DNA of 64,000 nt, from NCBI GenBank assembly GCA_019636375.1, contig JAHBXS010000001.1, positions 806,001 through 870,000 on the forward strand. Reading direction: 5' to 3'. The translations under genes were made by a program, and so were the position numbers. The notes below the pieces were generated by a model, which saw nothing but the letters and a program-made list of their open reading frames with translations, had not been told where the DNA came from and did not search any database. The DNA comes from Pirellulaceae bacterium. Its GTDB lineage: Bacteria > Planctomycetota > Planctomycetia > Pirellulales > Pirellulaceae. This document shows positions 1-64,000 of this stretch, piece after piece (the stretch's first letter is position 1; every line of letters begins with the position of its first letter).

Positions 1-595
1 ACAGTATTTCCAACTCGCAACGTGTCGACTCGTACCAGTCGGTGTCGAGTCGCAATACGCTGATCTGATCGGGCACACGCTGCGAAAGTGTTTCTTCGAC
101 CGGGCCAACAACATAGTTGATTTTTGCTGCTGGATAACCCGTAGACTCGATATGTCGTTGAACTTCGGGGAGAGAACTGACGCACCAGACGCCTTGCGGA
201 TCATCCCGTTCGTGTAGTTGAAGAAGCACCTCGGCAGTTTCACCACAAAAGTCTACATCGCGATTTGTGGGCGGCGGCATCCCCTCGAAGGTGTCATATA
301 GCCAAAGTTGACGCCTTGTATCCGCGTGTTTCACCAGAGTTTTTGCGGCAGCATGCATACTCCCGCCCCGCCAAACGCCACACTCCACAATGTCGCCGGG
401 AATATCTTGCTCAACCACATAGTCAATCGCGCGGATCAGGGCCATTAGGCGTTCGGGAGAAGTCATCGTCGTCGATTGCGTGGCGTCAATGAGGTCGCGT
501 TCCCACTCTGTTGAGTCAGGAAAACGAACGGCGAGGTCCGGAGTGAGCGGAGCAGATTTTCGTTTCGAGCGACGACGAAAAAGTTTAGGCATCAT
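1..595 (-). CDS. TylF/MycF-family O-methyltransferase-like protein (partial, runs off the left edge)
   Basis: The frame is open from an ATG at 595 (a second ATG follows at 592) to the window edge, giving about 198 residues. The translation has the SAM-binding type start DIVECGVWRGGS, then LYDTFEGMPPPT, and near the edge LRLDTDWYEST, the metal/substrate-binding signature of the TylF/MycF (macrocin O-methyltransferase) family. Family members methylate sugar hydroxyls using SAM and Mg2+, and in many bacteria they lie in polysaccharide clusters. The C-terminal end is outside the window. It is divergent from the glycosyltransferase at 937, which fits a surface-carbohydrate locus. Family is well supported by motifs; the substrate is not known. 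Confidence 0.85.
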   Translation of the reverse strand, partial: MMPKLFRRRSKRKSAPLTPDLAVRFPDSTEWERDLIDATQSTTMTSPERLMALIRAIDYVVEQDIPGDIVECGVWRGGSMHAAAKTLVKHADTRRQLWLYDTFEGMPPPTNRDVDFCGETAEVLLQLHERDDPQGVWCVSSLPEVQRHIESTGYPAAKINYVVGPVEETLSQRVPDQISVLRLDTDWYESTRCELEIL

Positions 596-936
596 GCGTT
601 CGCGCTTCCTCCCACGCGCAGTGAACTTGACGACAATAGTGGCGGTGTGGCACCAAAGCCTTCGATTTTGGCTCCGTTTCCAGAGGATTAAGCTAACAAA
701 ACGGTGCATTTTGGTAAACGCGATTGTTGCAGGATGCGGATAGTGCCAGCACTTTTTAGCGTGGCTTGTTTTCGCAAGTTCGATTAAATTTTGAAGTTCA
801 GTTTTCGCCAAAATCCTCAACAACTGACAACTTGCTTGCACAGCAATCACTCAAATGTAATAGGGAAACATGTATCGGAGGGGGCGAAAAAGGCGTTTGA
901 TTCTGACCCTAAATTTTTGTTCGAATCGTTCATAAG
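596..936. other. Intergenic region between divergent genes
   Basis: This 341-bp gap separates the methyltransferase (minus strand) from the glycosyltransferase (plus strand), so promoters for both should lie here. Open frames across it are short and have no protein-like features. I see no clear -35/-10 pair or repeat. Confidence 0.5.
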
Positions 937-1896
937 ATGGCTTTCGAGATTCCCATCGCATTTTGCATCTATAATCGCCCCGAGCCTACGGAGCGGGTTT
1001 TTCAGGCGATTCGGAGAATGCGGCCCCAACGTTTGCTGATCGTTGCAGACGGACCAAGGTCTGGAGATTCGCGAGACGAGCAGGCAGTGGAGCAAACGCG
1101 TGCGGTCCTGCAGCAAATCGATTGGCCCTGCGACGTCTCAATTGCGGCAGCCGAAACAAATCTCGGCTGTCGCCAGCGGATCGCAACTGGACTCGATTGG
1201 GCCTTTTCAATGACCGAGCGGCTGATCATTCTGGAAGACGACTGCCTGCCGCACGAATCGTTCTTTAGCTTTTGTCGCGACCTCCTTGAACATTATGCGG
1301 AAGAATCGCAAGTGATGATGGTCAGTGGAGATCGTTTCGTACCCGAAGAATTGACGCCGGGCAAATTCTATTTTTCGCGTTGGACCCATATTTGGGGTTG
1401 GGCGTCATGGCGGCGGGCGTGGCAGTCTTTCGACACCTCGCTTGAGAGTTGGCCTGAAGTTCGCGTGCAAAATCGGTTGGCCGATTTGGCAACGGAAGCC
1501 GAAGCCGAATTGTGGCGTCCCGTGTTTGACCGAGTTCATCGCGGCGAGATAGATACTTGGGATTTCTCCTGGCAGTTTTCCTGTTGGGCTCAAGACGGCC
1601 TCGTGGCGATCCCGCCGCGAAACTTGGTGACGAACATTGGCTTTGGTACGGCGGCGACCCACACCCGCGACGCCAATTCCAAATTGGCAAACCTTCCAGC
1701 CTATCCGCTTCGCACCTTCGAGTACCCACGCAACATCGAACGAAACCTTGCCGCTGACCGCTGGACACACGAGCATATTTTCTCACCGGCGTTTGCAGGG
1801 CTTCACGAACATCCGCCGCATCAATCTCGCAAAAATCGCTGGTGGAAATTTTGGAAAAAATCGAGACGGCAGCGAGCAGAATCAGTAACCCAGTGA
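937..1896 (+). CDS. GT-A fold glycosyltransferase-like protein
   Basis: 319 residues. The N-terminus (IPIAFCIYNRPEPTERVFQ) and an acidic metal-binding site ILEDDCLP (E100-D102) match nucleotide-diphospho-sugar transferases, here the type often named after hemolysin-related HlpA proteins. A Trp-rich block near residues 149-160 (WTHIWGWASW) is typical of that subgroup. The last 20 residues are very basic. It should transfer a sugar during surface polysaccharide synthesis; donor and acceptor are unknown. No strong ribosome-binding site is seen before the ATG, but the coding signal starts right there. The stop lies 8 bases before the likely start of the next gene, so the two are probably one transcript. 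Confidence 0.75.
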   Translation: MAFEIPIAFCIYNRPEPTERVFQAIRRMRPQRLLIVADGPRSGDSRDEQAVEQTRAVLQQIDWPCDVSIAAAETNLGCRQRIATGLDWAFSMTERLIILEDDCLPHESFFSFCRDLLEHYAEESQVMMVSGDRFVPEELTPGKFYFSRWTHIWGWASWRRAWQSFDTSLESWPEVRVQNRLADLATEAEAELWRPVFDRVHRGEIDTWDFSWQFSCWAQDGLVAIPPRNLVTNIGFGTAATHTRDANSKLANLPAYPLRTFEYPRNIERNLAADRWTHEHIFSPAFAGLHEHPPHQSRKNRWWKFWKKSRRQRAESVTQ

Positions 1897-1904
1897 ACGA
1901 TGTC

Positions 1905-3413
1905 ATGAGGCAATCTGCGCTCGCAAAGCACACACCCCGCATCTTGGTCGTCGCTCCCTATGCGACCGTCGCTCCGCATTTTGAAACCGAATTGGAGTTG
2001 GTCGAACGGCATTTAAATCGGGGAGACGCTGTAAGTTGGTTGGCGTGTACCGGCGGACTTTCTAATTGCGACTTCAACCCCAGCGGCGATTCAAAAAAAT
2101 GCCACGAGTGTGCCTTGCGTCGCCAGCATGGTTGGTCGTTGCTCGGCGGTGAAATTGAACGATTGGAATTGACGCAAGACTTAATCGACATTCGTGAATT
2201 TTCGAAAATTTCGGACATCGAGACGTTGAAAAAATTTCGCTATCGAGGCTTCGATGTTGGCTATGCGGTTTTGAGTTCCCTCGTTAGCGTCGTTCGTGAT
2301 CCAGCCCCCGATCTGAATGCACATCGTGAATTGTTGAACGCATTTTTCTTGAATGCCGTGTCGGTTTATGAAACGGTACGCAAATTCTTATCGGCCAATC
2401 CGGTTGATCGCGTCTATGTGTTTAATGGTCGGTTCGCGGCAATGCGAGCGGCCTTTCGAGCCGCCGAACATCAGGGGGTTGATTGCCAAATCCACGAGCG
2501 GGGTGCTTCAATGGAGCTTTTTCAATTGTACGACAATCATTTGCCGCACGATCTAGCAAGGATTCATCAGCGAATTGAGGAGGCTTGGGAACAATCACCA
2601 AATCCAGACGAAAAACATCGTGTGGGCGAGAAATGGTTCCGTGATCGTCGTGATCGGGTTGAAACGAATTGGCTGTCATTCACGAAAGGCCAAGAGACCT
2701 CGCGTCTTCCCACCGAGTTTGCCCATGATCGACACAACGTTGTGATATTCAATTCTTCTGACGATGAGTTTGTGGCGATTGGTGACAGTTGGCAAGGGAC
2801 ACTTTACTCAGATCAATTATCAGGGGTTCGAAAAATCTGTGAATCGCTTCAGGCCCGAGATCCGGCGATCAAAGTCTATCTCCGAATGCACCCCAACTTG
2901 ATTGGCGTCCTAAACGAAGTCACCTCCCAAATGCGAGCCCTAGAATACGACAACCTCACGATCCTCCCTCCCGAAGATCCAGTCGATACCTATGCCCTGA
3001 TGGACGCCGCGCGAACGGTGGTGACTTTCGGGTCGAGCACGGGGATCGAGGCTGTTTACTGGGGACGCCCGTCGGTTCTTTTGGGCCCTTGCTTTTATGA
3101 GAAATTAGGTGGAACCTATCAGCCGCACGATCATGACGAGGTTGTCGAATTATTATCGCAGCAGTTGGAACCCTTGGATTCGTTGGGAGCCCTCAAGTAC
3201 GGCTATTGGATGGGAAGCCACGGAATCAAGTTCGACTTTTTCGAACCCGAATCTTGGTACCACGGACGTTTCAAAGGCGAAGTGGTGTACGCCAAAAAAC
3301 CTAAGCTCACTCGTTGGCAAAAAGCACGCGTTTGGCTTGGGCTCGAAAAAAATCCGCAACTCAATGAGCGTCTTGAGACGCTTCAAAACCGGCAAACCCT
3401 TATCGGCAATTGA
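1905..3413 (+). CDS. Capsule/surface-carbohydrate synthesis-like protein (GT-B type)
   Basis: The frame is open from 1842, but the first plausible start is the ATG at 1905, just after the preceding stop, giving 502 residues beginning MRQSALAKHTPRILVVAPYA. The C-terminal half has the GT-B style nucleotide-binding segment VTFGSSTGIEAVYWGRPSVLLG followed by a DEVVELL helix, resembling capsule-synthesis proteins of the KpsC/LpsZ and CDP-glycerophosphotransferase type. The N-terminal half has a Cys group (CNF...CHEC) of unknown role. It probably acts with the upstream glycosyltransferase in building a cell-surface glycan. The exact family was not confirmed. Confidence 0.6.
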   Translation: MRQSALAKHTPRILVVAPYATVAPHFETELELVERHLNRGDAVSWLACTGGLSNCDFNPSGDSKKCHECALRRQHGWSLLGGEIERLELTQDLIDIREFSKISDIETLKKFRYRGFDVGYAVLSSLVSVVRDPAPDLNAHRELLNAFFLNAVSVYETVRKFLSANPVDRVYVFNGRFAAMRAAFRAAEHQGVDCQIHERGASMELFQLYDNHLPHDLARIHQRIEEAWEQSPNPDEKHRVGEKWFRDRRDRVETNWLSFTKGQETSRLPTEFAHDRHNVVIFNSSDDEFVAIGDSWQGTLYSDQLSGVRKICESLQARDPAIKVYLRMHPNLIGVLNEVTSQMRALEYDNLTILPPEDPVDTYALMDAARTVVTFGSSTGIEAVYWGRPSVLLGPCFYEKLGGTYQPHDHDEVVELLSQQLEPLDSLGALKYGYWMGSHGIKFDFFEPESWYHGRFKGEVVYAKKPKLTRWQKARVWLGLEKNPQLNERLETLQNRQTLIGN

Positions 3414-3568
3414 TCGACTATCCGAGGCGGTCCGCAAATAAGCAACATCATAGCCGCCGAATCTAAAGCGCAGAATCAAGTCAATCGTATAGGCTCCGCA
3501 CCAATTCTGGTGCATGAAAGCCGTACACGAGGACTTGCTGTACTATTTCAGATCAAATTCCGCCCGGC

Positions 3569-5578
3569 CTACCAGATGCGAATACGTTCGGCTACCGGTT
3601 TGAAAAGACCATCGGTTTCTTTAACATCAAACGCTTCGTAAAAAGCGTCAATGTTCGTGACGGGGCCGTTCGCGCGGTAGTGCGATGGAGCGTGGGGGTC
3701 GGTCGCCAAGCGTTTCACCATTTCCGCATCACGGTACTTCCGCTGCCACACGCGACTCCAGCCGATGAAAAACAGTTGATCACCGTTCCAGTCTTCCAAC
3801 GACTCTTCAGGTTTTCCCTCGCGAGCAATTTTGTAAGCTTTGTAGGCAATCGCCAAACCTGAAAGGTCGGCGATGTTTTCGCCGAGCGTAAAGGCACCTT
3901 TGACATTCATGCCAGGGAGCGGTTCATATTGATCGTATTGAGCGATCAATCGCTTGGTGAGACTTTCGAATGCCTGACGGTCATCGTCGGTCCACCAGTT
4001 TCGCAAATTGCCATCCCCATCGTAACGGCTTCCTTGATCGTCAAAGGCGTGACTGATTTCGTGCCCAATCACAGCCCCAATTCCACCATAGTTCAATGCG
4101 TCAGGCCCATTCAGATCAAAAAACGGCGGTTGCAAAATCGCTGCTGGAAAGACGATTTCATTGAGGGGTGGATTGTAATAAGCGTTGACGGTTTGCGGAG
4201 TCATCCCCCATTCGGTGCGATCAACCGGCTTGTTGAGTCGGCTCGTCTGTCGGTTGCTTTCGAATTGGGCCGAGCGGATCACATTTCCCACCAAATCATC
4301 TGGCTTGACCTCTAAACTCGAATAATCTCGCCACTTGTCGGGATAGCCGATTTTGGTGGTGATCTTGCTCAATTTATCTTTCGCTTGGGCTTTGGTTGTG
4401 TCCGTCATCCAAGCAAGCTCGTCAATACTTGAGTCAAATGCAGCCAACAGATTTTTAACCAACTCGTTCATGCGAGCCTTGGCTTCCGGCTTAAAATATT
4501 CGGCAACATACAACTCGCCGACCGCCTCACCTAGGGCTCCTCCGATGAGATTGATACTTCGTTTCCAGCGGGGTTGTTGTTCGGGAATCCCGGCCAATTG
4601 CTTTTCGTGGAACTCGAAATGAGCCAATTCGAATTCACGAGCGAGGAACGGTGCAAAACGGTCAAGGACTCGGAACTGCAAGTAGTTTTTCCAAGTGGCC
4701 AATTCCACACTGTCGATGATACCATCAAGTTTTTCGAAGTAGCTGGGGGTCAGGACGTTTACCTCTTGGGCCTCGCCGACACCTGCTGCGTCGAGCATTT
4801 TCGCCCAGGGTAAGCGACTTGAAAGGGTCGTCAACTCACCGACGCTAACTTTGTTGTAAGTTTTTTCAGCGTCTCGCATTTCGACTCGCGACCATTGTGC
4901 TTCGGCTAATTTGCTTTCCAGCGCAAGAATATTTTCCCCAGGTCGCTCATCCATCTGAGCCAATTCGAATAGGCGATTGATGTAGATGACCAAAGCGGCC
5001 TTGTCTTTCAAATACTTTTCGTCATCTTTCAAATAATAGTCGCGGTCGGGAAGCGTCGTTCCCATCCCAACGATATTGACCAGATAGCGGGATGGGTTTT
5101 TGCGATCCACGCCAACAAAGGCTCCAACGGGAGAACGCACGCCATTGCTACCCATTCGACCTGCATGAACCCAGAGGGCTTCCTTCGAGTCGATTTCGGC
5201 AACCTCCCGCAGCATTCCCACAATTGGGTTGATCCCCAATTGATTTGCCAACCCTTCGTTCATGGCAGCACGATAAAAATCTGCAACCTTTTGGGCATTA
5301 GTTCCTGGTTTATGTTGGACCTCCATTGAGCCCACAATGATCGCTTGAATTCTTTCTCGCGAAAGGTCGTCCAGTTGAATGAAGGAGCCGTAATTAGACT
5401 TGTCACTGGGGATTTCAGTATTTCGCAACCAACTGCCGTTGACGTACATAAACAAGTCGTCTTGTACCCGCACCCCTTTGTCAAAGGTGCTTAGATCAAG
5501 CGGAGATTGAGCTTGGCAAAGAGTCGCCGCTGAGAACAAAAATAAAGTGATGGCACAAAGCCTTGTTAACCCGAACAT
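3569..5578 (-). CDS. M13-family zinc metallopeptidase (neprilysin/PepO-like), secreted
   Basis: 669 residues with a signal peptide of about 23 residues (hydrophobic core then CQAQ). The catalytic zinc motif HEISH is at 506-510 and the third zinc ligand is in ENIADLSG (E567, D571). The substrate-binding NAYY is at 465-468, and the C-terminus ends RIRIW like other M13 enzymes. Length matches bacterial PepO/neprilysin-like enzymes (about 650-690). It should cleave oligopeptides in the periplasm or outside the cell. It is a single gene: the neighbours are convergent on one side (GT operon) and divergent on the other (phosphohexomutase). Confidence 0.95.
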   Translation of the reverse strand: MFGLTRLCAITLFLFSAATLCQAQSPLDLSTFDKGVRVQDDLFMYVNGSWLRNTEIPSDKSNYGSFIQLDDLSRERIQAIIVGSMEVQHKPGTNAQKVADFYRAAMNEGLANQLGINPIVGMLREVAEIDSKEALWVHAGRMGSNGVRSPVGAFVGVDRKNPSRYLVNIVGMGTTLPDRDYYLKDDEKYLKDKAALVIYINRLFELAQMDERPGENILALESKLAEAQWSRVEMRDAEKTYNKVSVGELTTLSSRLPWAKMLDAAGVGEAQEVNVLTPSYFEKLDGIIDSVELATWKNYLQFRVLDRFAPFLAREFELAHFEFHEKQLAGIPEQQPRWKRSINLIGGALGEAVGELYVAEYFKPEAKARMNELVKNLLAAFDSSIDELAWMTDTTKAQAKDKLSKITTKIGYPDKWRDYSSLEVKPDDLVGNVIRSAQFESNRQTSRLNKPVDRTEWGMTPQTVNAYYNPPLNEIVFPAAILQPPFFDLNGPDALNYGGIGAVIGHEISHAFDDQGSRYDGDGNLRNWWTDDDRQAFESLTKRLIAQYDQYEPLPGMNVKGAFTLGENIADLSGLAIAYKAYKIAREGKPEESLEDWNGDQLFFIGWSRVWQRKYRDAEMVKRLATDPHAPSHYRANGPVTNIDAFYEAFDVKETDGLFKPVAERIRIW

Positions 5579-5926
5579 GATTTCCTCTTTTTAGCAAAAA
5601 CCGGTTACTTCCCGTGATGACTGACAATCACCGCTACATTCAAAATTATCGCGATTTCGCGACAACTTTAAAGCGGGTAGTTGCGTTGAATTTAGCCTGA
5701 GCTGGACAGGGAATATCGTCCTAGCCGATTGCAGGTAAGGGCAGGGCGATAATAATGGACGGCTCTTCAAGCGAGCGGCGAAATTTCCCCTGAAAATCGG
5801 CCTTGGCTTCCAGTTTGTGATTCGTACTTTTCTCGACATCCACAGATTGAAAGCCTACGCCACGGGTAGATTGTTTCCTAACGCTCACCTAATTTTTCAT
5901 ACTCGACTTAAAGGACAAAAGATTAA
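5579..5926. other. Divergent intergenic region
   Basis: 348 bp between the M13 peptidase and the phosphohexomutase gene, expected to hold promoters for both. A purine-rich AAAGGAC lies 10 bases before the ATG at 5927 and is the likely ribosome-binding site. Nothing else recognisable. Confidence 0.5.
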
Positions 5927-7288
5927 ATGAGTGAACCGATTATCAGCGTGTCGGGATTGCGAGGCATTGTCGGCGACAGCCTTACGCCGTTGATCGCGTC
6001 GCAGTACGTAGCCGCGTTTGCGAGCGGTCTTCCCCAAGGGGGCTCGATTGTCGTGACTCGCGACGGACGAGTGAGTGGCCCGATGTTGGCTGGCGTCATC
6101 TGCAGCACGTTGCAAGCTTGCGGATTTGATGTGCTCTACGCCGATGTCGCCGCGACGCCGACGACCGGGGTTTTGGTCCGCCAACTAAAAGCTGTCGCCG
6201 GAATTCAAATTTCGGCCAGTCATAATCCTCCCCCTTACAATGGCATCAAACTGTTTAGCGCTGATGGTCGCGTCATTTCGGCGATAGCCGGGCAGCGTGT
6301 CATCGATGACTACAGGGCGGAGCGAGCAAACTTCTGCGGTGTCGATCAACTGGGTAAACTCTCCGACGTGAAGGACACCATGACGGCCCATCTTCAACGG
6401 GTTCTCAACACGGTGAACCGCGAGCGGATTCGAAAATGTAATTTCCGCGTAGTCCTAGACAGCAATCATGGAGCGGGTTCAGTTCTCGGGGGGGGGCTCC
6501 TGGAAGAACTCGGTTGCCAAGTCGAAATTCTCGGAGGAACTCCCGACGGTTTATTCGCACATCCGCCTGAGCCCACAGCGAGCAACCTGCAGTCAGTCGC
6601 TGAAAAAGCCCGTTCAATAGGTGCCGATGTCGTTTTTTGCCAAGACCCCGATGCAGATCGCTTGGCTGTCATCGACGAGAACGGCACCTACATTGGAGAA
6701 GAATATACGCTGGCCCTGACACTTGACCACGCCCTTTCGCAAATCGACGCAAGCGGACGATCGGTAGTGACAAACTGTTCATCCAGTCGGATGTCTGCCG
6801 ACATCGCTAAACGTCATGGTGCGAAATATCAAATGAGCGCCGTCGGCGAGGCAAATGTCACTCAAAAAATGCTCGACACAAACGCCGTTTATGGAGGGGA
6901 AGGGAATGGTGGTCCAATCGACCCGCGAGTCGGCTACGTTCGCGACAGTTTTGCCGCGATGGCCCAAATCCTCGATTCCATGTCTGCGTCGGGAAAACGC
7001 GTTTCAGAATTAGTAGCCGGTTTGCCGCGATACGAAATTCATAAGACAACCTTGCCCCTTCCGCAACAATTTGTGCCGGCCTTGCTCGATCAACTTGCAG
7101 TTGAGTTTTCAGACGCGAAAGCGGATCGTCAAGACGGTTTGCGACTTGATTGGCCCAATCGCTGGTTGCTGGTGCGACCAAGCAATACTGAGCCGATCGT
7201 ACGAGCAATCGCGGAAGCTAATGATCTAGCTGACGCTCAAAACCTTTGCGAACGCACGGCAGAAATCGCTCGGGCGCTTGCGAAGTGA
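5927..7288 (+). CDS. Phosphoglucosamine mutase / phosphomannomutase family protein
   Basis: 453 residues, the usual length of alpha-D-phosphohexomutases. The active-site serine loop ISASHNPPPYNGIKLF has the phosphorylated Ser at 98; the Mg2+ loop DPDADR is at 240-245; a sugar-binding GEGNGG follows; and the phosphate-binding RPSNTEP lies near the C-terminus. Enzymes of this family move a phosphate between the 1 and 6 positions of a hexose, supplying GlcNAc-1-P for cell wall or mannose-1-P for glycans. The N-terminus SVSGLRGIVGDSLTP resembles GlmM-like archaeal and bacterial members, but GlmM and ManB activity cannot be told apart by eye. First gene of a + strand run with the next two genes. 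Confidence 0.9.
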   Translation: MSEPIISVSGLRGIVGDSLTPLIASQYVAAFASGLPQGGSIVVTRDGRVSGPMLAGVICSTLQACGFDVLYADVAATPTTGVLVRQLKAVAGIQISASHNPPPYNGIKLFSADGRVISAIAGQRVIDDYRAERANFCGVDQLGKLSDVKDTMTAHLQRVLNTVNRERIRKCNFRVVLDSNHGAGSVLGGGLLEELGCQVEILGGTPDGLFAHPPEPTASNLQSVAEKARSIGADVVFCQDPDADRLAVIDENGTYIGEEYTLALTLDHALSQIDASGRSVVTNCSSSRMSADIAKRHGAKYQMSAVGEANVTQKMLDTNAVYGGEGNGGPIDPRVGYVRDSFAAMAQILDSMSASGKRVSELVAGLPRYEIHKTTLPLPQQFVPALLDQLAVEFSDAKADRQDGLRLDWPNRWLLVRPSNTEPIVRAIAEANDLADAQNLCERTAEIARALAK

Positions 7289-7329
7289 GAGTGATCTTAA
7301 GACAATTTTCGATGAGGACATAAAGCACG

Positions 7330-8319
7330 ATGACAAATCAAAAAGTCTTACAGGTCGAAAAACTACCCGATGGCTCGATCCGCCGCTCGATTTGTGAACG
7401 GCCTCTGAGTCCGTTGCAGGACGGATTTGTACGTGTGCGGGTGGCCTATTCTGCCCTTAACTTCAAAGACGCCTTGGCAGCCACAGGCAACCCCGGTGTC
7501 GCAAAACATTTGCCTTTAGTCCCCGGCATTGACGCGGTTGGAGAGATTGTCGAAGGAGAATCGCGGTTCTCGACCGGTCAATCTGTAATGGTGGCTCATC
7601 CAGATTTTGGAACGGCGGTCGATGGCGGTTTCGCTCGATTTGTGGATGTCCCCGATACTTGGCTCTATCAAGTTCCCGAAGGGCTTTCGAATTTGGATGC
7701 AGTCACGTTGGGAACCGCTGGTTTTACGGCGGCTCAATGCGTTGAAGGATTGGTGAAAGCCGGGATTTCTCCAGATTCCGGAGACATCGTCGTGACAGGT
7801 GCAACTGGCGGAGTGGGCATTTTCGCGGTCATGTATTTGAAACAACTCGGCTTCTCCGTCGTGGCCTCGACGGGAAAGTTGATTCGTGAGGCAGAGCTAA
7901 AAAGGTTAGGGGCCGCCCGAGTTGTCCATCGCGATGAAATTATCGACGAAAGCACGCGACCACTTTTGACTGCCAAGTGGGGTGGAGCGGTAGACACCGT
8001 TGGCGGCAAGACTTTGTCGAGCATTATACGGAGCACGAAACCGCATTGTGTTGTGACCGCCTGCGGCCTTGTCGGCGGGCACGAGTTGAACCTGACGGTT
8101 TACCCCTTCATTTTGCGCGGAGTTTCACTGATTGGAATCGACTCGGCTCTGGTCAGTGCGGCGGACCGCACTGCTTTGTGGAATAAAATGTCAAAAGAGT
8201 GGCGACTCGGCGATGTAGAGTCGTTGGCAAATGTGATCGAAATCGAAGGCTTGGAAAACGCGATTGAAACGATTTTGCAAGGCCAAGTATTTGGGCGGTA
8301 TGTGATTAAGTTGTCCTAA
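7330..8319 (+). CDS. YhdH/AcuI-family NADPH:acryloyl-CoA reductase-like protein
   Basis: 329 residues of the zinc-free medium-chain dehydrogenase (quinone oxidoreductase) family. The start YSALNFKDALAATG, then LPLVPGIDAVGEI, and the nucleotide-binding GATGGVG at 157-163 are hallmarks of the YhdH/YhfP/AcuI group, whose characterised members reduce acryloyl-CoA to propionyl-CoA with NADPH. It follows the mutase gene by 41 bases and precedes an SDR gene by 18 bases, so the last two are surely cotranscribed. The physiological substrate here is inferred only from the family. Confidence 0.88.
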   Translation: MTNQKVLQVEKLPDGSIRRSICERPLSPLQDGFVRVRVAYSALNFKDALAATGNPGVAKHLPLVPGIDAVGEIVEGESRFSTGQSVMVAHPDFGTAVDGGFARFVDVPDTWLYQVPEGLSNLDAVTLGTAGFTAAQCVEGLVKAGISPDSGDIVVTGATGGVGIFAVMYLKQLGFSVVASTGKLIREAELKRLGAARVVHRDEIIDESTRPLLTAKWGGAVDTVGGKTLSSIIRSTKPHCVVTACGLVGGHELNLTVYPFILRGVSLIGIDSALVSAADRTALWNKMSKEWRLGDVESLANVIEIEGLENAIETILQGQVFGRYVIKLS

Positions 8320-8337
8320 GCGAGTGGCCAAGCGAGT

Positions 8338-9147
8338 ATGAGTTTTTGGAAAAACAAAATTGTGGTCGTCGTCGGAGGCTCACATGGGCTAGGCCGAGAA
8401 ATCGCGCGGGAACTGGCCGCCCAAAGTGCAGTTGTCATTCTGGTCGCTCGAACTGAAGAAACCCTGCGATCAGCCGCTGCCGCAATTCGCGAGGAAACTG
8501 GATGCGAAGTTGCATGGCGAATTGCCGATGTTACCGACGCACAACAGGCGGCGCAGGCGATTTCTTCCATTGTCAACGAGCGAAGTGGCATTGATGTGCT
8601 CGTCAACGTTGTGGGAGTTTCATTGCGGACAAAACTCGCAGAAACAACTCCAGAGACCTTTAAAGCTCAGATGAATCTGAACTTTTTTACCGCCGTTAAT
8701 TGCATCCAAGCGGCTTTGCCTACTTTGATTTCACGTCGTGGTTGTGTCATTAACATTGCGAGTCTCGCGGCGAAAACTCCTTGGCCACTGGTCGGCCCCT
8801 ACGTTACAAGCAAGGCCGCCTTAGCTGCCTATTCCAATCAATTGAGATTCGAGATACCCGAGTTGGGAACGGTTTTGCTCGTTTGTCCTGGCCCGCTACG
8901 CCGTTCTGATGCAGGCTCGCGGTACATGGATTCTGCCAATGGACTGGGCGACGCCGCCGCGGCGCCCGGTGCCGGAGTCCGCTTGTCTGGATTGGACCAG
9001 CGCAAATTAGCTGGCGAAATATTGCGCGCCGCGTCCAGAGGCAAACGGGAACTTATCCGTCCCTGGCGGGCAAAACTTCTATTCTGGGCCGATCATTTCT
9101 CTCCACGATTTGCCGATTGGCTCCGCCGCCGCTTCAACAAGAATTAG
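8338..9147 (+). CDS. SDR-family NAD(P)-dependent oxidoreductase
   Basis: 269 residues. The Rossmann motif GGSHGLG is at 13-19, the catalytic Ser at 142 in INIASLAAK, and the YxxxK pair at Tyr155 and Lys159 (YVTSK). This is a classical short-chain dehydrogenase; the substrate is unknown. The C-terminal 30 residues are basic with an amphipathic stretch (LLFWADHFSPRFADWLRRR), as in SDRs that touch membranes. It lies 18 bases after the AcuI-like gene and is probably in the same operon. Confidence 0.88.
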   Translation: MSFWKNKIVVVVGGSHGLGREIARELAAQSAVVILVARTEETLRSAAAAIREETGCEVAWRIADVTDAQQAAQAISSIVNERSGIDVLVNVVGVSLRTKLAETTPETFKAQMNLNFFTAVNCIQAALPTLISRRGCVINIASLAAKTPWPLVGPYVTSKAALAAYSNQLRFEIPELGTVLLVCPGPLRRSDAGSRYMDSANGLGDAAAAPGAGVRLSGLDQRKLAGEILRAASRGKRELIRPWRAKLLFWADHFSPRFADWLRRRFNKN

Positions 9148-9209
9148 CGGCATTCCGGCCGTAGATTTTTCGTTTCGTACGATCGTAGCAAGTGTAGAAT
9201 TGTCAACGA

Positions 9210-9896
9210 CTACGGTTGATTTAGGCTTAGCTCGAATTCACAGACCAGTTCATTCAGGGCCTCAAAAATAGAAGCATCGTTTGTCCAAAAGTCGAATAAC
9301 TCTCCCTCCCAGTTGTAAAGGGTTGCTCGGTCATTTGGAAGATACAGATAAGCATTCCATTGAAACCTACACGCTTTTCCATAGAGCGCGACGGCGAACT
9401 CGATTTCGTCGGGCGCAAACAAGTGCCCTGGAGCATCAATCAAAAATCTCGATTCAATTGCAAGGCCTCGGAGTGAATTCATGACGAGCATTTCGGATGG
9501 CCGATAGAGTGGCCAATCCGTGATATGAACGAGCTTTTCTGCGTTTACAATCCGAAAATATTGGCGAAGAAATTCAGCATTTGAAAGTGGAGCATTTGGA
9601 ACGCGGAATTGAAGATAATGGCGAGGCAACCTCGGATTACCATAGGGTTCTGGAGTGACGCAATGCTCCGACTGCCACTGACTGATTTCATTCAACGTCA
9701 TGCATTTCATGAGACAGGTTCGATTGGGTTTAGCAGGAATTTTTGGGGCACAAAATTCAGAGGACCAAACGTTTTCAGGAACCATTATGGCTTCGGGCGA
9801 GCTGTTCAAGAGAGCCTGAGGGTCGTAAGCCATCGGCACTACAATCCCGTTGGCGTCGGTCCGAAACTCGACTTTGCCACTCTGATCATAGGTCAT
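9210..9896 (-). CDS. Hypothetical protein, unknown family
   Basis: 228 residues if started at the ATG at 9896 (MTYDQSGKVEFRTDANG). The frame stays open up to a GTG at 9980, but that codon lies inside an inverted-repeat arm, so the internal ATG is preferred. The protein is not membrane bound and has several aromatic-rich segments (AYLYLPNDRATLYNWEGELFDFW). I recognise no family. It is convergent with the SDR operon and lies just downstream of the restriction locus on the same strand as hsdM. Confidence 0.55.
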   Translation of the reverse strand: MTYDQSGKVEFRTDANGIVVPMAYDPQALLNSSPEAIMVPENVWSSEFCAPKIPAKPNRTCLMKCMTLNEISQWQSEHCVTPEPYGNPRLPRHYLQFRVPNAPLSNAEFLRQYFRIVNAEKLVHITDWPLYRPSEMLVMNSLRGLAIESRFLIDAPGHLFAPDEIEFAVALYGKACRFQWNAYLYLPNDRATLYNWEGELFDFWTNDASIFEALNELVCEFELSLNQP

Positions 9897-9968
9897 ACTG
9901 GTCAAATCGCCAAACGCAAAAGGTAACCGTTCACAGAATTTGTTCGATTTGCTTGAAAATGGCGGAAT

Positions 9969-10000
9969 GTTGGAGTACACACTTTAGCGTGTACTCCAAC
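9969..10000. repeat. 12-bp perfect inverted repeat, 8-nt loop
   Basis: Arms GTTGGAGTACAC (9969-9980) and GTGTACTCCAAC (9989-10000) are exact reverse complements around ACTTTAGC. It lies between the hsdM stop (10086, minus strand) and the next minus-strand gene. It could terminate the hsd transcript, but no T-tract follows on either strand. An alternative is a member of a dispersed palindromic repeat family. Confidence 0.7.
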
Positions 10001-10085
10001 GATCTCGTGAACGGTTACGAGTCTGCCGACATTGTGGGGCAAAGTACGTGACACGAGAGGCAGGAATGCCCATGATTTCGAAAAC

Positions 10086-11693
10086 TCAAGGCAGCGGAGG
10101 CAAACCCAGTTCATTTAGAAATTCGTTGTGCTTGGCGGTTGCCTGCTGGATCGATTCCTCGAGTTGAACCAGTGATTTGTGCGTTGCTGAAAGGTCAATC
10201 TCCTCCTCGGCCACCGCAGTGCTGATGTAGCGGGAGATGTTCAGATTGAAGTCCTCTTTGGCGATTCGCTCCATGCTGACTCGCTTCGAATAGCGGTCTT
10301 CTTCCTTGCGGAACTGATAGGTGTCGATAATCTTGGTGATGTGTTCTTCTGTAAGCTGGTTCTGGCGTTTGCCTTTGACAAAATGCTCGGCGGCATTGAT
10401 GAATAGTACGTCGTCGGGTTTCTTGCACTTCTTCAGGACGAGAATGCAAACCGGAATGCCGGTGGAGTAAAACAGATTGGCAGGCAGGCCGATGACCGTG
10501 TCGATATGACCGTCGTTGAGCAGTTTGGTGCGGATGCGTTCTTCGGCACCGCCTCGAAACAGCACACCATGCGGCAGGATGATGGCCATCACGCCTTCGT
10601 CTTTGAGGAAGTGGAAGCCGTGCAGCAGGAACGCAAAATCGGCAGCGGACTTGGGGGCCAGGCCATGGCTTTTGAAACGGACATCGTCGGCGAGGGCATC
10701 AGTCGGTTCCCAGCGGTAGCTGAACGGTGGATTGGCCACTACGGCGTCGAATAGGGGCTTTTTGGCGGGGTTCAGTTCCCGCATCATGTCCCATTCGTTC
10801 AGCAGCGTGTCGCCGTGAAAGATTTCGAACTCGGAATCCTTCACGCCATGCAGCAGCATGTTCATGCGGGCCAGGTTGTAAGTGGTGATGTTCTTTTCCT
10901 GTCCGAAAATCTTGCCAATGCCGTTTGCTCCCATTCGCTTTCGCACGTTGAGCAACAACGAGCCGGAGCCGCAGGCGAAATCGAGCACACTGGCGAGCCG
11001 GTCTTTTTTGCCGGTGGCTGGTTCCTGGCTGTCAAGCGTCACGATGGCAGAAAGAATGTCGGAGATTTGTTGCGGCGTGTAGAACTCGCCCGCCTTCTTG
11101 CCCGAACCGGCGGCGAACTGGCCGATCAGGTATTCGTAGGCATCGCCCAGGGCGTCGATGTCGGTCGAGAACTCGTTTAACCCCTCGGCGATTTTCTGGA
11201 TGATGGTGCAGAGCTTGGCGTTACGGTCTTCGTACTTCTTTCCCAGCTTGTCGGAGCCGAGATTGATCTCGGAGAACAGCCCCTGAAACGTACTCTCGAA
11301 GGATTCCGTCTCGATGTACTTAAATCCCGCCTGCAACGTGTTCAGCAGTTCGCCGTCTTGGGTGCGAGCCATATTGGCGATGCTGCTCCAGAGATGCTCA
11401 GGCTTGACAACATAATGCACCTTGCGCCGCATCTGTTTTTCGAACTCTCGAACGTCCTTGGGATTTTCGGCGTACCAAACAGCCAGCGGCACAATGCGCT
11501 CGTCACCATTGACCTTGGGATAATCCCGCCCCAGTTCCTTCTTGGCGGCGGTTTCATAGTTGTCCGAGAGGTACCGCAGAAACAGGAACGACAGCATATA
11601 ATCGCGGAAATCGTCCGCGTTCATCGCTCCACGCAGGTCGTCGGCGATTTTCCAGAGGGTATTGCCGAGTTGTTTTTGGTTGGTATCGTTCAT
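10086..11693 (-). CDS. hsdM: Type I restriction-modification system, methyltransferase subunit HsdM
   Basis: 535 residues. The N-terminal HsdM helical domain (LWKIADDLRGAMNADDFRDY) is followed by the N6-adenine methyltransferase core with SAM motif LDFACGSG (239-244) and catalytic motif NPPF (321-324). The C-terminal region ends in a helical segment expected to contact HsdS. It should methylate adenine in the sequence chosen by HsdS and also form part of the restriction complex with HsdR. It is the last gene of the locus, starting 6 bases after the PIN gene stop. Unusually, it is separated from hsdS by four non-RM genes. Confidence 0.95.
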   Translation of the reverse strand: MNDTNQKQLGNTLWKIADDLRGAMNADDFRDYMLSFLFLRYLSDNYETAAKKELGRDYPKVNGDERIVPLAVWYAENPKDVREFEKQMRRKVHYVVKPEHLWSSIANMARTQDGELLNTLQAGFKYIETESFESTFQGLFSEINLGSDKLGKKYEDRNAKLCTIIQKIAEGLNEFSTDIDALGDAYEYLIGQFAAGSGKKAGEFYTPQQISDILSAIVTLDSQEPATGKKDRLASVLDFACGSGSLLLNVRKRMGANGIGKIFGQEKNITTYNLARMNMLLHGVKDSEFEIFHGDTLLNEWDMMRELNPAKKPLFDAVVANPPFSYRWEPTDALADDVRFKSHGLAPKSAADFAFLLHGFHFLKDEGVMAIILPHGVLFRGGAEERIRTKLLNDGHIDTVIGLPANLFYSTGIPVCILVLKKCKKPDDVLFINAAEHFVKGKRQNQLTEEHITKIIDTYQFRKEEDRYSKRVSMERIAKEDFNLNISRYISTAVAEEEIDLSATHKSLVQLEESIQQATAKHNEFLNELGLPPLP

Positions 11694-11699
11694 GGATGG

Positions 11700-12269
11700 C
11701 TAAATCAGTTCTGAAAACTTTCGCAATTCTGCGACGGTCTGAGCCAGACCTTGGGACTCCAACGTCTCCAAATACTCGCTGACTGTCTTTGGTTTTTTCT
11801 TCAGACTTGCTCGATGTCGCTTCGCTGCCGTGCAGACGATGTTGGGAGCCAAATCAAGCTGATACTTCAGGAACTCGTCAGGATGGAGAGTTTCGATTCC
11901 AAAAGGCTGAAGACTTGCAGCAGGAAAGTGCTTTTGATTAAAGGTCACAATGACATCTGCTCCAGCGCGAATGGCGGCTGCCAAAACGTGGCGATCCTTT
12001 TCGTCGGGCAGGCTGATGGCCGGAATCAAATCTTCAAAACCCGTTACCAGGCAATCGCGGACATGAGCATCCATCAGATCGCGTGTCCGCTTTAGTTGTT
12101 CAGCCGTAAGATCGGATCGGTTTTTCAGTAGACTACCGATCCACTCGTCGTGAATCATGGAACTCCACTTCGCCCGGTACAAATCCAGCACGGCCAAATG
12201 CATTAGCAAATCACGCAGCGGTGCGGGATAGAGTACGCAGGCATCGTAAACGACCGTGAAGTGACTCAA
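11700..12269 (-). CDS. PIN-domain protein, probable toxin of a type II toxin-antitoxin pair
   Basis: 189 residues starting at TTG (12269), two bases after the stop of the partner gene. An ATG start is not available without losing the first PIN acidic residue. Visible PIN features are VVYDACVLYP (Asp9), HDEWIG (Glu42), and DEKDRHVLAAAIRAGADVIVTFN with acidic residues at 89-92 and 105. PIN domains are Mg2+-dependent RNases in VapC-like toxins. Its coupling to an HTH protein gene and insertion between hsdS and hsdM suggest an addiction module embedded in the restriction operon. No experiment supports toxicity here. Confidence 0.8.
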   Translation of the reverse strand: MSHFTVVYDACVLYPAPLRDLLMHLAVLDLYRAKWSSMIHDEWIGSLLKNRSDLTAEQLKRTRDLMDAHVRDCLVTGFEDLIPAISLPDEKDRHVLAAAIRAGADVIVTFNQKHFPAASLQPFGIETLHPDEFLKYQLDLAPNIVCTAAKRHRASLKKKPKTVSEYLETLESQGLAQTVAELRKFSELI

Positions 12270-12271
12270 GC

Positions 12272-12754
12272 CTAATACCCCATTTCGAGATCTTCGGCTT
12301 GCTGTGTCAGTTTTTCCAAAGTCTCCAGTCGCTGCCGATCCATCGTCTTTTTGTAATCCATCAGATCTTGAAACTGAATTCTACGATGGGTGCCAACCTT
12401 GCGATGCCGGATGACATTCTTTTCCAGTTGCTCGATCAAAAATGGGCGAGACACATTGAGAATGTCAGCCGCCTGCTGGGTGGTCAACTCGGCATGAATG
12501 GGGATGATCGTAACGGCGTTTCCTTGCGACATTTGCGTAAGAATATCGTTCAGCAAACGAATGGCGGAAACAGGAATCGATACTGTTTCCTCTTCGCCAG
12601 CCTCGTTTTCAGTACGAATTCGGAGCTTGAATTCCTTGCGTGTTACTCCGCGGCTCAGAAATCGCGCCAGACGGCGAGAGCTCTCTTGTGCCAGAGCCGC
12701 TTCCTCCGGTGTTGGAGTCAGGGCTTCGGATCGTTCGTCAAGTATGTTTGCCAT
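12272..12754 (-). CDS. Excisionase-type HTH DNA-binding protein, probable antitoxin partner of the PIN protein
   Basis: 160 residues from the ATG at 12754 (MANILDERSEALTP), preceded by an AAAGG purine stretch; the frame is open further upstream but without protein character. Residues near the middle, ELTTQQAADILNVSRPFLIE, form the MerR/excisionase-type helix-turn-helix used in many PIN-associated antitoxins, followed by a helical tail. It probably binds its own promoter and neutralises the PIN protein. Its promoter should lie in 12755-13154, the gap that also holds two gene remnants. Confidence 0.75.
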   Translation of the reverse strand: MANILDERSEALTPTPEEAALAQESSRRLARFLSRGVTRKEFKLRIRTENEAGEEETVSIPVSAIRLLNDILTQMSQGNAVTIIPIHAELTTQQAADILNVSRPFLIEQLEKNVIRHRKVGTHRRIQFQDLMDYKKTMDRQRLETLEKLTQQAEDLEMGY

Positions 12755-12930
12755 TTGCTGCCTTTCTTGTCTGCCAGCACGCAGATCATTCGTTTCAATC
12801 CCAATTCTATCGTCCAAACGCAACAAACGCAATAGTCGAAGCGAAAGAAAACGCCGATTCAGACGCCATTCCATGCAATTTTTACCGAAAACTGCAATTT
12901 TCAGGCCCATAGACAACTAGGCCGGACAGT

Positions 12931-13023
12931 TCATGGAACAACGACCGTCGATGGGAACAGCTGCTGCATCAGGCCTCGTTTGTGGGTCTTGAGGACTTCG
13001 ACCTTTTGGGGTGCGGCGGCCAT
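12931..13023 (-). pseudogene. Remnant of an hsdS 3' end
   Basis: A 30-codon frame (ATG at 13023 to TGA at 12931) contains VLKTHKRGLMQQLFP, matching the C-terminus of the intact HsdS (ALKTHKRGLMQQLFP). At the DNA level, 12953-13023 aligns without gaps to 14831-14901 with about 62 of 71 identical bases. It lacks both recognition domains. It lies distal to the HipA-DUF3037 module and is read as a displaced 3' tail of an older or related hsdS allele. Confidence 0.8.
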
Positions 13024-13036
13024 GAAGTTTTTTCAA

Positions 13037-13090
13037 TCAGAAGGTTGTTTTTCCAGCTCCGTTGGGGCCAGCAATGATGATTTTTTTTGC
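13037..13090 (-). pseudogene. Fragment of a P-loop (zeta-toxin/AAA type) gene
   Basis: Between two in-frame stops the minus strand encodes about 17 codons reading AKKIIIAGPNGAGKTTF. This is a perfect Walker A loop of the kind that starts zeta-toxin-like and related AAA proteins. There is no start codon and nothing follows, so it cannot be functional. It sits directly beside the hsdS remnant, suggesting that a once larger cargo gene was deleted here. Confidence 0.6.
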
Positions 13091-13154
13091 TTATTCCGAA
13101 ACAGTCTCTGAAGATGGAAAAAGTTGCTCCCACCAACCCAACCTTGTCTCCGGC

Positions 13155-13961
13155 CTAATGGGCGGATTCTTCAACTTCTTTGGCGAATGCCTCGGCGTCT
13201 CGCGGACGAATCAAACGGACATGATATTCCCGAAACAGAGGCTCAATATGCTCGGAGATTTCACGCTCTTGTCGTTCATCTTCTTGGGTTGAAACAACAA
13301 TCAATTGGTGCTGCTCACCGTTGATGCGATTTTTACTAATTAGATCACCATCGATAGCCATGTTTCCAGCTTGATTCTCGGCCCTCCGACCCGGAATAAA
13401 AATATGTGGTTTGACCAGATTTACCACGCCGTTACGGTAAGCATAGGGGACTTCCATCTTACGTTTTCTTAAGGGGACAACGATTGGAGGTGGATTCCAT
13501 ATCTTCTTTGATTTTGACAGACGATCAAAGGCATCACTGAGCGCGGGAGGAAGAACCCGAGCTGGAGTCGTATCAGTGGTTTTAATGCCTACTTGCTGAT
13601 CAACCAGCTCAGCGAACAGTCGCTCGAAATCCTGGTCAATATCCTTAATCTTTGCAAGTCGCGGCTCGGTCAAGCGAAAATCATTGGCTCGCGAGGCGGC
13701 AAAGTTTGCCAGATCGTGTTCCGTCAATATCTCGCGCAAACTCCCCTTCACGCGACTGACCAGACTATACCCGTTAAGCTTCAGATTCTTGAGGTCACCC
13801 TTGCTGGCATGAAACAACTTCCGCACACGTGACAGGTTATTCGTCAACCGCACCCGAACGTCATGCGGATCAAGACATAATAAAATCAGACCTACATTGA
13901 CCGCCTCGGCTCGAAACCGATCGGGACAATACTGTACGACACTATAAAAAGCTCTCGACAT
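13155..13961 (-). CDS. DUF3037 domain protein
   Basis: 268 residues. The N-terminus FYSVVQYCPDRFRAEAVNVGLIL is the DUF3037 signature; the rest is soluble and charged. DUF3037 genes commonly sit next to genes for HipA-like kinases, and here the start follows the kinase stop by 2 bases, so the two form a translationally close pair. Function is unknown. The partnership suggests regulation or targeting of the kinase, perhaps as a toxin-antitoxin-like or defence module. Confidence 0.8.
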   Translation of the reverse strand: MSRAFYSVVQYCPDRFRAEAVNVGLILLCLDPHDVRVRLTNNLSRVRKLFHASKGDLKNLKLNGYSLVSRVKGSLREILTEHDLANFAASRANDFRLTEPRLAKIKDIDQDFERLFAELVDQQVGIKTTDTTPARVLPPALSDAFDRLSKSKKIWNPPPIVVPLRKRKMEVPYAYRNGVVNLVKPHIFIPGRRAENQAGNMAIDGDLISKNRINGEQHQLIVVSTQEDERQEREISEHIEPLFREYHVRLIRPRDAEAFAKEVEESAH

Positions 13962-13963
13962 TG

Positions 13964-14806
13964 TTATTCACCCTTTGCACCAAACCACGGTGCGGCTACG
14001 TCGATCCATTTCTCAACATGATCGGCCACGAAAATGGCCCGGCGACAAATCAAATCCACCCACGCTCGGCGGGACTCCTCCGTCACCTGCCATTCAACGG
14101 GAACGGTCGCCACAATGGCACTTGCTGTTTCTTCGTCCATCTCGCGTAGCCGAGAACAGCACTCACCAATTATATTCTGCCTGAGCTTGCCTTTGAACTC
14201 CGGGAAAAGTCCGTACAAATTGTCGTCTTTTACCTTACCAATGTATGCTAGCTTGTGGCTCAATTCTTCTCCGCTACGGATAAAACACAACCCGTGGTCC
14301 ATGGCAATGAGGCGGCGTTTTCCTGCTTCAACGCCTTCAGTAGTGAGGAAAACGTTATCGTAATTTGGTTTCCGAGCGGTCAGATCATAATGATGGCGAT
14401 CGCAATTGAGTGTCCAGGTGTCAAAAACGATCAACCGAGTAATGTCGTCCGGATTTACAATTTGATCGAGTTCAGCTTCTGATTTGCCCCAAGGCCCGCC
14501 GCTCATTGCTTTAGCGGCAAAGGCTGGCCCTGGTTCCGACTTTTCCCCTCGGGGGAGATCAAACTCGTCATCTGCCTCTAAAACCAAGATTGCGATTTCA
14601 AAGGTGCTCAGCCCGAACCAATGTGCCAAGTGTGTTCCAACCCAATCGGTGGCCAATACATGCGGCCCTTGTCGATTGCCCAAGGGCTTGATGTAAGCAC
14701 GCCCCGCGTCGGTCATGACTTCGGTTGCGCCAGTGCTGGTATCCGCAGAACCGGCGACCGAGATCAGGTGTGTGGGATTCCAGTTCGATTCATACTGCCA
14801 AGGCAT
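13964..14806 (-). CDS. HipA-family kinase (HipA_2 type)
   Basis: 280 residues from the ATG at 14806 (MPWQYESNWNPTHLIS), which lies 5 bases after the hsdS stop; the longer frame would overlap hsdS. Kinase-like features are a Lys in AYIKPLG (about residue 40), the catalytic-loop motif NCDRHHYDL with Asp136 and a downstream Asn151, and the Mg2+-binding MDHG with Asp170. These match short HipA-like kinases that occur beside DUF3037 proteins. HipA enzymes phosphorylate translation factors or tRNA synthetases; the target here is unknown. It is cotranscribed with hsdS and DUF3037. Confidence 0.8.
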   Translation of the reverse strand: MPWQYESNWNPTHLISVAGSADTSTGATEVMTDAGRAYIKPLGNRQGPHVLATDWVGTHLAHWFGLSTFEIAILVLEADDEFDLPRGEKSEPGPAFAAKAMSGGPWGKSEAELDQIVNPDDITRLIVFDTWTLNCDRHHYDLTARKPNYDNVFLTTEGVEAGKRRLIAMDHGLCFIRSGEELSHKLAYIGKVKDDNLYGLFPEFKGKLRQNIIGECCSRLREMDEETASAIVATVPVEWQVTEESRRAWVDLICRRAIFVADHVEKWIDVAAPWFGAKGE

Positions 14807-14811
14807 ACCAA

Positions 14812-16062
14812 TCAAGCCTCCACCGAGGTTGGAAACAGTTGCTGCATCAGGCCGCGTTTGTGGGTCTTGAGGGCTTCGAACTTTTGGGTTTCGGCGGTGA
14901 TCAGGGCGTCGAGGCTGCTCAGGCACGAGGCGATGCGTTCTAGTTCGTCCTTGTCGCGGGGAATGACCAGCGGCATCTCAGTCAGCGTGGACAAGACGAT
15001 GTAAGGCGTGTTGCCGTCTTTCTTCTCAAGCTGAATGCGCGCGGGCAAATAGCGGTCGAGAAGGTACCGGAGGAAGACCACGTTGGCCTCGAACTCCTGC
15101 AACACATAGGTCCGCTGATAGGCATTGAACTTTCCGATGTAGTGATGGATGTAACCAAGATATGCACCATTTCCTGCAACCAGCAGCGCCTCACCTTCAA
15201 ATGCGTAGCGGTCGATTTGGTAGTAGTTTCTCGCGCAGGTGTAGAACCTGTATTGTCCATTTTCTACCATCGCGTTGGCATCAAGTTTCCCGGTCTTGAA
15301 GCTTTTCACAACATCGCCAAGTAGCTTGGGCTCCCACTCTCCAGCGTTTTGGAATTCGGGGAAGCGGAGGCGGGGTTGGGTTTCGCCTTCGCGGGGGAAA
15401 AGCTGCTGCATCAGCCCTTTTTTGTGGGTCTTGAGCGCGTCCACTTTCCGACCTTGCAACTCAATCAACTCGTCCAACGAACTCAAACACGATGCAATCT
15501 TTTGTTGCTCGGCTGGCTTAGGAGTAGGAAGTTGCAGCTCTGAGAACTGCGCGTAGCTGATCATTTTGCCATCGCGCAGACCTTCAAGGTTTTTGGTAAG
15601 TATTCGGATGAATCTATCCGTCTTGAAATAGTGCCTGAAGTACTCATCGCTACCTTGACCGCTGCGCCGGAGAATGACATAGGCCGGACTGCAAATTCCG
15701 TGATAACGCGAAAATTCGATGCCGCCTTGGAACGATCTGAGGCTGATAATGAAATCGCCCTCACTAACGACTTTGTAGCTCTCGATGCTTTTCTCTGTAA
15801 CCGAGACATGGTAGTCGATCATGTGCCGTGGAATTGCCCCGTGCTCTTGGGTGATTGCCAGAACTGGCAGACCCGGCTCAGGGTTTCGATCGTTGATTAG
15901 ATCAAACAACGAGTCACCTGATTGCAGAGTCCATGCATCTGCCTCACGAAACTCTGGAAACCGCAGCTTCGGCACCAGCGTGGGTTTGATGTCTTTGTTT
16001 TTTGACTCGCGCAAAGACGCAGAGACGCCAAGTTTTTTTGGAGGGCGGGATTTCTTCTTCAT
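14812..16062 (-). CDS. hsdS: Type I restriction-modification system, specificity subunit HsdS
   Basis: 416 residues with the expected two halves. Recognition domain 1 is followed by a conserved region with PAEQQKIASCLSSLDELIE and LKTHKKGLMQQLFP near the middle. Recognition domain 2 then ends with DELERIASCLSSLDALI and LKTHKRGLMQQLFP. These paired helical spacers hold HsdM and set the distance of the bipartite site. The ATG at 16062 overlaps the DUF1016 stop by 4 bases (coupled translation). The first 24 residues are encoded by one arm of a dispersed inverted repeat, so the functional start could be slightly internal. The recognised DNA sequence cannot be predicted by eye. Confidence 0.93.
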   Translation of the reverse strand: MKKKSRPPKKLGVSASLRESKNKDIKPTLVPKLRFPEFREADAWTLQSGDSLFDLINDRNPEPGLPVLAITQEHGAIPRHMIDYHVSVTEKSIESYKVVSEGDFIISLRSFQGGIEFSRYHGICSPAYVILRRSGQGSDEYFRHYFKTDRFIRILTKNLEGLRDGKMISYAQFSELQLPTPKPAEQQKIASCLSSLDELIELQGRKVDALKTHKKGLMQQLFPREGETQPRLRFPEFQNAGEWEPKLLGDVVKSFKTGKLDANAMVENGQYRFYTCARNYYQIDRYAFEGEALLVAGNGAYLGYIHHYIGKFNAYQRTYVLQEFEANVVFLRYLLDRYLPARIQLEKKDGNTPYIVLSTLTEMPLVIPRDKDELERIASCLSSLDALITAETQKFEALKTHKRGLMQQLFPTSVEA

Positions 16063-16099
16063 GCCTTTCTCCCTTTGCGTCTTGGCGTCTTTGCGTGAG
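16006..16099. repeat. Imperfect inverted repeat of a dispersed CGCAAAGACGC-type palindrome at the DUF1016/hsdS junction
   Basis: Arms at 16006-16032 and 16073-16099 are 27 bp each and match at 23 of 27 positions as inverted copies; both contain GCAAAGACGC-like units. The 40-bp centre contains the hsdS start and the DUF1016 stop. The element therefore encodes the DUF1016 C-terminus (HAKTPRRKGRKA) and the HsdS N-terminus (LGVSASLRESK). From general knowledge, similar CGCAAAGACGC palindromes are scattered in unrelated genomes; this was not checked by search. Confidence 0.75.
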
Positions 16100-17384
16100 C
16101 TTTTTTCTTCGGTTCATGTTTGAGATCAACAGGCAATTCTTCAGGGACTTCTTTTCCGAGTTGAGCGATGAAGCGTTCCATTTCCTCTTTCCCGGGCAAC
16201 TCGACGGCATAGCGGGAAACGAAGACCTGGTTGCTCAAGTCACCAAGGGCGAACTCGACGAGAGCGTCGTTCTTGCTGGTGCAAAGCAGGATGCCGATGG
16301 GCGGCTGGTCGCCAGTGGTCATCTGGTGTTTTTTGTACCAGGCGACGTAGGTGTTGAGCTGACCGAGGTGCTCGTGGCTGAAGGCATCGATCTTGAGTTC
16401 CACCAGGATGTGGCACTTGAGGATGCGGTGGTAGAAGACGAGATCGATGAAGAAATGTTCGTCGCCGATGAGGATGCGCTTTTGCCGAGCCTCGAAGCAG
16501 AAGCCGTGGCCCAGTTCAAGGAGGAAATCCTGCAGGCGATCCAGCAAAGCATCTTCCAGGTCCGATTCGGCCATAACATCTCTGGAACGCAAGCCGAGGA
16601 ATTCGAAGACGTAGGGATCGCGGATGATGTGAGCAGGCTGGAGCGTCTCGGCTGCAGCGTGGGCCATTTCGGACAGCCTGGCCTTGTCCTTCGAAAGACC
16701 GCTGCGCTGGTAATAAAGGCTGGCGATCTGGCGTCGCAGCTCACGAACAGACCAGTTTCCCCGGATACACTCAATTTCGTAGAAACGGCGCTGGGTGTCG
16801 TCAGGGAGGTCGATTAGCTCGACCAAGTGGGAGAAAGAGAGACGGTGGACCAATTGTGGAGACATCGACTCCACAATTTCAGATTTGGCGGTCACGGGCT
16901 GCCGTTTTGGTCGTGGCAGGTCAGTGAGTGGTGGCTGCAAGCCTTCCGTTTCAATGCTGGTGACCAAAACGGGAGACGCTGTCTCCCGTTTTGTTACGGA
17001 CAAGGCATTCAGATAAGGCTGCAAGGCTCCCACTCCAAGTCCCGTGAGCAATTCGGGAGTCACTGTCTCCCGAATCTGCGGATAAACGGCATAGAGGAGC
17101 CTGAAGCGTCGCAACTCGCGGACGTCCACTCGCTTGAGTCCGGCAGCGGTCAGCCGTTCTGCCAAGGCTGGCAACAGTCTTTCCCCATAGGCAGCCCGGT
17201 CTTTTCCCTGCTGTTCAAACTCAACGATGCGGTAGCCGATAAGCCAGTTCCGCAAGGTCAGCGCGACATTGACAGCTTTGGTCGCGAAATCCTGCGTCTG
17301 TTGATGGATGTGGACGATGGCGGAGACCAGCGAGTCAAAATCCCCGACAGCAGCGGACGGCGTTGATTTTTTTGTCTTTCTCAC
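16059..17384 (-). CDS. DUF1016 (YhcG-type) PD-(D/E)XK nuclease-domain protein
   Basis: 441 residues. The N-terminal DUF1016 domain (DVRELRRFRLLYAVYPQIRE, later GNWSVRELRRQI) is followed by a nuclease-like C-terminal domain with FFIDLVFYHR (Asp314) and ILVELK (Glu329, Lys331). Such proteins are common passengers in type I restriction loci and defence islands; their role is not settled. Residues 105-160 consist of two 28-residue repeats encoded by palindrome-bearing DNA, lying between the N-terminal and middle parts of the domain. The C-terminal tail derives from a dispersed inverted repeat. It overlaps hsdS by 4 bases. Confidence 0.85.
   Translation of the reverse strand: MRKTKKSTPSAAVGDFDSLVSAIVHIHQQTQDFATKAVNVALTLRNWLIGYRIVEFEQQGKDRAAYGERLLPALAERLTAAGLKRVDVRELRRFRLLYAVYPQIRETVTPELLTGLGVGALQPYLNALSVTKRETASPVLVTSIETEGLQPPLTDLPRPKRQPVTAKSEIVESMSPQLVHRLSFSHLVELIDLPDDTQRRFYEIECIRGNWSVRELRRQIASLYYQRSGLSKDKARLSEMAHAAAETLQPAHIIRDPYVFEFLGLRSRDVMAESDLEDALLDRLQDFLLELGHGFCFEARQKRILIGDEHFFIDLVFYHRILKCHILVELKIDAFSHEHLGQLNTYVAWYKKHQMTTGDQPPIGILLCTSKNDALVEFALGDLSNQVFVSRYAVELPGKEEMERFIAQLGKEVPEELPVDLKHEPKKKAHAKTPRRKGRKA
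16852..17075. repeat. Palindrome-bearing tandem repeat inside the DUF1016 gene
   Basis: Three inverted repeats lie within 225 bp of coding sequence. They are 16852-16861/16869-16878 (10-bp arms), 16965-16977/16981-16993 (13-bp perfect arms, 3-nt loop, core CGGGAGAC), and 17051-17059/17067-17075 (9-bp arms, core CGGGAG). The DNA from 16905 to 17072 encodes two 28-residue units, both of the form RET-x-(T/S)-P ... LQP-x-L-x-x-L, so the repeat length (84 bp) keeps the frame. Confidence 0.8.
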
Positions 17385-17407
17385 TTCTCACTTCCCTCTT
17401 CTAACTT

Positions 17408-17493
17408 TCATACGCGCTCAGTCCTGAAATATCACGCCCAGCGGCGCGTTTGGTGAGTAGGGGATACAGGTCGGCCATGAGGGCGAGTTCAGC
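17408..17493 (-). pseudogene. Remnant of an hsdR 3' end
   Basis: This 86-bp stretch aligns without gaps to the intact hsdR end at 18217-18302, with about 74 of 86 identical bases. In the hsdR frame it reads ELALMADLYPLLTKRAAGRD and onward to GLSAYES, so most changes are silent. The intact protein ends GLSAYEP. It lies just downstream of the KilA-N gene, whose reading frame runs into it in another frame. It is interpreted as the tail of a displaced hsdR allele. Confidence 0.88.
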
Positions 17494-18077
17494 AAGTCGG
17501 CTTCGGTGGCGTACACGAAACTGGCCTGAGCCTTGGTGATCGTGGGCGGAATCAGCGTTTCCTTGATGGCATCGGTGTGGATGCGGTAGTTGATCTTGGC
17601 CAGCGTCCGCTGGAGGTTCCAATCGAGCTTAAGGCGGTCGTTTTCCTCGTCTTTGAGACGCTGGAATTCCTTGATAAGGTAGAGCTTGAATTCAACCGAA
17701 ACCCACGAGGCGAACTCGAAGGCAATGTCTTTGTGGGCGTAGGTGCCGCCGTAGCGGCCAGTGCTGGAAACGATGCAAATGGTTCCCGTTTTCTCGATCC
17801 AGTGCTTTGGCGTGAGAACGAAACTGTTCAGTCCGGTCTGAATTCTAATTCCGTCGAATTCGACGGAATTAAAATCTGGGTTGTGGAGTTTTTCCCAGAT
17901 GCCGAGGAACTCGACAGTGTTGCGATTGCGCAGCCAGTTGCGAACGAGATCGTCACTGCGCTCCGGGTTCTTGAACCGAGCGATGTCGGTGAGGCTGATG
18001 AAGTCCTGCCGATTCTGCGAAATAATCGCGACGGAGGCTCCTTGAACTTCAACGGTGATTCGTTTGGCTTTACTCAT
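17418..18077 (-). CDS. KilA-N domain protein, apparently truncated at its C-terminus
   Basis: 219 residues. Residues about 1-135 form a KilA-N DNA-binding domain (DFISLTDIARFKN, DLVRNWLRNRNTVEFLGIWE, YAHKDIAFEFASWVSVEFKLYL). The following helical segment reaches YATEADLLN, a motif that in relatives is followed by roughly 70 more residues. Here, near residue 195, the frame enters the hsdR 3' remnant out of frame and stops after about 22 foreign residues. KilA-N proteins are typical inserts in type I restriction operons, of unknown role. Codons 70-78 are encoded by a perfect 26-bp palindrome. It may still bind DNA, or it may be decaying. Confidence 0.8.
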   Translation of the reverse strand: MSKAKRITVEVQGASVAIISQNRQDFISLTDIARFKNPERSDDLVRNWLRNRNTVEFLGIWEKLHNPDFNSVEFDGIRIQTGLNSFVLTPKHWIEKTGTICIVSSTGRYGGTYAHKDIAFEFASWVSVEFKLYLIKEFQRLKDEENDRLKLDWNLQRTLAKINYRIHTDAIKETLIPPTITKAQASFVYATEADLLNSPSWPTCIPYSPNAPLGVIFQD

Positions 18078-18192
18078 GGGATTGGCTTGTTGGTTGAGAT
18101 GGTTCCAATTCCATCGAATTCGATGGAATTAGAATTTGCACAAGACTGCAAACCTCTCGAATTCGAGAGGTTTAATTGTGGCGAATTCGCCA
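17846..18192. repeat. Cluster of four perfect palindromes with a CGAATTCG centre
   Basis: Perfect palindromes lie at 17846-17871 (26 bp, inside kilA-N), 18107-18130 (24 bp), 18150-18173 (24 bp) and 18179-18192 (14 bp). Three share TCGAATTCGA at the centre while the flanking arms differ; the fourth has GCGAATTCGC. Three of them fill the 132-bp gap between hsdR and kilA-N. They could be binding sites for the KilA-N protein, or copies of a small palindromic element. Confidence 0.9.
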
Positions 18193-18209
18193 TCATTTGA
18201 ACCAAGTTC

Positions 18210-21200
18210 TCACGGCTCATACGCACTCAGTCCTGAAATATCGCGGCCAGCGGCCCTTTTGGTGAGCAGAGGATAGAGATCGGCCATTAGAGCCAGTTCA
18301 GCTTGCGTGCGGGCTTTCCAGCCGAGGTCGAGCGGGGCCATGAGGTCGCTGAGTTGCTCGCCATCAAAAATCATGCGGTCGAGGATGCCGTCCACGAAGG
18401 TTTGCAGGGCGTCAGTGGCGAGATTGTGCTTCACAGCGATGGCGGCGAGTTCTTTGGTGTTTTTTTCGGCTTTGAAACGAGTGTAGCCGTCGCGGATGGC
18501 GGTTTCGCTCAGCCCCTCGCCCGCTTTGAGCGTGCCGATGTATTCGGCGATCTCATCCCGCTCGTTCATTAAATTGGCTTCCGCGCTGATCAGGCCGATC
18601 AGTTGCTCGCGAGTCATCTTGGACTTGCCCGGCCCCTTGGCGGAAAACTTGGTGATCAGCCCCATGATGTAGTCGTAATCAATGACGGCAGAGGCGAACA
18701 GAACGAACTCGAATTCCAGTTGATCGGCTGGATTGGCGGTGTCGGTCGTCTTCTGTTTTGGGTCGCGGAGCTTCTTGGCCGTTTCCAGATACTGGCCGCG
18801 AATACCGCGATGATTGTCCTCGGGCAAAATCTGCTGGATGGTTGCTTTGTTCTCGTCGGTCAAGTCGGTGTACTGGTCGAGCTGGGTCTTGAGCCGCTGG
18901 ACTTCCTTGAATTGCTCGCAGAACACAACCTTGGCGGCGTTGCCTTTCAAATTGGCGACATCCGAGGGGGTGCATTCAAGGCCCTGCGACTTCATGAAGT
19001 TGTCGAGCTTTTGTACGGCGGCTTCCAGTTTCTGGATGACGACGGGGGCTTTCTCCACCAGCCAGATTTCGCGGGCCTGGTCGCCAGTCTTTTCGCCGGA
19101 GAACAGCGCGATAGCGGCATCGACGGCTTCCTGCTGCTGGCGGAAGTCGAGGATGTTGCCATAAGGCTTGGTGGCGTTGAGCACGCGGTTGGTGCGGGAG
19201 AAGGCTTGGATCAAGCCGTGGTGTTTGAGGTTTTTATCGACGTAGAGCGTATTGAGATATTTGGAATCAAACCCGGTCAGCAGCATATCGACGACGATGG
19301 TGATGTCGATCTTGTGATGGGGGATTTTGGGATTGGCTTTGCGCAAATCCTCGTCCGGCCATTGCTGGTCTTTGATCCGTTTCTGCACGTCCTGGTAGTA
19401 GAGGTCGAACTCGGAGATGCGGTGATTGGTGCCGTAGGCGGCGTTGTAGTCGGCCATGATGGCTTTGAGAGCGGCTTTCTTGCCTTCGGGGTCTTCTTCG
19501 TTGTCGGCTTGCTCTTGGGGGAGGTCTTCCTGAATCTGCTTCACGTCGGGATTGCCTTCGGCGGGCGGGGAGAAGACGCAGGCGATGCTGAGCGGCCTAA
19601 AGTCGGGATCGGCGGCCTGTTTCTCGGCCTGCATGGTCTGGAACAGTCCGTAATATTCGATCGCGTCGTTAATGGATGCCGTCGCCAGAATCGCATTGAA
19701 ACGGCGTCCACCGGTCGCGGCATCGTGCTTGGAAAGAATTGCCTCGATAACGGCCTTCTTCGGGACGGTGGAGGGAACGTTTTGCCTTTTGCTCCCCGTA
19801 TTGTGGACCGCTTCCATCGAGCCGCGATGAAACCTGGAAATGGGCTCGGATACCTGGCCACTGTCGGCTGGGGTAACGGAGTCTTTGGGACTGATCGCTT
19901 CGGCGGCCTTGTAGTAATCGACATGGAACCGCAGGACGTTGCCGTCCTCGATGGCGTGGGTGATGGTGTAGGCGTGGAGCTGCTTCTGAAACAGGTCAGC
20001 CGTGGTTCGCATCGAGGCCTGAGTGTCCTCGATCTTCTGCTGAGTGGCGTTTTCGTCAAAGATCGGTGTACCAGTAAAGCCGAAGAGTTGAGCACGGGGG
20101 AAGAACTCTTTGATTGCCGCGTGGTTTTCGCCGAATTGCGAGCGGTGGCATTCGTCGAAAATAAAAACGATCCGTTTGTCACTCAACGGCTCCAGCATTT
20201 CCTTGTAGGTCTGCTGGCCGTTGCGAGCACGTTGCTTGTTGCGTTTGCTCCCTTCATCCAGTGCCAGACCGAGCTTTTGGATGGTGGTGACGATGACCTT
20301 GTCGGCGTAGTCTGTTGAAAGAAGGCGACGCACGAGGGCAGCGGTGTTGGTGTTTTCTTCGACGCAGCCTTCCTGGAACTTGTTGAACTCTTCGCGTGTC
20401 TGTCGGTCGAGGTCTTTGCGGTCGACAACAAACAGGCATTTTTCGATGTCCGGGTTGTCCTTAAGCAAGGTGGACGCCTTAAAGGACGTGAGCGTTTTGC
20501 CGCTGCCGGTGGTGTGCCAGATGAATCCGTTGCCGCTGTCCTCATGGATGCACCTGACCAGATGCTTCACGGCATAGACTTGATACGGCCGCATCATGAG
20601 GAGCTTTTGCTCGCTGGCGATTAGCACCATGTAGCGGCTGATGGTCGTGGCCAGCGTACATTTTGCGAGAAACGAACTGGCGAACTCGTCGAGGTGGGTG
20701 ATCTTCTTGTTCGCCTCGTCGGCGTGCTGGTAAACCGGCAGGAACCGCTCTTCGGCATTGAATGCGAAATGCCGGGTGTTGTTGTTGGCGAAGTAGTAGG
20801 TGCTGTCGCGGTTGCTGACGATGAACAGTTGCATGAAGCACAACAGCGTTTTGCCGTAACCGTTGCCCGGATCGTTTTTGTATTCGACGATCTGCTCCAT
20901 GGCCACACGCGGGTTGACGCCGAGCGATTTAAGCTCGATCTGCGTTACAGGAACGCCATTGATGAGCAAAATCACGTCGTAGCGGTGGTGGCTGTTGTTG
21001 GTGTTGATGCGAAGTTGGTTGACCACCTCAAAAGTGTTCTTGCACCAGTCCTTGATGTTGACCAGGGTGAAATTCAGAGGGGTCCCGTCGTCGCGAGTAA
21101 AGCTGTTACGCTCGCGAAGGGTGCAGGCGTTCTTGTATACGTCCGCTGTGATGATCTCGTCGAGCAATCGCTGAAATTCTGAATCGGTCAGTGTGACATC

Positions 21201-21335
21201 GTTGAGCGTTTCGAAATGCTTGCGGAAATTTTGTTCGAGAGTGGCCCGGTCCCGGATGTCGGGGCGGTAGTGATATTTAAGGTCCTGAAGTTTCGCGATC
21301 AGAGCGTCTTCCAGATGGCTTTCGGCTGAGGTCAT
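18210..21335 (-). CDS. hsdR: Type I restriction-modification system, restriction/translocation subunit HsdR
   Basis: 1041 residues, normal for HsdR. The N-terminal nuclease domain has YDVILLINGVPVTQIELK (Asp120, Glu134, Lys136 of the PD-ExK site). The SF2 motor follows with Walker A TTGSGKT (275-281), DECH box FDECH (394-397), LFGFTGTP (motif III) and later helicase motifs (LLTGFDSKYLNTLYVDK, QAFSRTNR). The C-terminal region is helical and docks to HsdM. It cleaves unmodified DNA after ATP-driven translocation. It is the first gene of the locus in transcription order; its 3' end has a diverged second copy at 17408-17493. Confidence 0.95.
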   Translation of the reverse strand: MTSAESHLEDALIAKLQDLKYHYRPDIRDRATLEQNFRKHFETLNDVTLTDSEFQRLLDEIITADVYKNACTLRERNSFTRDDGTPLNFTLVNIKDWCKNTFEVVNQLRINTNNSHHRYDVILLINGVPVTQIELKSLGVNPRVAMEQIVEYKNDPGNGYGKTLLCFMQLFIVSNRDSTYYFANNNTRHFAFNAEERFLPVYQHADEANKKITHLDEFASSFLAKCTLATTISRYMVLIASEQKLLMMRPYQVYAVKHLVRCIHEDSGNGFIWHTTGSGKTLTSFKASTLLKDNPDIEKCLFVVDRKDLDRQTREEFNKFQEGCVEENTNTAALVRRLLSTDYADKVIVTTIQKLGLALDEGSKRNKQRARNGQQTYKEMLEPLSDKRIVFIFDECHRSQFGENHAAIKEFFPRAQLFGFTGTPIFDENATQQKIEDTQASMRTTADLFQKQLHAYTITHAIEDGNVLRFHVDYYKAAEAISPKDSVTPADSGQVSEPISRFHRGSMEAVHNTGSKRQNVPSTVPKKAVIEAILSKHDAATGGRRFNAILATASINDAIEYYGLFQTMQAEKQAADPDFRPLSIACVFSPPAEGNPDVKQIQEDLPQEQADNEEDPEGKKAALKAIMADYNAAYGTNHRISEFDLYYQDVQKRIKDQQWPDEDLRKANPKIPHHKIDITIVVDMLLTGFDSKYLNTLYVDKNLKHHGLIQAFSRTNRVLNATKPYGNILDFRQQQEAVDAAIALFSGEKTGDQAREIWLVEKAPVVIQKLEAAVQKLDNFMKSQGLECTPSDVANLKGNAAKVVFCEQFKEVQRLKTQLDQYTDLTDENKATIQQILPEDNHRGIRGQYLETAKKLRDPKQKTTDTANPADQLEFEFVLFASAVIDYDYIMGLITKFSAKGPGKSKMTREQLIGLISAEANLMNERDEIAEYIGTLKAGEGLSETAIRDGYTRFKAEKNTKELAAIAVKHNLATDALQTFVDGILDRMIFDGEQLSDLMAPLDLGWKARTQAELALMADLYPLLTKRAAGRDISGLSAYEP

Positions 21336-21547
21336 TTACTGTTCGCTTACTTGGCACACGGGACAAAAAAGAACGGTTGGTGAATACGGTCCTTTGCTGC
21401 GTCTAGCACGATTTTAGGGAAGCTGGCTGAGACCGGTACGTAAGGTCTTTTCAAGCTCGAATTCCCCGATAGACTGGCCTCGATCTTACCTTTTGTTTAT
21501 AGACTTCTCAACCATTGGCAAATCTCGTTGTAAAGCTCGTAATGTAG

Positions 21548-21772
21548 TTAGAAACATAACGATCTTCCGTGAGAGCCGATGGCATTGCCATGGACGATAA
21601 GTCGCTGCGGATCGAGAACGAGCAGATGCTGATCGCTCAGTTCGTCGTAGACCTCATCGCAGCCCATGCCGTTAGAGACCATCCGCCTTAATGCACTGTG
21701 GCTTGTCCTGGTGATTGCTAGGTATCTCGCTACGCACACGAACGAATCCGCCTTTACCTCGAATGCCGTCAA
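21548..21772 (-). CDS. Possible small protein, unknown
   Basis: 74 residues (MTAFEVKADSFVCVARYL...). No family recognised. It starts 30 bases after the stop of another small minus-strand frame. Both may be remnants of a chromosomal gene damaged when islands accumulated beside tRNA-Val. Low confidence: the length is near chance expectation. Confidence 0.25.
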   Translation of the reverse strand: MTAFEVKADSFVCVARYLAITRTSHSALRRMVSNGMGCDEVYDELSDQHLLVLDPQRLIVHGNAIGSHGRSLCF

Positions 21773-21802
21773 TTCACCCGGCGGATACTTACGTTTCCTG
21801 CT

Positions 21803-21961
21803 TTACTCCCGGAATGCGAATCCATTAAGCGGGACTGTTTCGTTAGGGTCGCGGGGCGACAGGAAGTTTCCCGCCGCGTCATAGGGCATTATCGAAATTT
21901 CGTAGAGTTGGTCGATGGTATGCAGGGCTCGATCCGCTCTGCCATTGAGGGTTCGGTTCAT
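21803..21961 (-). CDS. Possible small protein or gene fragment
   Basis: 52 residues from ATG 21961 (MNRTLNGRADRALHTIDQLY), including YDAAGNFLSPRDPNETVPL, which looks like the middle of a globular protein. No family recognised and no clear ribosome-binding site. It could be the remnant of a longer gene. Confidence 0.25.
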   Translation of the reverse strand: MNRTLNGRADRALHTIDQLYEISIMPYDAAGNFLSPRDPNETVPLNGFAFRE

Positions 21962-22081
21962 GCACCCGGCGGCGTTTTGGAAATCGAATCTAGCGCGAGA
22001 GCGAAGCAGGGTAGGTCAACGAAAGCATCGCGTCTTTGGCGGCTCCAAGAGACCAGGGCCAAGAACATGGGGAAATAGCGA

Positions 22082-22153
22082 CCCCGCAAAAACAAAAAAC
22101 CCCGCGAATTGCGAGGTTTCTTGTATCCAGGTGGGCAGTGAGGGACTCGAACC
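22082..22153. repeat. attL: left copy of the 72-bp attachment core
   Basis: Identical over 72 bp to 33293-33364. It contains the last 22 nt of tRNA-Val (22132-22153) and the downstream hairpin terminator. Identity ends at 22154 (A here, C in the right copy), where element sequence begins. Confidence 0.95.
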
Positions 22154-22511
22154 ACCCTCAAAAACGCGGGGAAATGCGGGTATTTCGAATCCCGACAACG
22201 CCAAAAGCAACGCCAAGCCGTCAAAAGTTGCATCGATCATCCAACAACTTGAAACGCTCTCACCGGACCAACGCCAAGAAATTCTTTTCGCTCTGGTCAA
22301 GCTGACAACCCTCGACTCAAGCAGGGCGCAAGCCGTGTCGGAAGATCGGGAGCTTGAGGCGGTTTGGCGGCGGGCAGGTGGGGAGGCGGGAAGCAAGGCA
22401 TCCAGCATCGCGACCGATCCAGCGGACGATCCAGCGACCGATCCCGCAACCGACCCAGCGACCAGCGGTAAGTCAGCCAAACGCCGCAGGAAGGGGGTTG
22501 CCGTGACATAG
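22154..22511 (+). CDS. Met-less open frame; predicted C-terminal extension of the integrase in the circular form
   Basis: The frame entering from the attachment core continues 119 codons to the stop at 22509-22511 and contains no Met codon. The only conventional alternative start I see is a GTG at 22335, which would drop the helical part (IIQQLETLSPDQRQEILFALVKL). The repeats are 11,211 bp apart, a multiple of three, and the integrase frame through the right copy is the same. Joining the ends would fuse integrase residues 1-442 to this frame. The tail is low complexity (DPATDPATDPAT) and ends in a basic KRRRKG. This is inference from frame and position. Confidence 0.6.
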
Positions 22512-22602
22512 AACCAGAAAACCTTTCCTCTGGGCGGGAATTCCAACCGGCCAAGCGGGATACAGTCAACACGGCGAATCGGAAATTTTCCGACCGCCAA
22601 AA

Positions 22603-22634
22603 TTTTTCAACAGTTCAGTTTTTTCAACAGTTCA
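22603..22634. repeat. Tandem 15-bp direct repeat upstream of the first cargo gene
   Basis: Two copies of TTTTTCAACAGTTCA (22603-22617 and 22620-22634) spaced 17 bp apart, ending 22 bases before the ATG at 22657. They may be a regulator or replication-protein site, or simple slippage; no function is shown. Confidence 0.5.
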
Positions 22635-22656
22635 AATTTTTCAAAAGGTCCAAACC

Positions 22657-23343
22657 ATGAGCAACAACCACAGCAACAACAGCAGCAACCGAAATTCCAG
22701 CAGTCAAAATTCCAGCAGTCGAATCGGAAGCCAAGCGTTTGGGAGAGCAACCGCGCCGGCCAGAAAAGAAGTTTCCAAAGCGACTTCCAAGGCGGCTTCG
22801 AAGAATTCCAGCAAGGCCAGTAAGGCCAAGCAGCAAACAGGCAAGGGCGATGAATCGAAAACCTTTTCTCTGGTCGGGTCTGGGCTCCCCAACGCGGCTC
22901 GACCTTGGATCGACCCGAATCGGATCGAATCAGAGTCTCAAGGCGTAATTGATTGGATTTTTCAGGTCGAACATTTTATCATTACTGGCATCGAACAGCT
23001 TGCCGAACTCGCAACCCGAATCGATCAAGCCAGCGAAATGGCGGCGAAGTTTACCATCGGGACACGCGACGAACAGGACACGGAAGCGATGGAAGAGGCT
23101 GAAGCGGAAGCAGCAGCGGAAGCAGCAGCAGAAGCCGAACGGGCGGCCAAGGCGAAGCCAAGTCGGAAAGCATCCGGCCAAGGAAAGGATCAACCCAGCG
23201 ACATCGGAGACGGTGAGCAAGGATCGTTTGGGGATCAAGATTTTTCTAATCAGAATCAGAATGGAGTAGCATCGAATGAACTCGGGACAGACAGGTCGGG
23301 AAGTGGTAGTTCGCTTCAAATTGGCAGCGGACAACTCGAATAA
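22657..23343 (+). CDS. Hypothetical element protein, Ser/Asn-rich N-terminus and Ala/Glu-rich tail
   Basis: 228 residues. The first 65 residues are Ser, Asn and Lys rich and probably disordered. A short ordered part (WIDPNRIESESQGVIDWIFQ...EQLAELATRIDQAS) follows, then an Ala/Glu helix. An AGG purine stretch lies about 8 bases before the ATG. The 3' end overlaps the next gene by 68 bases in another frame. No family recognised. Its place before the tape-measure-like gene resembles tail-assembly chaperone genes by position only. Confidence 0.6.
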   Translation: MSNNHSNNSSNRNSSSQNSSSRIGSQAFGRATAPARKEVSKATSKAASKNSSKASKAKQQTGKGDESKTFSLVGSGLPNAARPWIDPNRIESESQGVIDWIFQVEHFIITGIEQLAELATRIDQASEMAAKFTIGTRDEQDTEAMEEAEAEAAAEAAAEAERAAKAKPSRKASGQGKDQPSDIGDGEQGSFGDQDFSNQNQNGVASNELGTDRSGSGSSLQIGSGQLE

Positions 23344-25273
23344 ATCCGCCGCGAATGAAGTCATTAAAGAGGCGGAACGCTCGCAAAAGCGGCTGTCCGA
23401 AATCGACAAGCAGCGAGCATCGGAGGCGGTGAAAGCCGAACGGATTCGGCAATCCGCTGCGGAAAAAGCGATTAAGGAAATCGAGCGCCAGGAAGATCGT
23501 GCGCATGATCGCCACCGCCAACGCCAACGCTCCATCGCAGCCGAAAACCGCAAGCAACGCGAACAAGACGCCAAAGAAACAGCAGCAGCCCAACGCCGCG
23601 CAGACCTCGAAGCGGATCGGCTGCATCGGCGACATCGAGAGCGGCAGCGTAGCATCGCTTCGCAAAATCGAAAGCAGCGAGAAGACGAAGTGCGGGAGAC
23701 GGAAAAAGCGGCTGCGGCGGCTGAAGCTGCCTGGACCCGTGCGAATACGGCTTCGTACAACGCACAGGTAAAGCTAAACAACGCCATTATGAGCGGTGGA
23801 CGCGCCGCCGTCCAAGTCGCTCGAAGCATCGCGTTAATCGGGATTGCCAGCGAAAAAGACATGGAAAAGGCGATTCGGGCTTTCGCCAAGATCGAAGCGG
23901 GGATTCAAATCGTTTCAGCGATTGCCAATGCGGTGAAGGCTGGTACCCAGGCTTGGCGGGCGTATCAAACGGCGGTGCTGGCGGCGGCTGCGGCGCAACA
24001 AGCTGCTTCTATGGCCGGGGGCGGTATCGGCCCTGGCGGTGCGATGCGAGGGGCGGCTGGCCGTGCGGCTGCTGGCGGGGCTGGTCGGGCTGCTGCTGGG
24101 GGTGTGCTTGGTGCGCTTGGAATGGGTGCGAGTGCTGCGGCGATGGGAAAAGGGGCGTTGTTCGCAGCGGGTGGGGCTGGGCTGCTTGCCGGTGGGGCTT
24201 TGGCCGGTGAGTCGCTCTACAACGCCGCGACCGGACGAACGCAAAACAACTCAGCCGACTTTCTCAGTAATGCGATGATTGGGGCAGCTCATTACTTTCC
24301 GAGAGGGGCTGAAACAATCTTTGGTTCTGCTGGCGATGCTTTCGGCGGTTGGTACATGGAGCCATACCGAAACGCTGCTGATTCCAAAGAAAAAGCTCGC
24401 AAGCAAAACGAAGCTCGACTTCGCAAGCTCGGAGCAATGGAGCAACAAGAACAATTCCAATCCCGCGCTCTTCAGCAATCCGCAGTTGCAAATTTTGCAT
24501 CGGGCGACATTGCAGGGACGAACGCGCGACGCGGATTGACCGGTGGGGCCGCAGATCGAGCGGAGGCAGAAGCCCGTTTGAAAGAAATGCGACAGCGCCA
24601 AACCTCAACGATGGGGCAAGCTGGAATCGCTGGCCGCGAGGGCGAAGCAATTTCTCAGGCCCGACTTGCATTCGCCCAGGAAGAGCTTCAGCTTCAGGCT
24701 CAACTGCGCGACGCCAAGATGACCCAGCATCGCGAAGAAATTTCGGCCATAGATAAGAATATTTCGGCACTCCAAAAAGCTCAGGCCGAAGCGGATCGGC
24801 TGTACGACAAAGAAACGTCGCGACTCCAGACAGCGGAGCAGCGGCTTTCGGCAATGGATGCGGCGGAAGTGGCTGCCCTTCGCAATTCACTGAAGACAGC
24901 TCAAAGCGGCGGGACGCTTGGGCGTGATCAACTCGACTTGATTCGCTCGGTCGGATTGTACGACGATGAAGTTGAAGAGCAGCAGCGAAAGCGAATTACT
25001 CAGCTGGGGGTTGATGACCTGCTTGCTCCAGTTCGCCAACGACAGGCCGATGCCAAGGCGGAACAGGATCGGCTAAAAGTTGAGCTACAGACGGAACTCT
25101 CGGCCAGGGTTAAGCTCGAAGCGGATACCGACGAACTGGCACAGAAGTTTGCTGAAGAATTGCAGCCGTTCTTGCTAGAAGTGAGAGAGCGGCAGATCGA
25201 GGCGCTTGAGGCGGCGATGGAGCGGCAGAGGAGAAATTCGGCAATGACTCAAAAGCAGGGGGAGCAACAGTAA
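23276..25273 (+). CDS. Tape-measure-like protein: coiled coil with Gly/Ala-rich hydrophobic centre
   Basis: 665 residues with GGAG 9 bases before the ATG. Residues about 10-150 form a highly charged coiled coil with an internal duplication (RHRQRQRSIAAENRKQRE at 79-96 and RHRERQRSIASQNRKQRE at 119-136). Residues 165-330 are hydrophobic and Ala/Gly rich (ARSIALIGIASEKDMEKAIRAF, then a Gly/Ala repeat), and a second coiled coil runs to the end. This layout is that of phage tail tape-measure proteins, which set tail length and help DNA entry. No other tail gene is recognised nearby, so the assignment rests on architecture alone. Confidence 0.5.
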   Translation: MNSGQTGREVVVRFKLAADNSNKSAANEVIKEAERSQKRLSEIDKQRASEAVKAERIRQSAAEKAIKEIERQEDRAHDRHRQRQRSIAAENRKQREQDAKETAAAQRRADLEADRLHRRHRERQRSIASQNRKQREDEVRETEKAAAAAEAAWTRANTASYNAQVKLNNAIMSGGRAAVQVARSIALIGIASEKDMEKAIRAFAKIEAGIQIVSAIANAVKAGTQAWRAYQTAVLAAAAAQQAASMAGGGIGPGGAMRGAAGRAAAGGAGRAAAGGVLGALGMGASAAAMGKGALFAAGGAGLLAGGALAGESLYNAATGRTQNNSADFLSNAMIGAAHYFPRGAETIFGSAGDAFGGWYMEPYRNAADSKEKARKQNEARLRKLGAMEQQEQFQSRALQQSAVANFASGDIAGTNARRGLTGGAADRAEAEARLKEMRQRQTSTMGQAGIAGREGEAISQARLAFAQEELQLQAQLRDAKMTQHREEISAIDKNISALQKAQAEADRLYDKETSRLQTAEQRLSAMDAAEVAALRNSLKTAQSGGTLGRDQLDLIRSVGLYDDEVEEQQRKRITQLGVDDLLAPVRQRQADAKAEQDRLKVELQTELSARVKLEADTDELAQKFAEELQPFLLEVRERQIEALEAAMERQRRNSAMTQKQGEQQ

Positions 25274-25734
25274 TGACCAGTTTCGATGATGATCGGTTTG
25301 ACAGTGGCTTTGAAGACGATTTCAGCGGCGATGATCGCGATGATGGCGGCGAACTCGATAACCTCGACAACCCCGACGAGCCCGAAGAAACCCGCGAAGA
25401 AATGCTAGAACGACTCTTCGACGAATGCGCGGCAGAATGGGACGCCGACGCCTACAATGCATGGAAACGGGCCGATCATCCAGAAGGAATCGAGGATCAT
25501 ATCAAGATCGTCGAAATTCCCCCGACCAAGGAAGGGTACGTCGCAAAATTTATGTCAACGGATGACGTCGGCCATTACTATTTGCGGGGCTGGTGGGCTG
25601 GTCGGTCCGAACTCTTTCGAGCCATGACAGAGGAATCGGAATCGTACATCCGTGAATCGATGGAATCGGAGGGTAAAAAGTACGATCCAACTTGGCATAT
25701 CTTGCCTGGACCGAATCAGGATGATCGAAATTAA
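25273..25734 (+). CDS. Acidic hypothetical protein, coupled to the tape-measure-like gene
   Basis: 153 residues. The ATG overlaps the preceding stop (TAATG) and a GGGGAG stretch lies 8 bases upstream, so translation is coupled. The first 50 residues are almost half Asp/Glu (DDDRFDSGFEDDFSGDDRDD). The C-terminal 100 residues look globular (YVAKFMSTDDVGHYYLRGWW). No family recognised. Confidence 0.65.
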   Translation: MTSFDDDRFDSGFEDDFSGDDRDDGGELDNLDNPDEPEETREEMLERLFDECAAEWDADAYNAWKRADHPEGIEDHIKIVEIPPTKEGYVAKFMSTDDVGHYYLRGWWAGRSELFRAMTEESESYIRESMESEGKKYDPTWHILPGPNQDDRN

Positions 25735-25762
25735 GTTTGAAATTTGAAGCGAGGCCCAGGCC

Positions 25763-26317
25763 GTGACAACAGATCGACATGACGCGAAGCCGGAAGGGGT
25801 GTCGAACGCGAGGCCGAAATCGAATCAATCGAAGTCGAATCGACCAACGGCCAAACGACCAGCATCGAAGCGACCAGCAGCAGCAACAGCAATGGCGAAA
25901 CGAGAACTTCCTTCTGGCCGGGCTCCTCTTCCTGGTCGGGATTCACGCGGCTTTTTCATCGCTGGAAATAAAGTCAGCTTGGGCTACGGTCCCAAGCCAA
26001 ACAAGCCGATCAAGCGGGACTTTCGGTTATCGCGAACAGTGATGACCCACTTTTTACGATGGCTCCGATTGAAAGTAAAAGCAGGGCAGCCGTTGCACCC
26101 CGACCAGGAAGTAGCTGACGCGATTCGCGAAGCTATACCGCCGATTCTGCGGCTGATTCTGTTTCACGCCATCGGGCGGATCGATCCAGGGCGGACGAAT
26201 CACCATTGCAAATCGGGCGTCGATGTTGGCTTGTTTGAAAAACTGTTGTTGACGATTCACGCGATTGATGCGGACGAACTGCGGCGGCAAGCCAAACCCG
26301 CCAAACATCGGGATTGA
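25763..26317 (+). CDS. Basic hypothetical protein of the integrative element
   Basis: 184 residues from GTG 25763. The first 75 residues are Lys/Arg/Ser/Pro rich and probably disordered. The second half is helical (VMTHFLRWLRLKVKAGQPLH, AIREAIPPILRLILFHAIGR, VGLFEKLLLTIHAIDADELR). It follows the acidic protein gene by 28 bases, so the acidic and basic proteins may interact, but this is a guess. No family recognised. Confidence 0.6.
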   Translation: MTTDRHDAKPEGVSNARPKSNQSKSNRPTAKRPASKRPAAATAMAKRELPSGRAPLPGRDSRGFFIAGNKVSLGYGPKPNKPIKRDFRLSRTVMTHFLRWLRLKVKAGQPLHPDQEVADAIREAIPPILRLILFHAIGRIDPGRTNHHCKSGVDVGLFEKLLLTIHAIDADELRRQAKPAKHRD

Positions 26318-26509
26318 CAACCGATTCCAGTCGCCTAGAATTAGACTCAACGTCGGTAATCCAAGGTAACGCAAGGCAATCGAGATCGGAAATTCAGGGC
26401 CGACGTTTTCAACGCTGCTTTTCCGAACTCCCATTTTTCACGCTCAAGCGGTTCTGTAGCACGTCGCTATTGACATCGCTCGCGTAGACTCTTTCAATGG
26501 GGCATTGCC

Positions 26510-26887
26510 ATGCAATCAGTTACACTTGCCTTTTCGGGCGTTCCGAAATTCTTTCGAATCAGTTGCCGGGAAGCATCGCAGCAACGCGAAGGCCGCGACT
26601 ATTCCAACCCAGGCTATCAGTTGATGCAACACGTCAACACCTTGATTCCGCACAATGCGGACAGTTCAACCGAGTGGCTGGAAGAAACCGACCAGCTTTA
26701 CCAGCTGTTTGACGAATCGAAAATCGATGATGCGGTTGAGTGGTTCAAGTCGCATTTTCCACAGTGCATGAACTTGATTCCCAAGCGGAGGCGGTGCAAG
26801 TTCATCGAAGGCGCCTATCGTCGATGGTTGTTTGAGAATGACTACGAAGAGCGGTTCGCAGATGAACTGTTTCGCAATCGAGCTTGA
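26510..26887 (+). CDS. Hypothetical protein of the integrative element
   Basis: 125 residues, soluble, with a helical C-terminal half (QLYQLFDESKIDDAVEWFKS, then CKFIEGAYRRWLFENDYEER). No family recognised. A hairpin with a T-tract follows at 26945-26998, so it is probably the last gene of the rightward run that starts at 22657. Confidence 0.55.
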   Translation: MQSVTLAFSGVPKFFRISCREASQQREGRDYSNPGYQLMQHVNTLIPHNADSSTEWLEETDQLYQLFDESKIDDAVEWFKSHFPQCMNLIPKRRRCKFIEGAYRRWLFENDYEERFADELFRNRA

Positions 26888-26944
26888 TTGATCGGCTAAA
26901 GGTTGATCGGTTTAAGTCTGGGTGATTGTCGATTCCAGATGACA

Positions 26945-26998
26945 ATGAACGGCGGTGAAGGTGGTTGAGCCGGAAAGGACAAGACTCACCGCCGTCAT
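26945..26998. terminator. Rho-independent terminator between convergent genes
   Basis: A 13-bp stem with one bulged base pairs 26945-26958 (containing CGGCGGTGA) with 26986-26998 (TCACCGCCG) around a 27-nt loop; on the + strand it runs into TTTTTT. It ends the rightward transcript. The stop codon of the leftward lipoprotein gene lies inside the right arm. Confidence 0.7.
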
Positions 26999-27441
26999 TT
27001 TTTCAACTTCTCAATTTCCGCCTCAAGCCGTTCCTTTTCTTCCTTAACCTTCCTTGCTTTTCTGCGCTGCTTTTGAACGATGCTGCAATTCTCGCATTGT
27101 TCAAAATGACTATCTAACAACTCCCCTAGTTCTTTCGAAAATCCAGGAACTTCTTCGACGCGTCGAAATAAGTGTGCTGAATCCTTTAATTCGGCAACCT
27201 TTGCAAGTTTCCAATCGTTTACCTTTCGGTCATTTTCTAAGCATTCCTCGACAGGAAACTCCCTTTCCAATCGCTCCTGCTCCTGCCTCTCAAGCTGATA
27301 AAGCTGAGCAAGTTCCAGCAACCTCTTTTCTTTCGCCTCGATACTATTCTGGCCGGACCCGCAACCGGTCAAAGTCAGCAGGATCATGCCGAACGCAAAT
27401 TGAGAAATGAGAGAGTTTTGAAGCTTAGGTCGAATGGCCAT
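26995..27441 (-). CDS. Predicted lipoprotein carried by the element
   Basis: 148 residues from the ATG at 27441 (MAIRPKLQN). A hydrophobic signal ends in the lipobox LTGC (LLTLTGCGSG), predicting lipid attachment and membrane anchoring. The mature part is a charged coiled coil with Cys residues (EECLEND..., HFEQCENCSIVQKQ). It is the only minus-strand gene inside the element and has its own terminator side. This isolated orientation suggests a moron-type cargo gene, such as one for superinfection exclusion, but there is no direct evidence of function. Confidence 0.7.
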   Translation of the reverse strand: MAIRPKLQNSLISQFAFGMILLTLTGCGSGQNSIEAKEKRLLELAQLYQLERQEQERLEREFPVEECLENDRKVNDWKLAKVAELKDSAHLFRRVEEVPGFSKELGELLDSHFEQCENCSIVQKQRRKARKVKEEKERLEAEIEKLKK

Positions 27442-27813
27442 GTTCTCACCAAATTGAGTTTGCGTCATTTACACGGAAAGCGAATGTTAAGGGGCGTCTC
27501 AAATCCCCAATTTAAGCAATTCCAACTATCGCCGGGAGTGGAATCAGGTGATTAAAGCCCGCCCAGGGAAAAGGTTTTCCAGCGTTGCAAGTCCGATTTT
27601 TCCCCGATTTTCTCAATACTTACTCTGTAATTCGCGGCTTTCACTCCCAAATCAGGGCTTTTCGAATTGACTAGAAAAAAAGTTGGGAAATTTTCCAACT
27701 TGTTTACAGAATCTATAAAAGTTCATTAACACTTTCGCGCGCAAGTCGTCATAATCTCCCCCCAAATCGCTCACGGCGTAGTGAGTAAAACACGGAAAAA
27801 CAAGGGCGAAACT
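27442..27813. promoter_or_regulatory. Divergent regulatory region with a 22-bp palindrome
   Basis: This AT-rich gap separates the leftward lipoprotein gene from the rightward HTH gene. A 22-bp palindrome at 27680-27701 (AAGTTGGGAAA paired with TTTTCCAACTT) is perfect except for one G.T pair. A repressor site is plausible because an HTH gene follows. No convincing -35/-10 pair was settled. Confidence 0.5.
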
Positions 27814-28152
27814 ATGACAATGGCAACGGTACGATCATCGACAAATCGAAAACAAGTTCGAAACCAAGCGACATCCAAAACCAAGTCGCGACCGCTGGCA
27901 ACGGTCAACAAGCGGACGCCGCGAAGCCGTCCAGTAGTTGAGGCGGCTCAAGCACTGCGCGAGCATGACCAGACGGCTACCGCAGTTGAGAATCTTGGAG
28001 CCCTGACCCGTCCAGTCGCCGCGCGTTACATCGGGGTTTGCGTCAGGACGCTGGACCGCCTCGGAAATGAAGGGCGGATTCGCAAGTGCAAGATCGGAAC
28101 GAAGACCGTGTACAAGCGGGCTGACCTCGATTACTTCTTGTCGAATCTGTAG
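27814..28152 (+). CDS. Excisionase/HTH_17-type DNA-binding protein
   Basis: 112 residues from ATG 27814; an in-frame GTG at 27781 would add 11. The basic N-terminus is followed by TRPVAARYIGVCVRTLDRLG and KIGTKTVYKRADLDYFLSN, a MerR-like winged helix as in excisionases and AlpA-type regulators. In an integrative element this position (ahead of replication genes) fits a recombination directionality factor or a phage-like regulator. It may bind the 27680 palindrome. Confidence 0.75.
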   Translation: MTMATVRSSTNRKQVRNQATSKTKSRPLATVNKRTPRSRPVVEAAQALREHDQTATAVENLGALTRPVAARYIGVCVRTLDRLGNEGRIRKCKIGTKTVYKRADLDYFLSNL

Positions 28153-28225
28153 GCGTTGATTCTGTTTTTCTTAGGTATGGAAATAAAAAAAGCCGTAAGG
28201 TTTTAAGCTCTGGCGGGCGAAAACC

Positions 28226-28255
28226 ATGACGGCGAATCGAAAGATCGTGAAATGA
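28226..28255 (+). CDS. Possible 9-residue leader peptide overlapping the primase start
   Basis: ATG 28226 opens a frame MTANRKIVK whose TGA overlaps the primase-helicase ATG as ATGA. The primase start itself has only a weak ribosome-binding site, so translation of this leader could deliver ribosomes to it. Short enough to be chance. Confidence 0.35.
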   Translation: MTANRKIVK

Positions 28256-31188
28256 ATTCTACCGTTTTAGTATCGAAAAATCAAACGAAATCAACGAAAA
28301 CAGCGAAGACCGGCCAAGGGAGATGCATCGATAAAGCCGACGTGCTACGTGCGGCGCGGGGGAAAGAAATTGAAATTCTTGTTAACGTCGCTGGAATACC
28401 GCGTGAGCTACTTGACCCCTCACGCGGTCATCCTTGCCCGAAATGCGGCGGAGTGGACCGCTTTCGTTTGGTTGATGGTGAAGCAGGCGCGGCGAGATGC
28501 AACCAGTGTAATCCCAAAAAGTGCGGCAGCTATCTGCAAGTCATTATGTGGATGCTTGGGGTTGATTTTCCAACGGCTCTCAGGCTTGTTGCTGAATACC
28601 TTGGCCTCGATTCGACCCCGACAACGCGACCAGCAGCGGCCAAAGCGAAACCCTCTTCTGGCCGGGCAGGATCGCAACCGCAGCAGTCGCAACCGCCAGC
28701 CAAACCAGCCAAACCACCGAACCCAAAAGCCCTTGAGCTTCGAACATGGAACGACACTCTGGCTACGTTGTTCGCAAGCAAGTTCAAGCCAATCAGCATC
28801 GACGGACTCAAGCGAGCCCACGCCGTGATGGCTAAGCACTACGGCCAGGAGGTTGTTGCGTTTCCAGCATGGGGGCCAGACCTCGACTCACAGCAGCCTA
28901 TCGGTTGGGCGATGCGGCGGCGCGATGGTAAAATCTTCAGTTGGAAATTGAAAGACGGGACGCAAAAACAAGCCAAAGTTAAGTTGTTGTATGAATCCAA
29001 GAATGGTGGGATTTGCTGCCCCGATCAAGTCCGACAGGCCGAAACGCTGCTAGTCCTTGCGGGTGTCTCAGATGCGGCTGCAGCGCTCAGCTTGGACGAA
29101 TTGCCGCAAAACTGGGCGGCATGGTCCGACTCTTGCGGCGAGTTACCGAACCCCAGCGAGTCGCTCTTGACCAACGCCAAAGATCGGGCTGTTGTTGTTG
29201 TGTTTGACTCAGACACCACAGGCCGAACAAACGCGGGAAAATTCGCCAACGCTCTGGCTGCGGTCGCGAAATCCGTCAAGGTCATTGACCTTTTCCCTGG
29301 CCGGGCCAGCGATGCGTCGGGGGAGCCTAAGGACTTTCGCGACTGGTTGACCAACGGCGGGACAGCGACGGAGCTAGTCGCGATGGTGGAAGCGGCGGCG
29401 GAATGGGAAGTTACGGAGCTACCCCAGAAAAAATCAAAAGGCATTGAGGGAGAAAAATCTGTCCTACTCACCCTCGACGAACACTTGGCAGCTACGCGAG
29501 TTATTGGACTCCTGGCAGACCTCGACGGCGAAAACGAGGTTTACCAGCGAGGCGGCAAGTTGGTTGGCATTGTCCCGGTCATCGATCCAGACCTACCGCC
29601 AGGGCTCAAAAAAATCAAAACGCTTGAAGTCCCAACGATTCGCGAGCGGATCACGTTAGCCGCAGAACTTTTTCAAAAGGTAAAAGTTGGGGAGGATTTC
29701 GAACATCGGCAAGTACCGCCCCCAAAATGGCTAGTCGATGCGGTTGCAACGCGCGGACATTATCCAGAAATCAAACCATTGGCCGGACTGATACAAGCCC
29801 CAACGATTCGACCGGATGGCTCGATTCTTCAAACGCCGGGATATGATCGACAGACGGGCTTGCATTATTCGCCTCTTCACGACTTTCCAACCGTCCCGGA
29901 ATTCCCGACCAGGGAAGATGTTGTTTCAGCGGCGGCGGAACTGGTAGACCCGTTCCGCGATTTTCCGTTTGCAGCTAACAGCGGGGAGCAGTCAGCGGGC
30001 GAATCGACGGAGGCGGCAAGCGAGCCCAACGCCAACGAAAACAGAGCGGCGGCTATCGCGATGGCTCTGACCATGATCGGGCGACCTTGTGTCGATGGCT
30101 GCTGCCCCATGATGGTCGTCACTGGCAACAATCGGGGCGCCGGGAAAACGAAAATTGTCGATCTAGCTTCAATGATCGCCTACGGACGCCCAGCCGCCAG
30201 GGAACGCTATTCCCCAGACCCAGAGGAAATGGGGAAGAAAATCACGACAATCGCGATGGATGCCCGCCCCGCCGTGAATTTCGACAATGCCACAGGTCAG
30301 ATCGGATGCCCTGCTCTCGATTCGGCCGTTACGGCTATCACTTGGCGGGATCGAATTTTGGGCAAGACAAAATCGATGGAAGAAGTCCCATTTAAAACGA
30401 TACTAATTACTACAGGCAACAACTTGACTTTTGGCAGCGACCTGGCCCGGCGAATTCTGACAATCCGCTTGAATTGCCAGCAAGAGAACCCGGAAGATCG
30501 ACAGGATTTCAAATACCCAAATTTGCTTGAACATGTCAAAGCCATCCGCCCACGATTGGCAGTAGCTGCCCTTACCATTTTGCGAGGTTATTTTTCGGCG
30601 GGCTGCCCATTGGCAAACGATGGAACATGGGGCAGCTTCGAAAGCTGGACGCGAGTTATTCGGGGCGCTGTCGTTTGGGCTGGGCTGGGCGACCCGTTGA
30701 ATGCCAGAAACGAGGCAAGGGAACAAGATGCCACAGCGACTACCCTCGGAATGCTGATTGGCGGACTGATCGAAGCCGGGGCCGACCAGGGAGTAGGTTT
30801 GACAGCGGCGGAAATTTGCGAATTTTCGCTTAACGTGCTCAACCCAGCCCCCAGCCTTACAGCCGCGCTGAACGAAATTTGCGGGTACCGGATCAACCCT
30901 AAGACAATCGGCAAGCATCTTTCGCAGTTTCGCGAGCGGGTTTTTGATGGAAAAAAAATCGCTTGTTACAAAGGGCGGGCAAATCTCAACTACTGGCGGG
31001 TGGTTAGTGTGGTTACTTTGGTTAGTGTTGCTAACCCCAGCCTATGCGTGAGGGGAAATTCTAATTCCTCTATTGATGCTACATGTAACCCGTATAGGGA
31101 GCGTGGGGAAACATACCCTGCAAACTCACCAAACCAACCAGACCAGGACGGACAATCGTTTTTCTTTGATGATTTTGACCCTGTTTAA
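28252..31188 (+). CDS. Primase-helicase of phage/satellite type (zinc ribbon, Toprim, AAA motor)
   Basis: 978 residues. A zinc ribbon is at 62-86 (CPKC...CNQC) as in DnaG and T7 gp4-like primases. A Toprim domain has FDSDTTGRTNAG with Asp319 and Asp321. A linker follows, then an ATPase with Walker A GNNRGAGKT at 625-633 and ILITTGNNLTF, a sensor-like strand, and LTIRLNC further on. The tail of the motor (IRGAVVWAGLGDP) resembles primase-helicases of satellites and plasmids. It should prime and unwind DNA at the element's origin, giving the element its own replication. The origin was not identified. Confidence 0.85.
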   Translation: MNSTVLVSKNQTKSTKTAKTGQGRCIDKADVLRAARGKEIEILVNVAGIPRELLDPSRGHPCPKCGGVDRFRLVDGEAGAARCNQCNPKKCGSYLQVIMWMLGVDFPTALRLVAEYLGLDSTPTTRPAAAKAKPSSGRAGSQPQQSQPPAKPAKPPNPKALELRTWNDTLATLFASKFKPISIDGLKRAHAVMAKHYGQEVVAFPAWGPDLDSQQPIGWAMRRRDGKIFSWKLKDGTQKQAKVKLLYESKNGGICCPDQVRQAETLLVLAGVSDAAAALSLDELPQNWAAWSDSCGELPNPSESLLTNAKDRAVVVVFDSDTTGRTNAGKFANALAAVAKSVKVIDLFPGRASDASGEPKDFRDWLTNGGTATELVAMVEAAAEWEVTELPQKKSKGIEGEKSVLLTLDEHLAATRVIGLLADLDGENEVYQRGGKLVGIVPVIDPDLPPGLKKIKTLEVPTIRERITLAAELFQKVKVGEDFEHRQVPPPKWLVDAVATRGHYPEIKPLAGLIQAPTIRPDGSILQTPGYDRQTGLHYSPLHDFPTVPEFPTREDVVSAAAELVDPFRDFPFAANSGEQSAGESTEAASEPNANENRAAAIAMALTMIGRPCVDGCCPMMVVTGNNRGAGKTKIVDLASMIAYGRPAARERYSPDPEEMGKKITTIAMDARPAVNFDNATGQIGCPALDSAVTAITWRDRILGKTKSMEEVPFKTILITTGNNLTFGSDLARRILTIRLNCQQENPEDRQDFKYPNLLEHVKAIRPRLAVAALTILRGYFSAGCPLANDGTWGSFESWTRVIRGAVVWAGLGDPLNARNEAREQDATATTLGMLIGGLIEAGADQGVGLTAAEICEFSLNVLNPAPSLTAALNEICGYRINPKTIGKHLSQFRERVFDGKKIACYKGRANLNYWRVVSVVTLVSVANPSLCVRGNSNSSIDATCNPYRERGETYPANSPNQPDQDGQSFFFDDFDPV

Positions 31189-31199
31189 TTTTTTTCAGA

Positions 31200-31829
31200 A
31201 TGGAGATTCTAAAAATGAGAAGAAAAAATTTTTCACTTCCCAACGATCAAAAGAAATTTTCAGCCGGACAGCCAGCAGCAAATTTTTCAACAGCGGAGCA
31301 ACTAGCAGCAGAACCAGCCGGATCGGTCCCGAAAGAATCCATCCCTAGCCGGACTCCCCCTCTGGCCGGTCCACCCCCAACCCAGCAAACCGAAGCCGCG
31401 ACCAAACCGAAACCGCAGCAGCCCGCCGTCGAATCGGCCAGCAAGTCGCCACAGCCCCGTATCGGCGGCTTAAACGGCTGGTTGCTCGCACCATCGGAGC
31501 CCAAACCCGAATCGTGCGTTACAGGGCAAATTTCGAATCGACGTGATGGCGGCGGCGTAGGCGGTGTACTGACTCCCCGACAGTATCGAGAACTTGCTGC
31601 GGTTTTTGAACTGAGGGAGCTTGGTAGGCAAAAACGGGAACGGCCAGCCAAGAAAAAACGGCTAGCCAAGAAAAAGCAACCAGCCGCGCCGGTGGTATTG
31701 AACCTGCAAATCACCTTGGACGAGAGCCAGTCTGCGAAGTTGGCAAAAATTTTTTCAACGATTGCCAACTCGCAAATACTTTCAGGAAGTTTTTCGAACT
31801 CGAAAGAACTCGCAAAAACTTGCCGTTAA
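31200..31829 (+). CDS. Hypothetical Pro/Lys-rich protein
   Basis: 209 residues; the real start may be the internal Met at residue 6 (MRRKNFSLPNDQ). Residues 40-100 are Pro, Ala and Ser rich. A conserved-looking core GVLTPRQYRELAAVFELREL follows, then a Lys-rich stretch and LNLQITLDESQSAKLAKIFS. It begins 12 bases after the primase stop, so it is cotranscribed. Function unknown. Confidence 0.5.
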   Translation: MEILKMRRKNFSLPNDQKKFSAGQPAANFSTAEQLAAEPAGSVPKESIPSRTPPLAGPPPTQQTEAATKPKPQQPAVESASKSPQPRIGGLNGWLLAPSEPKPESCVTGQISNRRDGGGVGGVLTPRQYRELAAVFELRELGRQKRERPAKKKRLAKKKQPAAPVVLNLQITLDESQSAKLAKIFSTIANSQILSGSFSNSKELAKTCR

Positions 31830-32036
31830 AATTTTTCGACTCAAAACTACTTGCAACTACTCGCAACGAAAAATTTCTCAGTCGCCAAACAGGAAGAAAA
31901 AAATTTTTCAATTTGGGTGGCAACAAGCCGAATCGGAATCGAACAGGCTAAAAAAATTTGATACAATCCAACCAACCAAAAAAAATGGACGGCTCACCCG
32001 CGAAGATGTTGCCGTCCATAAAATGGAGATTACGAC

Positions 32037-33383
32037 GTGAGTCTACAACAGATCAAAAGCAAGTCAAGCGGTAAAACCATCTACCGGTGTCAGCCACGAT
32101 TGGCGGGCGGGCAGCGGCCAACTTTCTACCTCGGAACCAACCGCGATTTTGCCAGAAAAGCTGCCAAGGGAATCACCGACTTGGCTCAGTCGGATAAGTT
32201 GAACATCGACCCCAGCCCCGAAACGAGAAGCTGGCTCGAATCGGTTCAAGATCGCTCGCTTATCGAAAAGTTGCACAGTTTCGGGTTGTGCCGTCTTGTC
32301 GAAGACCTTTCCTTGGCCGGGTTCGTTTCGGACTTCATAGCGGAAAAGGAGAGCGACTCGACCCCCTCAACGATCACAACATATCGCAACGTGCAGCGGC
32401 ATTTTGCAGCTTTCTTCGCTGAATCGGCTCGAATGACCGACATCACAACAGCGGATGCGGAACGCTTTTCCAAGTGGCTTCGAACCCCCAAGCCCAAAGG
32501 GGAAGGACTCAGCAGCAACACGGCCAGACGGCGAACCGGGATCGCTCGACAGATTTTTAATCGTGCGGTTTCGCTCGAATTGCTGGCCAAAAACCCGTTT
32601 CGGAATTGCAAGACCAGCCAGACCGCAGCGGCTAAACGATACATCACGGTTGCGGAAACCGAAAAAATCCTTGCCGTTTGCCCCGATTTAGAATGGCGGG
32701 CATTGTTCGCGATGGCTCGGTATCTGGGCCCACGTATCCCCAGCGAAATACAGTCGCTAAGCTGGGCGGACATCGACTTTGGCCGGGCGACGATCCTGCT
32801 TCGCAGTCCCAAAACAGCAAATCACGGACGCGACCGGCGGCTAGTCCCGTTACTTCCGGCGATTCGCAGCGAGTTAGCAGCTTTGATCGACCAACAGCAG
32901 GACAACGGCCAAAGCCAGCAGGAGCCCGGCCAAGATGAAAGCGGGCTTGTATTCGAACGACTTGCAAAGCATTCAAACCTTTCGACCACAGCCCGCAAAT
33001 ATGCCACGCGGGCGGGTATCGGCGAAATTGCAAAGTTCTGGAATGCTTTCAGGGCATCCGCAGCTTGTGACTTGATGGACCAGTTCGGACTTCGCCGGGC
33101 TTGCGGGTGGATGGGACATACAGCGGAAATCGCGCTGAAAAATTATTCGCTCACCAAAGCGACTGACTTTTCCGATGCGGGCGCTGTCGATTTTTCGGAA
33201 GCGGAATCAGCTTCGAAAGCCGTCGAAATTCCGGCTGAAAAAAGCAACGCCAAAAACAACGCCGCAGGGCATGTAGATAAGGGTGATTGCATCCCCGCAA
33301 AAACAAAAAACCCCGCGAATTGCGAGGTTTCTTGTATCCAGGTGGGCAGTGAGGGACTCGAACCCCCGACCCTCTCGGTGTAA
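32037..33383 (+). CDS. Tyrosine recombinase/integrase of the tRNA-Val element
   Basis: 448 residues from GTG 32037, which has GGAG about 7-8 bases upstream. An N-terminal arm and SAM-like core-binding domain (residues about 80-180) precede the catalytic domain. Catalytic residues seen are Arg233 (GPRIPSE), Lys259 (RSPKT), Arg339 (NAFRAS), His361 (WMGHT) and the nucleophile Tyr370 (KNYSLT). The gene runs through the right attachment core and stops 41 nt inside the convergent tRNA-Val gene. Its last residues (GSEGLEPPTLSV) are therefore tRNA-antisense sequence and change on excision. It should catalyse integration and excision at the tRNA 3' end. Confidence 0.93.
   Translation: MSLQQIKSKSSGKTIYRCQPRLAGGQRPTFYLGTNRDFARKAAKGITDLAQSDKLNIDPSPETRSWLESVQDRSLIEKLHSFGLCRLVEDLSLAGFVSDFIAEKESDSTPSTITTYRNVQRHFAAFFAESARMTDITTADAERFSKWLRTPKPKGEGLSSNTARRRTGIARQIFNRAVSLELLAKNPFRNCKTSQTAAAKRYITVAETEKILAVCPDLEWRALFAMARYLGPRIPSEIQSLSWADIDFGRATILLRSPKTANHGRDRRLVPLLPAIRSELAALIDQQQDNGQSQQEPGQDESGLVFERLAKHSNLSTTARKYATRAGIGEIAKFWNAFRASAACDLMDQFGLRRACGWMGHTAEIALKNYSLTKATDFSDAGAVDFSEAESASKAVEIPAEKSNAKNNAAGHVDKGDCIPAKTKNPANCEVSCIQVGSEGLEPPTLSV
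33293..33364. repeat. attR: right copy of the 72-bp attachment core
   Basis: Exact copy of 22082-22153. It covers the last 22 nt of the intact tRNA-Val gene and its terminator, so integration leaves the tRNA transcription unit complete. Confidence 0.95.
33309..33329 (-). terminator. tRNA-Val terminator
   Basis: Read on the minus strand, an 8-bp stem AACCTCGC / GCGGGGTT (one G.T pair) with a 5-nt loop is followed by six T. It lies 14 bases after the tRNA 3' end and is duplicated in attL. Confidence 0.8.
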
Positions 33384-33416
33384 ACGAGATGCTCTAACCA
33401 ACTGAGCTAACCGCCC
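33343..33416 (-). tRNA. tRNA-Val (anticodon TAC)
   Basis: 74 nt. The acceptor stem GGGCGGT pairs with ACTGCCC. There is a D-arm with AGCTCAGTTGGTTAGAGCA, an anticodon stem-loop TCTCG-TTTACAC-CGAGA giving TAC, and a T-loop TTCGAGT. The CCA end is not encoded. It is the attachment target of the integrative element, whose integrase gene overlaps it in antisense. Confidence 0.97.
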
Positions 33417-33433
33417 TAAGGTTTATCTTCCAA

Positions 33434-33462
33434 GTTTTAAAAACTTATTTCTACTTTGTCAA
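33434..33462 (-). promoter_or_regulatory. Promoter of tRNA-Val
   Basis: On the minus strand a perfect -35 TTGACA (33457-33462) is followed, after 17 bases, by the -10-like TAAAAC (33434-33439). The tRNA begins 17 bases further on. Confidence 0.7.
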
Positions 33463-33516
33463 TGACCGTAATTGTGGATACAGGTTCAACCTGGAAATTC
33501 AACAGGCCGCTACAAA

Positions 33517-34050
33517 TTAGGCCAATTGCCATGGGTCGTCAGATTTTGAACGCATGGCGGTTGCCAAATTCTTGTCCTTGCCACCTTTATCCTTGTCGTC
33601 TCCCCCTTCTTCATCGTCATCATCATCGTCCTCGTCGTCCTTCGACTTGGCACCTGGTTTCTTAACCTTGGTCCCGGACAACTTGGCATTTTTCAGAAGT
33701 TCGTCATACGTTGGGCCATCCTTGGATTCCATCACTTTGATCTCATCAAGGGCTTTGACGAACAATGGAAGCATCGTCTCTTTTTCAAAGTTTGATTTGC
33801 CAGTTCGGTCTTCTCCAAAAGCCTCCCATTGGGAGCTGAGGTTATGTTCCTTGAGCTTTTGGTAAAACAGTTCGCCAAATTCGTTTCGCTCGGTGCGAGG
33901 TTCACCCTTGGGGTGACATGCCTCGCAGGCAACACGAGTTTTAGAATATTTTTTCTGCATTTCTTTGCGGAAAACCGTGTGTCCCAGGGTTACATCGGAG
34001 ACCCCCAAAAGTCCCGCCAACAAACCAGCCACCAGACACCAGCGATTCAT
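33517..34050 (-). CDS. Secreted haem-binding-like protein with Asp-rich tail
   Basis: 177 residues. A signal peptide (about 23 residues, LVAGLLAGLLGVSDVTLG) is followed by one c-type haem motif CEACH near residues 42-46, predicting a monohaem protein outside the cytoplasm. The C-terminal third contains an acidic run (about 15 Asp/Glu, then mixed Lys/Asp), likely disordered and perhaps Ca2+-binding. No close family recognised. It stands alone, upstream of the tRNA on the same strand. Confidence 0.7.
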   Translation of the reverse strand: MNRWCLVAGLLAGLLGVSDVTLGHTVFRKEMQKKYSKTRVACEACHPKGEPRTERNEFGELFYQKLKEHNLSSQWEAFGEDRTGKSNFEKETMLPLFVKALDEIKVMESKDGPTYDELLKNAKLSGTKVKKPGAKSKDDEDDDDDDEEGGDDKDKGGKDKNLATAMRSKSDDPWQLA

Positions 34051-34214
34051 TTTGTTACTCCAAAATCTACAATCAAGGTTTTACCAAATAAGACCATCGC
34101 CCTACGAAATTATCGGACGAACGGTTCACAGGCGTAAAAGAACGACAGCCTTTCCCGCCTAACCCTCAAAGATATTGCAAATCTCCCAGTTTGGCAATTG
34201 CCCAAAAATGTGCT

Positions 34215-34451
34215 CTATCGTGGGCGGTGGAGATCAAACTCGCCGAAAACCTGCAATTCTGCGTCAGTTTGGTTGAATTCTAAATCGAATCGGATCGAGT
34301 CTCGACAGGGCTTTTCCGAACAATCTTTTGCCGTGTACGGGTGTCCACAACCTCGGCAGCTCACTGGAATTCCCAGATACCGGACATGGGTTAGACGCAG
34401 TTTCTTGCAGCGCGGACAACTAGAATGAAAGAATGCTTCCTCGGTTCCCAT
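34215..34451 (-). CDS. Small zinc-ribbon protein
   Basis: 78 residues. Two Cys pairs (SSCPRCKK and VSCRGCGH, spaced about 20 residues) form a zinc ribbon in the first half; the second half is acidic and lacks further motifs. Function unknown; a regulatory or nucleic-acid role is only a guess. Confidence 0.6.
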   Translation of the reverse strand: MGTEEAFFHSSCPRCKKLRLTHVRYLGIPVSCRGCGHPYTAKDCSEKPCRDSIRFDLEFNQTDAELQVFGEFDLHRPR

Positions 34452-34578
34452 GACCTAATCCTTGATCTGAGGGATTGAATTGGACTACGCCAGAACTCAT
34501 TCTATTCCAAAAGGCCGGACTCACCAAAGATGTTTTCGCAATCCCCTGTGGGAAAGTGCTATCATTGTCAATGTAGCC

Positions 34579-36120
34579 CTAGCTGGCAGGCAAATTTTGC
34601 TCTAAATCGGTAGGCGCCGCAGGCGGGACATTAAATTTGATTCCAGCAAGATCTTGTGCGATTTCTAACACGCTACTGTTTTGCGCGAGTTTCGTTTCGC
34701 AAATTGCAATCATTTTCAACAGGTCACCAATGATCTCGTGATGCGAAGCTCGCGTGACCTTGGGGGCAAAAATTTCAATCCGGCCCCAGATTCGTTGCTC
34801 GACGACAATCGGTAACTCAACACACCAATTATGATTGGCACTACGATTAAAGGTCGATTGTCGCCAATAGGCATGGAATGACTCGTGTCGCCAAGGAGCA
34901 TTCACGTCGAGTACGATCATGCTCAGGTCATGGCTCTCAGCAAAAGAGCGAAAGTGTCGCCAAATCGCGGCCCAATCTTCGTCGCCCTGAAGCGACAGCG
35001 TTGACTCTTGGGCCTGATTGCCGATCTTCCGTTTCGGCAGCCTGATAAACGACAGCAGCAAGTTACTGACTTTTTTGGAGAGCAACTTGAACTCGGCGAC
35101 TCCAAAAATCCCGAACGCTACCATAAAAAAAATGGCCATTGCGATCGAGGCAAATGCGTAAACCGCTTGTCCCAGGGTAAGTGCCACCGCGGCGCCCATC
35201 GCTGTCATTGAAGTAAAAAATGCCAGATACAAAAGACTTGTTTGCGGGCTAAACCCCTTTTTCGCCAAAACGTGATGAAAATGCCCGCGATCTTCGGTGT
35301 AAATACTTTTCCCCGTTAGTCGTCGGCGAATCACTGCTGCCGATGTGTCGATCAACGGAACAGCCAGCATGGTAATCGGTGCAAAAACCGCATAAGCCAA
35401 TTGTTGTTTGAAAGCGCAGCGGATCGAAATGGCCGCAATGAACAGTCCGATTAACATACTCCCAGCGTCGCCCAAATAAGCGCGAGCCGGTGGAAAGTTG
35501 AACAGCAGAAACGAAAGTAAGGAGCCGCCAAAGGCCAATGTGATAACGCCATCGACGGGATTCCCAAGCAAAAATGCCATGTAACTAACACTGAAGCAAA
35601 TGATTGCTCCAACTGTAGTCGCAAAGCCATCGGCACCATCCAGTAGATTGACCGAATTGATCGTTAACAAACACCAAAAGTAAACCACAAAAATCGAAAA
35701 GACTCCAAAGGTCATTTGGAATCCCATGATTTCTACAATTCGAAATCGATAACCGAAGAAATACAAAACGGAAACTGCCAAAATTTGTCCCATCAGTTTT
35801 TGCCGCCCCCGCAAGGCAAAACGATCGTCCAGCACGCCAACCACTAATATGACCACACAGGCAATGAGTAGGCCCAGAAATTCTGTTTTGTCACTCGCCG
35901 ACAAACTAAAATCGCCGTACCAAATCGCAACCAGAGAGGCGAGCAATGTGGAAATGAAGACAGCGATGCCACCAATCAGGGGAATCGCGTTTGCATGGAG
36001 CTTCCGCGTGTTGTCCGGTTGGTCAACGAGCCCCACATTTCTCGCCAGGGTCATCAAGATCGGAATCAGGACCGCAGCGGCGGCGACCGCAAGAATGAGT
36101 GACAAAAGTGCAGGAGACAT
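34579..36120 (-). CDS. Undecaprenyl-phosphate GlcNAc-1-phosphate transferase-like protein (WecA/TagO/MraY family) with a C-terminal extension
   Basis: 513 residues. About ten membrane helices occupy residues 1-340. Family motifs are DQPDNTRKLHANAIPLIGG near residue 36, VNLLDGADGFAT (catalytic Asp pair), and DRGHFHHVLAKKG, the loop binding the nucleotide sugar. The family attaches a sugar phosphate to undecaprenyl phosphate and so starts O-antigen, teichoic acid or exopolysaccharide synthesis. The last 170 residues form a soluble domain not typical of the family. It is followed upstream by the O-antigen ligase-like gene on the same strand (50-bp gap). Confidence 0.9.
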   Translation of the reverse strand: MSPALLSLILAVAAAAVLIPILMTLARNVGLVDQPDNTRKLHANAIPLIGGIAVFISTLLASLVAIWYGDFSLSASDKTEFLGLLIACVVILVVGVLDDRFALRGRQKLMGQILAVSVLYFFGYRFRIVEIMGFQMTFGVFSIFVVYFWCLLTINSVNLLDGADGFATTVGAIICFSVSYMAFLLGNPVDGVITLAFGGSLLSFLLFNFPPARAYLGDAGSMLIGLFIAAISIRCAFKQQLAYAVFAPITMLAVPLIDTSAAVIRRRLTGKSIYTEDRGHFHHVLAKKGFSPQTSLLYLAFFTSMTAMGAAVALTLGQAVYAFASIAMAIFFMVAFGIFGVAEFKLLSKKVSNLLLSFIRLPKRKIGNQAQESTLSLQGDEDWAAIWRHFRSFAESHDLSMIVLDVNAPWRHESFHAYWRQSTFNRSANHNWCVELPIVVEQRIWGRIEIFAPKVTRASHHEIIGDLLKMIAICETKLAQNSSVLEIAQDLAGIKFNVPPAAPTDLEQNLPAS

Positions 36121-36169
36121 GCAAAAATCTGGTTCTTTTTTGAGGCGCGAGTTTGCTCAATTGCGCCTG

Positions 36170-38884
36170 TTAATTCAACTCGCGAAAGCGACGCTCGATA
36201 AGTTTCTGAACATCATCATACAGTTTTTTGTGCTTAGGACTATCCTCTTCGCTCATCAGCCTTCTCGCCTGCTTCATCGCTTCATCGGTTTTTTCCAATT
36301 GCAGCAGCAGGGTCGCGTAACGGTAGCGAATGTTTCGGTCGGTGGGCTTCGTATCCACCGCAATTTTCAACATGTCTACTCCCTGCTCAAAATCCTGCAT
36401 TTCTAGCAACATGTTGATCTTAAGTAAGAGTACACTGTAGTCAACGTAGGCTGTATCACCAATCAAATCCACTCCTCGTCGCAACAAATCTTCTCGCAGG
36501 GGAGAGTTTTTCGGCAAGTATCGGCGAACGAACTCAAAGAGCACTTTGGGGTTATCCGGCAGAACCTGTTCGGCCAAAATCTGATTGGAAATTGGCTGGC
36601 TTAAACGGCCCGTAAGCCCCAAGACGAAATTCAGAAGGCGCACAAATTGTTGCGGATTCAATTCCAAAACCTGACGCAAATAGGGCAGGCTTTCATCTCG
36701 CTTCCCAGCAAACAGTAATAGGCAACTCGTTGCCACATTGAAGTCAACATCATTCGGTTGCAAGCGAACGGCCTGTTTTGCAAGAAGCTCAGCTTGATCA
36801 TTTTCACCGTAAATGCCCATGATGATCGCGAGGCGCATTAAGACGTCGGCTTGCATTGGGTTTTTGGCCAAGCTCTCGCGATAATACCTCGCTGCCTGGG
36901 GCAAGCACTCAATGACAAAAGGTTGTCTCATGAATTCATTCGCTAGGCCTTGTCCGCGCTCCGCCCGAAGTGCGACCACATGTTCGAACATTCGCATGAG
37001 GTCTGTCTGTTCCCAAAACGATTGGCGGTTGATGGTTGGCATCTCACGGTATACCATCAGTCGTGCGCGATGGCTCCACAAATCGCCGACATATTTAAGT
37101 TCTGTCGACGTGGAACTCCGTCCACCCAGTGCGGTCAACGTCTTTAATTTCGATTCAGTTGCTGACAGATCAAGTTTTTCTGGATCAATTGCTGGCAAGC
37201 GAACACGTAGGTGCTTTTCCACTTTTGCCAGTCTGAAATAGCTGATCGAAACCATCACACATAGACTAAAACTCGCCAAAACAAGAAGATGCGTGGCATA
37301 GGAAGGAGACTGAAAACGCAGCCACGATTTCTTTTTTAACCGCCCCGCAAAGGCATGGATGTATTGGCTGCATACGCCGACGAGAATCGCCAGCAAAAGA
37401 GTATTGGCGGGAATGTACCAGCCAAAATCAAACACACTTGCAATGACCTGCGACGAAGCCAAAAACACTCCCAACGTTCCTGCGGCGACAGAACTCGGTG
37501 AGTTGCCGCGATTTAACAAAAACAAAGTGCTGATACTAAAAACCGCTACTGCAACGACCAACAACAGCAATGCAATAAAGCCTCCGTCAACCAATGCCTG
37601 CACGAATTGATTCTCTGCGTACTCAAAAGTACCCGGGTCCGCTTTCGAACTGTACAGCCTCTGGACGATCGGGTAGCTCCCAAGTCCTGCACCCAGCAGT
37701 CCCATCTCCCGCAAAGATTGACTAGACTCTCCCCAGGTCCGAATTCGTATTTCCGACTCAACAAACTCTTCGGTGTTGGCGACCCCCTCGAATCGTTCAA
37801 TCAACACATCATTGAAGCCAATCCAATACGTCAAAACCCCAACGCCAACCAAAATTGGCAGCACAATCAGAGCCCCCAGTTTTGGCTTTCGCGCCATTCC
37901 ATAAAAAATGAGCGTGACCACAAAGCCGGTAAACAACGCCGTCACACCTCCGCGAGACAACGTCGCCACAACCGCGGACGCCATCAGCACGATCGACAAC
38001 AAAACCGCTAACTTGGGGGTCGTTAACTCCGCCAATTGGATTTGCATGTGTTCTTGGATTTGACGCCAAAACGGAATTTCCTGGCTCACAATAATGTCAG
38101 GGCCACGATCAGTTCGGTGCTGCCAGAGGTAAACCAACAACCCGATGGCGGCCGCCAGGCACATTAACAAATACCCAGCAGCATTGTTGCGATTCACAAA
38201 GGGACCAAATGCCTGCCCTCCCTGGCTCAATTCAATCACCCAATATAATTTACCGTTGTCAGTGAATCGATGCAGCAAACCGAAAATCGACAGGGCGACT
38301 CCGTTGATGGTGACGGCGCTCAAAAGAAAAGCAAAATCTTTTGGGCGTCGAAAAAAGTGACAGCCCAAGATCAACCCCATTGCCCCCAAAAACATGAGGC
38401 GGATTTGTCCCCAAGTCGCTTCCACGTTGAGCGATGCCGTTAGTGGAACCGCACGCTCTGCTCCCACCAAAGGACCAAAATAAGTTTGATACAACTCAGT
38501 TTGTCGTCCGAGCATCCATTTGGCCAAGCCTTCGGGCATTTGCCATGTTTGTAAAATTCCTAATGCCAGCCCGCCGGCAACCAACCAAAATACATACGGA
38601 ACAACCGTTGTGGTTTTCGTGCGACGCAAGGCCAGCTCAATCCACCAAAACCCCAGCCCCACCAATAAACCAACCGACATAAGCCATTGCGGTTGAAATC
38701 GAACGGCACCGATCATCCATGGCGGAATAACGGCAACAGCGACCAATGCCAAACGTCCAAGCCAGGCGACCCCAGATTCAAATCCTCCGACGACCTCCCG
38801 ACTGCTGTCGCGAGACGACTCGACTTGGGCTGCGGCAGCCAACGAATCTCGCAAGGTTTTAGGGCGCGGAGTTTCATTACTCAT
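36170..38884 (-). CDS. O-antigen ligase/polymerase-like (Wzy_C) membrane protein with TPR tail
   Basis: 904 residues. The N-terminal 550 residues hold about 12 membrane helices with the large periplasmic loop of the Wzy_C family (RIRTWGESSQSLREMGLLGAG, GSYPIVQRLYS, AENQFVQALVDGG). The C-terminal 300 residues are TPR-like helical repeats (SLAKNPMQADVLMRLAIIMG, AVRLQPNDVDFN, VLELNPQQFVRLLN). It would polymerise or ligate lipid-linked glycan made from the WecA-like step next to it. The TPR tail suggests docking of other assembly proteins. Confidence 0.88.
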   Translation of the reverse strand: MSNETPRPKTLRDSLAAAAQVESSRDSSREVVGGFESGVAWLGRLALVAVAVIPPWMIGAVRFQPQWLMSVGLLVGLGFWWIELALRRTKTTTVVPYVFWLVAGGLALGILQTWQMPEGLAKWMLGRQTELYQTYFGPLVGAERAVPLTASLNVEATWGQIRLMFLGAMGLILGCHFFRRPKDFAFLLSAVTINGVALSIFGLLHRFTDNGKLYWVIELSQGGQAFGPFVNRNNAAGYLLMCLAAAIGLLVYLWQHRTDRGPDIIVSQEIPFWRQIQEHMQIQLAELTTPKLAVLLSIVLMASAVVATLSRGGVTALFTGFVVTLIFYGMARKPKLGALIVLPILVGVGVLTYWIGFNDVLIERFEGVANTEEFVESEIRIRTWGESSQSLREMGLLGAGLGSYPIVQRLYSSKADPGTFEYAENQFVQALVDGGFIALLLLVVAVAVFSISTLFLLNRGNSPSSVAAGTLGVFLASSQVIASVFDFGWYIPANTLLLAILVGVCSQYIHAFAGRLKKKSWLRFQSPSYATHLLVLASFSLCVMVSISYFRLAKVEKHLRVRLPAIDPEKLDLSATESKLKTLTALGGRSSTSTELKYVGDLWSHRARLMVYREMPTINRQSFWEQTDLMRMFEHVVALRAERGQGLANEFMRQPFVIECLPQAARYYRESLAKNPMQADVLMRLAIIMGIYGENDQAELLAKQAVRLQPNDVDFNVATSCLLLFAGKRDESLPYLRQVLELNPQQFVRLLNFVLGLTGRLSQPISNQILAEQVLPDNPKVLFEFVRRYLPKNSPLREDLLRRGVDLIGDTAYVDYSVLLLKINMLLEMQDFEQGVDMLKIAVDTKPTDRNIRYRYATLLLQLEKTDEAMKQARRLMSEEDSPKHKKLYDDVQKLIERRFRELN

Positions 38885-38985
38885 GGTTGGAACGAATGGG
38901 ATGAAGAAGGAGCATTCAGGGCTTTTAACTGCCGAATTAGGCTGCCTTCAATTGTGGCAGCTTAGGCTCGGTTTGTGAACTCCAA

Positions 38986-39282
38986 TTAAGCCGAACTGCC
39001 CGATTTGCGTTGAAATGAAGAGGTGTACATAATCGTCACCGCACCTGCCGCCAATAAACACCAAGGCATCCAATCCTTGGTCGCAATCGTCCGTCCTGAT
39101 TGCCGAATGTTGGTCCCTGGTGACGAATTAAATCCGGTTTGAAAATCTGAATTGGGTTGGTTCCCAGTCACCAGACGCGGAATTCCCTTGGAGTCCGCCA
39201 TCACAAATTTATCGACAACCAAAGTCTCGCCGCCAACGATCAGCAGAAAAATTCCGAGCGCCCAAAAAAAAGATGTCCACAT
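38986..39282 (-). CDS. Small membrane protein
   Basis: 98 residues from the ATG at 39282 (MWTSFFWALGIFLLIVGG). Two membrane segments (residues 4-22 and near 72-88) enclose a soluble loop of about 50 residues. No family recognised. It lies upstream of, and on the same strand as, the O-antigen ligase gene with a 100-bp gap. Confidence 0.55.
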   Translation of the reverse strand: MWTSFFWALGIFLLIVGGETLVVDKFVMADSKGIPRLVTGNQPNSDFQTGFNSSPGTNIRQSGRTIATKDWMPWCLLAAGAVTIMYTSSFQRKSGSSA

Positions 39283-39523
39283 GGCCACAATCCCGTTCTC
39301 AACAAAACAAACAATTCTCACTCCCCCCAAAAATCGGCATGTGGCACCAACGTTCTCCCCGAAAATATCGGCTACGGACCCCGTTAGCCGTTGTTTACGA
39401 TAAACAAAACAGAGGTGCCGATTTTTCAGTTTATGCGTTTTGCACTATAGTCAAAATTGGAAATTCCTGTATCATTGACGCTCAAATGACTTTCTCGGTC
39501 CCCCTTTCCCAGCCAAGCGTATC

Positions 39524-39925
39524 ATGGATCAGAAAAATAACTCACTGGCTGATAAAAAGCCCCGCCGCAAAGTCTTGATTGTAGACGACCATCGAAATCA
39601 AATCGAAGGTATTGAATATGGGCTAAAACAGAACGGTTTTGACGTTTTGTATACCAATGACGGCAACAAAGGATTGGCGATCATCAAATCGTCGCCGCCC
39701 GATCTCGTTCTGCTCGATTTGGGGATGCCTGGTCGAAGCGGATTCTTAATCTTGGAACAACTACGTTTCGAAGACATCTACAGTGGGCCAGTCGTCATTG
39801 TTACTGGAATCGACGGCCAACGTCATCACGACTATTCGTTGACACTCGGTGCGGCTGCTATCTTTAAGAAGCCGTATATCGTGGAGGAATTGGTTGCCAA
39901 AATTCGAGAACTGGTGGCGGCCTAA
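39524..39925 (+). CDS. Stand-alone response-regulator receiver protein
   Basis: 133 residues: one receiver domain with the acidic pair Asp21-Asp22 (LIVDDH), phosphoacceptor Asp65 (LVLLDLGMPG), Thr94 and the conserved Lys116 (KKPY). No output domain follows, so it acts CheY-like or in a phosphorelay. Partner kinase not in the window. Confidence 0.9.
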   Translation: MDQKNNSLADKKPRRKVLIVDDHRNQIEGIEYGLKQNGFDVLYTNDGNKGLAIIKSSPPDLVLLDLGMPGRSGFLILEQLRFEDIYSGPVVIVTGIDGQRHHDYSLTLGAAAIFKKPYIVEELVAKIRELVAA

Positions 39926-40016
39926 CGTCGCTGCTGATATCTACGGCGAGTTTTGCTTTCCGGACGGTAGAATTGCCATAGAGACATGTCAGGCGGTCGA
40001 ATTCAGGTCTTCCTGT

Positions 40017-40238
40017 CTAGGAATTGCGGCCCACATTGTTTGTGTCGCCGGGACCTAGACGACTTGCCTTCTCATTCTCTCGTTTGATGGCTTCATAGAC
40101 CTCCAAACGGTGTACGGGTATCGCAGACGGTGCTTCGATTCCCAATCGGACCTTATCCCCGCGGATATCGACGATCGTGATCATCACGTCGTCACCAATC
40201 ATGATGCTCTCGTCGCGATGTCTTGATAGTACCAGCAT
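40017..40238 (-). CDS. csrA: Carbon storage regulator CsrA
   Basis: 73 residues with the CsrA core [25 protein letters not shown] and [19 protein letters not shown]. CsrA is an RNA-binding dimer that blocks translation at GGA sites, mostly of flagellar and carbon-storage mRNAs. fliW, which encodes its protein antagonist, lies upstream on the same strand with a 331-bp gap. The C-terminal 15 residues are a non-conserved tail. Confidence 0.95.
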
Positions 40239-40569
40239 GGTTGATCCTTTGCCTGTTCTTTATTCGCTCAACCACAAGAAATTGCGGCGCGTTTGGCTAG
40301 TAAGGCCCGCAACAAGGGGAAAACCTGAACCCGGTGACGAGTAACCGCTTGAATTGCAAACCTACACTGAATTTGGTATCGACCTCAAAAAACAGCCATT
40401 GGAACTTGTCAACCAAAATTCCAATTCTGGCGACTGTTCGGATTTGCAAGCTCGTGGATTGCCGACAAACCGTGCGGTTTTCCGAACCAATCAGAATAAT
40501 CGTAACCACCCGCGCGTCGCTTCCAACGCAGGCTTTTGTTATTAGGCAGGCTTTTCTGTTATTAGAACG
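40239..40569. other. Gap between fliW and csrA
   Basis: 331 bp with no convincing coding frame on either strand. The length suggests that csrA has its own promoter instead of, or besides, read-through from fliW. I see no clear promoter motif. Confidence 0.45.
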
Positions 40570-41010
40570 TCAAGCGGATCGACGTTGACGGACGGCTGTC
40601 TTGCTCAGAGAAAATTGCAGCGGCTGGTTGTCCGTCGTAACGACTTGCGCCCCCAATCGACGATCCAGGTTCACGATAATTGGGGCTCGTAGATTTAACG
40701 TCAACGATTCCGACTCACGTCCGACCACCGCGAGAACATAGGCATGTTCTGTTCCGTCCAGCATCAACGCATCGATGTCCGTTTGGTCCATTCGTACCCG
40801 GTAATCCTTGACGAACTTTCGCGGGGAGACAACGGGCAACGCGGTCTCGGGCTTTTGAATGCTTTGCAACCAAGCGACAGCCGGATTATCCGCGTCAGCT
40901 AATAATACCCAATGTCGGCATTGCTCGAATCCGAAAACCCCTTGGCGGAAAAACAGAATGTCGTCCGGCTCAATTTCGATTTCGTCAAATCGGGTGGTTT
41001 GAATTTTCAT
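40570..41010 (-). CDS. fliW: Flagellar assembly factor FliW
   Basis: 146 residues from the ATG at 41010 (MKIQTTRFDEIEIEPDD); an upstream TTG would add 4. Family motifs are ILFFRQGVFGFEQCRHWVLL, VAWLQSIQKPETALPV and LNLRAPIIVNLDRRLGAQVV. FliW binds both flagellin and CsrA and links flagellin export to translation. It lies upstream of csrA on the same strand. The structural flagellar genes are not in the window apart from a FliG-like gene. Confidence 0.93.
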   Translation of the reverse strand: MKIQTTRFDEIEIEPDDILFFRQGVFGFEQCRHWVLLADADNPAVAWLQSIQKPETALPVVSPRKFVKDYRVRMDQTDIDALMLDGTEHAYVLAVVGRESESLTLNLRAPIIVNLDRRLGAQVVTTDNQPLQFSLSKTAVRQRRSA

Positions 41011-41352
41011 TTGGCCGCTCAATTGTAAAAAGCTTTACGTTGTGACCTGCCTATGCAGATCGTAGTTTGGTTTATCGGAATTTAATGACCCTAACGATTA
41101 GGCAATTTCACTCAAAAATTTTCGGCACAAGCGACAGAACACCGCTTGCCGTCTTTGCTGCCTGACAAACGCCTGTATTCCTTGGGCGAGACTCGCTCAA
41201 TTCTGGCGATTTTTGGCAATTTTGACGATTCCTTGCCGACATCGTCTCGACTCGATTCCCCTTATCCGGATAAGATTAGTGAAACCGGACGATTCAAGGG
41301 GTTCTCCCTCACACGCTAAATTGGCGTGTAACCGCAAAAAGCAATCACAATC
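41011..41352. other. Divergent gap upstream of fliW and the PDZ gene
   Basis: 342 bp. A short hairpin ACACGC-(N7)-GCGTGT lies near 41310-41330, close to the start of the PDZ protein gene. No coding frame is supported. Confidence 0.4.
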
Positions 41353-42939
41353 ATGCAAGCAAGTCGCCCCAATCCTCAAAGCCTCCGCAAACACATGATC
41401 GCCATCGTGTTGATCGGCTTATGGTTATGCGTTGGACTGACGGCCAAAGGGCAGGGCCAGTCTGACGATACACAATTGCTGATCAATCGGCTGAACGATC
41501 GCCGGTTTTCGGTGCGGGATGAGGCCACGCAAGCACTTTCCCAGCGCGGGACTGAGATTTTAGAACCGCTTCTAACGCAGACCATTGATATGGGCCCCGA
41601 AGCAAGGTGGAGGGCTCTCCAAATTGTTGAAAATATCGGATTTGCTGGGAATGAAGAAACTTTCGTCAAAGCGGCGGCCATCCTGCGCACCCTGGCCCGT
41701 AATCAGCGAATCGACCTAACGTTGGCCCAGTTCGAAGTGAATTGGAAGTCGGGGCAAACCAAACGAGCGGTGCAGCAACTTCGGCAATACGGTGCCCAAG
41801 TAAACATTCATGAGTTTTCAGGCGAAGAATTCGATAGGCTAATGATTATCGATCCTTTCGGAGGCCTTGTCGAAGATCCATTTAATCCAACGCAGGAAAC
41901 GAAATCCGAAGAACCTTTTCAGCGTTTGACCGAAGACGAACAACGCCAACAAATTGCTGAAATCCTTGCCGGCGACCTTTCTCAAAACTATAGAATTGCG
42001 TTTCCGAACAAGTCCGCCCAGCCCAGATCGCTCAATTCATCACGACGAGCAGCCATCGTCAACCAACAATTCGCGCAACGAAGAATTCTGTTGGCAAACG
42101 GACTACTCGCGACCAACAACGATGGCGACTCCGTGACCATCGATAAAAATTGGGTCGGTTCTCCGAAGGAGTTTCAGAACGTGGCCAGCATTAACGGCCT
42201 GGCGACGATCACATTCCGCGAAATCGAAGTGACGGGTGAATACATTCAACCCTTGCAGCGGATGAACTCTCTCGCGCGAGTTCGATTTGACGGCTGCAAA
42301 ATTCAGCCTGACGTTTTCCCTTTGGTTGGTAAGTTGGAACAACTTATGGCCCTCGAATTGATCAACACTGAGCTCGCCGATGAGTCGGTTCAGAAACTGG
42401 GCACTCTGCGAAATCTCAACGAAGTAATTCTCGAGTTGGCACCAGAGTCTCAAGCGGTTTGGTGGAACAACATCGCTAATTTTCGACTTGTATCCAGCTT
42501 GGTCCTTCGACGCATGAAGTTGTCAGACGAACAAATTTTCCAACTTGAGAATATCCCGAGCCTTTCCTCGGTTTTCTTGGAGGGCTGCTCGTTTAATATT
42601 CAAACGTACAAAGAGTTCAAACGCTTGCATCCGGGAATTTCATTCGAATTCGTACCCAAAGCCTATCTCGGTGTTCGTTCGGACTTTGCCGCCAGTCAAA
42701 ATTCTCGTCCATGCTTGATCGGCGAGGTGGTTCCGGGTACGGGTGCGGCCGATGCAGGGATGCAAACCGGGGATATCGTTCTCAAAATCGCTGGGCAGGA
42801 TATTGAAGTATTTGAAGACCTTCGCCTAATCGTGGCCCAATTCGACGCAAATGAAGTCGTCGATGTCGTGATTCAGCGAGATGGCGAGCAAAAGCAACTA
42901 AAAATTCGCTTAGGGGATCGCTCGACAGTCAATCAATAA
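41353..42939 (+). CDS. Exported protein with HEAT-like, leucine-rich-like and C-terminal PDZ parts
   Basis: 528 residues; the true start may be the ATG at 41395, which directly precedes the signal segment IAIVLIGLWLCVGLTA. A helical repeat part follows (LLINRLNDRRFSVRDEATQAL, a HEAT-type unit also seen in planctomycete proteins), then a leucine-rich-like stretch (LEQLMALELINTELADESVQKL). Residues about 435-525 form a PDZ domain (AYLGVRSDF, GEVVPGTGAADAGMQTGDIV). It probably acts as a periplasmic or surface binding protein. It has no protease domain. Confidence 0.75.
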   Translation: MQASRPNPQSLRKHMIAIVLIGLWLCVGLTAKGQGQSDDTQLLINRLNDRRFSVRDEATQALSQRGTEILEPLLTQTIDMGPEARWRALQIVENIGFAGNEETFVKAAAILRTLARNQRIDLTLAQFEVNWKSGQTKRAVQQLRQYGAQVNIHEFSGEEFDRLMIIDPFGGLVEDPFNPTQETKSEEPFQRLTEDEQRQQIAEILAGDLSQNYRIAFPNKSAQPRSLNSSRRAAIVNQQFAQRRILLANGLLATNNDGDSVTIDKNWVGSPKEFQNVASINGLATITFREIEVTGEYIQPLQRMNSLARVRFDGCKIQPDVFPLVGKLEQLMALELINTELADESVQKLGTLRNLNEVILELAPESQAVWWNNIANFRLVSSLVLRRMKLSDEQIFQLENIPSLSSVFLEGCSFNIQTYKEFKRLHPGISFEFVPKAYLGVRSDFAASQNSRPCLIGEVVPGTGAADAGMQTGDIVLKIAGQDIEVFEDLRLIVAQFDANEVVDVVIQRDGEQKQLKIRLGDRSTVNQ

Positions 42940-42974
42940 ATGGGACTTTCTAACCCTTCCGTCCTGTACACGTC

Positions 42975-43448
42975 TCAAGCCACGAAACTCACCCAGTAAA
43001 AAATCCAGCCCGTTACAGCGGTCATCAGCATAAAAAACGTCCCCACCCAACCGAGCCACCGATGAAATTGGCGATGAGCCATATTCTCAAACTTCGCCCC
43101 CATTTTGCGAAGTGCCAGCCCGACTAACATGACCCATAGCAAAAACGTTGGCACGGCGAAAAACAAATGAATCCATAACCAACGATCAACCCATCCGCTG
43201 GCAAAATAAACCGACTTAGCTGCCTGACTTCTCCAGTCTGAAACAAACCGCATATCAATTTCAAATAAAACGATGACCGCCAGCAAGGCGATCGCCAAAA
43301 CCAATTGAATGGCCCGATGGCTTGTAAAATTTTTGCGGACTCGCACTTGGTAGACACTGAACAGCAACACTACCGTGACTCCGATCATCGCCAACGCGAC
43401 AACGTCCAGCATCAAAGATCCACGTGTTGGAAAAAGTCCAAAATTCAT
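42975..43448 (-). CDS. DUF420 membrane protein
   Basis: 157 residues with four membrane helices and conserved His residues in SHRAIQ, WIHLFFAVPTF and HRQFHRWLGWVG. This matches DUF420, a family often linked to haem-copper oxidase assembly genes. Here it stands alone, convergent with the PDZ gene. Confidence 0.85.
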   Translation of the reverse strand: MNFGLFPTRGSLMLDVVALAMIGVTVVLLFSVYQVRVRKNFTSHRAIQLVLAIALLAVIVLFEIDMRFVSDWRSQAAKSVYFASGWVDRWLWIHLFFAVPTFLLWVMLVGLALRKMGAKFENMAHRQFHRWLGWVGTFFMLMTAVTGWIFYWVSFVA

Positions 43449-43860
43449 AAACGCTTCCGCTAGCCCATCATTGACGTTTTTCGATAAAAACTTCTGGTCA
43501 CCATATTGCCAAAACGCTCGACCTTCGGTGCAAGTCGCGATTTTTATTGTGGCTTGCCGGAATTTCTAAATCCGCAGTGACAGAAGCGACTGATGATACC
43601 TTTGAGAGCCTGTCGTTGTCTATCGTATCGGTCTGTCTCGAAACCGATTCCGCTCGCAGCTCTATCGTCATAGGTCGTTATCCCTTTCCATTTTCGAATC
43701 GAAATTTCGTAACCACTGGCCGCGTTCGAAGGCTAGTGAACTGTTTTCTCGAACAAGCCCAGCGGGCCGGGAACGGCTTCATCAGGCTCCAATCTGGTTA
43801 AGGAAAATACTGCAAAAACAACCGTTTTATCAAAAACTTGAAAATTTCGCCTCAAAGATA
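43449..43860. other. Gap between the DUF420 gene and the DUF1559 promoter
   Basis: 412 bp. A few short frames occur (for example on the + strand near 43547-43801) but lack protein character. The DUF420 gene is transcribed away from it, so its promoter should lie near 43449. Confidence 0.45.
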
Positions 43861-43911
43861 TTGACACCAATTGTAGCCATAGCTACATTTTGAATTGTAG
43901 CCATTGCTACA
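43861..43911 (+). promoter_or_regulatory. Promoter with twin operator-like inverted repeats upstream of the DUF1559 gene
   Basis: A perfect -35 TTGACA (43861-43866) is followed after 17 bases by TACATT (43884-43889). The inverted repeat TGTAGC-CATA-GCTACA (43872-43887) covers the spacer and -10. A second copy TGTAGC-CATT-GCTACA is at 43896-43911, 24 bp downstream. The layout is that of a repressor blocking this promoter. Confidence 0.65.
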
Positions 43912-43955
43912 TTTTTTGCGACTCTTATAACTTCCAGTTCTTCAAGGAAATCGAA

Positions 43956-44930
43956 ATGCTTCGTCGAGAGCCTAATCACCGAAACGCATTCACATTAATC
44001 GAGTTGCTGGTGGTGATCGCCATCATCGGAATACTGTCGGGACTCCTGCTTCCAGCCGTGCAACAAGTTCGTTCGGCCGCGCGGCGGATTTCAAGCGTCA
44101 ACAATCTCAAACAGATCGGGTTGGCGATGTACAACTACGAGTCGGCTTTGACGCGTTATCCGCCGGGTTACATGAGCGTTGTTCCTCATCCCGATATGGA
44201 CCCAAACACTTGGGATGGACCGCCCGGCTGGGCATGGGGGACATACATTCTGCCCTTCATGGAGGGCAACAACGTTTACGATCAACTGAATTTAAATTTA
44301 CCCTGTTGGCATCCTGACAATTCGGCGATCGTTCAAGCCACGATTCCGACTTTTCTATGTCCAGGAGCCCCTGGCCCCGAGGGCCCCGTCAATATTGTGG
44401 ACGATTCCGGCAACGTGCTGGCCGTCTTTGGACGGTCTCATTACGTTGCAAATGTTGGTCAAGACGAACCCTGGGCTCACGCTCAAGCGCCCATCCAGGG
44501 CGACTGGAGTCGGATTGCATCTGGGCCTTTCTATCGCAATTCGCGAGTCAAAATTCGCGACATTACCGACGGCACAACCACGACTGTTTTTGTCGGTGAG
44601 CACACGACCGTCAGCGAAAAGACCTGGGTCGGCGTCATTCCTGGAGCGGTTTGTGGTCCTACAGATCCAGTTAGATTTCCGCTCACCGACATTGATGACG
44701 CTGCAACTCTGGTCCTATTTCATAGTGGCCCTTCAATTGCCGAACCCGGCGTGATCCATCCGCCGAGTTTTCCCACCTGTCACGTTTGTCAACTCTATTC
44801 CCCTTGGCCAGGCGGCAACGTCTTGCTGGGCGATGGTAGTGTGCGATTCATCCCAACCACGATTGATGTCAATATCTGGGCGTCGATGTCTACCATTTCG
44901 GGTAATGAGGTCATCAACGATGATTTCTAA
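43956..44930 (+). CDS. DUF1559 protein with type IV pilin-like N-terminus
   Basis: 324 residues from ATG 43956, preceded by AAGGAA at suitable distance. The N-terminus NAFTLIELLVVIAIIGILSGLLLP is the prepilin-type cleavage/methylation motif (cut before Phe12) plus membrane helix. It is followed by the planctomycete pattern RRISSVNNLKQIGLAMYNYES. Near the end GNVLLGDGSVRFI is the family's H-x9-DG-type signature. DUF1559 proteins are abundant in planctomycetes; they are pseudopilin-like and their function is mostly unknown. The stop overlaps the next gene by 11 bases. Confidence 0.93.
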   Translation: MLRREPNHRNAFTLIELLVVIAIIGILSGLLLPAVQQVRSAARRISSVNNLKQIGLAMYNYESALTRYPPGYMSVVPHPDMDPNTWDGPPGWAWGTYILPFMEGNNVYDQLNLNLPCWHPDNSAIVQATIPTFLCPGAPGPEGPVNIVDDSGNVLAVFGRSHYVANVGQDEPWAHAQAPIQGDWSRIASGPFYRNSRVKIRDITDGTTTTVFVGEHTTVSEKTWVGVIPGAVCGPTDPVRFPLTDIDDAATLVLFHSGPSIAEPGVIHPPSFPTCHVCQLYSPWPGGNVLLGDGSVRFIPTTIDVNIWASMSTISGNEVINDDF

Positions 44931-45315
44931 GTTGCAGCGAATTCGGCTCAGTAGCTCGGTTTTCGAAAATCGTCTAGGCCAAATCGATCAGCGAACGACT
45001 TGGACTCTCTTGGCTCTTTTTGTCCTCGGAGGGATCGCCGTTTATTTGTGGATGCCCCGATTGACCTACTATCCCAAGGTGACTCACCCAGAGGCGGACA
45101 AGTTAATGCGCCAACTCTATACGGCATGTTCTTCGAACGACGAACAGCGTTTGACTGCGGCCGAAGAACGATTTCAAAAATTGATAGACGCCGAAACGAT
45201 TAGTGCGGCCGAACGTGGGGCCTTTGAAAAGATTTTCAAGATGGCTCGGGCTGGTTCTTGGGAAAAGGCAGCCAGCGATTGCCTCAGATTTGCCCAAGAC
45301 CAAGTCTCCCGCTGA
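44920..45315 (+). CDS. Small single-pass membrane protein coupled to the DUF1559 gene
   Basis: 131 residues from the ATG at 44920, inside the last codons of the DUF1559 gene. One membrane helix (WTLLALFVLGGIAVYLWM, residues about 27-45) is followed by a soluble helical domain (EADKLMRQLYTACSSNDEQR, AERGAFEKIFKMARAG). The overlap implies translational coupling and a shared job at the membrane. No family recognised. Confidence 0.65.
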   Translation: MISKLQRIRLSSSVFENRLGQIDQRTTWTLLALFVLGGIAVYLWMPRLTYYPKVTHPEADKLMRQLYTACSSNDEQRLTAAEERFQKLIDAETISAAERGAFEKIFKMARAGSWEKAASDCLRFAQDQVSR

Positions 45316-45356
45316 CACTCAATCGCAGGGCAAATCACGATTCTCAATGCGGTTAT

Positions 45357-46328
45357 TTATGCGGCAGACAGTTTATGCGTGTCGCAAAGATCGACCAGCG
45401 CTCTGCGGGCTCGAACTTGATCGGCCTGCGATACCCACAATGTTTCCCGTATTTCTTTTAACAACAGCTTGGCGGCTGTAGGCGCCATACATTCCACCAC
45501 CCGATCCAAGACTCTTTTATCTGCTCGAAAAAGTGCAATCGCCCATAGCGCTGTGTTGGCTTGCCGCAAAAGTTCTCGCATATGGGCATCAGAGAAGTCC
45601 GCAAGGTCTTCAAACGCCAACAACTCGCGATTCAGGTCAGCGCCAGCGTCCGATTCTGCGGCGAGTTGAGTCGTGATTTCTTCTTGCAGGTCAGCCCCTA
45701 GATATCTTAGAGTCCGCGCCGCATAATTTCGGCCCTCTGACGTTCGGCACTCTGCTTGCGATTTAATTTTTGCCAGAAGGACTCGACCGATATGCACGTC
45801 GTCAATTTCATTCAGAATTCCGATGTCGCAAAGTCGTCGAACTACTGAAATTCGCACGGGCGATTCGAAGCCTTGTAAAACCTCGGCTGCTCGATGCGGC
45901 TCCAAGCTGGCCAAGGCTTCAGCGATCAATTTAGGGTGCTCTCCTCGCAATAATTCGCGCAACTTTTCCACAGAGAGACTTTTCCAGAAGGAATGTTTAG
46001 AGTCTGAACAAAATGGAGCTTTTCCGGTTTCTGGTTCCTTGTCGCCGTCGTCTCGATTGATTCGGCGACTCATACTCGGGAATGATTCGAACAGCGAAGG
46101 CCCATTGATCTCGCAGGTTTCGGCTTTCTGGCGTTCGTCGAGTTCATTGAGTAAACCCGCTAGGGCACATTGCTGACTTTCAATTTTACTCTGGTCTATT
46201 TCTTGAACTGCATCGATCAATTGAGTCAAATCATTGATCTGCAATCGCGACAATACCCGCGCTGCATATCCCAATGGAAGCGCCTTAAACGCCAAAGCAG
46301 CACGTTGGATGTGCGTCAAAGTTCCCAT
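45357..46328 (-). CDS. FliG-like protein (divergent)
   Basis: 323 residues from the ATG at 46328 (MGTLTHIQRAALAFK). The middle part ELLRGEHPKLIAEALASLEPHRAAEVLQGF matches the FliG middle-domain pattern (EHPQ...AAEVL). The C-terminal part FEDLADFSDAHMRELLRQAN, then LWAIALFRADKRVLDRVVECM, follows the FliG C-terminal domain (FEDL...). FliG forms the rotor ring and torque face of the flagellar motor. The charged torque helix is poorly conserved here, so a non-motor role is possible. It lies within 6 kb of fliW and csrA. Confidence 0.6.
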   Translation of the reverse strand: MGTLTHIQRAALAFKALPLGYAARVLSRLQINDLTQLIDAVQEIDQSKIESQQCALAGLLNELDERQKAETCEINGPSLFESFPSMSRRINRDDGDKEPETGKAPFCSDSKHSFWKSLSVEKLRELLRGEHPKLIAEALASLEPHRAAEVLQGFESPVRISVVRRLCDIGILNEIDDVHIGRVLLAKIKSQAECRTSEGRNYAARTLRYLGADLQEEITTQLAAESDAGADLNRELLAFEDLADFSDAHMRELLRQANTALWAIALFRADKRVLDRVVECMAPTAAKLLLKEIRETLWVSQADQVRARRALVDLCDTHKLSAA

Positions 46329-46708
46329 TTCTGACCAAATTGCAAGAGTTTTCGATTGACCTCCAGTTCCATCGGCAAATGACCCTGGTCGCGTTTCCTG
46401 CAACCTGGATTGATACCGTTGTCTCAGAAAAACGGCAAAATTTAGCCAGTAACAACCCCTACAGACGTTACGGATTGCCGCATTTTCGGCGTCATTGGTC
46501 ATCTCTTTGGGTACCGCAAAGCTCGACCTATCAGCTCAACCATTGCCCCAAACGAAGAATTTGGCCCAATTTGATTTGCGGTTTTTCAACGTCAGCGGCC
46601 TGAGTCGGCAGCCCGAAACGGCGGTTGTCAACTTACCCTTAAATCGATAGACTTAGGGTCCATTTTTAAAAACAACAAAATTAAAACAGAACTTTTGGAG
46701 CGCTGCCC
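46329..46708. other. Gap upstream of the FliG-like gene and the basic peptide gene
   Basis: 380 bp between divergent genes. The FliG-like frame stays open some 58 codons upstream of its chosen start but loses similarity. An A/T-rich part (46650-46690) precedes the basic-peptide gene and probably holds its promoter. Confidence 0.45.
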
Positions 46709-46798
46709 GTGGGGACAAAGAGAACAGGTAAAGGCCGACGAAAACAAGGGAGTAAAAAACGCCGCAATCGCGCGAAAATCCGTCATCGCAAGAAATAA
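46709..46798 (+). CDS. Very basic 29-residue peptide
   Basis: A GTG at 46709 with GGAG eight bases upstream opens a frame of 29 codons to TAA. Its sequence runs GTKRTGKGRRKQGSKKRR and then NRAKIRHRKK, with more than half Lys or Arg and no acidic residue. Size and charge resemble tiny ribosome-associated proteins (THX, or the bacterial AURKAIP1/COX24-type peptides), but I see no firm match. The good ribosome-binding site and isolated position argue that it is a real gene. Confidence 0.55.
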   Translation: MGTKRTGKGRRKQGSKKRRNRAKIRHRKK

Positions 46799-47020
46799 TT
46801 GGCGGCTTTTTCTGAAGTAGTGCAGCGCTATTATTTAAGCACTTACTTTTTTGCCAAGCGTTACTTTCATCTGGTAGATTGACGCCTTACCAGAATTTCC
46901 TCGCCATTCGGCTAGAAGTTATTGCGCTAGCGCGCGACCCTTTAGGCAAATTTCTGGCCGGCGCAGTGGATTTCCAAACGTCAAATTTGTTGCGCGCTGC
47001 GTGCTGGAAGGAAACCGGGG

Positions 47021-47374
47021 TTATTCGCTGTTCGCTGAATCAACTGCTTCGGGATACCAGCACAACTTTAACAACTGGCTTTGTACCTTGATCGCACGGA
47101 TGAGCGTCCAAACTTGTTCTGACGAAAAACGTTGAGGGTCGGAGCTGGCCAATTCCTCAAGTTCGCGGGTGATGGCCTCGTGCTGATCGACAGCAGCTTG
47201 AAGTCGTAAGTTGGTTAACTCCCAAATCCGTTCAAGCTGGTCAGGGTCAGTCGCATTTTCTGAAATTTGATCCATTGAAAGCATTACGGTAGCGATGCGT
47301 GCCACTTCTCGAGGCCCCGCGTCGGGCATTCGAGTTTCGATCATTTGAGTTATTTCGCTGCAGTTCATCGGCAA
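47021..47374 (-). CDS. Hypothetical helical protein
   Basis: 117 residues; the start may be the Met at residue 3 (MNCSEITQMIETRM). It is all-helical and soluble (QISENATDPDQLERIWELTNLRLQ, EQVWTLIRAIKVQSQLLKLC). No family recognised. Size and composition recall small chaperones or flagellar accessory proteins, which the neighbourhood would allow, but this is a guess. Confidence 0.5.
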   Translation of the reverse strand: MPMNCSEITQMIETRMPDAGPREVARIATVMLSMDQISENATDPDQLERIWELTNLRLQAAVDQHEAITRELEELASSDPQRFSSEQVWTLIRAIKVQSQLLKLCWYPEAVDSANSE

Positions 47375-47505
47375 TCACACAGTGTTGTTTTTCGAGTTGC
47401 GGTTCGACAACTCGAACCGTGTGAAAACGTAGCTTACAAAAAAGCCTACAACCCTCTGCCGAATGAGTTTTTCCTCAATCAATTCCGCTACCGCCGTCGT
47501 AAACG

Positions 47506-49473
47506 TTAAAAACTGAACTCGAAACGGCCAATTCCGTCCGTGTTTTCATTGTTTACGAAGTCATCAATCAGATCATTTTCGACTTGATCATCCTGAGTAC
47601 CGCCAGTATCGCCGTCGTCAGTCTTTTGATCTCCGACAGAGGCTTTTTCTTTTGCCTCATCAGTTGCGGCGTCCACCCCCTGCATCTCAATTGCATCCGC
47701 GGCCTCTTTCACAGCGCTATCAGTCGGTCCCTCAAGCGGGGGAACTTCGAATTTCTCGATTAAGGCAGAGCGGTCGGTTCGAAGATTTTCGAGATTAAGG
47801 GCAGAAACGACGTAATACCAGGCTCCATACCGTTCGTTTAGCTCAGCGACTTTAGTCTTGGCTTCCTCGACGGCCGCATTGTATTCCGAGAGGGCATCTT
47901 CGTAGCGACTTAGGTTGATTTCATACTGAATTTTTTCGGACTCATAACTTAACACATCTTGATCATATTTTTCGAATGCCGCGTCTCGTTGTGGGATTGC
48001 TTCAACAGGCGGAGGAGCATCGTCTTGATTGGCATCTTCTTTTTTGTCTTGTGCCGCATCGGTCTGAGGTTTAAGTTCTGCAAGAGCTGGAGTGTATCCT
48101 TCTGGTTTCGTCGGTGCGATTGGCGGAGTTGGCTTTTGGGGTGGTCCGCCAGCAACGCGACTTTCATCCAAGCCGACTCTGATCAACACGAAACGATTTT
48201 TGCCAGAGCTTTTCGGCTTTGTGGCCGCAGGCTCATCATCCAAATTTTTTTCGGAATCGACAGGCACATCAGAAGTTTGTCCATCAAGCTCCATATCCGC
48301 AGAACCAATCTCAATCGCCTTCGAGTCGCCTTCGATACTCTTTCCCAGGTCAAGGTAAAAAACGTAGCCTTCATTGGTCGTAAAAGCAACTTGGCCAAAT
48401 TCTGAAATCAATTGGAGCGTATTGACGTCGCCCCCTTGTTCCGGTGCTTGAAGGTAAAACCCTCGGCGAGACATGTCCAAGGCAACGGACTGCAGTAGTC
48501 GCCCGAATTGCTCATCATCTTGTTTTAGCTCTGGAATTTCAGCGATTCGCATGTCGGCTCCAATTAAGGCCTTCCCCTGATGCCGAAATTTCTCCCGAAC
48601 GCCGACGATCTCCAGGTTGAGTAACGTGTCAATCAAATCATTGACTTCACCTTCTTTAACTCGTTCCTTTGTCACGTCCAAGCCCTGCATTTCCCAGCGG
48701 TTACTCTCCGTTTGCATCAAATTGACTTGGTCTACCGTTTGCTTGAACCGGCTGGTACCTAATGGATCACGAGGGTTATTCACAAGTTGATAGTTATCGA
48801 TCTTGAGTCCAACGACCTCGGGAGCCTCCAGTGCAATAAGCCGCGTATCGATCCAATCTGAGAATTTGGTAGACAGACTTAGATTGAGCGTCGTTTTATA
48901 AGTTTGACTCTCGCCGACCCGACGCACATAAAACTCGTTTCGCCGGGGCCGAGAAAAATTGGTATCCGTCACGGCCAAATCACCCTGCTCGACAGCCCTG
49001 CCAATGATCAGGTCGGCAAGTGTACGTCCTGACTCGTCACGAAGTAAAAGTCGTGTTCCGGCGGCTTCTGCATCTCCAAAACTCAATTCTTTCGGATCAC
49101 GAACCCCGAACCGTCGATGTTCATCCGGGATGCGCCCAACCACGGCTTCACGAGTCAGACCGATCAATGCCGTCGACACGTTGGCGAGCCTTTCTACTGC
49201 CTCGGCGGGATAATCACTGTGGGTTGGGATTCTCCAAATCCCTTGCCATTTTTGCAATACAAAAGTCTGCAGGTCCCCATTCTCGTCCAGAGCGGAGATT
49301 TCCAAATACGCCGCAGTGCGCGAGTCATCGAAGTTCTCAAAAAAAGGTTGCCCTACCAACTCAAATCCCGTCGTTTGCGGTGGACGATTAGCATAGTAGG
49401 ACCAACCAGCCGACAACGCGGCGATTCCAGCCATCCCAACAAACAACATCGTCTTCAGTGATTCAGTACTCAT
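47506..49473 (-). CDS. DUF4340 domain protein (partner of the ABC/GldG system)
   Basis: 655 residues. An N-terminal membrane anchor (MLFVGMAGIAALSAGWSYYA) precedes a large extracytoplasmic part with the DUF4340 pattern (LQKWQGIWRIPTHSDYPAEA, GVRDPKEL, TRLLLRDESGRTLADLIIGR). The C-terminal half is acidic with Pro and coiled-coil stretches. DUF4340 genes usually follow GldA/GldF/GldG-type transporter genes, as here (53 bases after the permease-GldG gene). The transported substrate is unknown. Confidence 0.88.
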   Translation of the reverse strand: MSTESLKTMLFVGMAGIAALSAGWSYYANRPPQTTGFELVGQPFFENFDDSRTAAYLEISALDENGDLQTFVLQKWQGIWRIPTHSDYPAEAVERLANVSTALIGLTREAVVGRIPDEHRRFGVRDPKELSFGDAEAAGTRLLLRDESGRTLADLIIGRAVEQGDLAVTDTNFSRPRRNEFYVRRVGESQTYKTTLNLSLSTKFSDWIDTRLIALEAPEVVGLKIDNYQLVNNPRDPLGTSRFKQTVDQVNLMQTESNRWEMQGLDVTKERVKEGEVNDLIDTLLNLEIVGVREKFRHQGKALIGADMRIAEIPELKQDDEQFGRLLQSVALDMSRRGFYLQAPEQGGDVNTLQLISEFGQVAFTTNEGYVFYLDLGKSIEGDSKAIEIGSADMELDGQTSDVPVDSEKNLDDEPAATKPKSSGKNRFVLIRVGLDESRVAGGPPQKPTPPIAPTKPEGYTPALAELKPQTDAAQDKKEDANQDDAPPPVEAIPQRDAAFEKYDQDVLSYESEKIQYEINLSRYEDALSEYNAAVEEAKTKVAELNERYGAWYYVVSALNLENLRTDRSALIEKFEVPPLEGPTDSAVKEAADAIEMQGVDAATDEAKEKASVGDQKTDDGDTGGTQDDQVENDLIDDFVNNENTDGIGRFEFSF

Positions 49474-49526
49474 AGCAATTCAATGAAATAGGGGAAACCA
49501 AAAATGATGCTTGAAAATTTCACAAT

Positions 49527-52352
49527 TTACACAGAGCGTTCTGGACGAATCTCACGACGCTCACGCAGCATACGACCCGTCAACACGACCAGCCCCATCA
49601 GCAGCGCGGGAACCGGAGCAAACGCCACCGAAACGAATCGAATCCAATTCTCTAGGCCTCGTACATGGCGAGATTCCTGCGCCTTGAGGACTTGATTCTT
49701 CGAAGCGAGCTCTTTTTCCAATCGATCGCGTTCTCGGTCGAATCGATTCTGTGCACCCTCAGCTTCTTGAGTTGATAACTGCAGTTTTTCAATAAAACTC
49801 GTGGTGTCGTCCTCGTCAATCGATTGCAAACTCTTTTCCAGTCGCTCACGAGCCGCCTGAAGTTGACCATCGAGTTGCTGGCGATTTTCCGATTCGGCAT
49901 CCACTCGCTGCTGCCGGTAAACGGAAACCATTCTTTCGAAAGTCGTCAAACTTCGCGGTGCGAACCGACGATTTCGCAACGCCACAAAATCTGATTTATT
50001 CGCCAATACTTCGATGGCATTTTCCAACAAACGATAGTTGTCAAGGGAAGGCGTTTTCAATGCCTCTTGTTGTTCGTAGTACATCTCCGACACAAAATCC
50101 AAATCAGCGATCACAAGCACATTGGCCTTATTCTTCTCGCGATCTTTCCCAAAAACTCGAGCGGCAATCGTTTTAGGCTTCGCATCCAAAACGGCAGGTG
50201 GGTTGGGATTTGGAACGTACAAGTCATCGTCGGTAATTTGACTGCGAATCGGCTCTTCGCGTGTACGAACTCGCCGCGTTGCCGGGTCGATTGCCTGGAC
50301 CTTTTCCATCGGTTTTTGTGTGAATTTTTCCCAAGAAATCAAGCCGGATCGTTCACCTAGTTGAATTAGCGGTACAAATTCGAATTTACTCTCTCCCTCT
50401 TTGGGAGCTAAGTTTCCTGGGTAAATGAATAAGACCTCTCGCAAGTATTTAGATACGGCCTCATCGACGTTAAAAGCGGGCCGCGCCATGTCGTTTTGGT
50501 TCACAAAAACAAACGATGTCTCATAGCGTCCGTAGAAACTCGGCCACGTCGGACCAAGATAGGGGGGCCACCACCCACTGAAGTTAGGATGCGGATTATT
50601 CAGATGCCATGCGACTTGATCGTAATCCCAGCGGATACCAATCGCATCAAAAACCCTTTCCGCCGTACCACCATCTACCTTTGGTCCCATTGTACTCGCC
50701 AGTTGCTGGGCGTACGGGGACCGAAACGAAATTCTTGGTTGACGCGGTGCATTGATAATTCCCAATTCTTGGGGCTGCCGGGATGTCCAATAGAATGGTA
50801 ATGGGTCCGCCAATATCAACACAGGATGTCCCGCCTCGATATACTTCACCAAAGCATCCGCTGCTTTCGTGTCGAGACTCGATGGATCGGGGACCAGCAA
50901 CACGTCGGGAGCCTCTCGAATCGTCACTGCCCCTTCGACATACTCCCGCAAGTCGCCTTGATCGATATGCAGAATGTCATAGTTCGCCTGAAGCTGCCGC
51001 ATCGCACTGGTATACGGAACCCACAACATCCGCTCGCCGCGAAACATGATCCCGCCAAAATGGGCATCTGTATCCACGATCCCTAATTTTATTTTCCATT
51101 CCCTTTGCGTCGTCGTCGTTAATCCTCGTGTCAGTTCGTATTCCACCGAAGACTGGGGTTCTAGTTTTGAGATTAATGCATCCCCGTTGGCACTCGAAAG
51201 ATAAGCACCAACGTAAACCTTCTGCTGCACGACTTTCCCGCCCACATCGCTGGTTATTTCTTGGGGGGTGACACCGATTCGTTCCGCCTGTTCAGCTTCT
51301 TCAGAGTTTGGAGTGACACTTACGACGTTGATCTTAACATTTTTCCCCGCTGAATAACTTAATTGACGCAACAGCCCCAAAAATTGCTTCTTAACCGCAA
51401 CATACTCCCTAGGAACTTCGTCACTCACAAATGCTTGCACCGAAACCAAGTGATCGCCATCGCGGATTTTCATTAACGTCGCCTTCGTCACGGAATCCAA
51501 CGAAAACGCTCTCTCCTTGGTTAAATCAAGTCGTGTTAGGGGGCTCGTCGAATTCGCCGAGACGATGTAACCCAAACATCCTAAAATCACTACCAAAGAA
51601 GCAAAACGGGTCATATACCGAGCCCACATCGAGAGAGAGTTCGTTGTCCGCCACTGACGTTTGCTGATCACAATCAAATTCAAATACAAAAATAAGACGA
51701 TCAGACCGACGAAGTAGCAAATCCCTGATGCGGAGACCAAACCGCTCGCGAAATCACTCAAATGCCAACTAAAACCCCAACTCTCGATCAATGGATTTCC
51801 GGAGAAGTAACTTCCGATAACGACGGGCACAGCACCCATTAGCGCCCCCAACACAAACGCTACCGTGGGGCTATCGGTCAAAGAAGACGCGAACATCCCA
51901 ATGGCGAGCAAGGCCAGTCCTGCCAAGAAGTAACCCAGATACGTCGTGGCCAGCACGCCGATGTCTGGCTGTCCTAAATTGAACAGAGCGACCAACTGCG
52001 GCAGCGAAAACACAAGCGCGATTCCATAAACTCCCGTAACCGAAAGAAATTTTCCGAGCAGAATCTCAAGGTCCGATGCTGGCAACGTAAATAGCAGCGC
52101 ATCGGTTCCCTGCCGTCGTTCATCAGCCCAAACTGACATCGTGATCGCCGGAGTCAAGAACAACAACAGCCACGGAAACCACATCGATAGCTGATCCAGC
52201 GACGCCAAATTTTCGGCGAAGAACTGCTGGTTAAATGTCGCCAATGAACACATTGTGACGAACACACCAATGAACAAGTATCCAAGCACCCCCGAAAAGT
52301 ACTGCGCCAGATTCCTCGATGCGATTGCCCAAATGACGTGCGGCCGAATCAT
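49527..52352 (-). CDS. ABC-2 permease fused to a GldG-like domain
   Basis: 941 residues. Residues 1-265 hold an ABC-2 type permease with about six helices (GldF-like). From about 290 the GldG-like extracytoplasmic part begins (LTRLDLTKERAFSLDSVTKA, LLRQLSYSAGKNVKINVVSV, EYELTRGLTTTTQ). A coiled coil near 830-890 and one C-terminal membrane helix (FAPVPALLMGLVVLTGRML) close the protein. In Bacteroidetes GldF and GldG are separate; the fusion is common in planctomycetes and relatives. It works with the ATPase at 52422 and the DUF4340 protein. Confidence 0.88.
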   Translation of the reverse strand: MIRPHVIWAIASRNLAQYFSGVLGYLFIGVFVTMCSLATFNQQFFAENLASLDQLSMWFPWLLLFLTPAITMSVWADERRQGTDALLFTLPASDLEILLGKFLSVTGVYGIALVFSLPQLVALFNLGQPDIGVLATTYLGYFLAGLALLAIGMFASSLTDSPTVAFVLGALMGAVPVVIGSYFSGNPLIESWGFSWHLSDFASGLVSASGICYFVGLIVLFLYLNLIVISKRQWRTTNSLSMWARYMTRFASLVVILGCLGYIVSANSTSPLTRLDLTKERAFSLDSVTKATLMKIRDGDHLVSVQAFVSDEVPREYVAVKKQFLGLLRQLSYSAGKNVKINVVSVTPNSEEAEQAERIGVTPQEITSDVGGKVVQQKVYVGAYLSSANGDALISKLEPQSSVEYELTRGLTTTTQREWKIKLGIVDTDAHFGGIMFRGERMLWVPYTSAMRQLQANYDILHIDQGDLREYVEGAVTIREAPDVLLVPDPSSLDTKAADALVKYIEAGHPVLILADPLPFYWTSRQPQELGIINAPRQPRISFRSPYAQQLASTMGPKVDGGTAERVFDAIGIRWDYDQVAWHLNNPHPNFSGWWPPYLGPTWPSFYGRYETSFVFVNQNDMARPAFNVDEAVSKYLREVLFIYPGNLAPKEGESKFEFVPLIQLGERSGLISWEKFTQKPMEKVQAIDPATRRVRTREEPIRSQITDDDLYVPNPNPPAVLDAKPKTIAARVFGKDREKNKANVLVIADLDFVSEMYYEQQEALKTPSLDNYRLLENAIEVLANKSDFVALRNRRFAPRSLTTFERMVSVYRQQRVDAESENRQQLDGQLQAARERLEKSLQSIDEDDTTSFIEKLQLSTQEAEGAQNRFDRERDRLEKELASKNQVLKAQESRHVRGLENWIRFVSVAFAPVPALLMGLVVLTGRMLRERREIRPERSV

Positions 52353-52421
52353 TTTTACTTTTTACTCCAATTCACGTTAAACCATTTCATCTAACTTATG
52401 CACAAAAATCACAACCACCGC

Positions 52422-53153
52422 TCAAGCGACCGGCTGAAAGCCGGTCAATCGATGAAACGAACCTTCTAGTCCTTGTGTCGCGTTCAACTCTGAGGTCGAG
52501 CCGTCAAACACCAATCGTCCCTGATTGATCAATATCACTCGGTCGCACAGCACCTCGACCTCATGCAGAATATGGGTCGATAGCAATACGGTCTTGTTCT
52601 GCCCCAAATCCCGAATCAACTGCCGAATCCCCACCAATTGATTGGGGTCCAATCCGCTCGTTGGCTCGTCTAAAATCAAGACGTCGGGATCATGAATCAA
52701 AGCTTGAGCCATCCCCACCCGTTGCCGAAATCCTCGCGATAATTTGTAAATCGGTTTGTGCCAGACCTCCGCCAAATCGCATTTATCGACCACAAAAGCA
52801 GTTCGCTCACGGCGTTGATTGGCGTTTAACCCCCGAGCGCGAGCCATGTAATTGATCGCAGACTCAGGGGTCATCTCGCTATACAGAGGCCCATTTTCGG
52901 GCAAGTAACCAATGCGTTCGCTTCCCTTCAGGCGTTCCCTCTCCATGTCGAAGCCAGCAATCGTCACGCGACCAGAAGTCGGAGCGAGATAGCCTGTCAA
53001 AATCTTCATCGTCGTCGATTTTCCGGCACCATTAGGTCCCAAAAAAGCACATACCTGCCGACGGGGGACTTCAAAGCTGACGTCGCTTACGGCCGCGAAT
53101 TTACCGTAGTGCTTGTTGATCCCCGTTGCAGAAATCATCATGTCGGTGCTCAT
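52422..53153 (-). CDS. ABC transporter ATP-binding protein (GldA/CcmA type)
   Basis: 243 residues. Walker A GPNGAGKST is at 39-47, the signature LSRGFRQRV at 138-146, and Walker B ILDEP around 160-164 with TSGLDPNQ following. It powers the permease-GldG fusion encoded 69 bases downstream. The DUF4340 gene completes the three-gene operon. Confidence 0.95.
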   Translation of the reverse strand: MSTDMMISATGINKHYGKFAAVSDVSFEVPRRQVCAFLGPNGAGKSTTMKILTGYLAPTSGRVTIAGFDMERERLKGSERIGYLPENGPLYSEMTPESAINYMARARGLNANQRRERTAFVVDKCDLAEVWHKPIYKLSRGFRQRVGMAQALIHDPDVLILDEPTSGLDPNQLVGIRQLIRDLGQNKTVLLSTHILHEVEVLCDRVILINQGRLVFDGSTSELNATQGLEGSFHRLTGFQPVA

Positions 53154-53451
53154 TGCGATTCACTCGTTCCTTGGAATATCTACCAAATTGAGTTGTTTGA
53201 CTAAGGCCGTTGCATTCGAAATTTGAAAAAACGCGAACTTTTCTCGTTCATGCGGGACCTGAAACAGTGATTGCCAAGTTGTCTCCCTAGGCAAGACGGA
53301 ATCCAAAAGCGAAGCCGCTGAGTGAGGCCCTGCAAAATACCGTTATTTTCAAACTATCATTATCAAAATTCTCTACAATTTTTCAAGACACTCACGAGAA
53401 CGGGGTTGGTCTGCTAAGCGAAAGCAAAATCTCCAAAGAAAAAATCTTTGA

Positions 53452-54423
53452 CTACGCCAACTCCTTCGTCAACATTCGCCCCTCGCCAACCTGTTCGAAG
53501 CGAAACTTGCTAAACACACCGCATGCCACATGGTCCTCTGCCGGGGCCTGAACTTCCACAATGCTGATCCCTTCTTGCGCAAGATTCCGCATCGATTCAC
53601 CGAGCAAGAACGTCGCCAAGCCACAACGCCGATGTTCCTCAGAAACTCGTAAATCATTGAGCCCCATCGCGCGCACACCCCAACAACTGGCAAGCGGTTC
53701 TATGTCCCAAAACGTGACGCCACCCACAACTCCATTTCCATTGCGGTCGATCAACTCAAATCGCGATCGAGTGGCAAACCCCATTGTGCAAGCCTCCCAC
53801 CATGTCTCAAAAGGTGGGTCAGTGTTCACCTGCAGTTGAAACTGACGCCGCGCGGTCATTTGTTGACCATCGACAATGGGTCGAAATCCTGCCAGACGCT
53901 TGTGGAAAATAAGCACGCTCCCGGCATCCTGATAGCCCCCCTCCCGCAGCGTGTGCAACATCAAATGATCGTCAACCAACACACCAGGAATTCGGCTTCC
54001 GCCGTACAATCCATGATAGTAGGGAGAGGTTGGGAACTTTCCTCCGGCGTAAACGATTCTCGCCCCCGCCGACTTCAAATATTGTTCCGCACGAAGTAGT
54101 AAACCGGCGGCGATCTCGGCAGTATCTTCCCGTTCGATGACCCGTATCTGCGAAACGACCCCCTGCTGACGATCAATATCGGAGCCATCCAGAACCGGAC
54201 AAAAACCAGTCTGCACAAACCCCACTGGCTGCGTTTCGTCAAAAGCCAAAATCAATCCCGACGACTCAAAATAGGGCTTCGATGCCACGAAGTCGTCAAA
54301 CATTTCATGCGTCAGACGGTCCGTAAGCCCACGGAACCGTCGCTGACGACGCCAAATTTCTACAATCAGCGGCGGATCGGTGTTCAAAAACTCTCGAAAC
54401 GCAATCGCCACGGCCCACGTCAC
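53452..54423 (-). CDS. GNAT-family acetyltransferase, probably two tandem domains
   Basis: 323 residues. The C-terminal domain has LNDLRVSEEHRRCGLATFLLGESMR, the acetyl-CoA-binding R/Q-x-x-G-x-G/A region, followed by ISIVEVQAPAEDHVACGVFSKFRF. The N-terminal half (ILAFDETQPVGFVQTGFCPV, then GLLLRAEQYLKSAGARIVYAG) has a second, more degenerate GNAT fold. Substrate unknown. It lies 71 bases upstream of the phosphoesterase stop on the same strand. Confidence 0.8.
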   Translation of the reverse strand: MTWAVAIAFREFLNTDPPLIVEIWRRQRRFRGLTDRLTHEMFDDFVASKPYFESSGLILAFDETQPVGFVQTGFCPVLDGSDIDRQQGVVSQIRVIEREDTAEIAAGLLLRAEQYLKSAGARIVYAGGKFPTSPYYHGLYGGSRIPGVLVDDHLMLHTLREGGYQDAGSVLIFHKRLAGFRPIVDGQQMTARRQFQLQVNTDPPFETWWEACTMGFATRSRFELIDRNGNGVVGGVTFWDIEPLASCWGVRAMGLNDLRVSEEHRRCGLATFLLGESMRNLAQEGISIVEVQAPAEDHVACGVFSKFRFEQVGEGRMLTKELA

Positions 54424-54494
54424 CCAATCTTAAAAACTATCCGGTCAAGTCTTCAAAGATTCTAAACCGCACAGCTTCACCTGACAACAGAGCC

Positions 54495-56180
54495 TCAAGT
54501 GACCCGTACAGGGCGAACGGCGTGATGGTGGTTCCCAAACATATCGCGAGCAACGACTTCTATCAGGTGCGTGCCCGTTTCTAAATCCCCCGGCAATTCG
54601 CCGCGCCATAAATGTGCACAAACACTAGGCTTCGATGCTGCATAATACGGAGCTTTTAAATCCTTGTCCCGCTCGTAAAGGGCCACGTAGGCTGGGTCCG
54701 GTTCTGCCACTTGAGGCAACGATTCCCACGCTCTTCCAGCGATCCGCATCCGAACTTCGGACTTTTCCGATCCGTTAAAAACATTGATGTAAACGGCTTG
54801 ATTGCCCACTTCGTTTTGCGGAACCTCATTCGCCACGTGAATATTCATCTGTTGCTGTCTGGGCATCCCGATCCCTCGATATCCGTCGATATTGTAGCGG
54901 TTCCCATCAAAATCGACTTCCAAATAGCCGCGCGGAACCCCGTCTAACATCACGCCATGCGGCACACCGTCGATTCCAGGCGCACCCCGAAACCAACTCC
55001 CGCACAATGTCCCAGTAATCACATGATGATGCGGCAGTGCGCCTCGCCAGCCAAGCTCTTCTCCCATCAACACATGCCCATGCCAATGCAGATGTGCCGA
55101 GAACGAAAGCGTATGCCGACGCGATTCGATCAATCGAAACAGCCCCTCGCGGTCAACCGTGCTCACACTCGGACCAACATCACCGCCAGGGTGCAGCGGT
55201 ATATGCATCGACAACACGACCAATCGATCTTCCGGGACATGGGCCAAATCGTTGGCCACAAATTCCAATTGCCGCTCGCCGAAGAACCCACGGTAACTCC
55301 CTCGCGAACCCGGCTCATCCGGATTCGCCCCCGTCCACTCTACGTTGTTGAGGATCAAAAAATGAACGGGCCCCCAATCGAAGGAAAAGTACGTTGGTCC
55401 ATACACTCGACGGTAGGTCTCTGTCGAAAAGCGATTGTCGCGCGAGTCAAAGTTGAGATCGTGATTCCCCACAACATTAAACCAAGGCCGACCGACTAGC
55501 CCCATCGCATCGTTGAGTCGTTCAAAGTGGTTCAAATTGTCAAACATGATGTCCCCCAGGCTGACGCCGAACGCCGCTCGCGTTCCCCGCAGTTGAGGTA
55601 CGACAGTTTGAGCAATGAAGTCAACTTCCCGAGCGTCGCGTGGTTGCGGATCGCCGCAGAACAATGCCGAAAACCGTTCGGGTTCCTCTTGCATTCGTAA
55701 GCCAAAATCAATCGACTTTGGCAACGGCCCAGTTGGAGCGACACCAGCGTACTGCTGTTTCGGCGAGCCGTCGGGGTGATGAATGTAAAAGGACCGATTC
55801 AAATGGTTCTGACACCGAGCCGTCCCCCATCCGCGCGGTTTAATCACGAAAAAAGTCGTGGAGCCCTCCTCAACCGGCAACTCCCAATGCCCGTTTTCGT
55901 CCGTTCGCGTTACCAAGCGACCGTTGGAGACCAAGACATCAGCGAGTCCTCGCGATTGTTCCTTCCTTTCCCCATTGCCGCGAGTATCGTCAAACACAAT
56001 TCCTCGAGCTATTTCATCGCGGCGAATCGACTTGGCAAACCCATAAGGCGCCCCGGCCAACACTGCACTCCCAATCCCTACGGTGGTCAAAAAAGTTCTT
56101 CGCTGCAAGCCACTTTTATTGTCCGCGCCGATTTCATCATGTTTATCGGCTTGATTATTGGTAATTTGACGTTCAGACAT
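54495..56180 (-). CDS. Tat-exported calcineurin-like phosphoesterase
   Basis: 561 residues. The Tat-type signal QRRTFLTTVGIGSAVLAG (26-43) precedes an N-terminal beta domain (residues 55-150). The metallophosphoesterase core has FCGDPQ (176-179), SLGD (209-210), VVGNHD (238-241), SMHIPLHP and SAHLHWHGH. A C-terminal beta domain follows (VYINVFNGSEKSEVRMRI). The dimetal site is complete, so a secreted phosphodiesterase or phosphomonoesterase is expected; the substrate is unknown. Confidence 0.9.
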   Translation of the reverse strand: MSERQITNNQADKHDEIGADNKSGLQRRTFLTTVGIGSAVLAGAPYGFAKSIRRDEIARGIVFDDTRGNGERKEQSRGLADVLVSNGRLVTRTDENGHWELPVEEGSTTFFVIKPRGWGTARCQNHLNRSFYIHHPDGSPKQQYAGVAPTGPLPKSIDFGLRMQEEPERFSALFCGDPQPRDAREVDFIAQTVVPQLRGTRAAFGVSLGDIMFDNLNHFERLNDAMGLVGRPWFNVVGNHDLNFDSRDNRFSTETYRRVYGPTYFSFDWGPVHFLILNNVEWTGANPDEPGSRGSYRGFFGERQLEFVANDLAHVPEDRLVVLSMHIPLHPGGDVGPSVSTVDREGLFRLIESRRHTLSFSAHLHWHGHVLMGEELGWRGALPHHHVITGTLCGSWFRGAPGIDGVPHGVMLDGVPRGYLEVDFDGNRYNIDGYRGIGMPRQQQMNIHVANEVPQNEVGNQAVYINVFNGSEKSEVRMRIAGRAWESLPQVAEPDPAYVALYERDKDLKAPYYAASKPSVCAHLWRGELPGDLETGTHLIEVVARDMFGNHHHAVRPVRVT

Positions 56181-56634
56181 CGGACAACTCTCCTTCCAAA
56201 TAGATGACGATCAACCGAATCTCTTCGGTAGCCAATTTTCCATGATGGGCTCCAATTTCATCCTCCAATTGTACCCAGTGATTGAATTCTATTGGGCTCA
56301 ACAATTGCTAAGATTTCGCGTATTTTCCGCCAAGAATCGAATTTCACAGCTTCGCATTGGGCCGCATTCCTCCTCAAAAATTTTTCACAATGCGTTTTTC
56401 CCCTGGTTCCTAAAACCGAAAAGGATGAAACGAAATTACGCAAGGTTGCCAAATTCACATATTCAATCGAAGTTTCTTGCGGGCAGACAAGGGGCCAAAA
56501 TCTAGCTGCCCGAAACAAGATCAGAACATCTTTTACCAAGCATCTTTCACCAAACGTCTAGAACCATGCGCCGAATTTGCGACATGCACTTAATCAATAC
56601 GTGAAAATCTATTTGTTTGGCACTGTATTGCCAA
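56181..56634. other. Intergenic region
   Basis: 454 bp between two minus-strand genes. Several short frames occur on both strands, none convincing. It should hold the promoter of the phosphoesterase gene. No repeat seen. Confidence 0.45.
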
Positions 56635-57705
56635 CTAAATCACATCCCGGAGGCGCATGGTGGGGGCGGTGCCGTCGCTCATGTTTTGGACGAGGGTCCG
56701 CCAAGCGAATGGGCGACCGGGTGCGATCCGCCCTAAGACGCGCTGGCTGGAGGCTCCGGTCAAATCCGGCAGATTGCCTGGCATCTGATCTGCAAACAAA
56801 ATCCCCCACATCGCTGCGACCAATGCATCGAGATTAGCAACAGAAGGAATGTCTGGGCGAGCGACGATTTCGCCAAGCAGCAAAACGTGGCCGGCCAACG
56901 AGGAATTCCATTTTACTACGTCAGCAGCGGAAAATCCCAGCAAAATCGCTTCATCAGCGTGGCCCGTCGGCGATACGGATTTTAGGAAGCTTTCGATTTG
57001 TTGGGATAACGGTTGGTTTGAATCGGTTTTTTCTAATCGGACATCGGGTACCACGTCGTCGGCTCCGTCTGAAGCGGGGAGCCATAAAAGTTCCATTTGC
57101 TCGCGTCGCAATATGAGGAGGCTGCCACAATGCTCCTTTTTCTCCCGTTCGCTAAACAAGAGCCAACAAGGCAATGCGTGCAGTGCTTCGCCATTGCCTC
57201 CAGCGGCAATATCGCGTTCGGAAATGGCGTCCACAATATTCGCACCCGTCTTTTCGGCCAATTTGACGGGATCGAAGTAGCCCAAATGTTCGACCCGCCC
57301 GTCAAAATCTCGGCGGATCAGAGGCGGGCCATCTAGAGCGACCGCAACGATTCGGTCCACAAATTTACCGGCCTTCCGCTGAAGTTGGCCGATCAGCACC
57401 GCTTGGTGCTCCACCAGATCGCTGGCGACACTTTGCCATTCGTTAAGATGAGGATTTTCATTCGAAAAAAGTTTGGTGAGGCCGTTGGTAAGTCCATCGG
57501 ATAGCGACAACTCGGCAAACTCGACATGCTTGAGCCCAATGTACTTCCCTCGCCCTTGCCAAATCGCAATCGCGCCGACCAGCAGAGCCTGGTCTGATTG
57601 TAGCCAGACACCTGCCGACATCCGAAAGTTCTGCCGACGAAAGTACCTTTCGATACGATCGTGCGTCCAATCCTGTTCGGACCATAGCGCGACGTTTCTG
57701 GCCAT
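56635..57705 (-). CDS. Anhydro-N-acetylmuramic acid kinase-like protein, N-terminal active-site loop missing
   Basis: 356 residues. The middle and C-terminal parts match AnmK: HLGYFDPVKLAEKTGANIVD, SERDIAAGGNGEALHALPCWLLF and, at the end, MPGNLPDLTGASSQRVLGRI. Genuine AnmK starts with a GTSMDGID-type nucleotide loop and has a GSHGQT segment. Here the N-terminus is unrelated (SEQDWTHDRIERYFRRQNFR), and GQLQRKAGKFVDR lies where SHGQT should be. AnmK recycles cell-wall anhydro-muramic acid; this copy is probably inactive as a kinase. It follows the amidotransferase-like gene on the same strand, separated by a terminator. Confidence 0.6.
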   Translation of the reverse strand: MARNVALWSEQDWTHDRIERYFRRQNFRMSAGVWLQSDQALLVGAIAIWQGRGKYIGLKHVEFAELSLSDGLTNGLTKLFSNENPHLNEWQSVASDLVEHQAVLIGQLQRKAGKFVDRIVAVALDGPPLIRRDFDGRVEHLGYFDPVKLAEKTGANIVDAISERDIAAGGNGEALHALPCWLLFSEREKKEHCGSLLILRREQMELLWLPASDGADDVVPDVRLEKTDSNQPLSQQIESFLKSVSPTGHADEAILLGFSAADVVKWNSSLAGHVLLLGEIVARPDIPSVANLDALVAAMWGILFADQMPGNLPDLTGASSQRVLGRIAPGRPFAWRTLVQNMSDGTAPTMRLRDVI

Positions 57706-57717
57706 TCAGGTCCTCTG

Positions 57718-57759
57718 CAAAAAGAACCCGAGGCTCACAGATTCCCGGTGAGCCTCGGG
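57718..57759 (-). terminator. Rho-independent terminator after the amidotransferase-like gene
   Basis: Perfect 12-bp stem CCCGAGGCTCAC (57727-57738) with GTGAGCCTCGGG (57748-57759) and a 9-nt loop. On the minus strand it is followed by TTCTTTTTG. Confidence 0.85.
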
Positions 57760-57790
57760 GCAAGAGTTCTAACAGGTAACAATTTCGCGA

Positions 57791-58540
57791 CTAGGCGACG
57801 ACACGCAATTGCACGGGGGCTTGCTCACGAATTCCGTCCAGGAATTCTTCAAAGATGCGCGCATCGAGAGCCGAGGCCGCTTCGTTTTCTGGATGGAATT
57901 GAGTTCCCATCGCGAACCAATCTGGATTGGTGCTTTCGATGGCTTCGATCACACCGTCGGCACATTTGGCAGTGACTCGGAATCCAGGAGCCAAATCGTC
58001 AATCGCCATGTGATGTCGGCTGCTGACGCGGATTTCACCATCACCGTAAACACGTTCCATGATGGAACCGACCGCGATGATCAGTCCGTGTCGGTGATTG
58101 GGGTCTTGTGGGTCTTTGTGAGGAAGCGAGTCGGGCAAGTCTTCCGGAATGTGCAGGAACAGATTTCCACCCAAGGTCACGTTTATCAGTTGCATTCCAG
58201 CCCCGATGCCCAGAACTGGCAGACGACGTTGGCAGATCAAACGGCAGAGGGTACGGTCAAACACTTCTCGGCGGGGATCCATCGTGCGTACGGATGGATG
58301 CATCATGAAGCCGTCCCGTTGTGGGTCCAAATCGGCTCCGCCAATTAACATAAATCCGTCCAGTTGATCGAGGATCGCGTTCATATCGTCTTCCGAGTCA
58401 AGTGGCGGAACCACTACGGGAATCCCCCCCGCTCGTAAGATGTTGTCGTAATACCCAGCCGTCACCACTGAAAACGCAGGTTGGTTTCCTTTGGCCTCTT
58501 TATAGTCGGCATTGATGCCAATCACTGGCTTCTTCATCAT
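57791..58540 (-). CDS. Class I glutamine amidotransferase-like (peptidase C26/PuuD family) protein lacking the nucleophile Cys
   Basis: 249 residues from the ATG at 58540, preceded by AAGGAG nine bases upstream; the frame is open further but without similarity. Family features are KKPVIGINADYKE, LDGFMLIGGADLDPQ, GGNLFLHIPEDLPDS, VSSRHHMAIDDLAPG and the catalytic His216/Glu218 in QFHPE. The nucleophile elbow, normally GICRG or similar, reads GIGAGMQ with Gly at 113. C26 enzymes hydrolyse gamma-glutamyl bonds (for example gamma-glutamyl-GABA) through that Cys. This protein therefore probably binds but does not hydrolyse by the usual mechanism. Confidence 0.85.
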   Translation of the reverse strand: MMKKPVIGINADYKEAKGNQPAFSVVTAGYYDNILRAGGIPVVVPPLDSEDDMNAILDQLDGFMLIGGADLDPQRDGFMMHPSVRTMDPRREVFDRTLCRLICQRRLPVLGIGAGMQLINVTLGGNLFLHIPEDLPDSLPHKDPQDPNHRHGLIIAVGSIMERVYGDGEIRVSSRHHMAIDDLAPGFRVTAKCADGVIEAIESTNPDWFAMGTQFHPENEAASALDARIFEEFLDGIREQAPVQLRVVA

Positions 58541-58988
58541 CGTCAGAATCTCCTTGCTCTGGAACTCTCGGCGCGGGTCCCCGCAACCGATACAATACAG
58601 CCCTTGGTCTTCGAAGCTCGCTTGGTGCTGCGTTAGGAGAATGTCAAAATCAGAAGCAAGTAGGGTCACGGAGAGTCGTTCCGTCGTTAACCGAGAATAC
58701 TCAATGCGATAATGAATGCTTGCCCTGACGAATGATGCTCTTCCCAAAGCCTTCGCCAAGAAAATCCCAAAAAACAAATGGATGTGTGGGACACTGCGTC
58801 GTGCAACCCCGCACAACGCGAAGAGCGAATGTTAGCCGATAGTCTATACATTCCAAACCGACACAGCGTATTTCGCGTTAATTAAATTCGAGACCACAAA
58901 ATAATGTGCCAGCACTGCTATTAGCTAGCAGTGGGCGGCATTGACACGTGATTAAAAACATGTCCATTTCTCCACCAAAAAACGGCCC
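58541..58988. other. Divergent intergenic region
   Basis: 448 bp between the C26-like gene and the ketosynthase gene. An inverted repeat CACTGCTA-(5)-TAGCAGTG lies at 58913-58933, about 55 bases before the ATG at 58989. The C26 frame extends upstream into this gap without family similarity. Confidence 0.5.
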
Positions 58989-60071
58989 ATGAAATTTGAA
59001 AATGTATTTGTAGAGTCGCTGGGATACACGATTCCCCGAGAAATTTGGACCTCCGACGACGTGGAAAGCCGTTTAGCCCCGGTGTACGAGCGGCTCAAGC
59101 TACCCGCAGGTCGTCTGGAGCTGATGACGGGGATTCGCGAACGACGTTTCTGGCCTCAAGGTGTGCTCCCCAGCACCTTGAGCGTGCAAAGTTGTCTTTA
59201 CGCGTTGCAAGCCGGAGCATTTCCAGCGGAGCAAGTCGGATTGCTCATCCACGGCTCTGTCTGTCGAGACTTTTTGGAACCGGCAACGGCCTGTACCGTC
59301 CATCATCAAGTTGGCTTGCCCAGCGACTGCGTGATCTATGACGTCTCAAACGCATGCCTTGGAATTCTCAATGGCATCCTGCAAGCCGCAAACATGATTG
59401 AGTTGGGGCACATCGAAGCTGCCCTCGTGGTTGGCTCCGAAGGAGGCCGACAACTTGTAGAAACCACCATCGAGTCTCTAAACACGGACGAACGCTGGAA
59501 TCGCAAAACCATCAAAGAGGCTATCGCTTCCCTGACGATTGGCTCGGCGAGTTGCGCTGTCTTGTTGACCAATCGACAACGTTCTAAAAATGGCAGCCGC
59601 TTACTCGCCGCATCCGTTCGTGCACACACGCAATGGAACGACTTGTGTCAAAGCGATCATGATCAAGCCGGAGCGAACTTCCAGCCCTTGATGGCGACCG
59701 ATTCCAACGAGCTTCTTAATCGAGGCGTGGAAACCGGTGTGGCTACTTTCAAAAAGTTTCAACAAATTACCGGTTGGAAACTCGCCGATATTCAGCACAC
59801 GGTTTGCCATCAAGTCGGTGTGGCTCATCAAAAACTCATGCTAGAGTCACTTGGACTTTCTATTGAAGACGACTTCATCACTTACCCGTGGCTGGGGAAC
59901 ACGGGTTCGGCTGCGCTACCGATTTCCCTCGCCATCGCGGCCGAACAAGGAGTCTTGAAGACGGATTCGAGGGTGGCTCTATTGGGCATCGGATCAGGGA
60001 TCAATTCCATCATGCTCGCACTCGATTGGCAATCCGCCGCGGTTCAGGGCGGCGAATTTCCGGCGGCGTAA
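58989..60071 (+). CDS. 3-oxoacyl-ACP synthase III-like ketosynthase (FabH/OleA-type)
   Basis: 360 residues of the thiolase fold. The Cys-His-Asn triad is visible: Cys123 in VSNACLGILNG, His274 in TVCHQVGVAHQ and Asn304 in WLGNTGSAALP. The N-terminus (YTIPREIWTSDDVESRL) follows the planctomycete KAS III-like group, which is longer than E. coli FabH (317 residues). It condenses an acyl-CoA or acyl-ACP with malonyl-ACP or another acyl chain. Initiation of fatty acid synthesis or a secondary lipid path are both possible. It stands alone. Confidence 0.87.
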   Translation: MKFENVFVESLGYTIPREIWTSDDVESRLAPVYERLKLPAGRLELMTGIRERRFWPQGVLPSTLSVQSCLYALQAGAFPAEQVGLLIHGSVCRDFLEPATACTVHHQVGLPSDCVIYDVSNACLGILNGILQAANMIELGHIEAALVVGSEGGRQLVETTIESLNTDERWNRKTIKEAIASLTIGSASCAVLLTNRQRSKNGSRLLAASVRAHTQWNDLCQSDHDQAGANFQPLMATDSNELLNRGVETGVATFKKFQQITGWKLADIQHTVCHQVGVAHQKLMLESLGLSIEDDFITYPWLGNTGSAALPISLAIAAEQGVLKTDSRVALLGIGSGINSIMLALDWQSAAVQGGEFPAA

Positions 60072-60098
60072 TTGACTATCGTATTTCGACGAGGACAA

Positions 60099-61343
60099 TT
60101 AGTTTTTTTTTCTGGCGACTTCTTCGATGAGGGTCAACATACGAAGCGCAAGATCATCACGCGAGTATTCTCGCAAAACAAACTCTCGGCCGTTTCGGCA
60201 GAGTGCGTTGTAGGTAGCAGGTTTGTCGGCCAATTCTTCAACGGCCGCCAGGAGTTGGTCTTCGTTTTCAGGTTCGATCAAGATGCCCGCCCCGGCTCGG
60301 GAGACGATTTCCGCCGATTCGCCTTGAACTCCCATGATGATCGGACGTTGCATGGCCATCGCCTCGAATATCTTCGAGGGGATCACGGTTTCGAAAAGTT
60401 CCGTCTTACGCAAGTGCACGAGAAGTGCGTCACATGACGCCAGAACTTCGGGCATTTGATTCTTATCGAGCCTGCCGGTGAGCCTGACCAAATCCCCGAC
60501 CCCATGTTGCTCGACGAGCCTTTCAATCTCACCGCGTCTCGCACCGTCGCCGACGAGCAGGAAGACAATGTCCGAACGATTCTTGGCGGCGAGTTTATCT
60601 GCAGCGCGAATTGTAATTTCCAAATGATGGGCCATCCCGATGGTGCCGACGTAGGCACAGACAAAGCGGCCTTCGAGATTCCAAGCCTTAAGGAACTCCT
60701 CGGATTTGGCCCGTGGCGAGAACTGTTCGGAATCCACTCCATTGGTAATCACGGCAATCGGTACCCGCTCGCCGATTTTTCCCCGAATGTTATCGCGATA
60801 GCCGTTGCCGACGGCGACGATGAGATTGGCAGAACGGTACATTTTGCGTTCGAGCCATTCCAGGAATCGAATGGCAAGCCCCTTGCGCAGTGCTCCGACG
60901 GTCACGATTGACTCCGGCCAGATGTCTCGGATTTCGAGGACAAACGGGGTCCATTTCAGCCAAGACGCGATGACTCCAGCCCAACCGCAGAAAAACTGGG
61001 GGCTTGTGGCGATAACCACATTTGGGCGGCGACACCAGAACAGGAAGGCGAAGAGGGCACTGACCAGATAGGAGACAAAGTTGACGACTCGCCAAAATCC
61101 TCCGGCATTCGCGGCGATCACCGTCCATACCCGAATGATCCGAATCCCGTCTTTGGTTTCGACTTGCGGCCAAAGTCGATTTCGAAAGCCAGGATAAACG
61201 ACCCCGTTGGGGACGTTGGGGGCGCAAGTGATTACGGTTACTTTGTGTCCTGCCTGACCCCAACGAACACAATGCTCATAAGTCCGCGACGCCGGAGCAT
61301 TCCCCTCCGGCGGAAAATAGTGGCTAAAAAAGACGATTTGCAT
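60099..61343 (-). CDS. Glycosyltransferase family 4 (WbuB-like)
   Basis: 414 residues from the ATG at 61343 (MQIVFFSHYFPPEGNAPASR). GT-B fold: acceptor domain with HYFPPEGNAPASRTYEH and a membrane-associated hydrophobic stretch (VVNFVSYLVSALFAFLFW), donor domain with VITNGVDSEQFSP, FVCAYVGTIGMAHHLE, FLLVGDGARR and the EAMAMQRPIIMG nucleotide-sugar site. It fits WbuB-type enzymes that transfer amino sugars in O-antigen or exopolysaccharide synthesis. Confidence 0.9.
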   Translation of the reverse strand: MQIVFFSHYFPPEGNAPASRTYEHCVRWGQAGHKVTVITCAPNVPNGVVYPGFRNRLWPQVETKDGIRIIRVWTVIAANAGGFWRVVNFVSYLVSALFAFLFWCRRPNVVIATSPQFFCGWAGVIASWLKWTPFVLEIRDIWPESIVTVGALRKGLAIRFLEWLERKMYRSANLIVAVGNGYRDNIRGKIGERVPIAVITNGVDSEQFSPRAKSEEFLKAWNLEGRFVCAYVGTIGMAHHLEITIRAADKLAAKNRSDIVFLLVGDGARRGEIERLVEQHGVGDLVRLTGRLDKNQMPEVLASCDALLVHLRKTELFETVIPSKIFEAMAMQRPIIMGVQGESAEIVSRAGAGILIEPENEDQLLAAVEELADKPATYNALCRNGREFVLREYSRDDLALRMLTLIEEVARKKN

Positions 61344-61402
61344 GAAGTCTAATTTAGCAGCAAATTGCGCTCTGCTAAACGGCAATCCAATAAGGGCACA
61401 AA

Positions 61403-61429
61403 AAGGCCAAGCAAACATAGCTTGGCCTT
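61403..61429 (-). terminator. Rho-independent terminator after the PEP-CTERM gene
   Basis: 10-bp perfect stem AAGGCCAAGC (61403-61412) with GCTTGGCCTT (61420-61429), 7-nt loop, followed on the minus strand by TTTTTG. Confidence 0.85.
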
Positions 61430-61447
61430 AGAAAAAGTCATTGCTCT

Positions 61448-62227
61448 CTAGCGACGCCGTCTCGAAACACCCGCGATGCATGTTAATGCCAACAGCCCCA
61501 AAAAACCAACGCTGGGTTCAGGTACTGCCATCACAGACAAATTATCGATTCCCATGTGTGCATTTGCTCCAGCTCCAGCTCCTTGACCAAACCGCCAACC
61601 GAATAGGATGCTTTGACCATCAAGTAACGGTGCCGCCAAGTTGATCGTTACTAAACGATTGGTGACCAACACCGAGCCAAGGTTGGAATCAGGAGATCCG
61701 GTAACTGCAGTTACCAAATTGTCTCCAACAATCCCAAACGTCGTAAAGCCCGTGCTGTTGGGATTGTAGTTGAAACTAATTTCAGTTGCTCGACCGGCTT
61801 GCGAGTACTGCTCGACATCCCAAGCAACCCTAAACGAATTGATGCTTTGACCAGTAAGGTTGGTGAGGGTCCAGTTGAAGAAATAATTTGTCGTACTTGA
61901 TGGTCTTTTCGCTCCGAAAGCGATTTCACTGGTGTCGTTAAAATGCAAGCCGTAGGTGCTGTTATTGGTTGCGTAGCTGCCAGCTCCATTGTAGAGCCCG
62001 CCGGGCGTAAAGCTCGTGTAACTCCATGAATACTGAGGTCGGTCAGCAAGCCACGCCGCTGTTCCATCAAACGTGTTGAAGTTCTCGGTCACAGGAGTCA
62101 TGAACGAAGTGATATCAGCATTTGAAGTCTTCGCATTAAACGAAAGCGAAACCCAACAAAAGGCCATGACACTCAAAACGTAACCACAAAAAAATCGTGA
62201 TCCAGCCATTTTTCGCACTTCTTTCAA
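61448..62227 (-). CDS. PEP-CTERM sorting-signal exported protein
   Basis: 259 residues. The N-terminal signal peptide (GYVLSVMAFCWVSLSFNAKTSNA) precedes a beta-rich body (TNYFFNWTLTNLTGQSINSF, LNAAPLLDG-type strands). The end AVPEPSVGFLGLLALTCIAGVSRRRR is a PEP-CTERM tail: PEP box, membrane helix, Arg cluster. An exosortase should cleave it and place the protein in the envelope or polysaccharide matrix. Its hairpin terminator is separate from the downstream glycosyltransferase gene. Confidence 0.9.
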   Translation of the reverse strand: MKEVRKMAGSRFFCGYVLSVMAFCWVSLSFNAKTSNADITSFMTPVTENFNTFDGTAAWLADRPQYSWSYTSFTPGGLYNGAGSYATNNSTYGLHFNDTSEIAFGAKRPSSTTNYFFNWTLTNLTGQSINSFRVAWDVEQYSQAGRATEISFNYNPNSTGFTTFGIVGDNLVTAVTGSPDSNLGSVLVTNRLVTINLAAPLLDGQSILFGWRFGQGAGAGANAHMGIDNLSVMAVPEPSVGFLGLLALTCIAGVSRRRR

Positions 62228-62546
62228 TCAAAAAAACAACAAAATTCCGTTACTCAAAACTGTCGAAGTTGACACCGAGGTTACCCAGTTTACCTAACGG
62301 TTCTCGAACATGCAATTACCGAATAGGAGGAATTTTCAAAAAATTATGGTCTTAGGGAATGGATAAAATCTATTGAGAATCCATGAAGTCGACGATTTTA
62401 TCGAATTTTCGGATTATGTAAGCATGGCAGGCCTTTTGCGAAGCAGTGCCGCAAAGCATGAAAAACTTGAGTTTTTTGGCTAACTCGCCGATCCGATCCC
62501 CTAAATTATCAGTTCCGCAGCATCCTCCCTGCTCGATTTTGTGGCC
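62228..62546. other. Intergenic region
   Basis: 319 bp between the DUF1501 gene and the PEP-CTERM gene (both minus strand). AT-rich with no open frame of note; the promoter of the PEP-CTERM gene is expected near 62228-62330. Confidence 0.45.
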
Positions 62547-63875
62547 TTACACGTAAAGCTCGCGGATTGGGTGGCCCTCGCTAATGGCTAGGGGGCGACC
62601 GATGGGGGTCATTAGTTCGTCCGAATAGTCGATCCCCATCAAGTCAAAAATCGTGGCGTGTACGTCGTGAAGCGGTCGAGCGTTTTTCAAATCGGAATGG
62701 CGGTCTTTTGTCTCCCGTTTGGGATCGGGGTTCGTCTCCCCCACCACCCGGCCACCTTGAATCCCACCTCCGGCAATCGCGAGAGAAAATCCATGCGGCC
62801 AGTGGTCGCGACCACCAAGTGGATTGAGCCACGGCGTCCTTCCAAATTCACCTCCGCACAGAACTAGGGTTGAATCGAGGAGATCATGTTCTCGCAAATC
62901 TGCGATCAAAGAAGCGAACGCCGGATCGAGAATTTTAATTCGACCGGCCTGCAGATTGTGATTGTCCACATGCGTGTCCCACCCCCCTAACGTTACCTCC
63001 ACACAACGCACCCCAGCCTGAATCAGACGAAACGCAGCGAGGCAGCCTCGACCAAACGGAGTGTCGCCATACTTGAGTTGTTCGGAAGTCGGGAGTTTCG
63101 AAACGTCGAATGCTTCGAGTTGTTCCGACGACATCATTCTAATCGCTGCGTCGATATTTGCCGTTCCGAATGGGTTCGTGTTCTGAGAGGGGCGTTGCCT
63201 TCCCCGGGCAAAATGCTGATTGATTTGCTCAAGGTCTTGTAACCGCTGCTGTTGCCTGTTGTTAGCAACGGTTGGTTTCATGTCGGGAACCGGGTTCACT
63301 GGATCACCAATCCGAAAGGCATCGAATTGATCTCCGAGATACCCACCGCGTGCAGGAAACCCACCGGGCAAAATCGATACGTGGCGAGGAATATCGACGA
63401 CTTGTGAATCGACCGCCTGTAATTGATGACAGATAATTCCGCCGATCGCTGGATGAACGAGCGTCGGGTCGGGACGAAAACCGGTCTTAATGTTGTAGAT
63501 GGCGCGTTCATGGTCCCCTTCCTCACTGGTGATTGCTCGGATGAGTGATACCGCATCCATTTGCTCGGCAAGTTGCTCGAACCCTTCGCCCAATCGTATG
63601 CCTGGCACATTTGTCTTGCGAGCCTGCGAGCCGTAGGCGATTTCGGTGCCCGGGTGCGGGTCAAACGTTTCGAGTTGGCTCGGTGCACCCTCCAGCCAAA
63701 GTAAAATCACCGATTTCGCACCAGCAGACTTTTGCCGTTCCGCTTGCCGAGCCAAGCCCGTAGCCAGCGGAGTCAGCCAACTCAAGCCACTGAGCCCCGC
63801 CATTCTCAGCAACGTGCGGCGACTGAAGTGAACGGAACTCCCACAACCTTCGAAAATCTCGTCGTCTCGATCCAT
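62547..63875 (-). CDS. DUF1501 domain protein (Tat-type signal)
   Basis: 442 residues from the ATG at 63875, one base after the stop of the upstream gene. The N-terminus HFSRRTLLRMAGLSGLSWLT is a Tat-like signal. DUF1501 patterns are KSVILLWLEGAPSQLETFDPHPGT, MPGIRLG-like PGIRLGEGFEQLAEQMD, GGWDTHVDNHNLQAGRIKIL and VLCGGEFGRTPWLN. The family has an alkaline-phosphatase/sulfatase-like fold and in planctomycetes nearly always pairs with a DUF1549/DUF1553 cytochrome-type protein, as here. Biological role unknown. Confidence 0.95.
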   Translation of the reverse strand: MDRDDEIFEGCGSSVHFSRRTLLRMAGLSGLSWLTPLATGLARQAERQKSAGAKSVILLWLEGAPSQLETFDPHPGTEIAYGSQARKTNVPGIRLGEGFEQLAEQMDAVSLIRAITSEEGDHERAIYNIKTGFRPDPTLVHPAIGGIICHQLQAVDSQVVDIPRHVSILPGGFPARGGYLGDQFDAFRIGDPVNPVPDMKPTVANNRQQQRLQDLEQINQHFARGRQRPSQNTNPFGTANIDAAIRMMSSEQLEAFDVSKLPTSEQLKYGDTPFGRGCLAAFRLIQAGVRCVEVTLGGWDTHVDNHNLQAGRIKILDPAFASLIADLREHDLLDSTLVLCGGEFGRTPWLNPLGGRDHWPHGFSLAIAGGGIQGGRVVGETNPDPKRETKDRHSDLKNARPLHDVHATIFDLMGIDYSDELMTPIGRPLAISEGHPIRELYV

Positions 63876-63876
63876 G

Positions 63877-64000
63877 TTAATGACTCCAGCCAAATTCGGC
63901 GCTATTGAAGAGTGCCCAAAACAAATCCTGCACGGTTTCTTTTTGAGAAATCCCACTTTTCCTCAATCGTTCGACAACATAACTCGTTTCTGCTGCTGTC
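63877..64000 (-). CDS. DUF1549/DUF1553 protein, C-terminal end (partial, runs off the right edge)
   Basis: The last 40 codons are in the window: the frame reads ERLRKSGISQKETVQDLFWA then LFNSAEFGWSH and stops one base before the DUF1501 start. The DLFWALFNSAEF ending is typical of planctomycete DUF1549/DUF1553 proteins that precede DUF1501 genes. The rest is outside the window. Confidence 0.8.
   Translation of the reverse strand, partial: TAAETSYVVERLRKSGISQKETVQDLFWALFNSAEFGWSH

Follow-up and report, generated by a model that had tools for sequence, protein, structure and literature searches.

The window, that is, the whole stretch of 64,000 nucleotides analysed here from a Pirellulaceae bacterium, carries an 11.2-kb element inserted in a tRNA-Val gene, and the attP of this element, as seen in the sequence, lies inside its own integrase gene, so that integration removes a conserved C-terminal domain from the encoded enzyme. 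This reading is based on a survey of related integrases, a profile of the removed domain, circular contigs from viruses, and a structure model. As far as can be judged from the sequences, the architecture is shown to recur: the in-frame domain is conserved in many relatives and at many tRNA genes, and uninterrupted genes are found in circular contigs. Taken together, an attP in the gene, a detachable tail, and a role of this tail in the circular state make up a picture that we regard as probable, with most of the weight on the architecture.

The Integrative Element and Its Target

The element extends between two 72-bp cores that are 100% identical (22082..33364, plus strand). Its left att core (22082..22153) comprises a displaced 3′ fragment of tRNA-Val and a hairpin region, and its right att core (33293..33364) is located within the integrase frame, where it occupies codons 419-443. 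The target gene, tRNA-Val(tac), was found intact by ARAGORN at 33341-33416 on the minus strand, and its 3′ end is overlapped by the right core. With a whole tRNA gene at one end, a tRNA fragment at the other, and an integrase between them, the stretch has the organisation of a tRNA-targeted integrative element. Profile matches on the plus strand identify an HTH_17 or excisionase-like gene (27781..28152) and a primase-like replication gene of the element (28252..31188). In addition, the element encodes a 665-residue protein (23276-25273), alanine-rich and coiled-coil-looking, which gave no Pfam or PHROGs match.

A strong minus-strand hairpin of -25.7 kcal/mol (33303..33335, z -5.6) with T-rich surroundings lies inside both the right core and the integrase frame, and it is also present in the left core. 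It is missing from the output of the consensus terminator scan. The hairpin is possibly the terminator of the tRNA gene, which would then travel with the att core and be translated as part of the integrase.

To the left of the element, a large gene (18210-21335) resembles by eye the R subunit of a type I restriction system. The flank at 21900-21990 resembles, also by eye, positions ~1090-1170 of the locus L003, the two lying beside different integrase sites of the same genome; the similar flanks are perhaps the remnant of a repeat-protein gene. L003 is part of one of two further partial integrase matches in this genome, namely L003 / L006 at a tRNA-Leu and L005 at a tRNA-Lys. In each of them the frame runs into antisense tRNA, and both have a remnant-like appearance.

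Short and Long Forms of the Integrase

As integrated, the integrase gene (32037..33383, plus strand) has a GTG start and encodes 448 residues, the last of which are read from antisense tRNA. The protein matches PF13102 and PF00589 above the cut-off and carries the PHROG annotation integrase. The initial annotation, made from the DNA letters, had described a frame that crosses the right core and stops in antisense tRNA, and had predicted that joining of the ends fuses the integrase to a frame at the left end of the element; both descriptions hold, and the joined cores give a long form of 561 residues. Codons 1-442 (32037..33362) are common to the two forms, as seen in the joined frame and in the alignment. 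The residues R233, K259, and R339 are invariant and Y370 is nearly invariant in an alignment of 21 rows (A2), and we take them to be the catalytic Arg, Lys, Arg, and Tyr of a tyrosine recombinase of the lambda Int type. All of these conserved residues precede codon 419, at which the core starts.

The distance of 11,211 bp between the cores, to which the initial annotation gave weight as a multiple of three, is correct as measured. It has no bearing on the fusion, since the reading frames at the two cores alone decide which frame results from joining, and the argument was dropped: among 40 elements, the distance modulo three is 0, 1, and 2 in 20, 9, and 11 cases, respectively.

The left core is followed on the plus strand by the orphan frame (22154..22511), identified as the C-terminal tail of the integrase by the joined frame and by an in-frame profile match. 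As had been noted, it is open without a Met codon: it contains 118 codons and a stop, with no ATG and two GTG codons. In the integrated state it is also open upstream into the flank, where an in-frame ATG occurs at 21915, outside the element. A structure model of the left frame, computed from 7 rows (pTM 0.38), agrees with the earlier impression that its first part is helical. The model shows helices at residues 24-34 and 37-79 (22224..22391, plus strand), with pLDDT >85 for residues 21-70. The following DPAT repeat and basic end (22392..22508, plus strand) are present as described and are modelled with low confidence, but they do not form part of the conserved domain. They are absent from a relative in the same genus, G093, which places the DPAT/basic extension outside this domain.

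The integrase of G093 is 58% identical to that of the window over the catalytic part, and its flank indicates that the element occupies the same locus, again at a tRNA-Val. The left end of this element is on another contig; the two ends have a 24-bp core in common, and joining them gives 467 residues. The tail follows the same pattern, so that of the two only the window tail has the DPAT repeat. G093 was absent from the family tail-profile matches listed.

The left frame gave no Pfam or PHROGs match at E 0.1. As a single query it is too weak, matching 6 of 149 genomes including its own; the E values in the remaining ones ranged from 7e-4 to 8e-3. A tail profile built without the window row matches the window at E 2e-6 in frame, compared with 0.2 in each other frame. 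This in-frame match, together with the same relation in related elements, indicates that the left frame is more than a chance opening.

Related Integrases in the Same Family

The survey comprised 84 integrases, the window's included, and drew on 80 loci from the same bacterial family that were picked for long contigs among the matches listed and are not a random sample. In 71 of the 84, the start of a tRNA falls in the interval that opens where the catalytic domain ends and closes 600 bp past the gene, and the tRNA is antisense in all 71. The integrase gene itself runs into antisense tRNA in 66 of the 84, under 24 tRNA labels, one of which is undetermined. An upstream repeat of at least 14 bp was found for 42 integrases, and 40 of them have an integrase frame that reaches the core without a stop. 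In the other two core-bearing cases, L061 and the second integrase of L066, the frame stops short of the core; the frame of the first of the two integrases of L066 extends into the tail with which the second element begins on its left.

In these 40 cases, the in-frame continuation after the left core has a median length of 62.5 codons, with quartiles of 57 and 67, whereas the medians of the other two frames are 14.2 and 12.0 codons. A length of 50-80 codons is reached by 32 of the 40 in-frame continuations versus 4 of the 80 other-frame stretches. The in-frame continuation exceeds both other frames in 37 of the 40, the exceptions being L050, L080, and L100; the exception of L050 is probably due to a wrongly chosen core. 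The left frame of L059 has 21 codons, and those of L058 and L074 have 43-45 codons and belong to another tail type.

A common pattern emerges from an alignment of 30 tails (A1), in which some rows are shortened at an end: a first helix that frequently has Trp at its end, a Leu-containing turn, and an amphipathic second helix, beyond which the tails extend with varied ends. Ten of the 40 core-open cases (L046, L050, L055, L058, L059, L074, L087, L104, L105, and L114) were left out of A1. Another alignment, A3, misplaced the window left frame and was consequently unused for modelling. Compared with Pfam, the 30 tails gave nothing beyond single stray matches, and the tail profile found no match in the PDB better than E 0.18. 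Leave-one-out tail profiles (E 1e-3) recognised the tail in frame in 30 of the 40 elements, in another frame in one (L050), and not at all in 9. Furthermore, all 11 closely related pairs of tail DNA have a pN smaller than pS, with dN/dS of 0.18 to 0.58; the pairs have members in common and are non-independent.

These data bear on whether the arrangement arises by chance, given that antisense tRNA frequently has one frame or another free of stops and that the left frame could then be random. Read-through into antisense tRNA is indeed common and by itself proves little. Chance is nevertheless contradicted by the frame-specific length, the common motif, the leave-one-out matches, and the purifying selection, and we reject it as extremely improbable.

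The left frame could also be a separate small gene with its own start. An ATG occurs in 20 of the 40 left frames, GTG or TTG is common, and the window frame has GTG at codons 61 and 117. However, the other 20 left frames are devoid of ATG, the start positions are varied where one is present, and the first GTG of the window comes after most of the helical part. The continuous genes in the circular contigs described below likewise contradict a separate gene, which is therefore rejected as very unlikely.

Spread of the Tail and Tail-First Search

At E 1e-3, the tail profile matches 110 of 241 genomes of the family, some of the matches being training rows, and at E 1e-4 it matches 50 of 294 genomes drawn phylum-wide. 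Sixty tail places were found in 59 stored loci. No in-frame integrase match was present within the fetched 1.5 kb for 59 of these places, of which 6 had a nearby integrase match in another frame; only one place, in L264, shares its frame with an integrase. Upstream of the 59 places without an in-frame integrase, residues typical of antisense tRNA were often seen by eye. A scan of named bacterial genomes led to three loci, two of which resemble contigs G093 C3 and G082 C208; these loci were left out of the later analysis.

Forty loci were also taken among the tail-profile matches listed, which are not a random sample. Sixteen of these tail-first loci contain an integrase match that extends as far as the catalytic domain does. 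The 24 loci without such an integrase include 10 shortened by a contig end and 14 with the full 19.9 kb; the latter may be larger elements, elements with lost integrases, or false tail matches, which cannot be told apart. Ten tail-first loci have both an integrase and a core, and the tail is in frame in nine of them, including L184, which is the same element as the training row L110. The sole out-of-frame case, L174, has an integrase split by a frameshift. Integrase and tail share one frame in L183, L186, and L187. In L166, L171, and L172, an integrase directly precedes another tail in a different frame, a mismatch that suggests tandem insertion of two elements.

Uninterrupted Genes in Viral Contigs

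Forty-two IMG/VR loci were found by a pattern of the catalytic domain, so that their selection is independent of the tail. Homologous free elements had been named in the initial annotation as the place where an integrase stopping before the left frame would speak against the fusion; those found here favour it, since two of them, L211 and L214, keep integrase and tail in one frame. Their circularity rests on terminal repeats in metagenome contigs. L211 (7,355 bp, with a 69-bp terminal repeat) carries an uninterrupted integrase gene of 505 residues that includes the tail. Within this gene, at codon 438 of 505, 22 bp are identical to the 3′ end of a tRNA-Val and are followed by the tail; the maximum match in 10 shuffles was 11 bp. 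L214 (7,437 bp, with a 123-bp terminal repeat) keeps the frame of integrase and tail intact across the contig ends, and its best tRNA-end match is only 10 bp, at the level of shuffles. L211 also encodes a head maturation protease, an HNH endonuclease, a terminase small subunit, a DnaB-like helicase, and two excisionase-like genes. The two contigs of ~7.4 kb may represent a phage satellite of Planctomycetes.

Tail and integrase are in one frame by profile in L195, L203, L219, and the pair L206 and L208, which has one identical gene, and by eye in L215, which has a 21-bp tRNA-Val match. The tRNA-end match of the uninterrupted genes is only 10 bp in L195 and L219, as in shuffles, and only slightly above shuffles in L203 and L206. 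Used as a lone query, the window integrase found no relative among the viral contigs. It also found no phage or plasmid record covering 80% of its length, any match being confined to 8 phage and 4 plasmid records.

In 13 of the 42 viral loci (L198, L212, L213, L216, L220, and L225-L232), several of which are near-copies, the integrase ends soon after the catalytic domain and has no tail. The remaining 21 loci are unclassed, as the frame is cut off where the contig stops, enters a tRNA, or goes on with no match to the profile; one viral locus, L233, gave no integrase match in the scan. In a tree of 54 rows, 12 tail-less rows are scattered, of which L045 and L068 are so labelled only from a gene stop before the tRNA. 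Their distribution needs at least 7 changes, 4 of them forced by well-supported branches, and tailed and tail-less states have therefore interchanged several times. Since some relatives are without it, the tail domain is dispensable to this type of enzyme.

The scattered tail-less relatives in virus contigs would fit a tail that is neutral for the reaction, the attP merely lying at the 3′ end of the gene, the long and short enzymes behaving identically, and the tail being kept, for example, for contacts in replication or packaging. The frame and the motif are, however, conserved at a wide range of tRNA targets and across many of the families in the phylum, which argues that the tail matters but leaves its task unspecified. 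We consider a neutral tail unlikely.

Structure Predictions

The long form of L211 was predicted with AlphaFold2 from an alignment of 25 viral-contig proteins (mean pLDDT 79, pTM 0.59). The integrase part of the model is confident. It is followed by a linker at residues ~391-460 with pLDDT of 28-57, which contains the att site, and by a helix pair at residues 469-479 and 482-501 with pLDDT of ~66-83. The best PDB match of the model is lambda integrase (1z1b, E 2.9e-11), which describes the fold of a relative and not of the window protein itself. The model depicts the L211-type long form as an integrase joined to a two-helix tail by a predicted disordered linker with the att site.

Mechanistic Considerations

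In the preferred reading, attP is situated within the integrase gene, where the DNA codes for a flexible linker that joins the catalytic domain to a small helical domain at the C-terminus. The circle thus carries an intact gene for the long integrase. When the element integrates at the 3′ end of tRNA-Val, the 3′ portion of the gene is displaced to the opposite end of the element and has no ATG of its own there, and the integrated integrase ends instead in a few residues read from antisense tRNA. Excision would restore the whole gene.

The short form presumably retains a complete catalytic domain and, if the element is mobile, would perform excision with the excisionase-like protein, because a single integrated element makes only that form. 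If the short form excises, the conserved tail must therefore serve the circular state, where it would most likely favour integration between attP and attB or oppose immediate re-excision. On the sequence data, the chances that the tail functions as such a switch between integration and excision are about even. The broader proposal of a phylum-wide class of bacterial integrases with a detachable directionality domain, in which the tail licenses integration and the tail-less enzyme with excisionase only excises, is put forward tentatively and with somewhat less assurance than an even chance.

The tail could instead serve as a tag for stability or localisation, the circle having little integrase because the long form is, for instance, degraded or tethered. 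SsrA-like tags act in this way on integration-dependent repressors of mycobacteriophages, and the same logic is known for repressors with attP inside the gene (PMC13314858); in addition, the tail is small, terminal, and attached by a linker that was modelled with low confidence. What is conserved, however, is a pair of helices rather than a short terminal tag, and it is the ends beyond the motif that vary. A tag function is thus judged to be rather improbable.

Relation to Known Systems

Lambda integrase is a tyrosine recombinase of the same fold, to which the L211 model gave its best PDB match. The attP of lambda lies outside its integrase gene, and lambda Int is not known to have a detachable tail.

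The nearest precedent is provided by the Myxococcus phages Mx8 and Mx9. In Mx8, according to PMC6070905, attP lies in the integrase coding sequence and integration provides a new 3′ end, giving a changed but active enzyme; a similar principle is reported there for Mx9. An attP in the coding sequence and a new 3′ end are likewise seen here in the sequence, whereas the removed piece is in our case a conserved domain across many elements, tRNA targets, and planctomycete families.

The suicidal integrases of the archaeal SSV type also have the site inside the gene, which integration splits. In that type, integration detaches the catalytic part and the resulting enzyme is regarded as inactive, a mode called exclusively archaeal in PMC8371274. 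The present integrases differ in that the conserved catalytic residues stay with the N-terminal piece.

In integration-dependent immunity of mycobacteriophages, attP lies inside the repressor gene and the phage and prophage products differ C-terminally (PMC13314858). The position of attP inside a gene is alike, but the gene considered here encodes an integrase and not a repressor. Furthermore, the Islander paper allows for integrases extending across attP and names Mx8 and SSV (PMC4383910). Among the matches listed in a literature search, which covered titles and abstract openings and had subscription papers mostly outside its reach, none described the arrangement in Planctomycetes, a result that does not prove its absence from the literature. 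What appears to be new is a conserved removable domain that spans a bacterial phylum and many tRNA targets.

Conclusions

If the proposed mechanism is true, these elements would have a self-setting control of direction that needs no regulator, since the C-terminus of the integrase would report the integrated or excised state of the element. Bacteria would thereby have a non-lethal equivalent of the suicidal integrases of archaea, in which the site lies in a linker between domains and the activity is set by the state of the DNA. It would also qualify the claim, published in PMC8371274, that integrases which disrupt their own gene are confined to archaea. The many tRNA genes concerned provide dozens of natural replicates for studying how an integrase chooses its direction, and a tail-controlled one-way integrase could serve genome engineering. 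For the planctomycetes themselves, the orphan tail marks the left ends of integrated elements and hence offers a way to find them, and the arrangement may account for truncated integrases and orphan frames in genome annotations.
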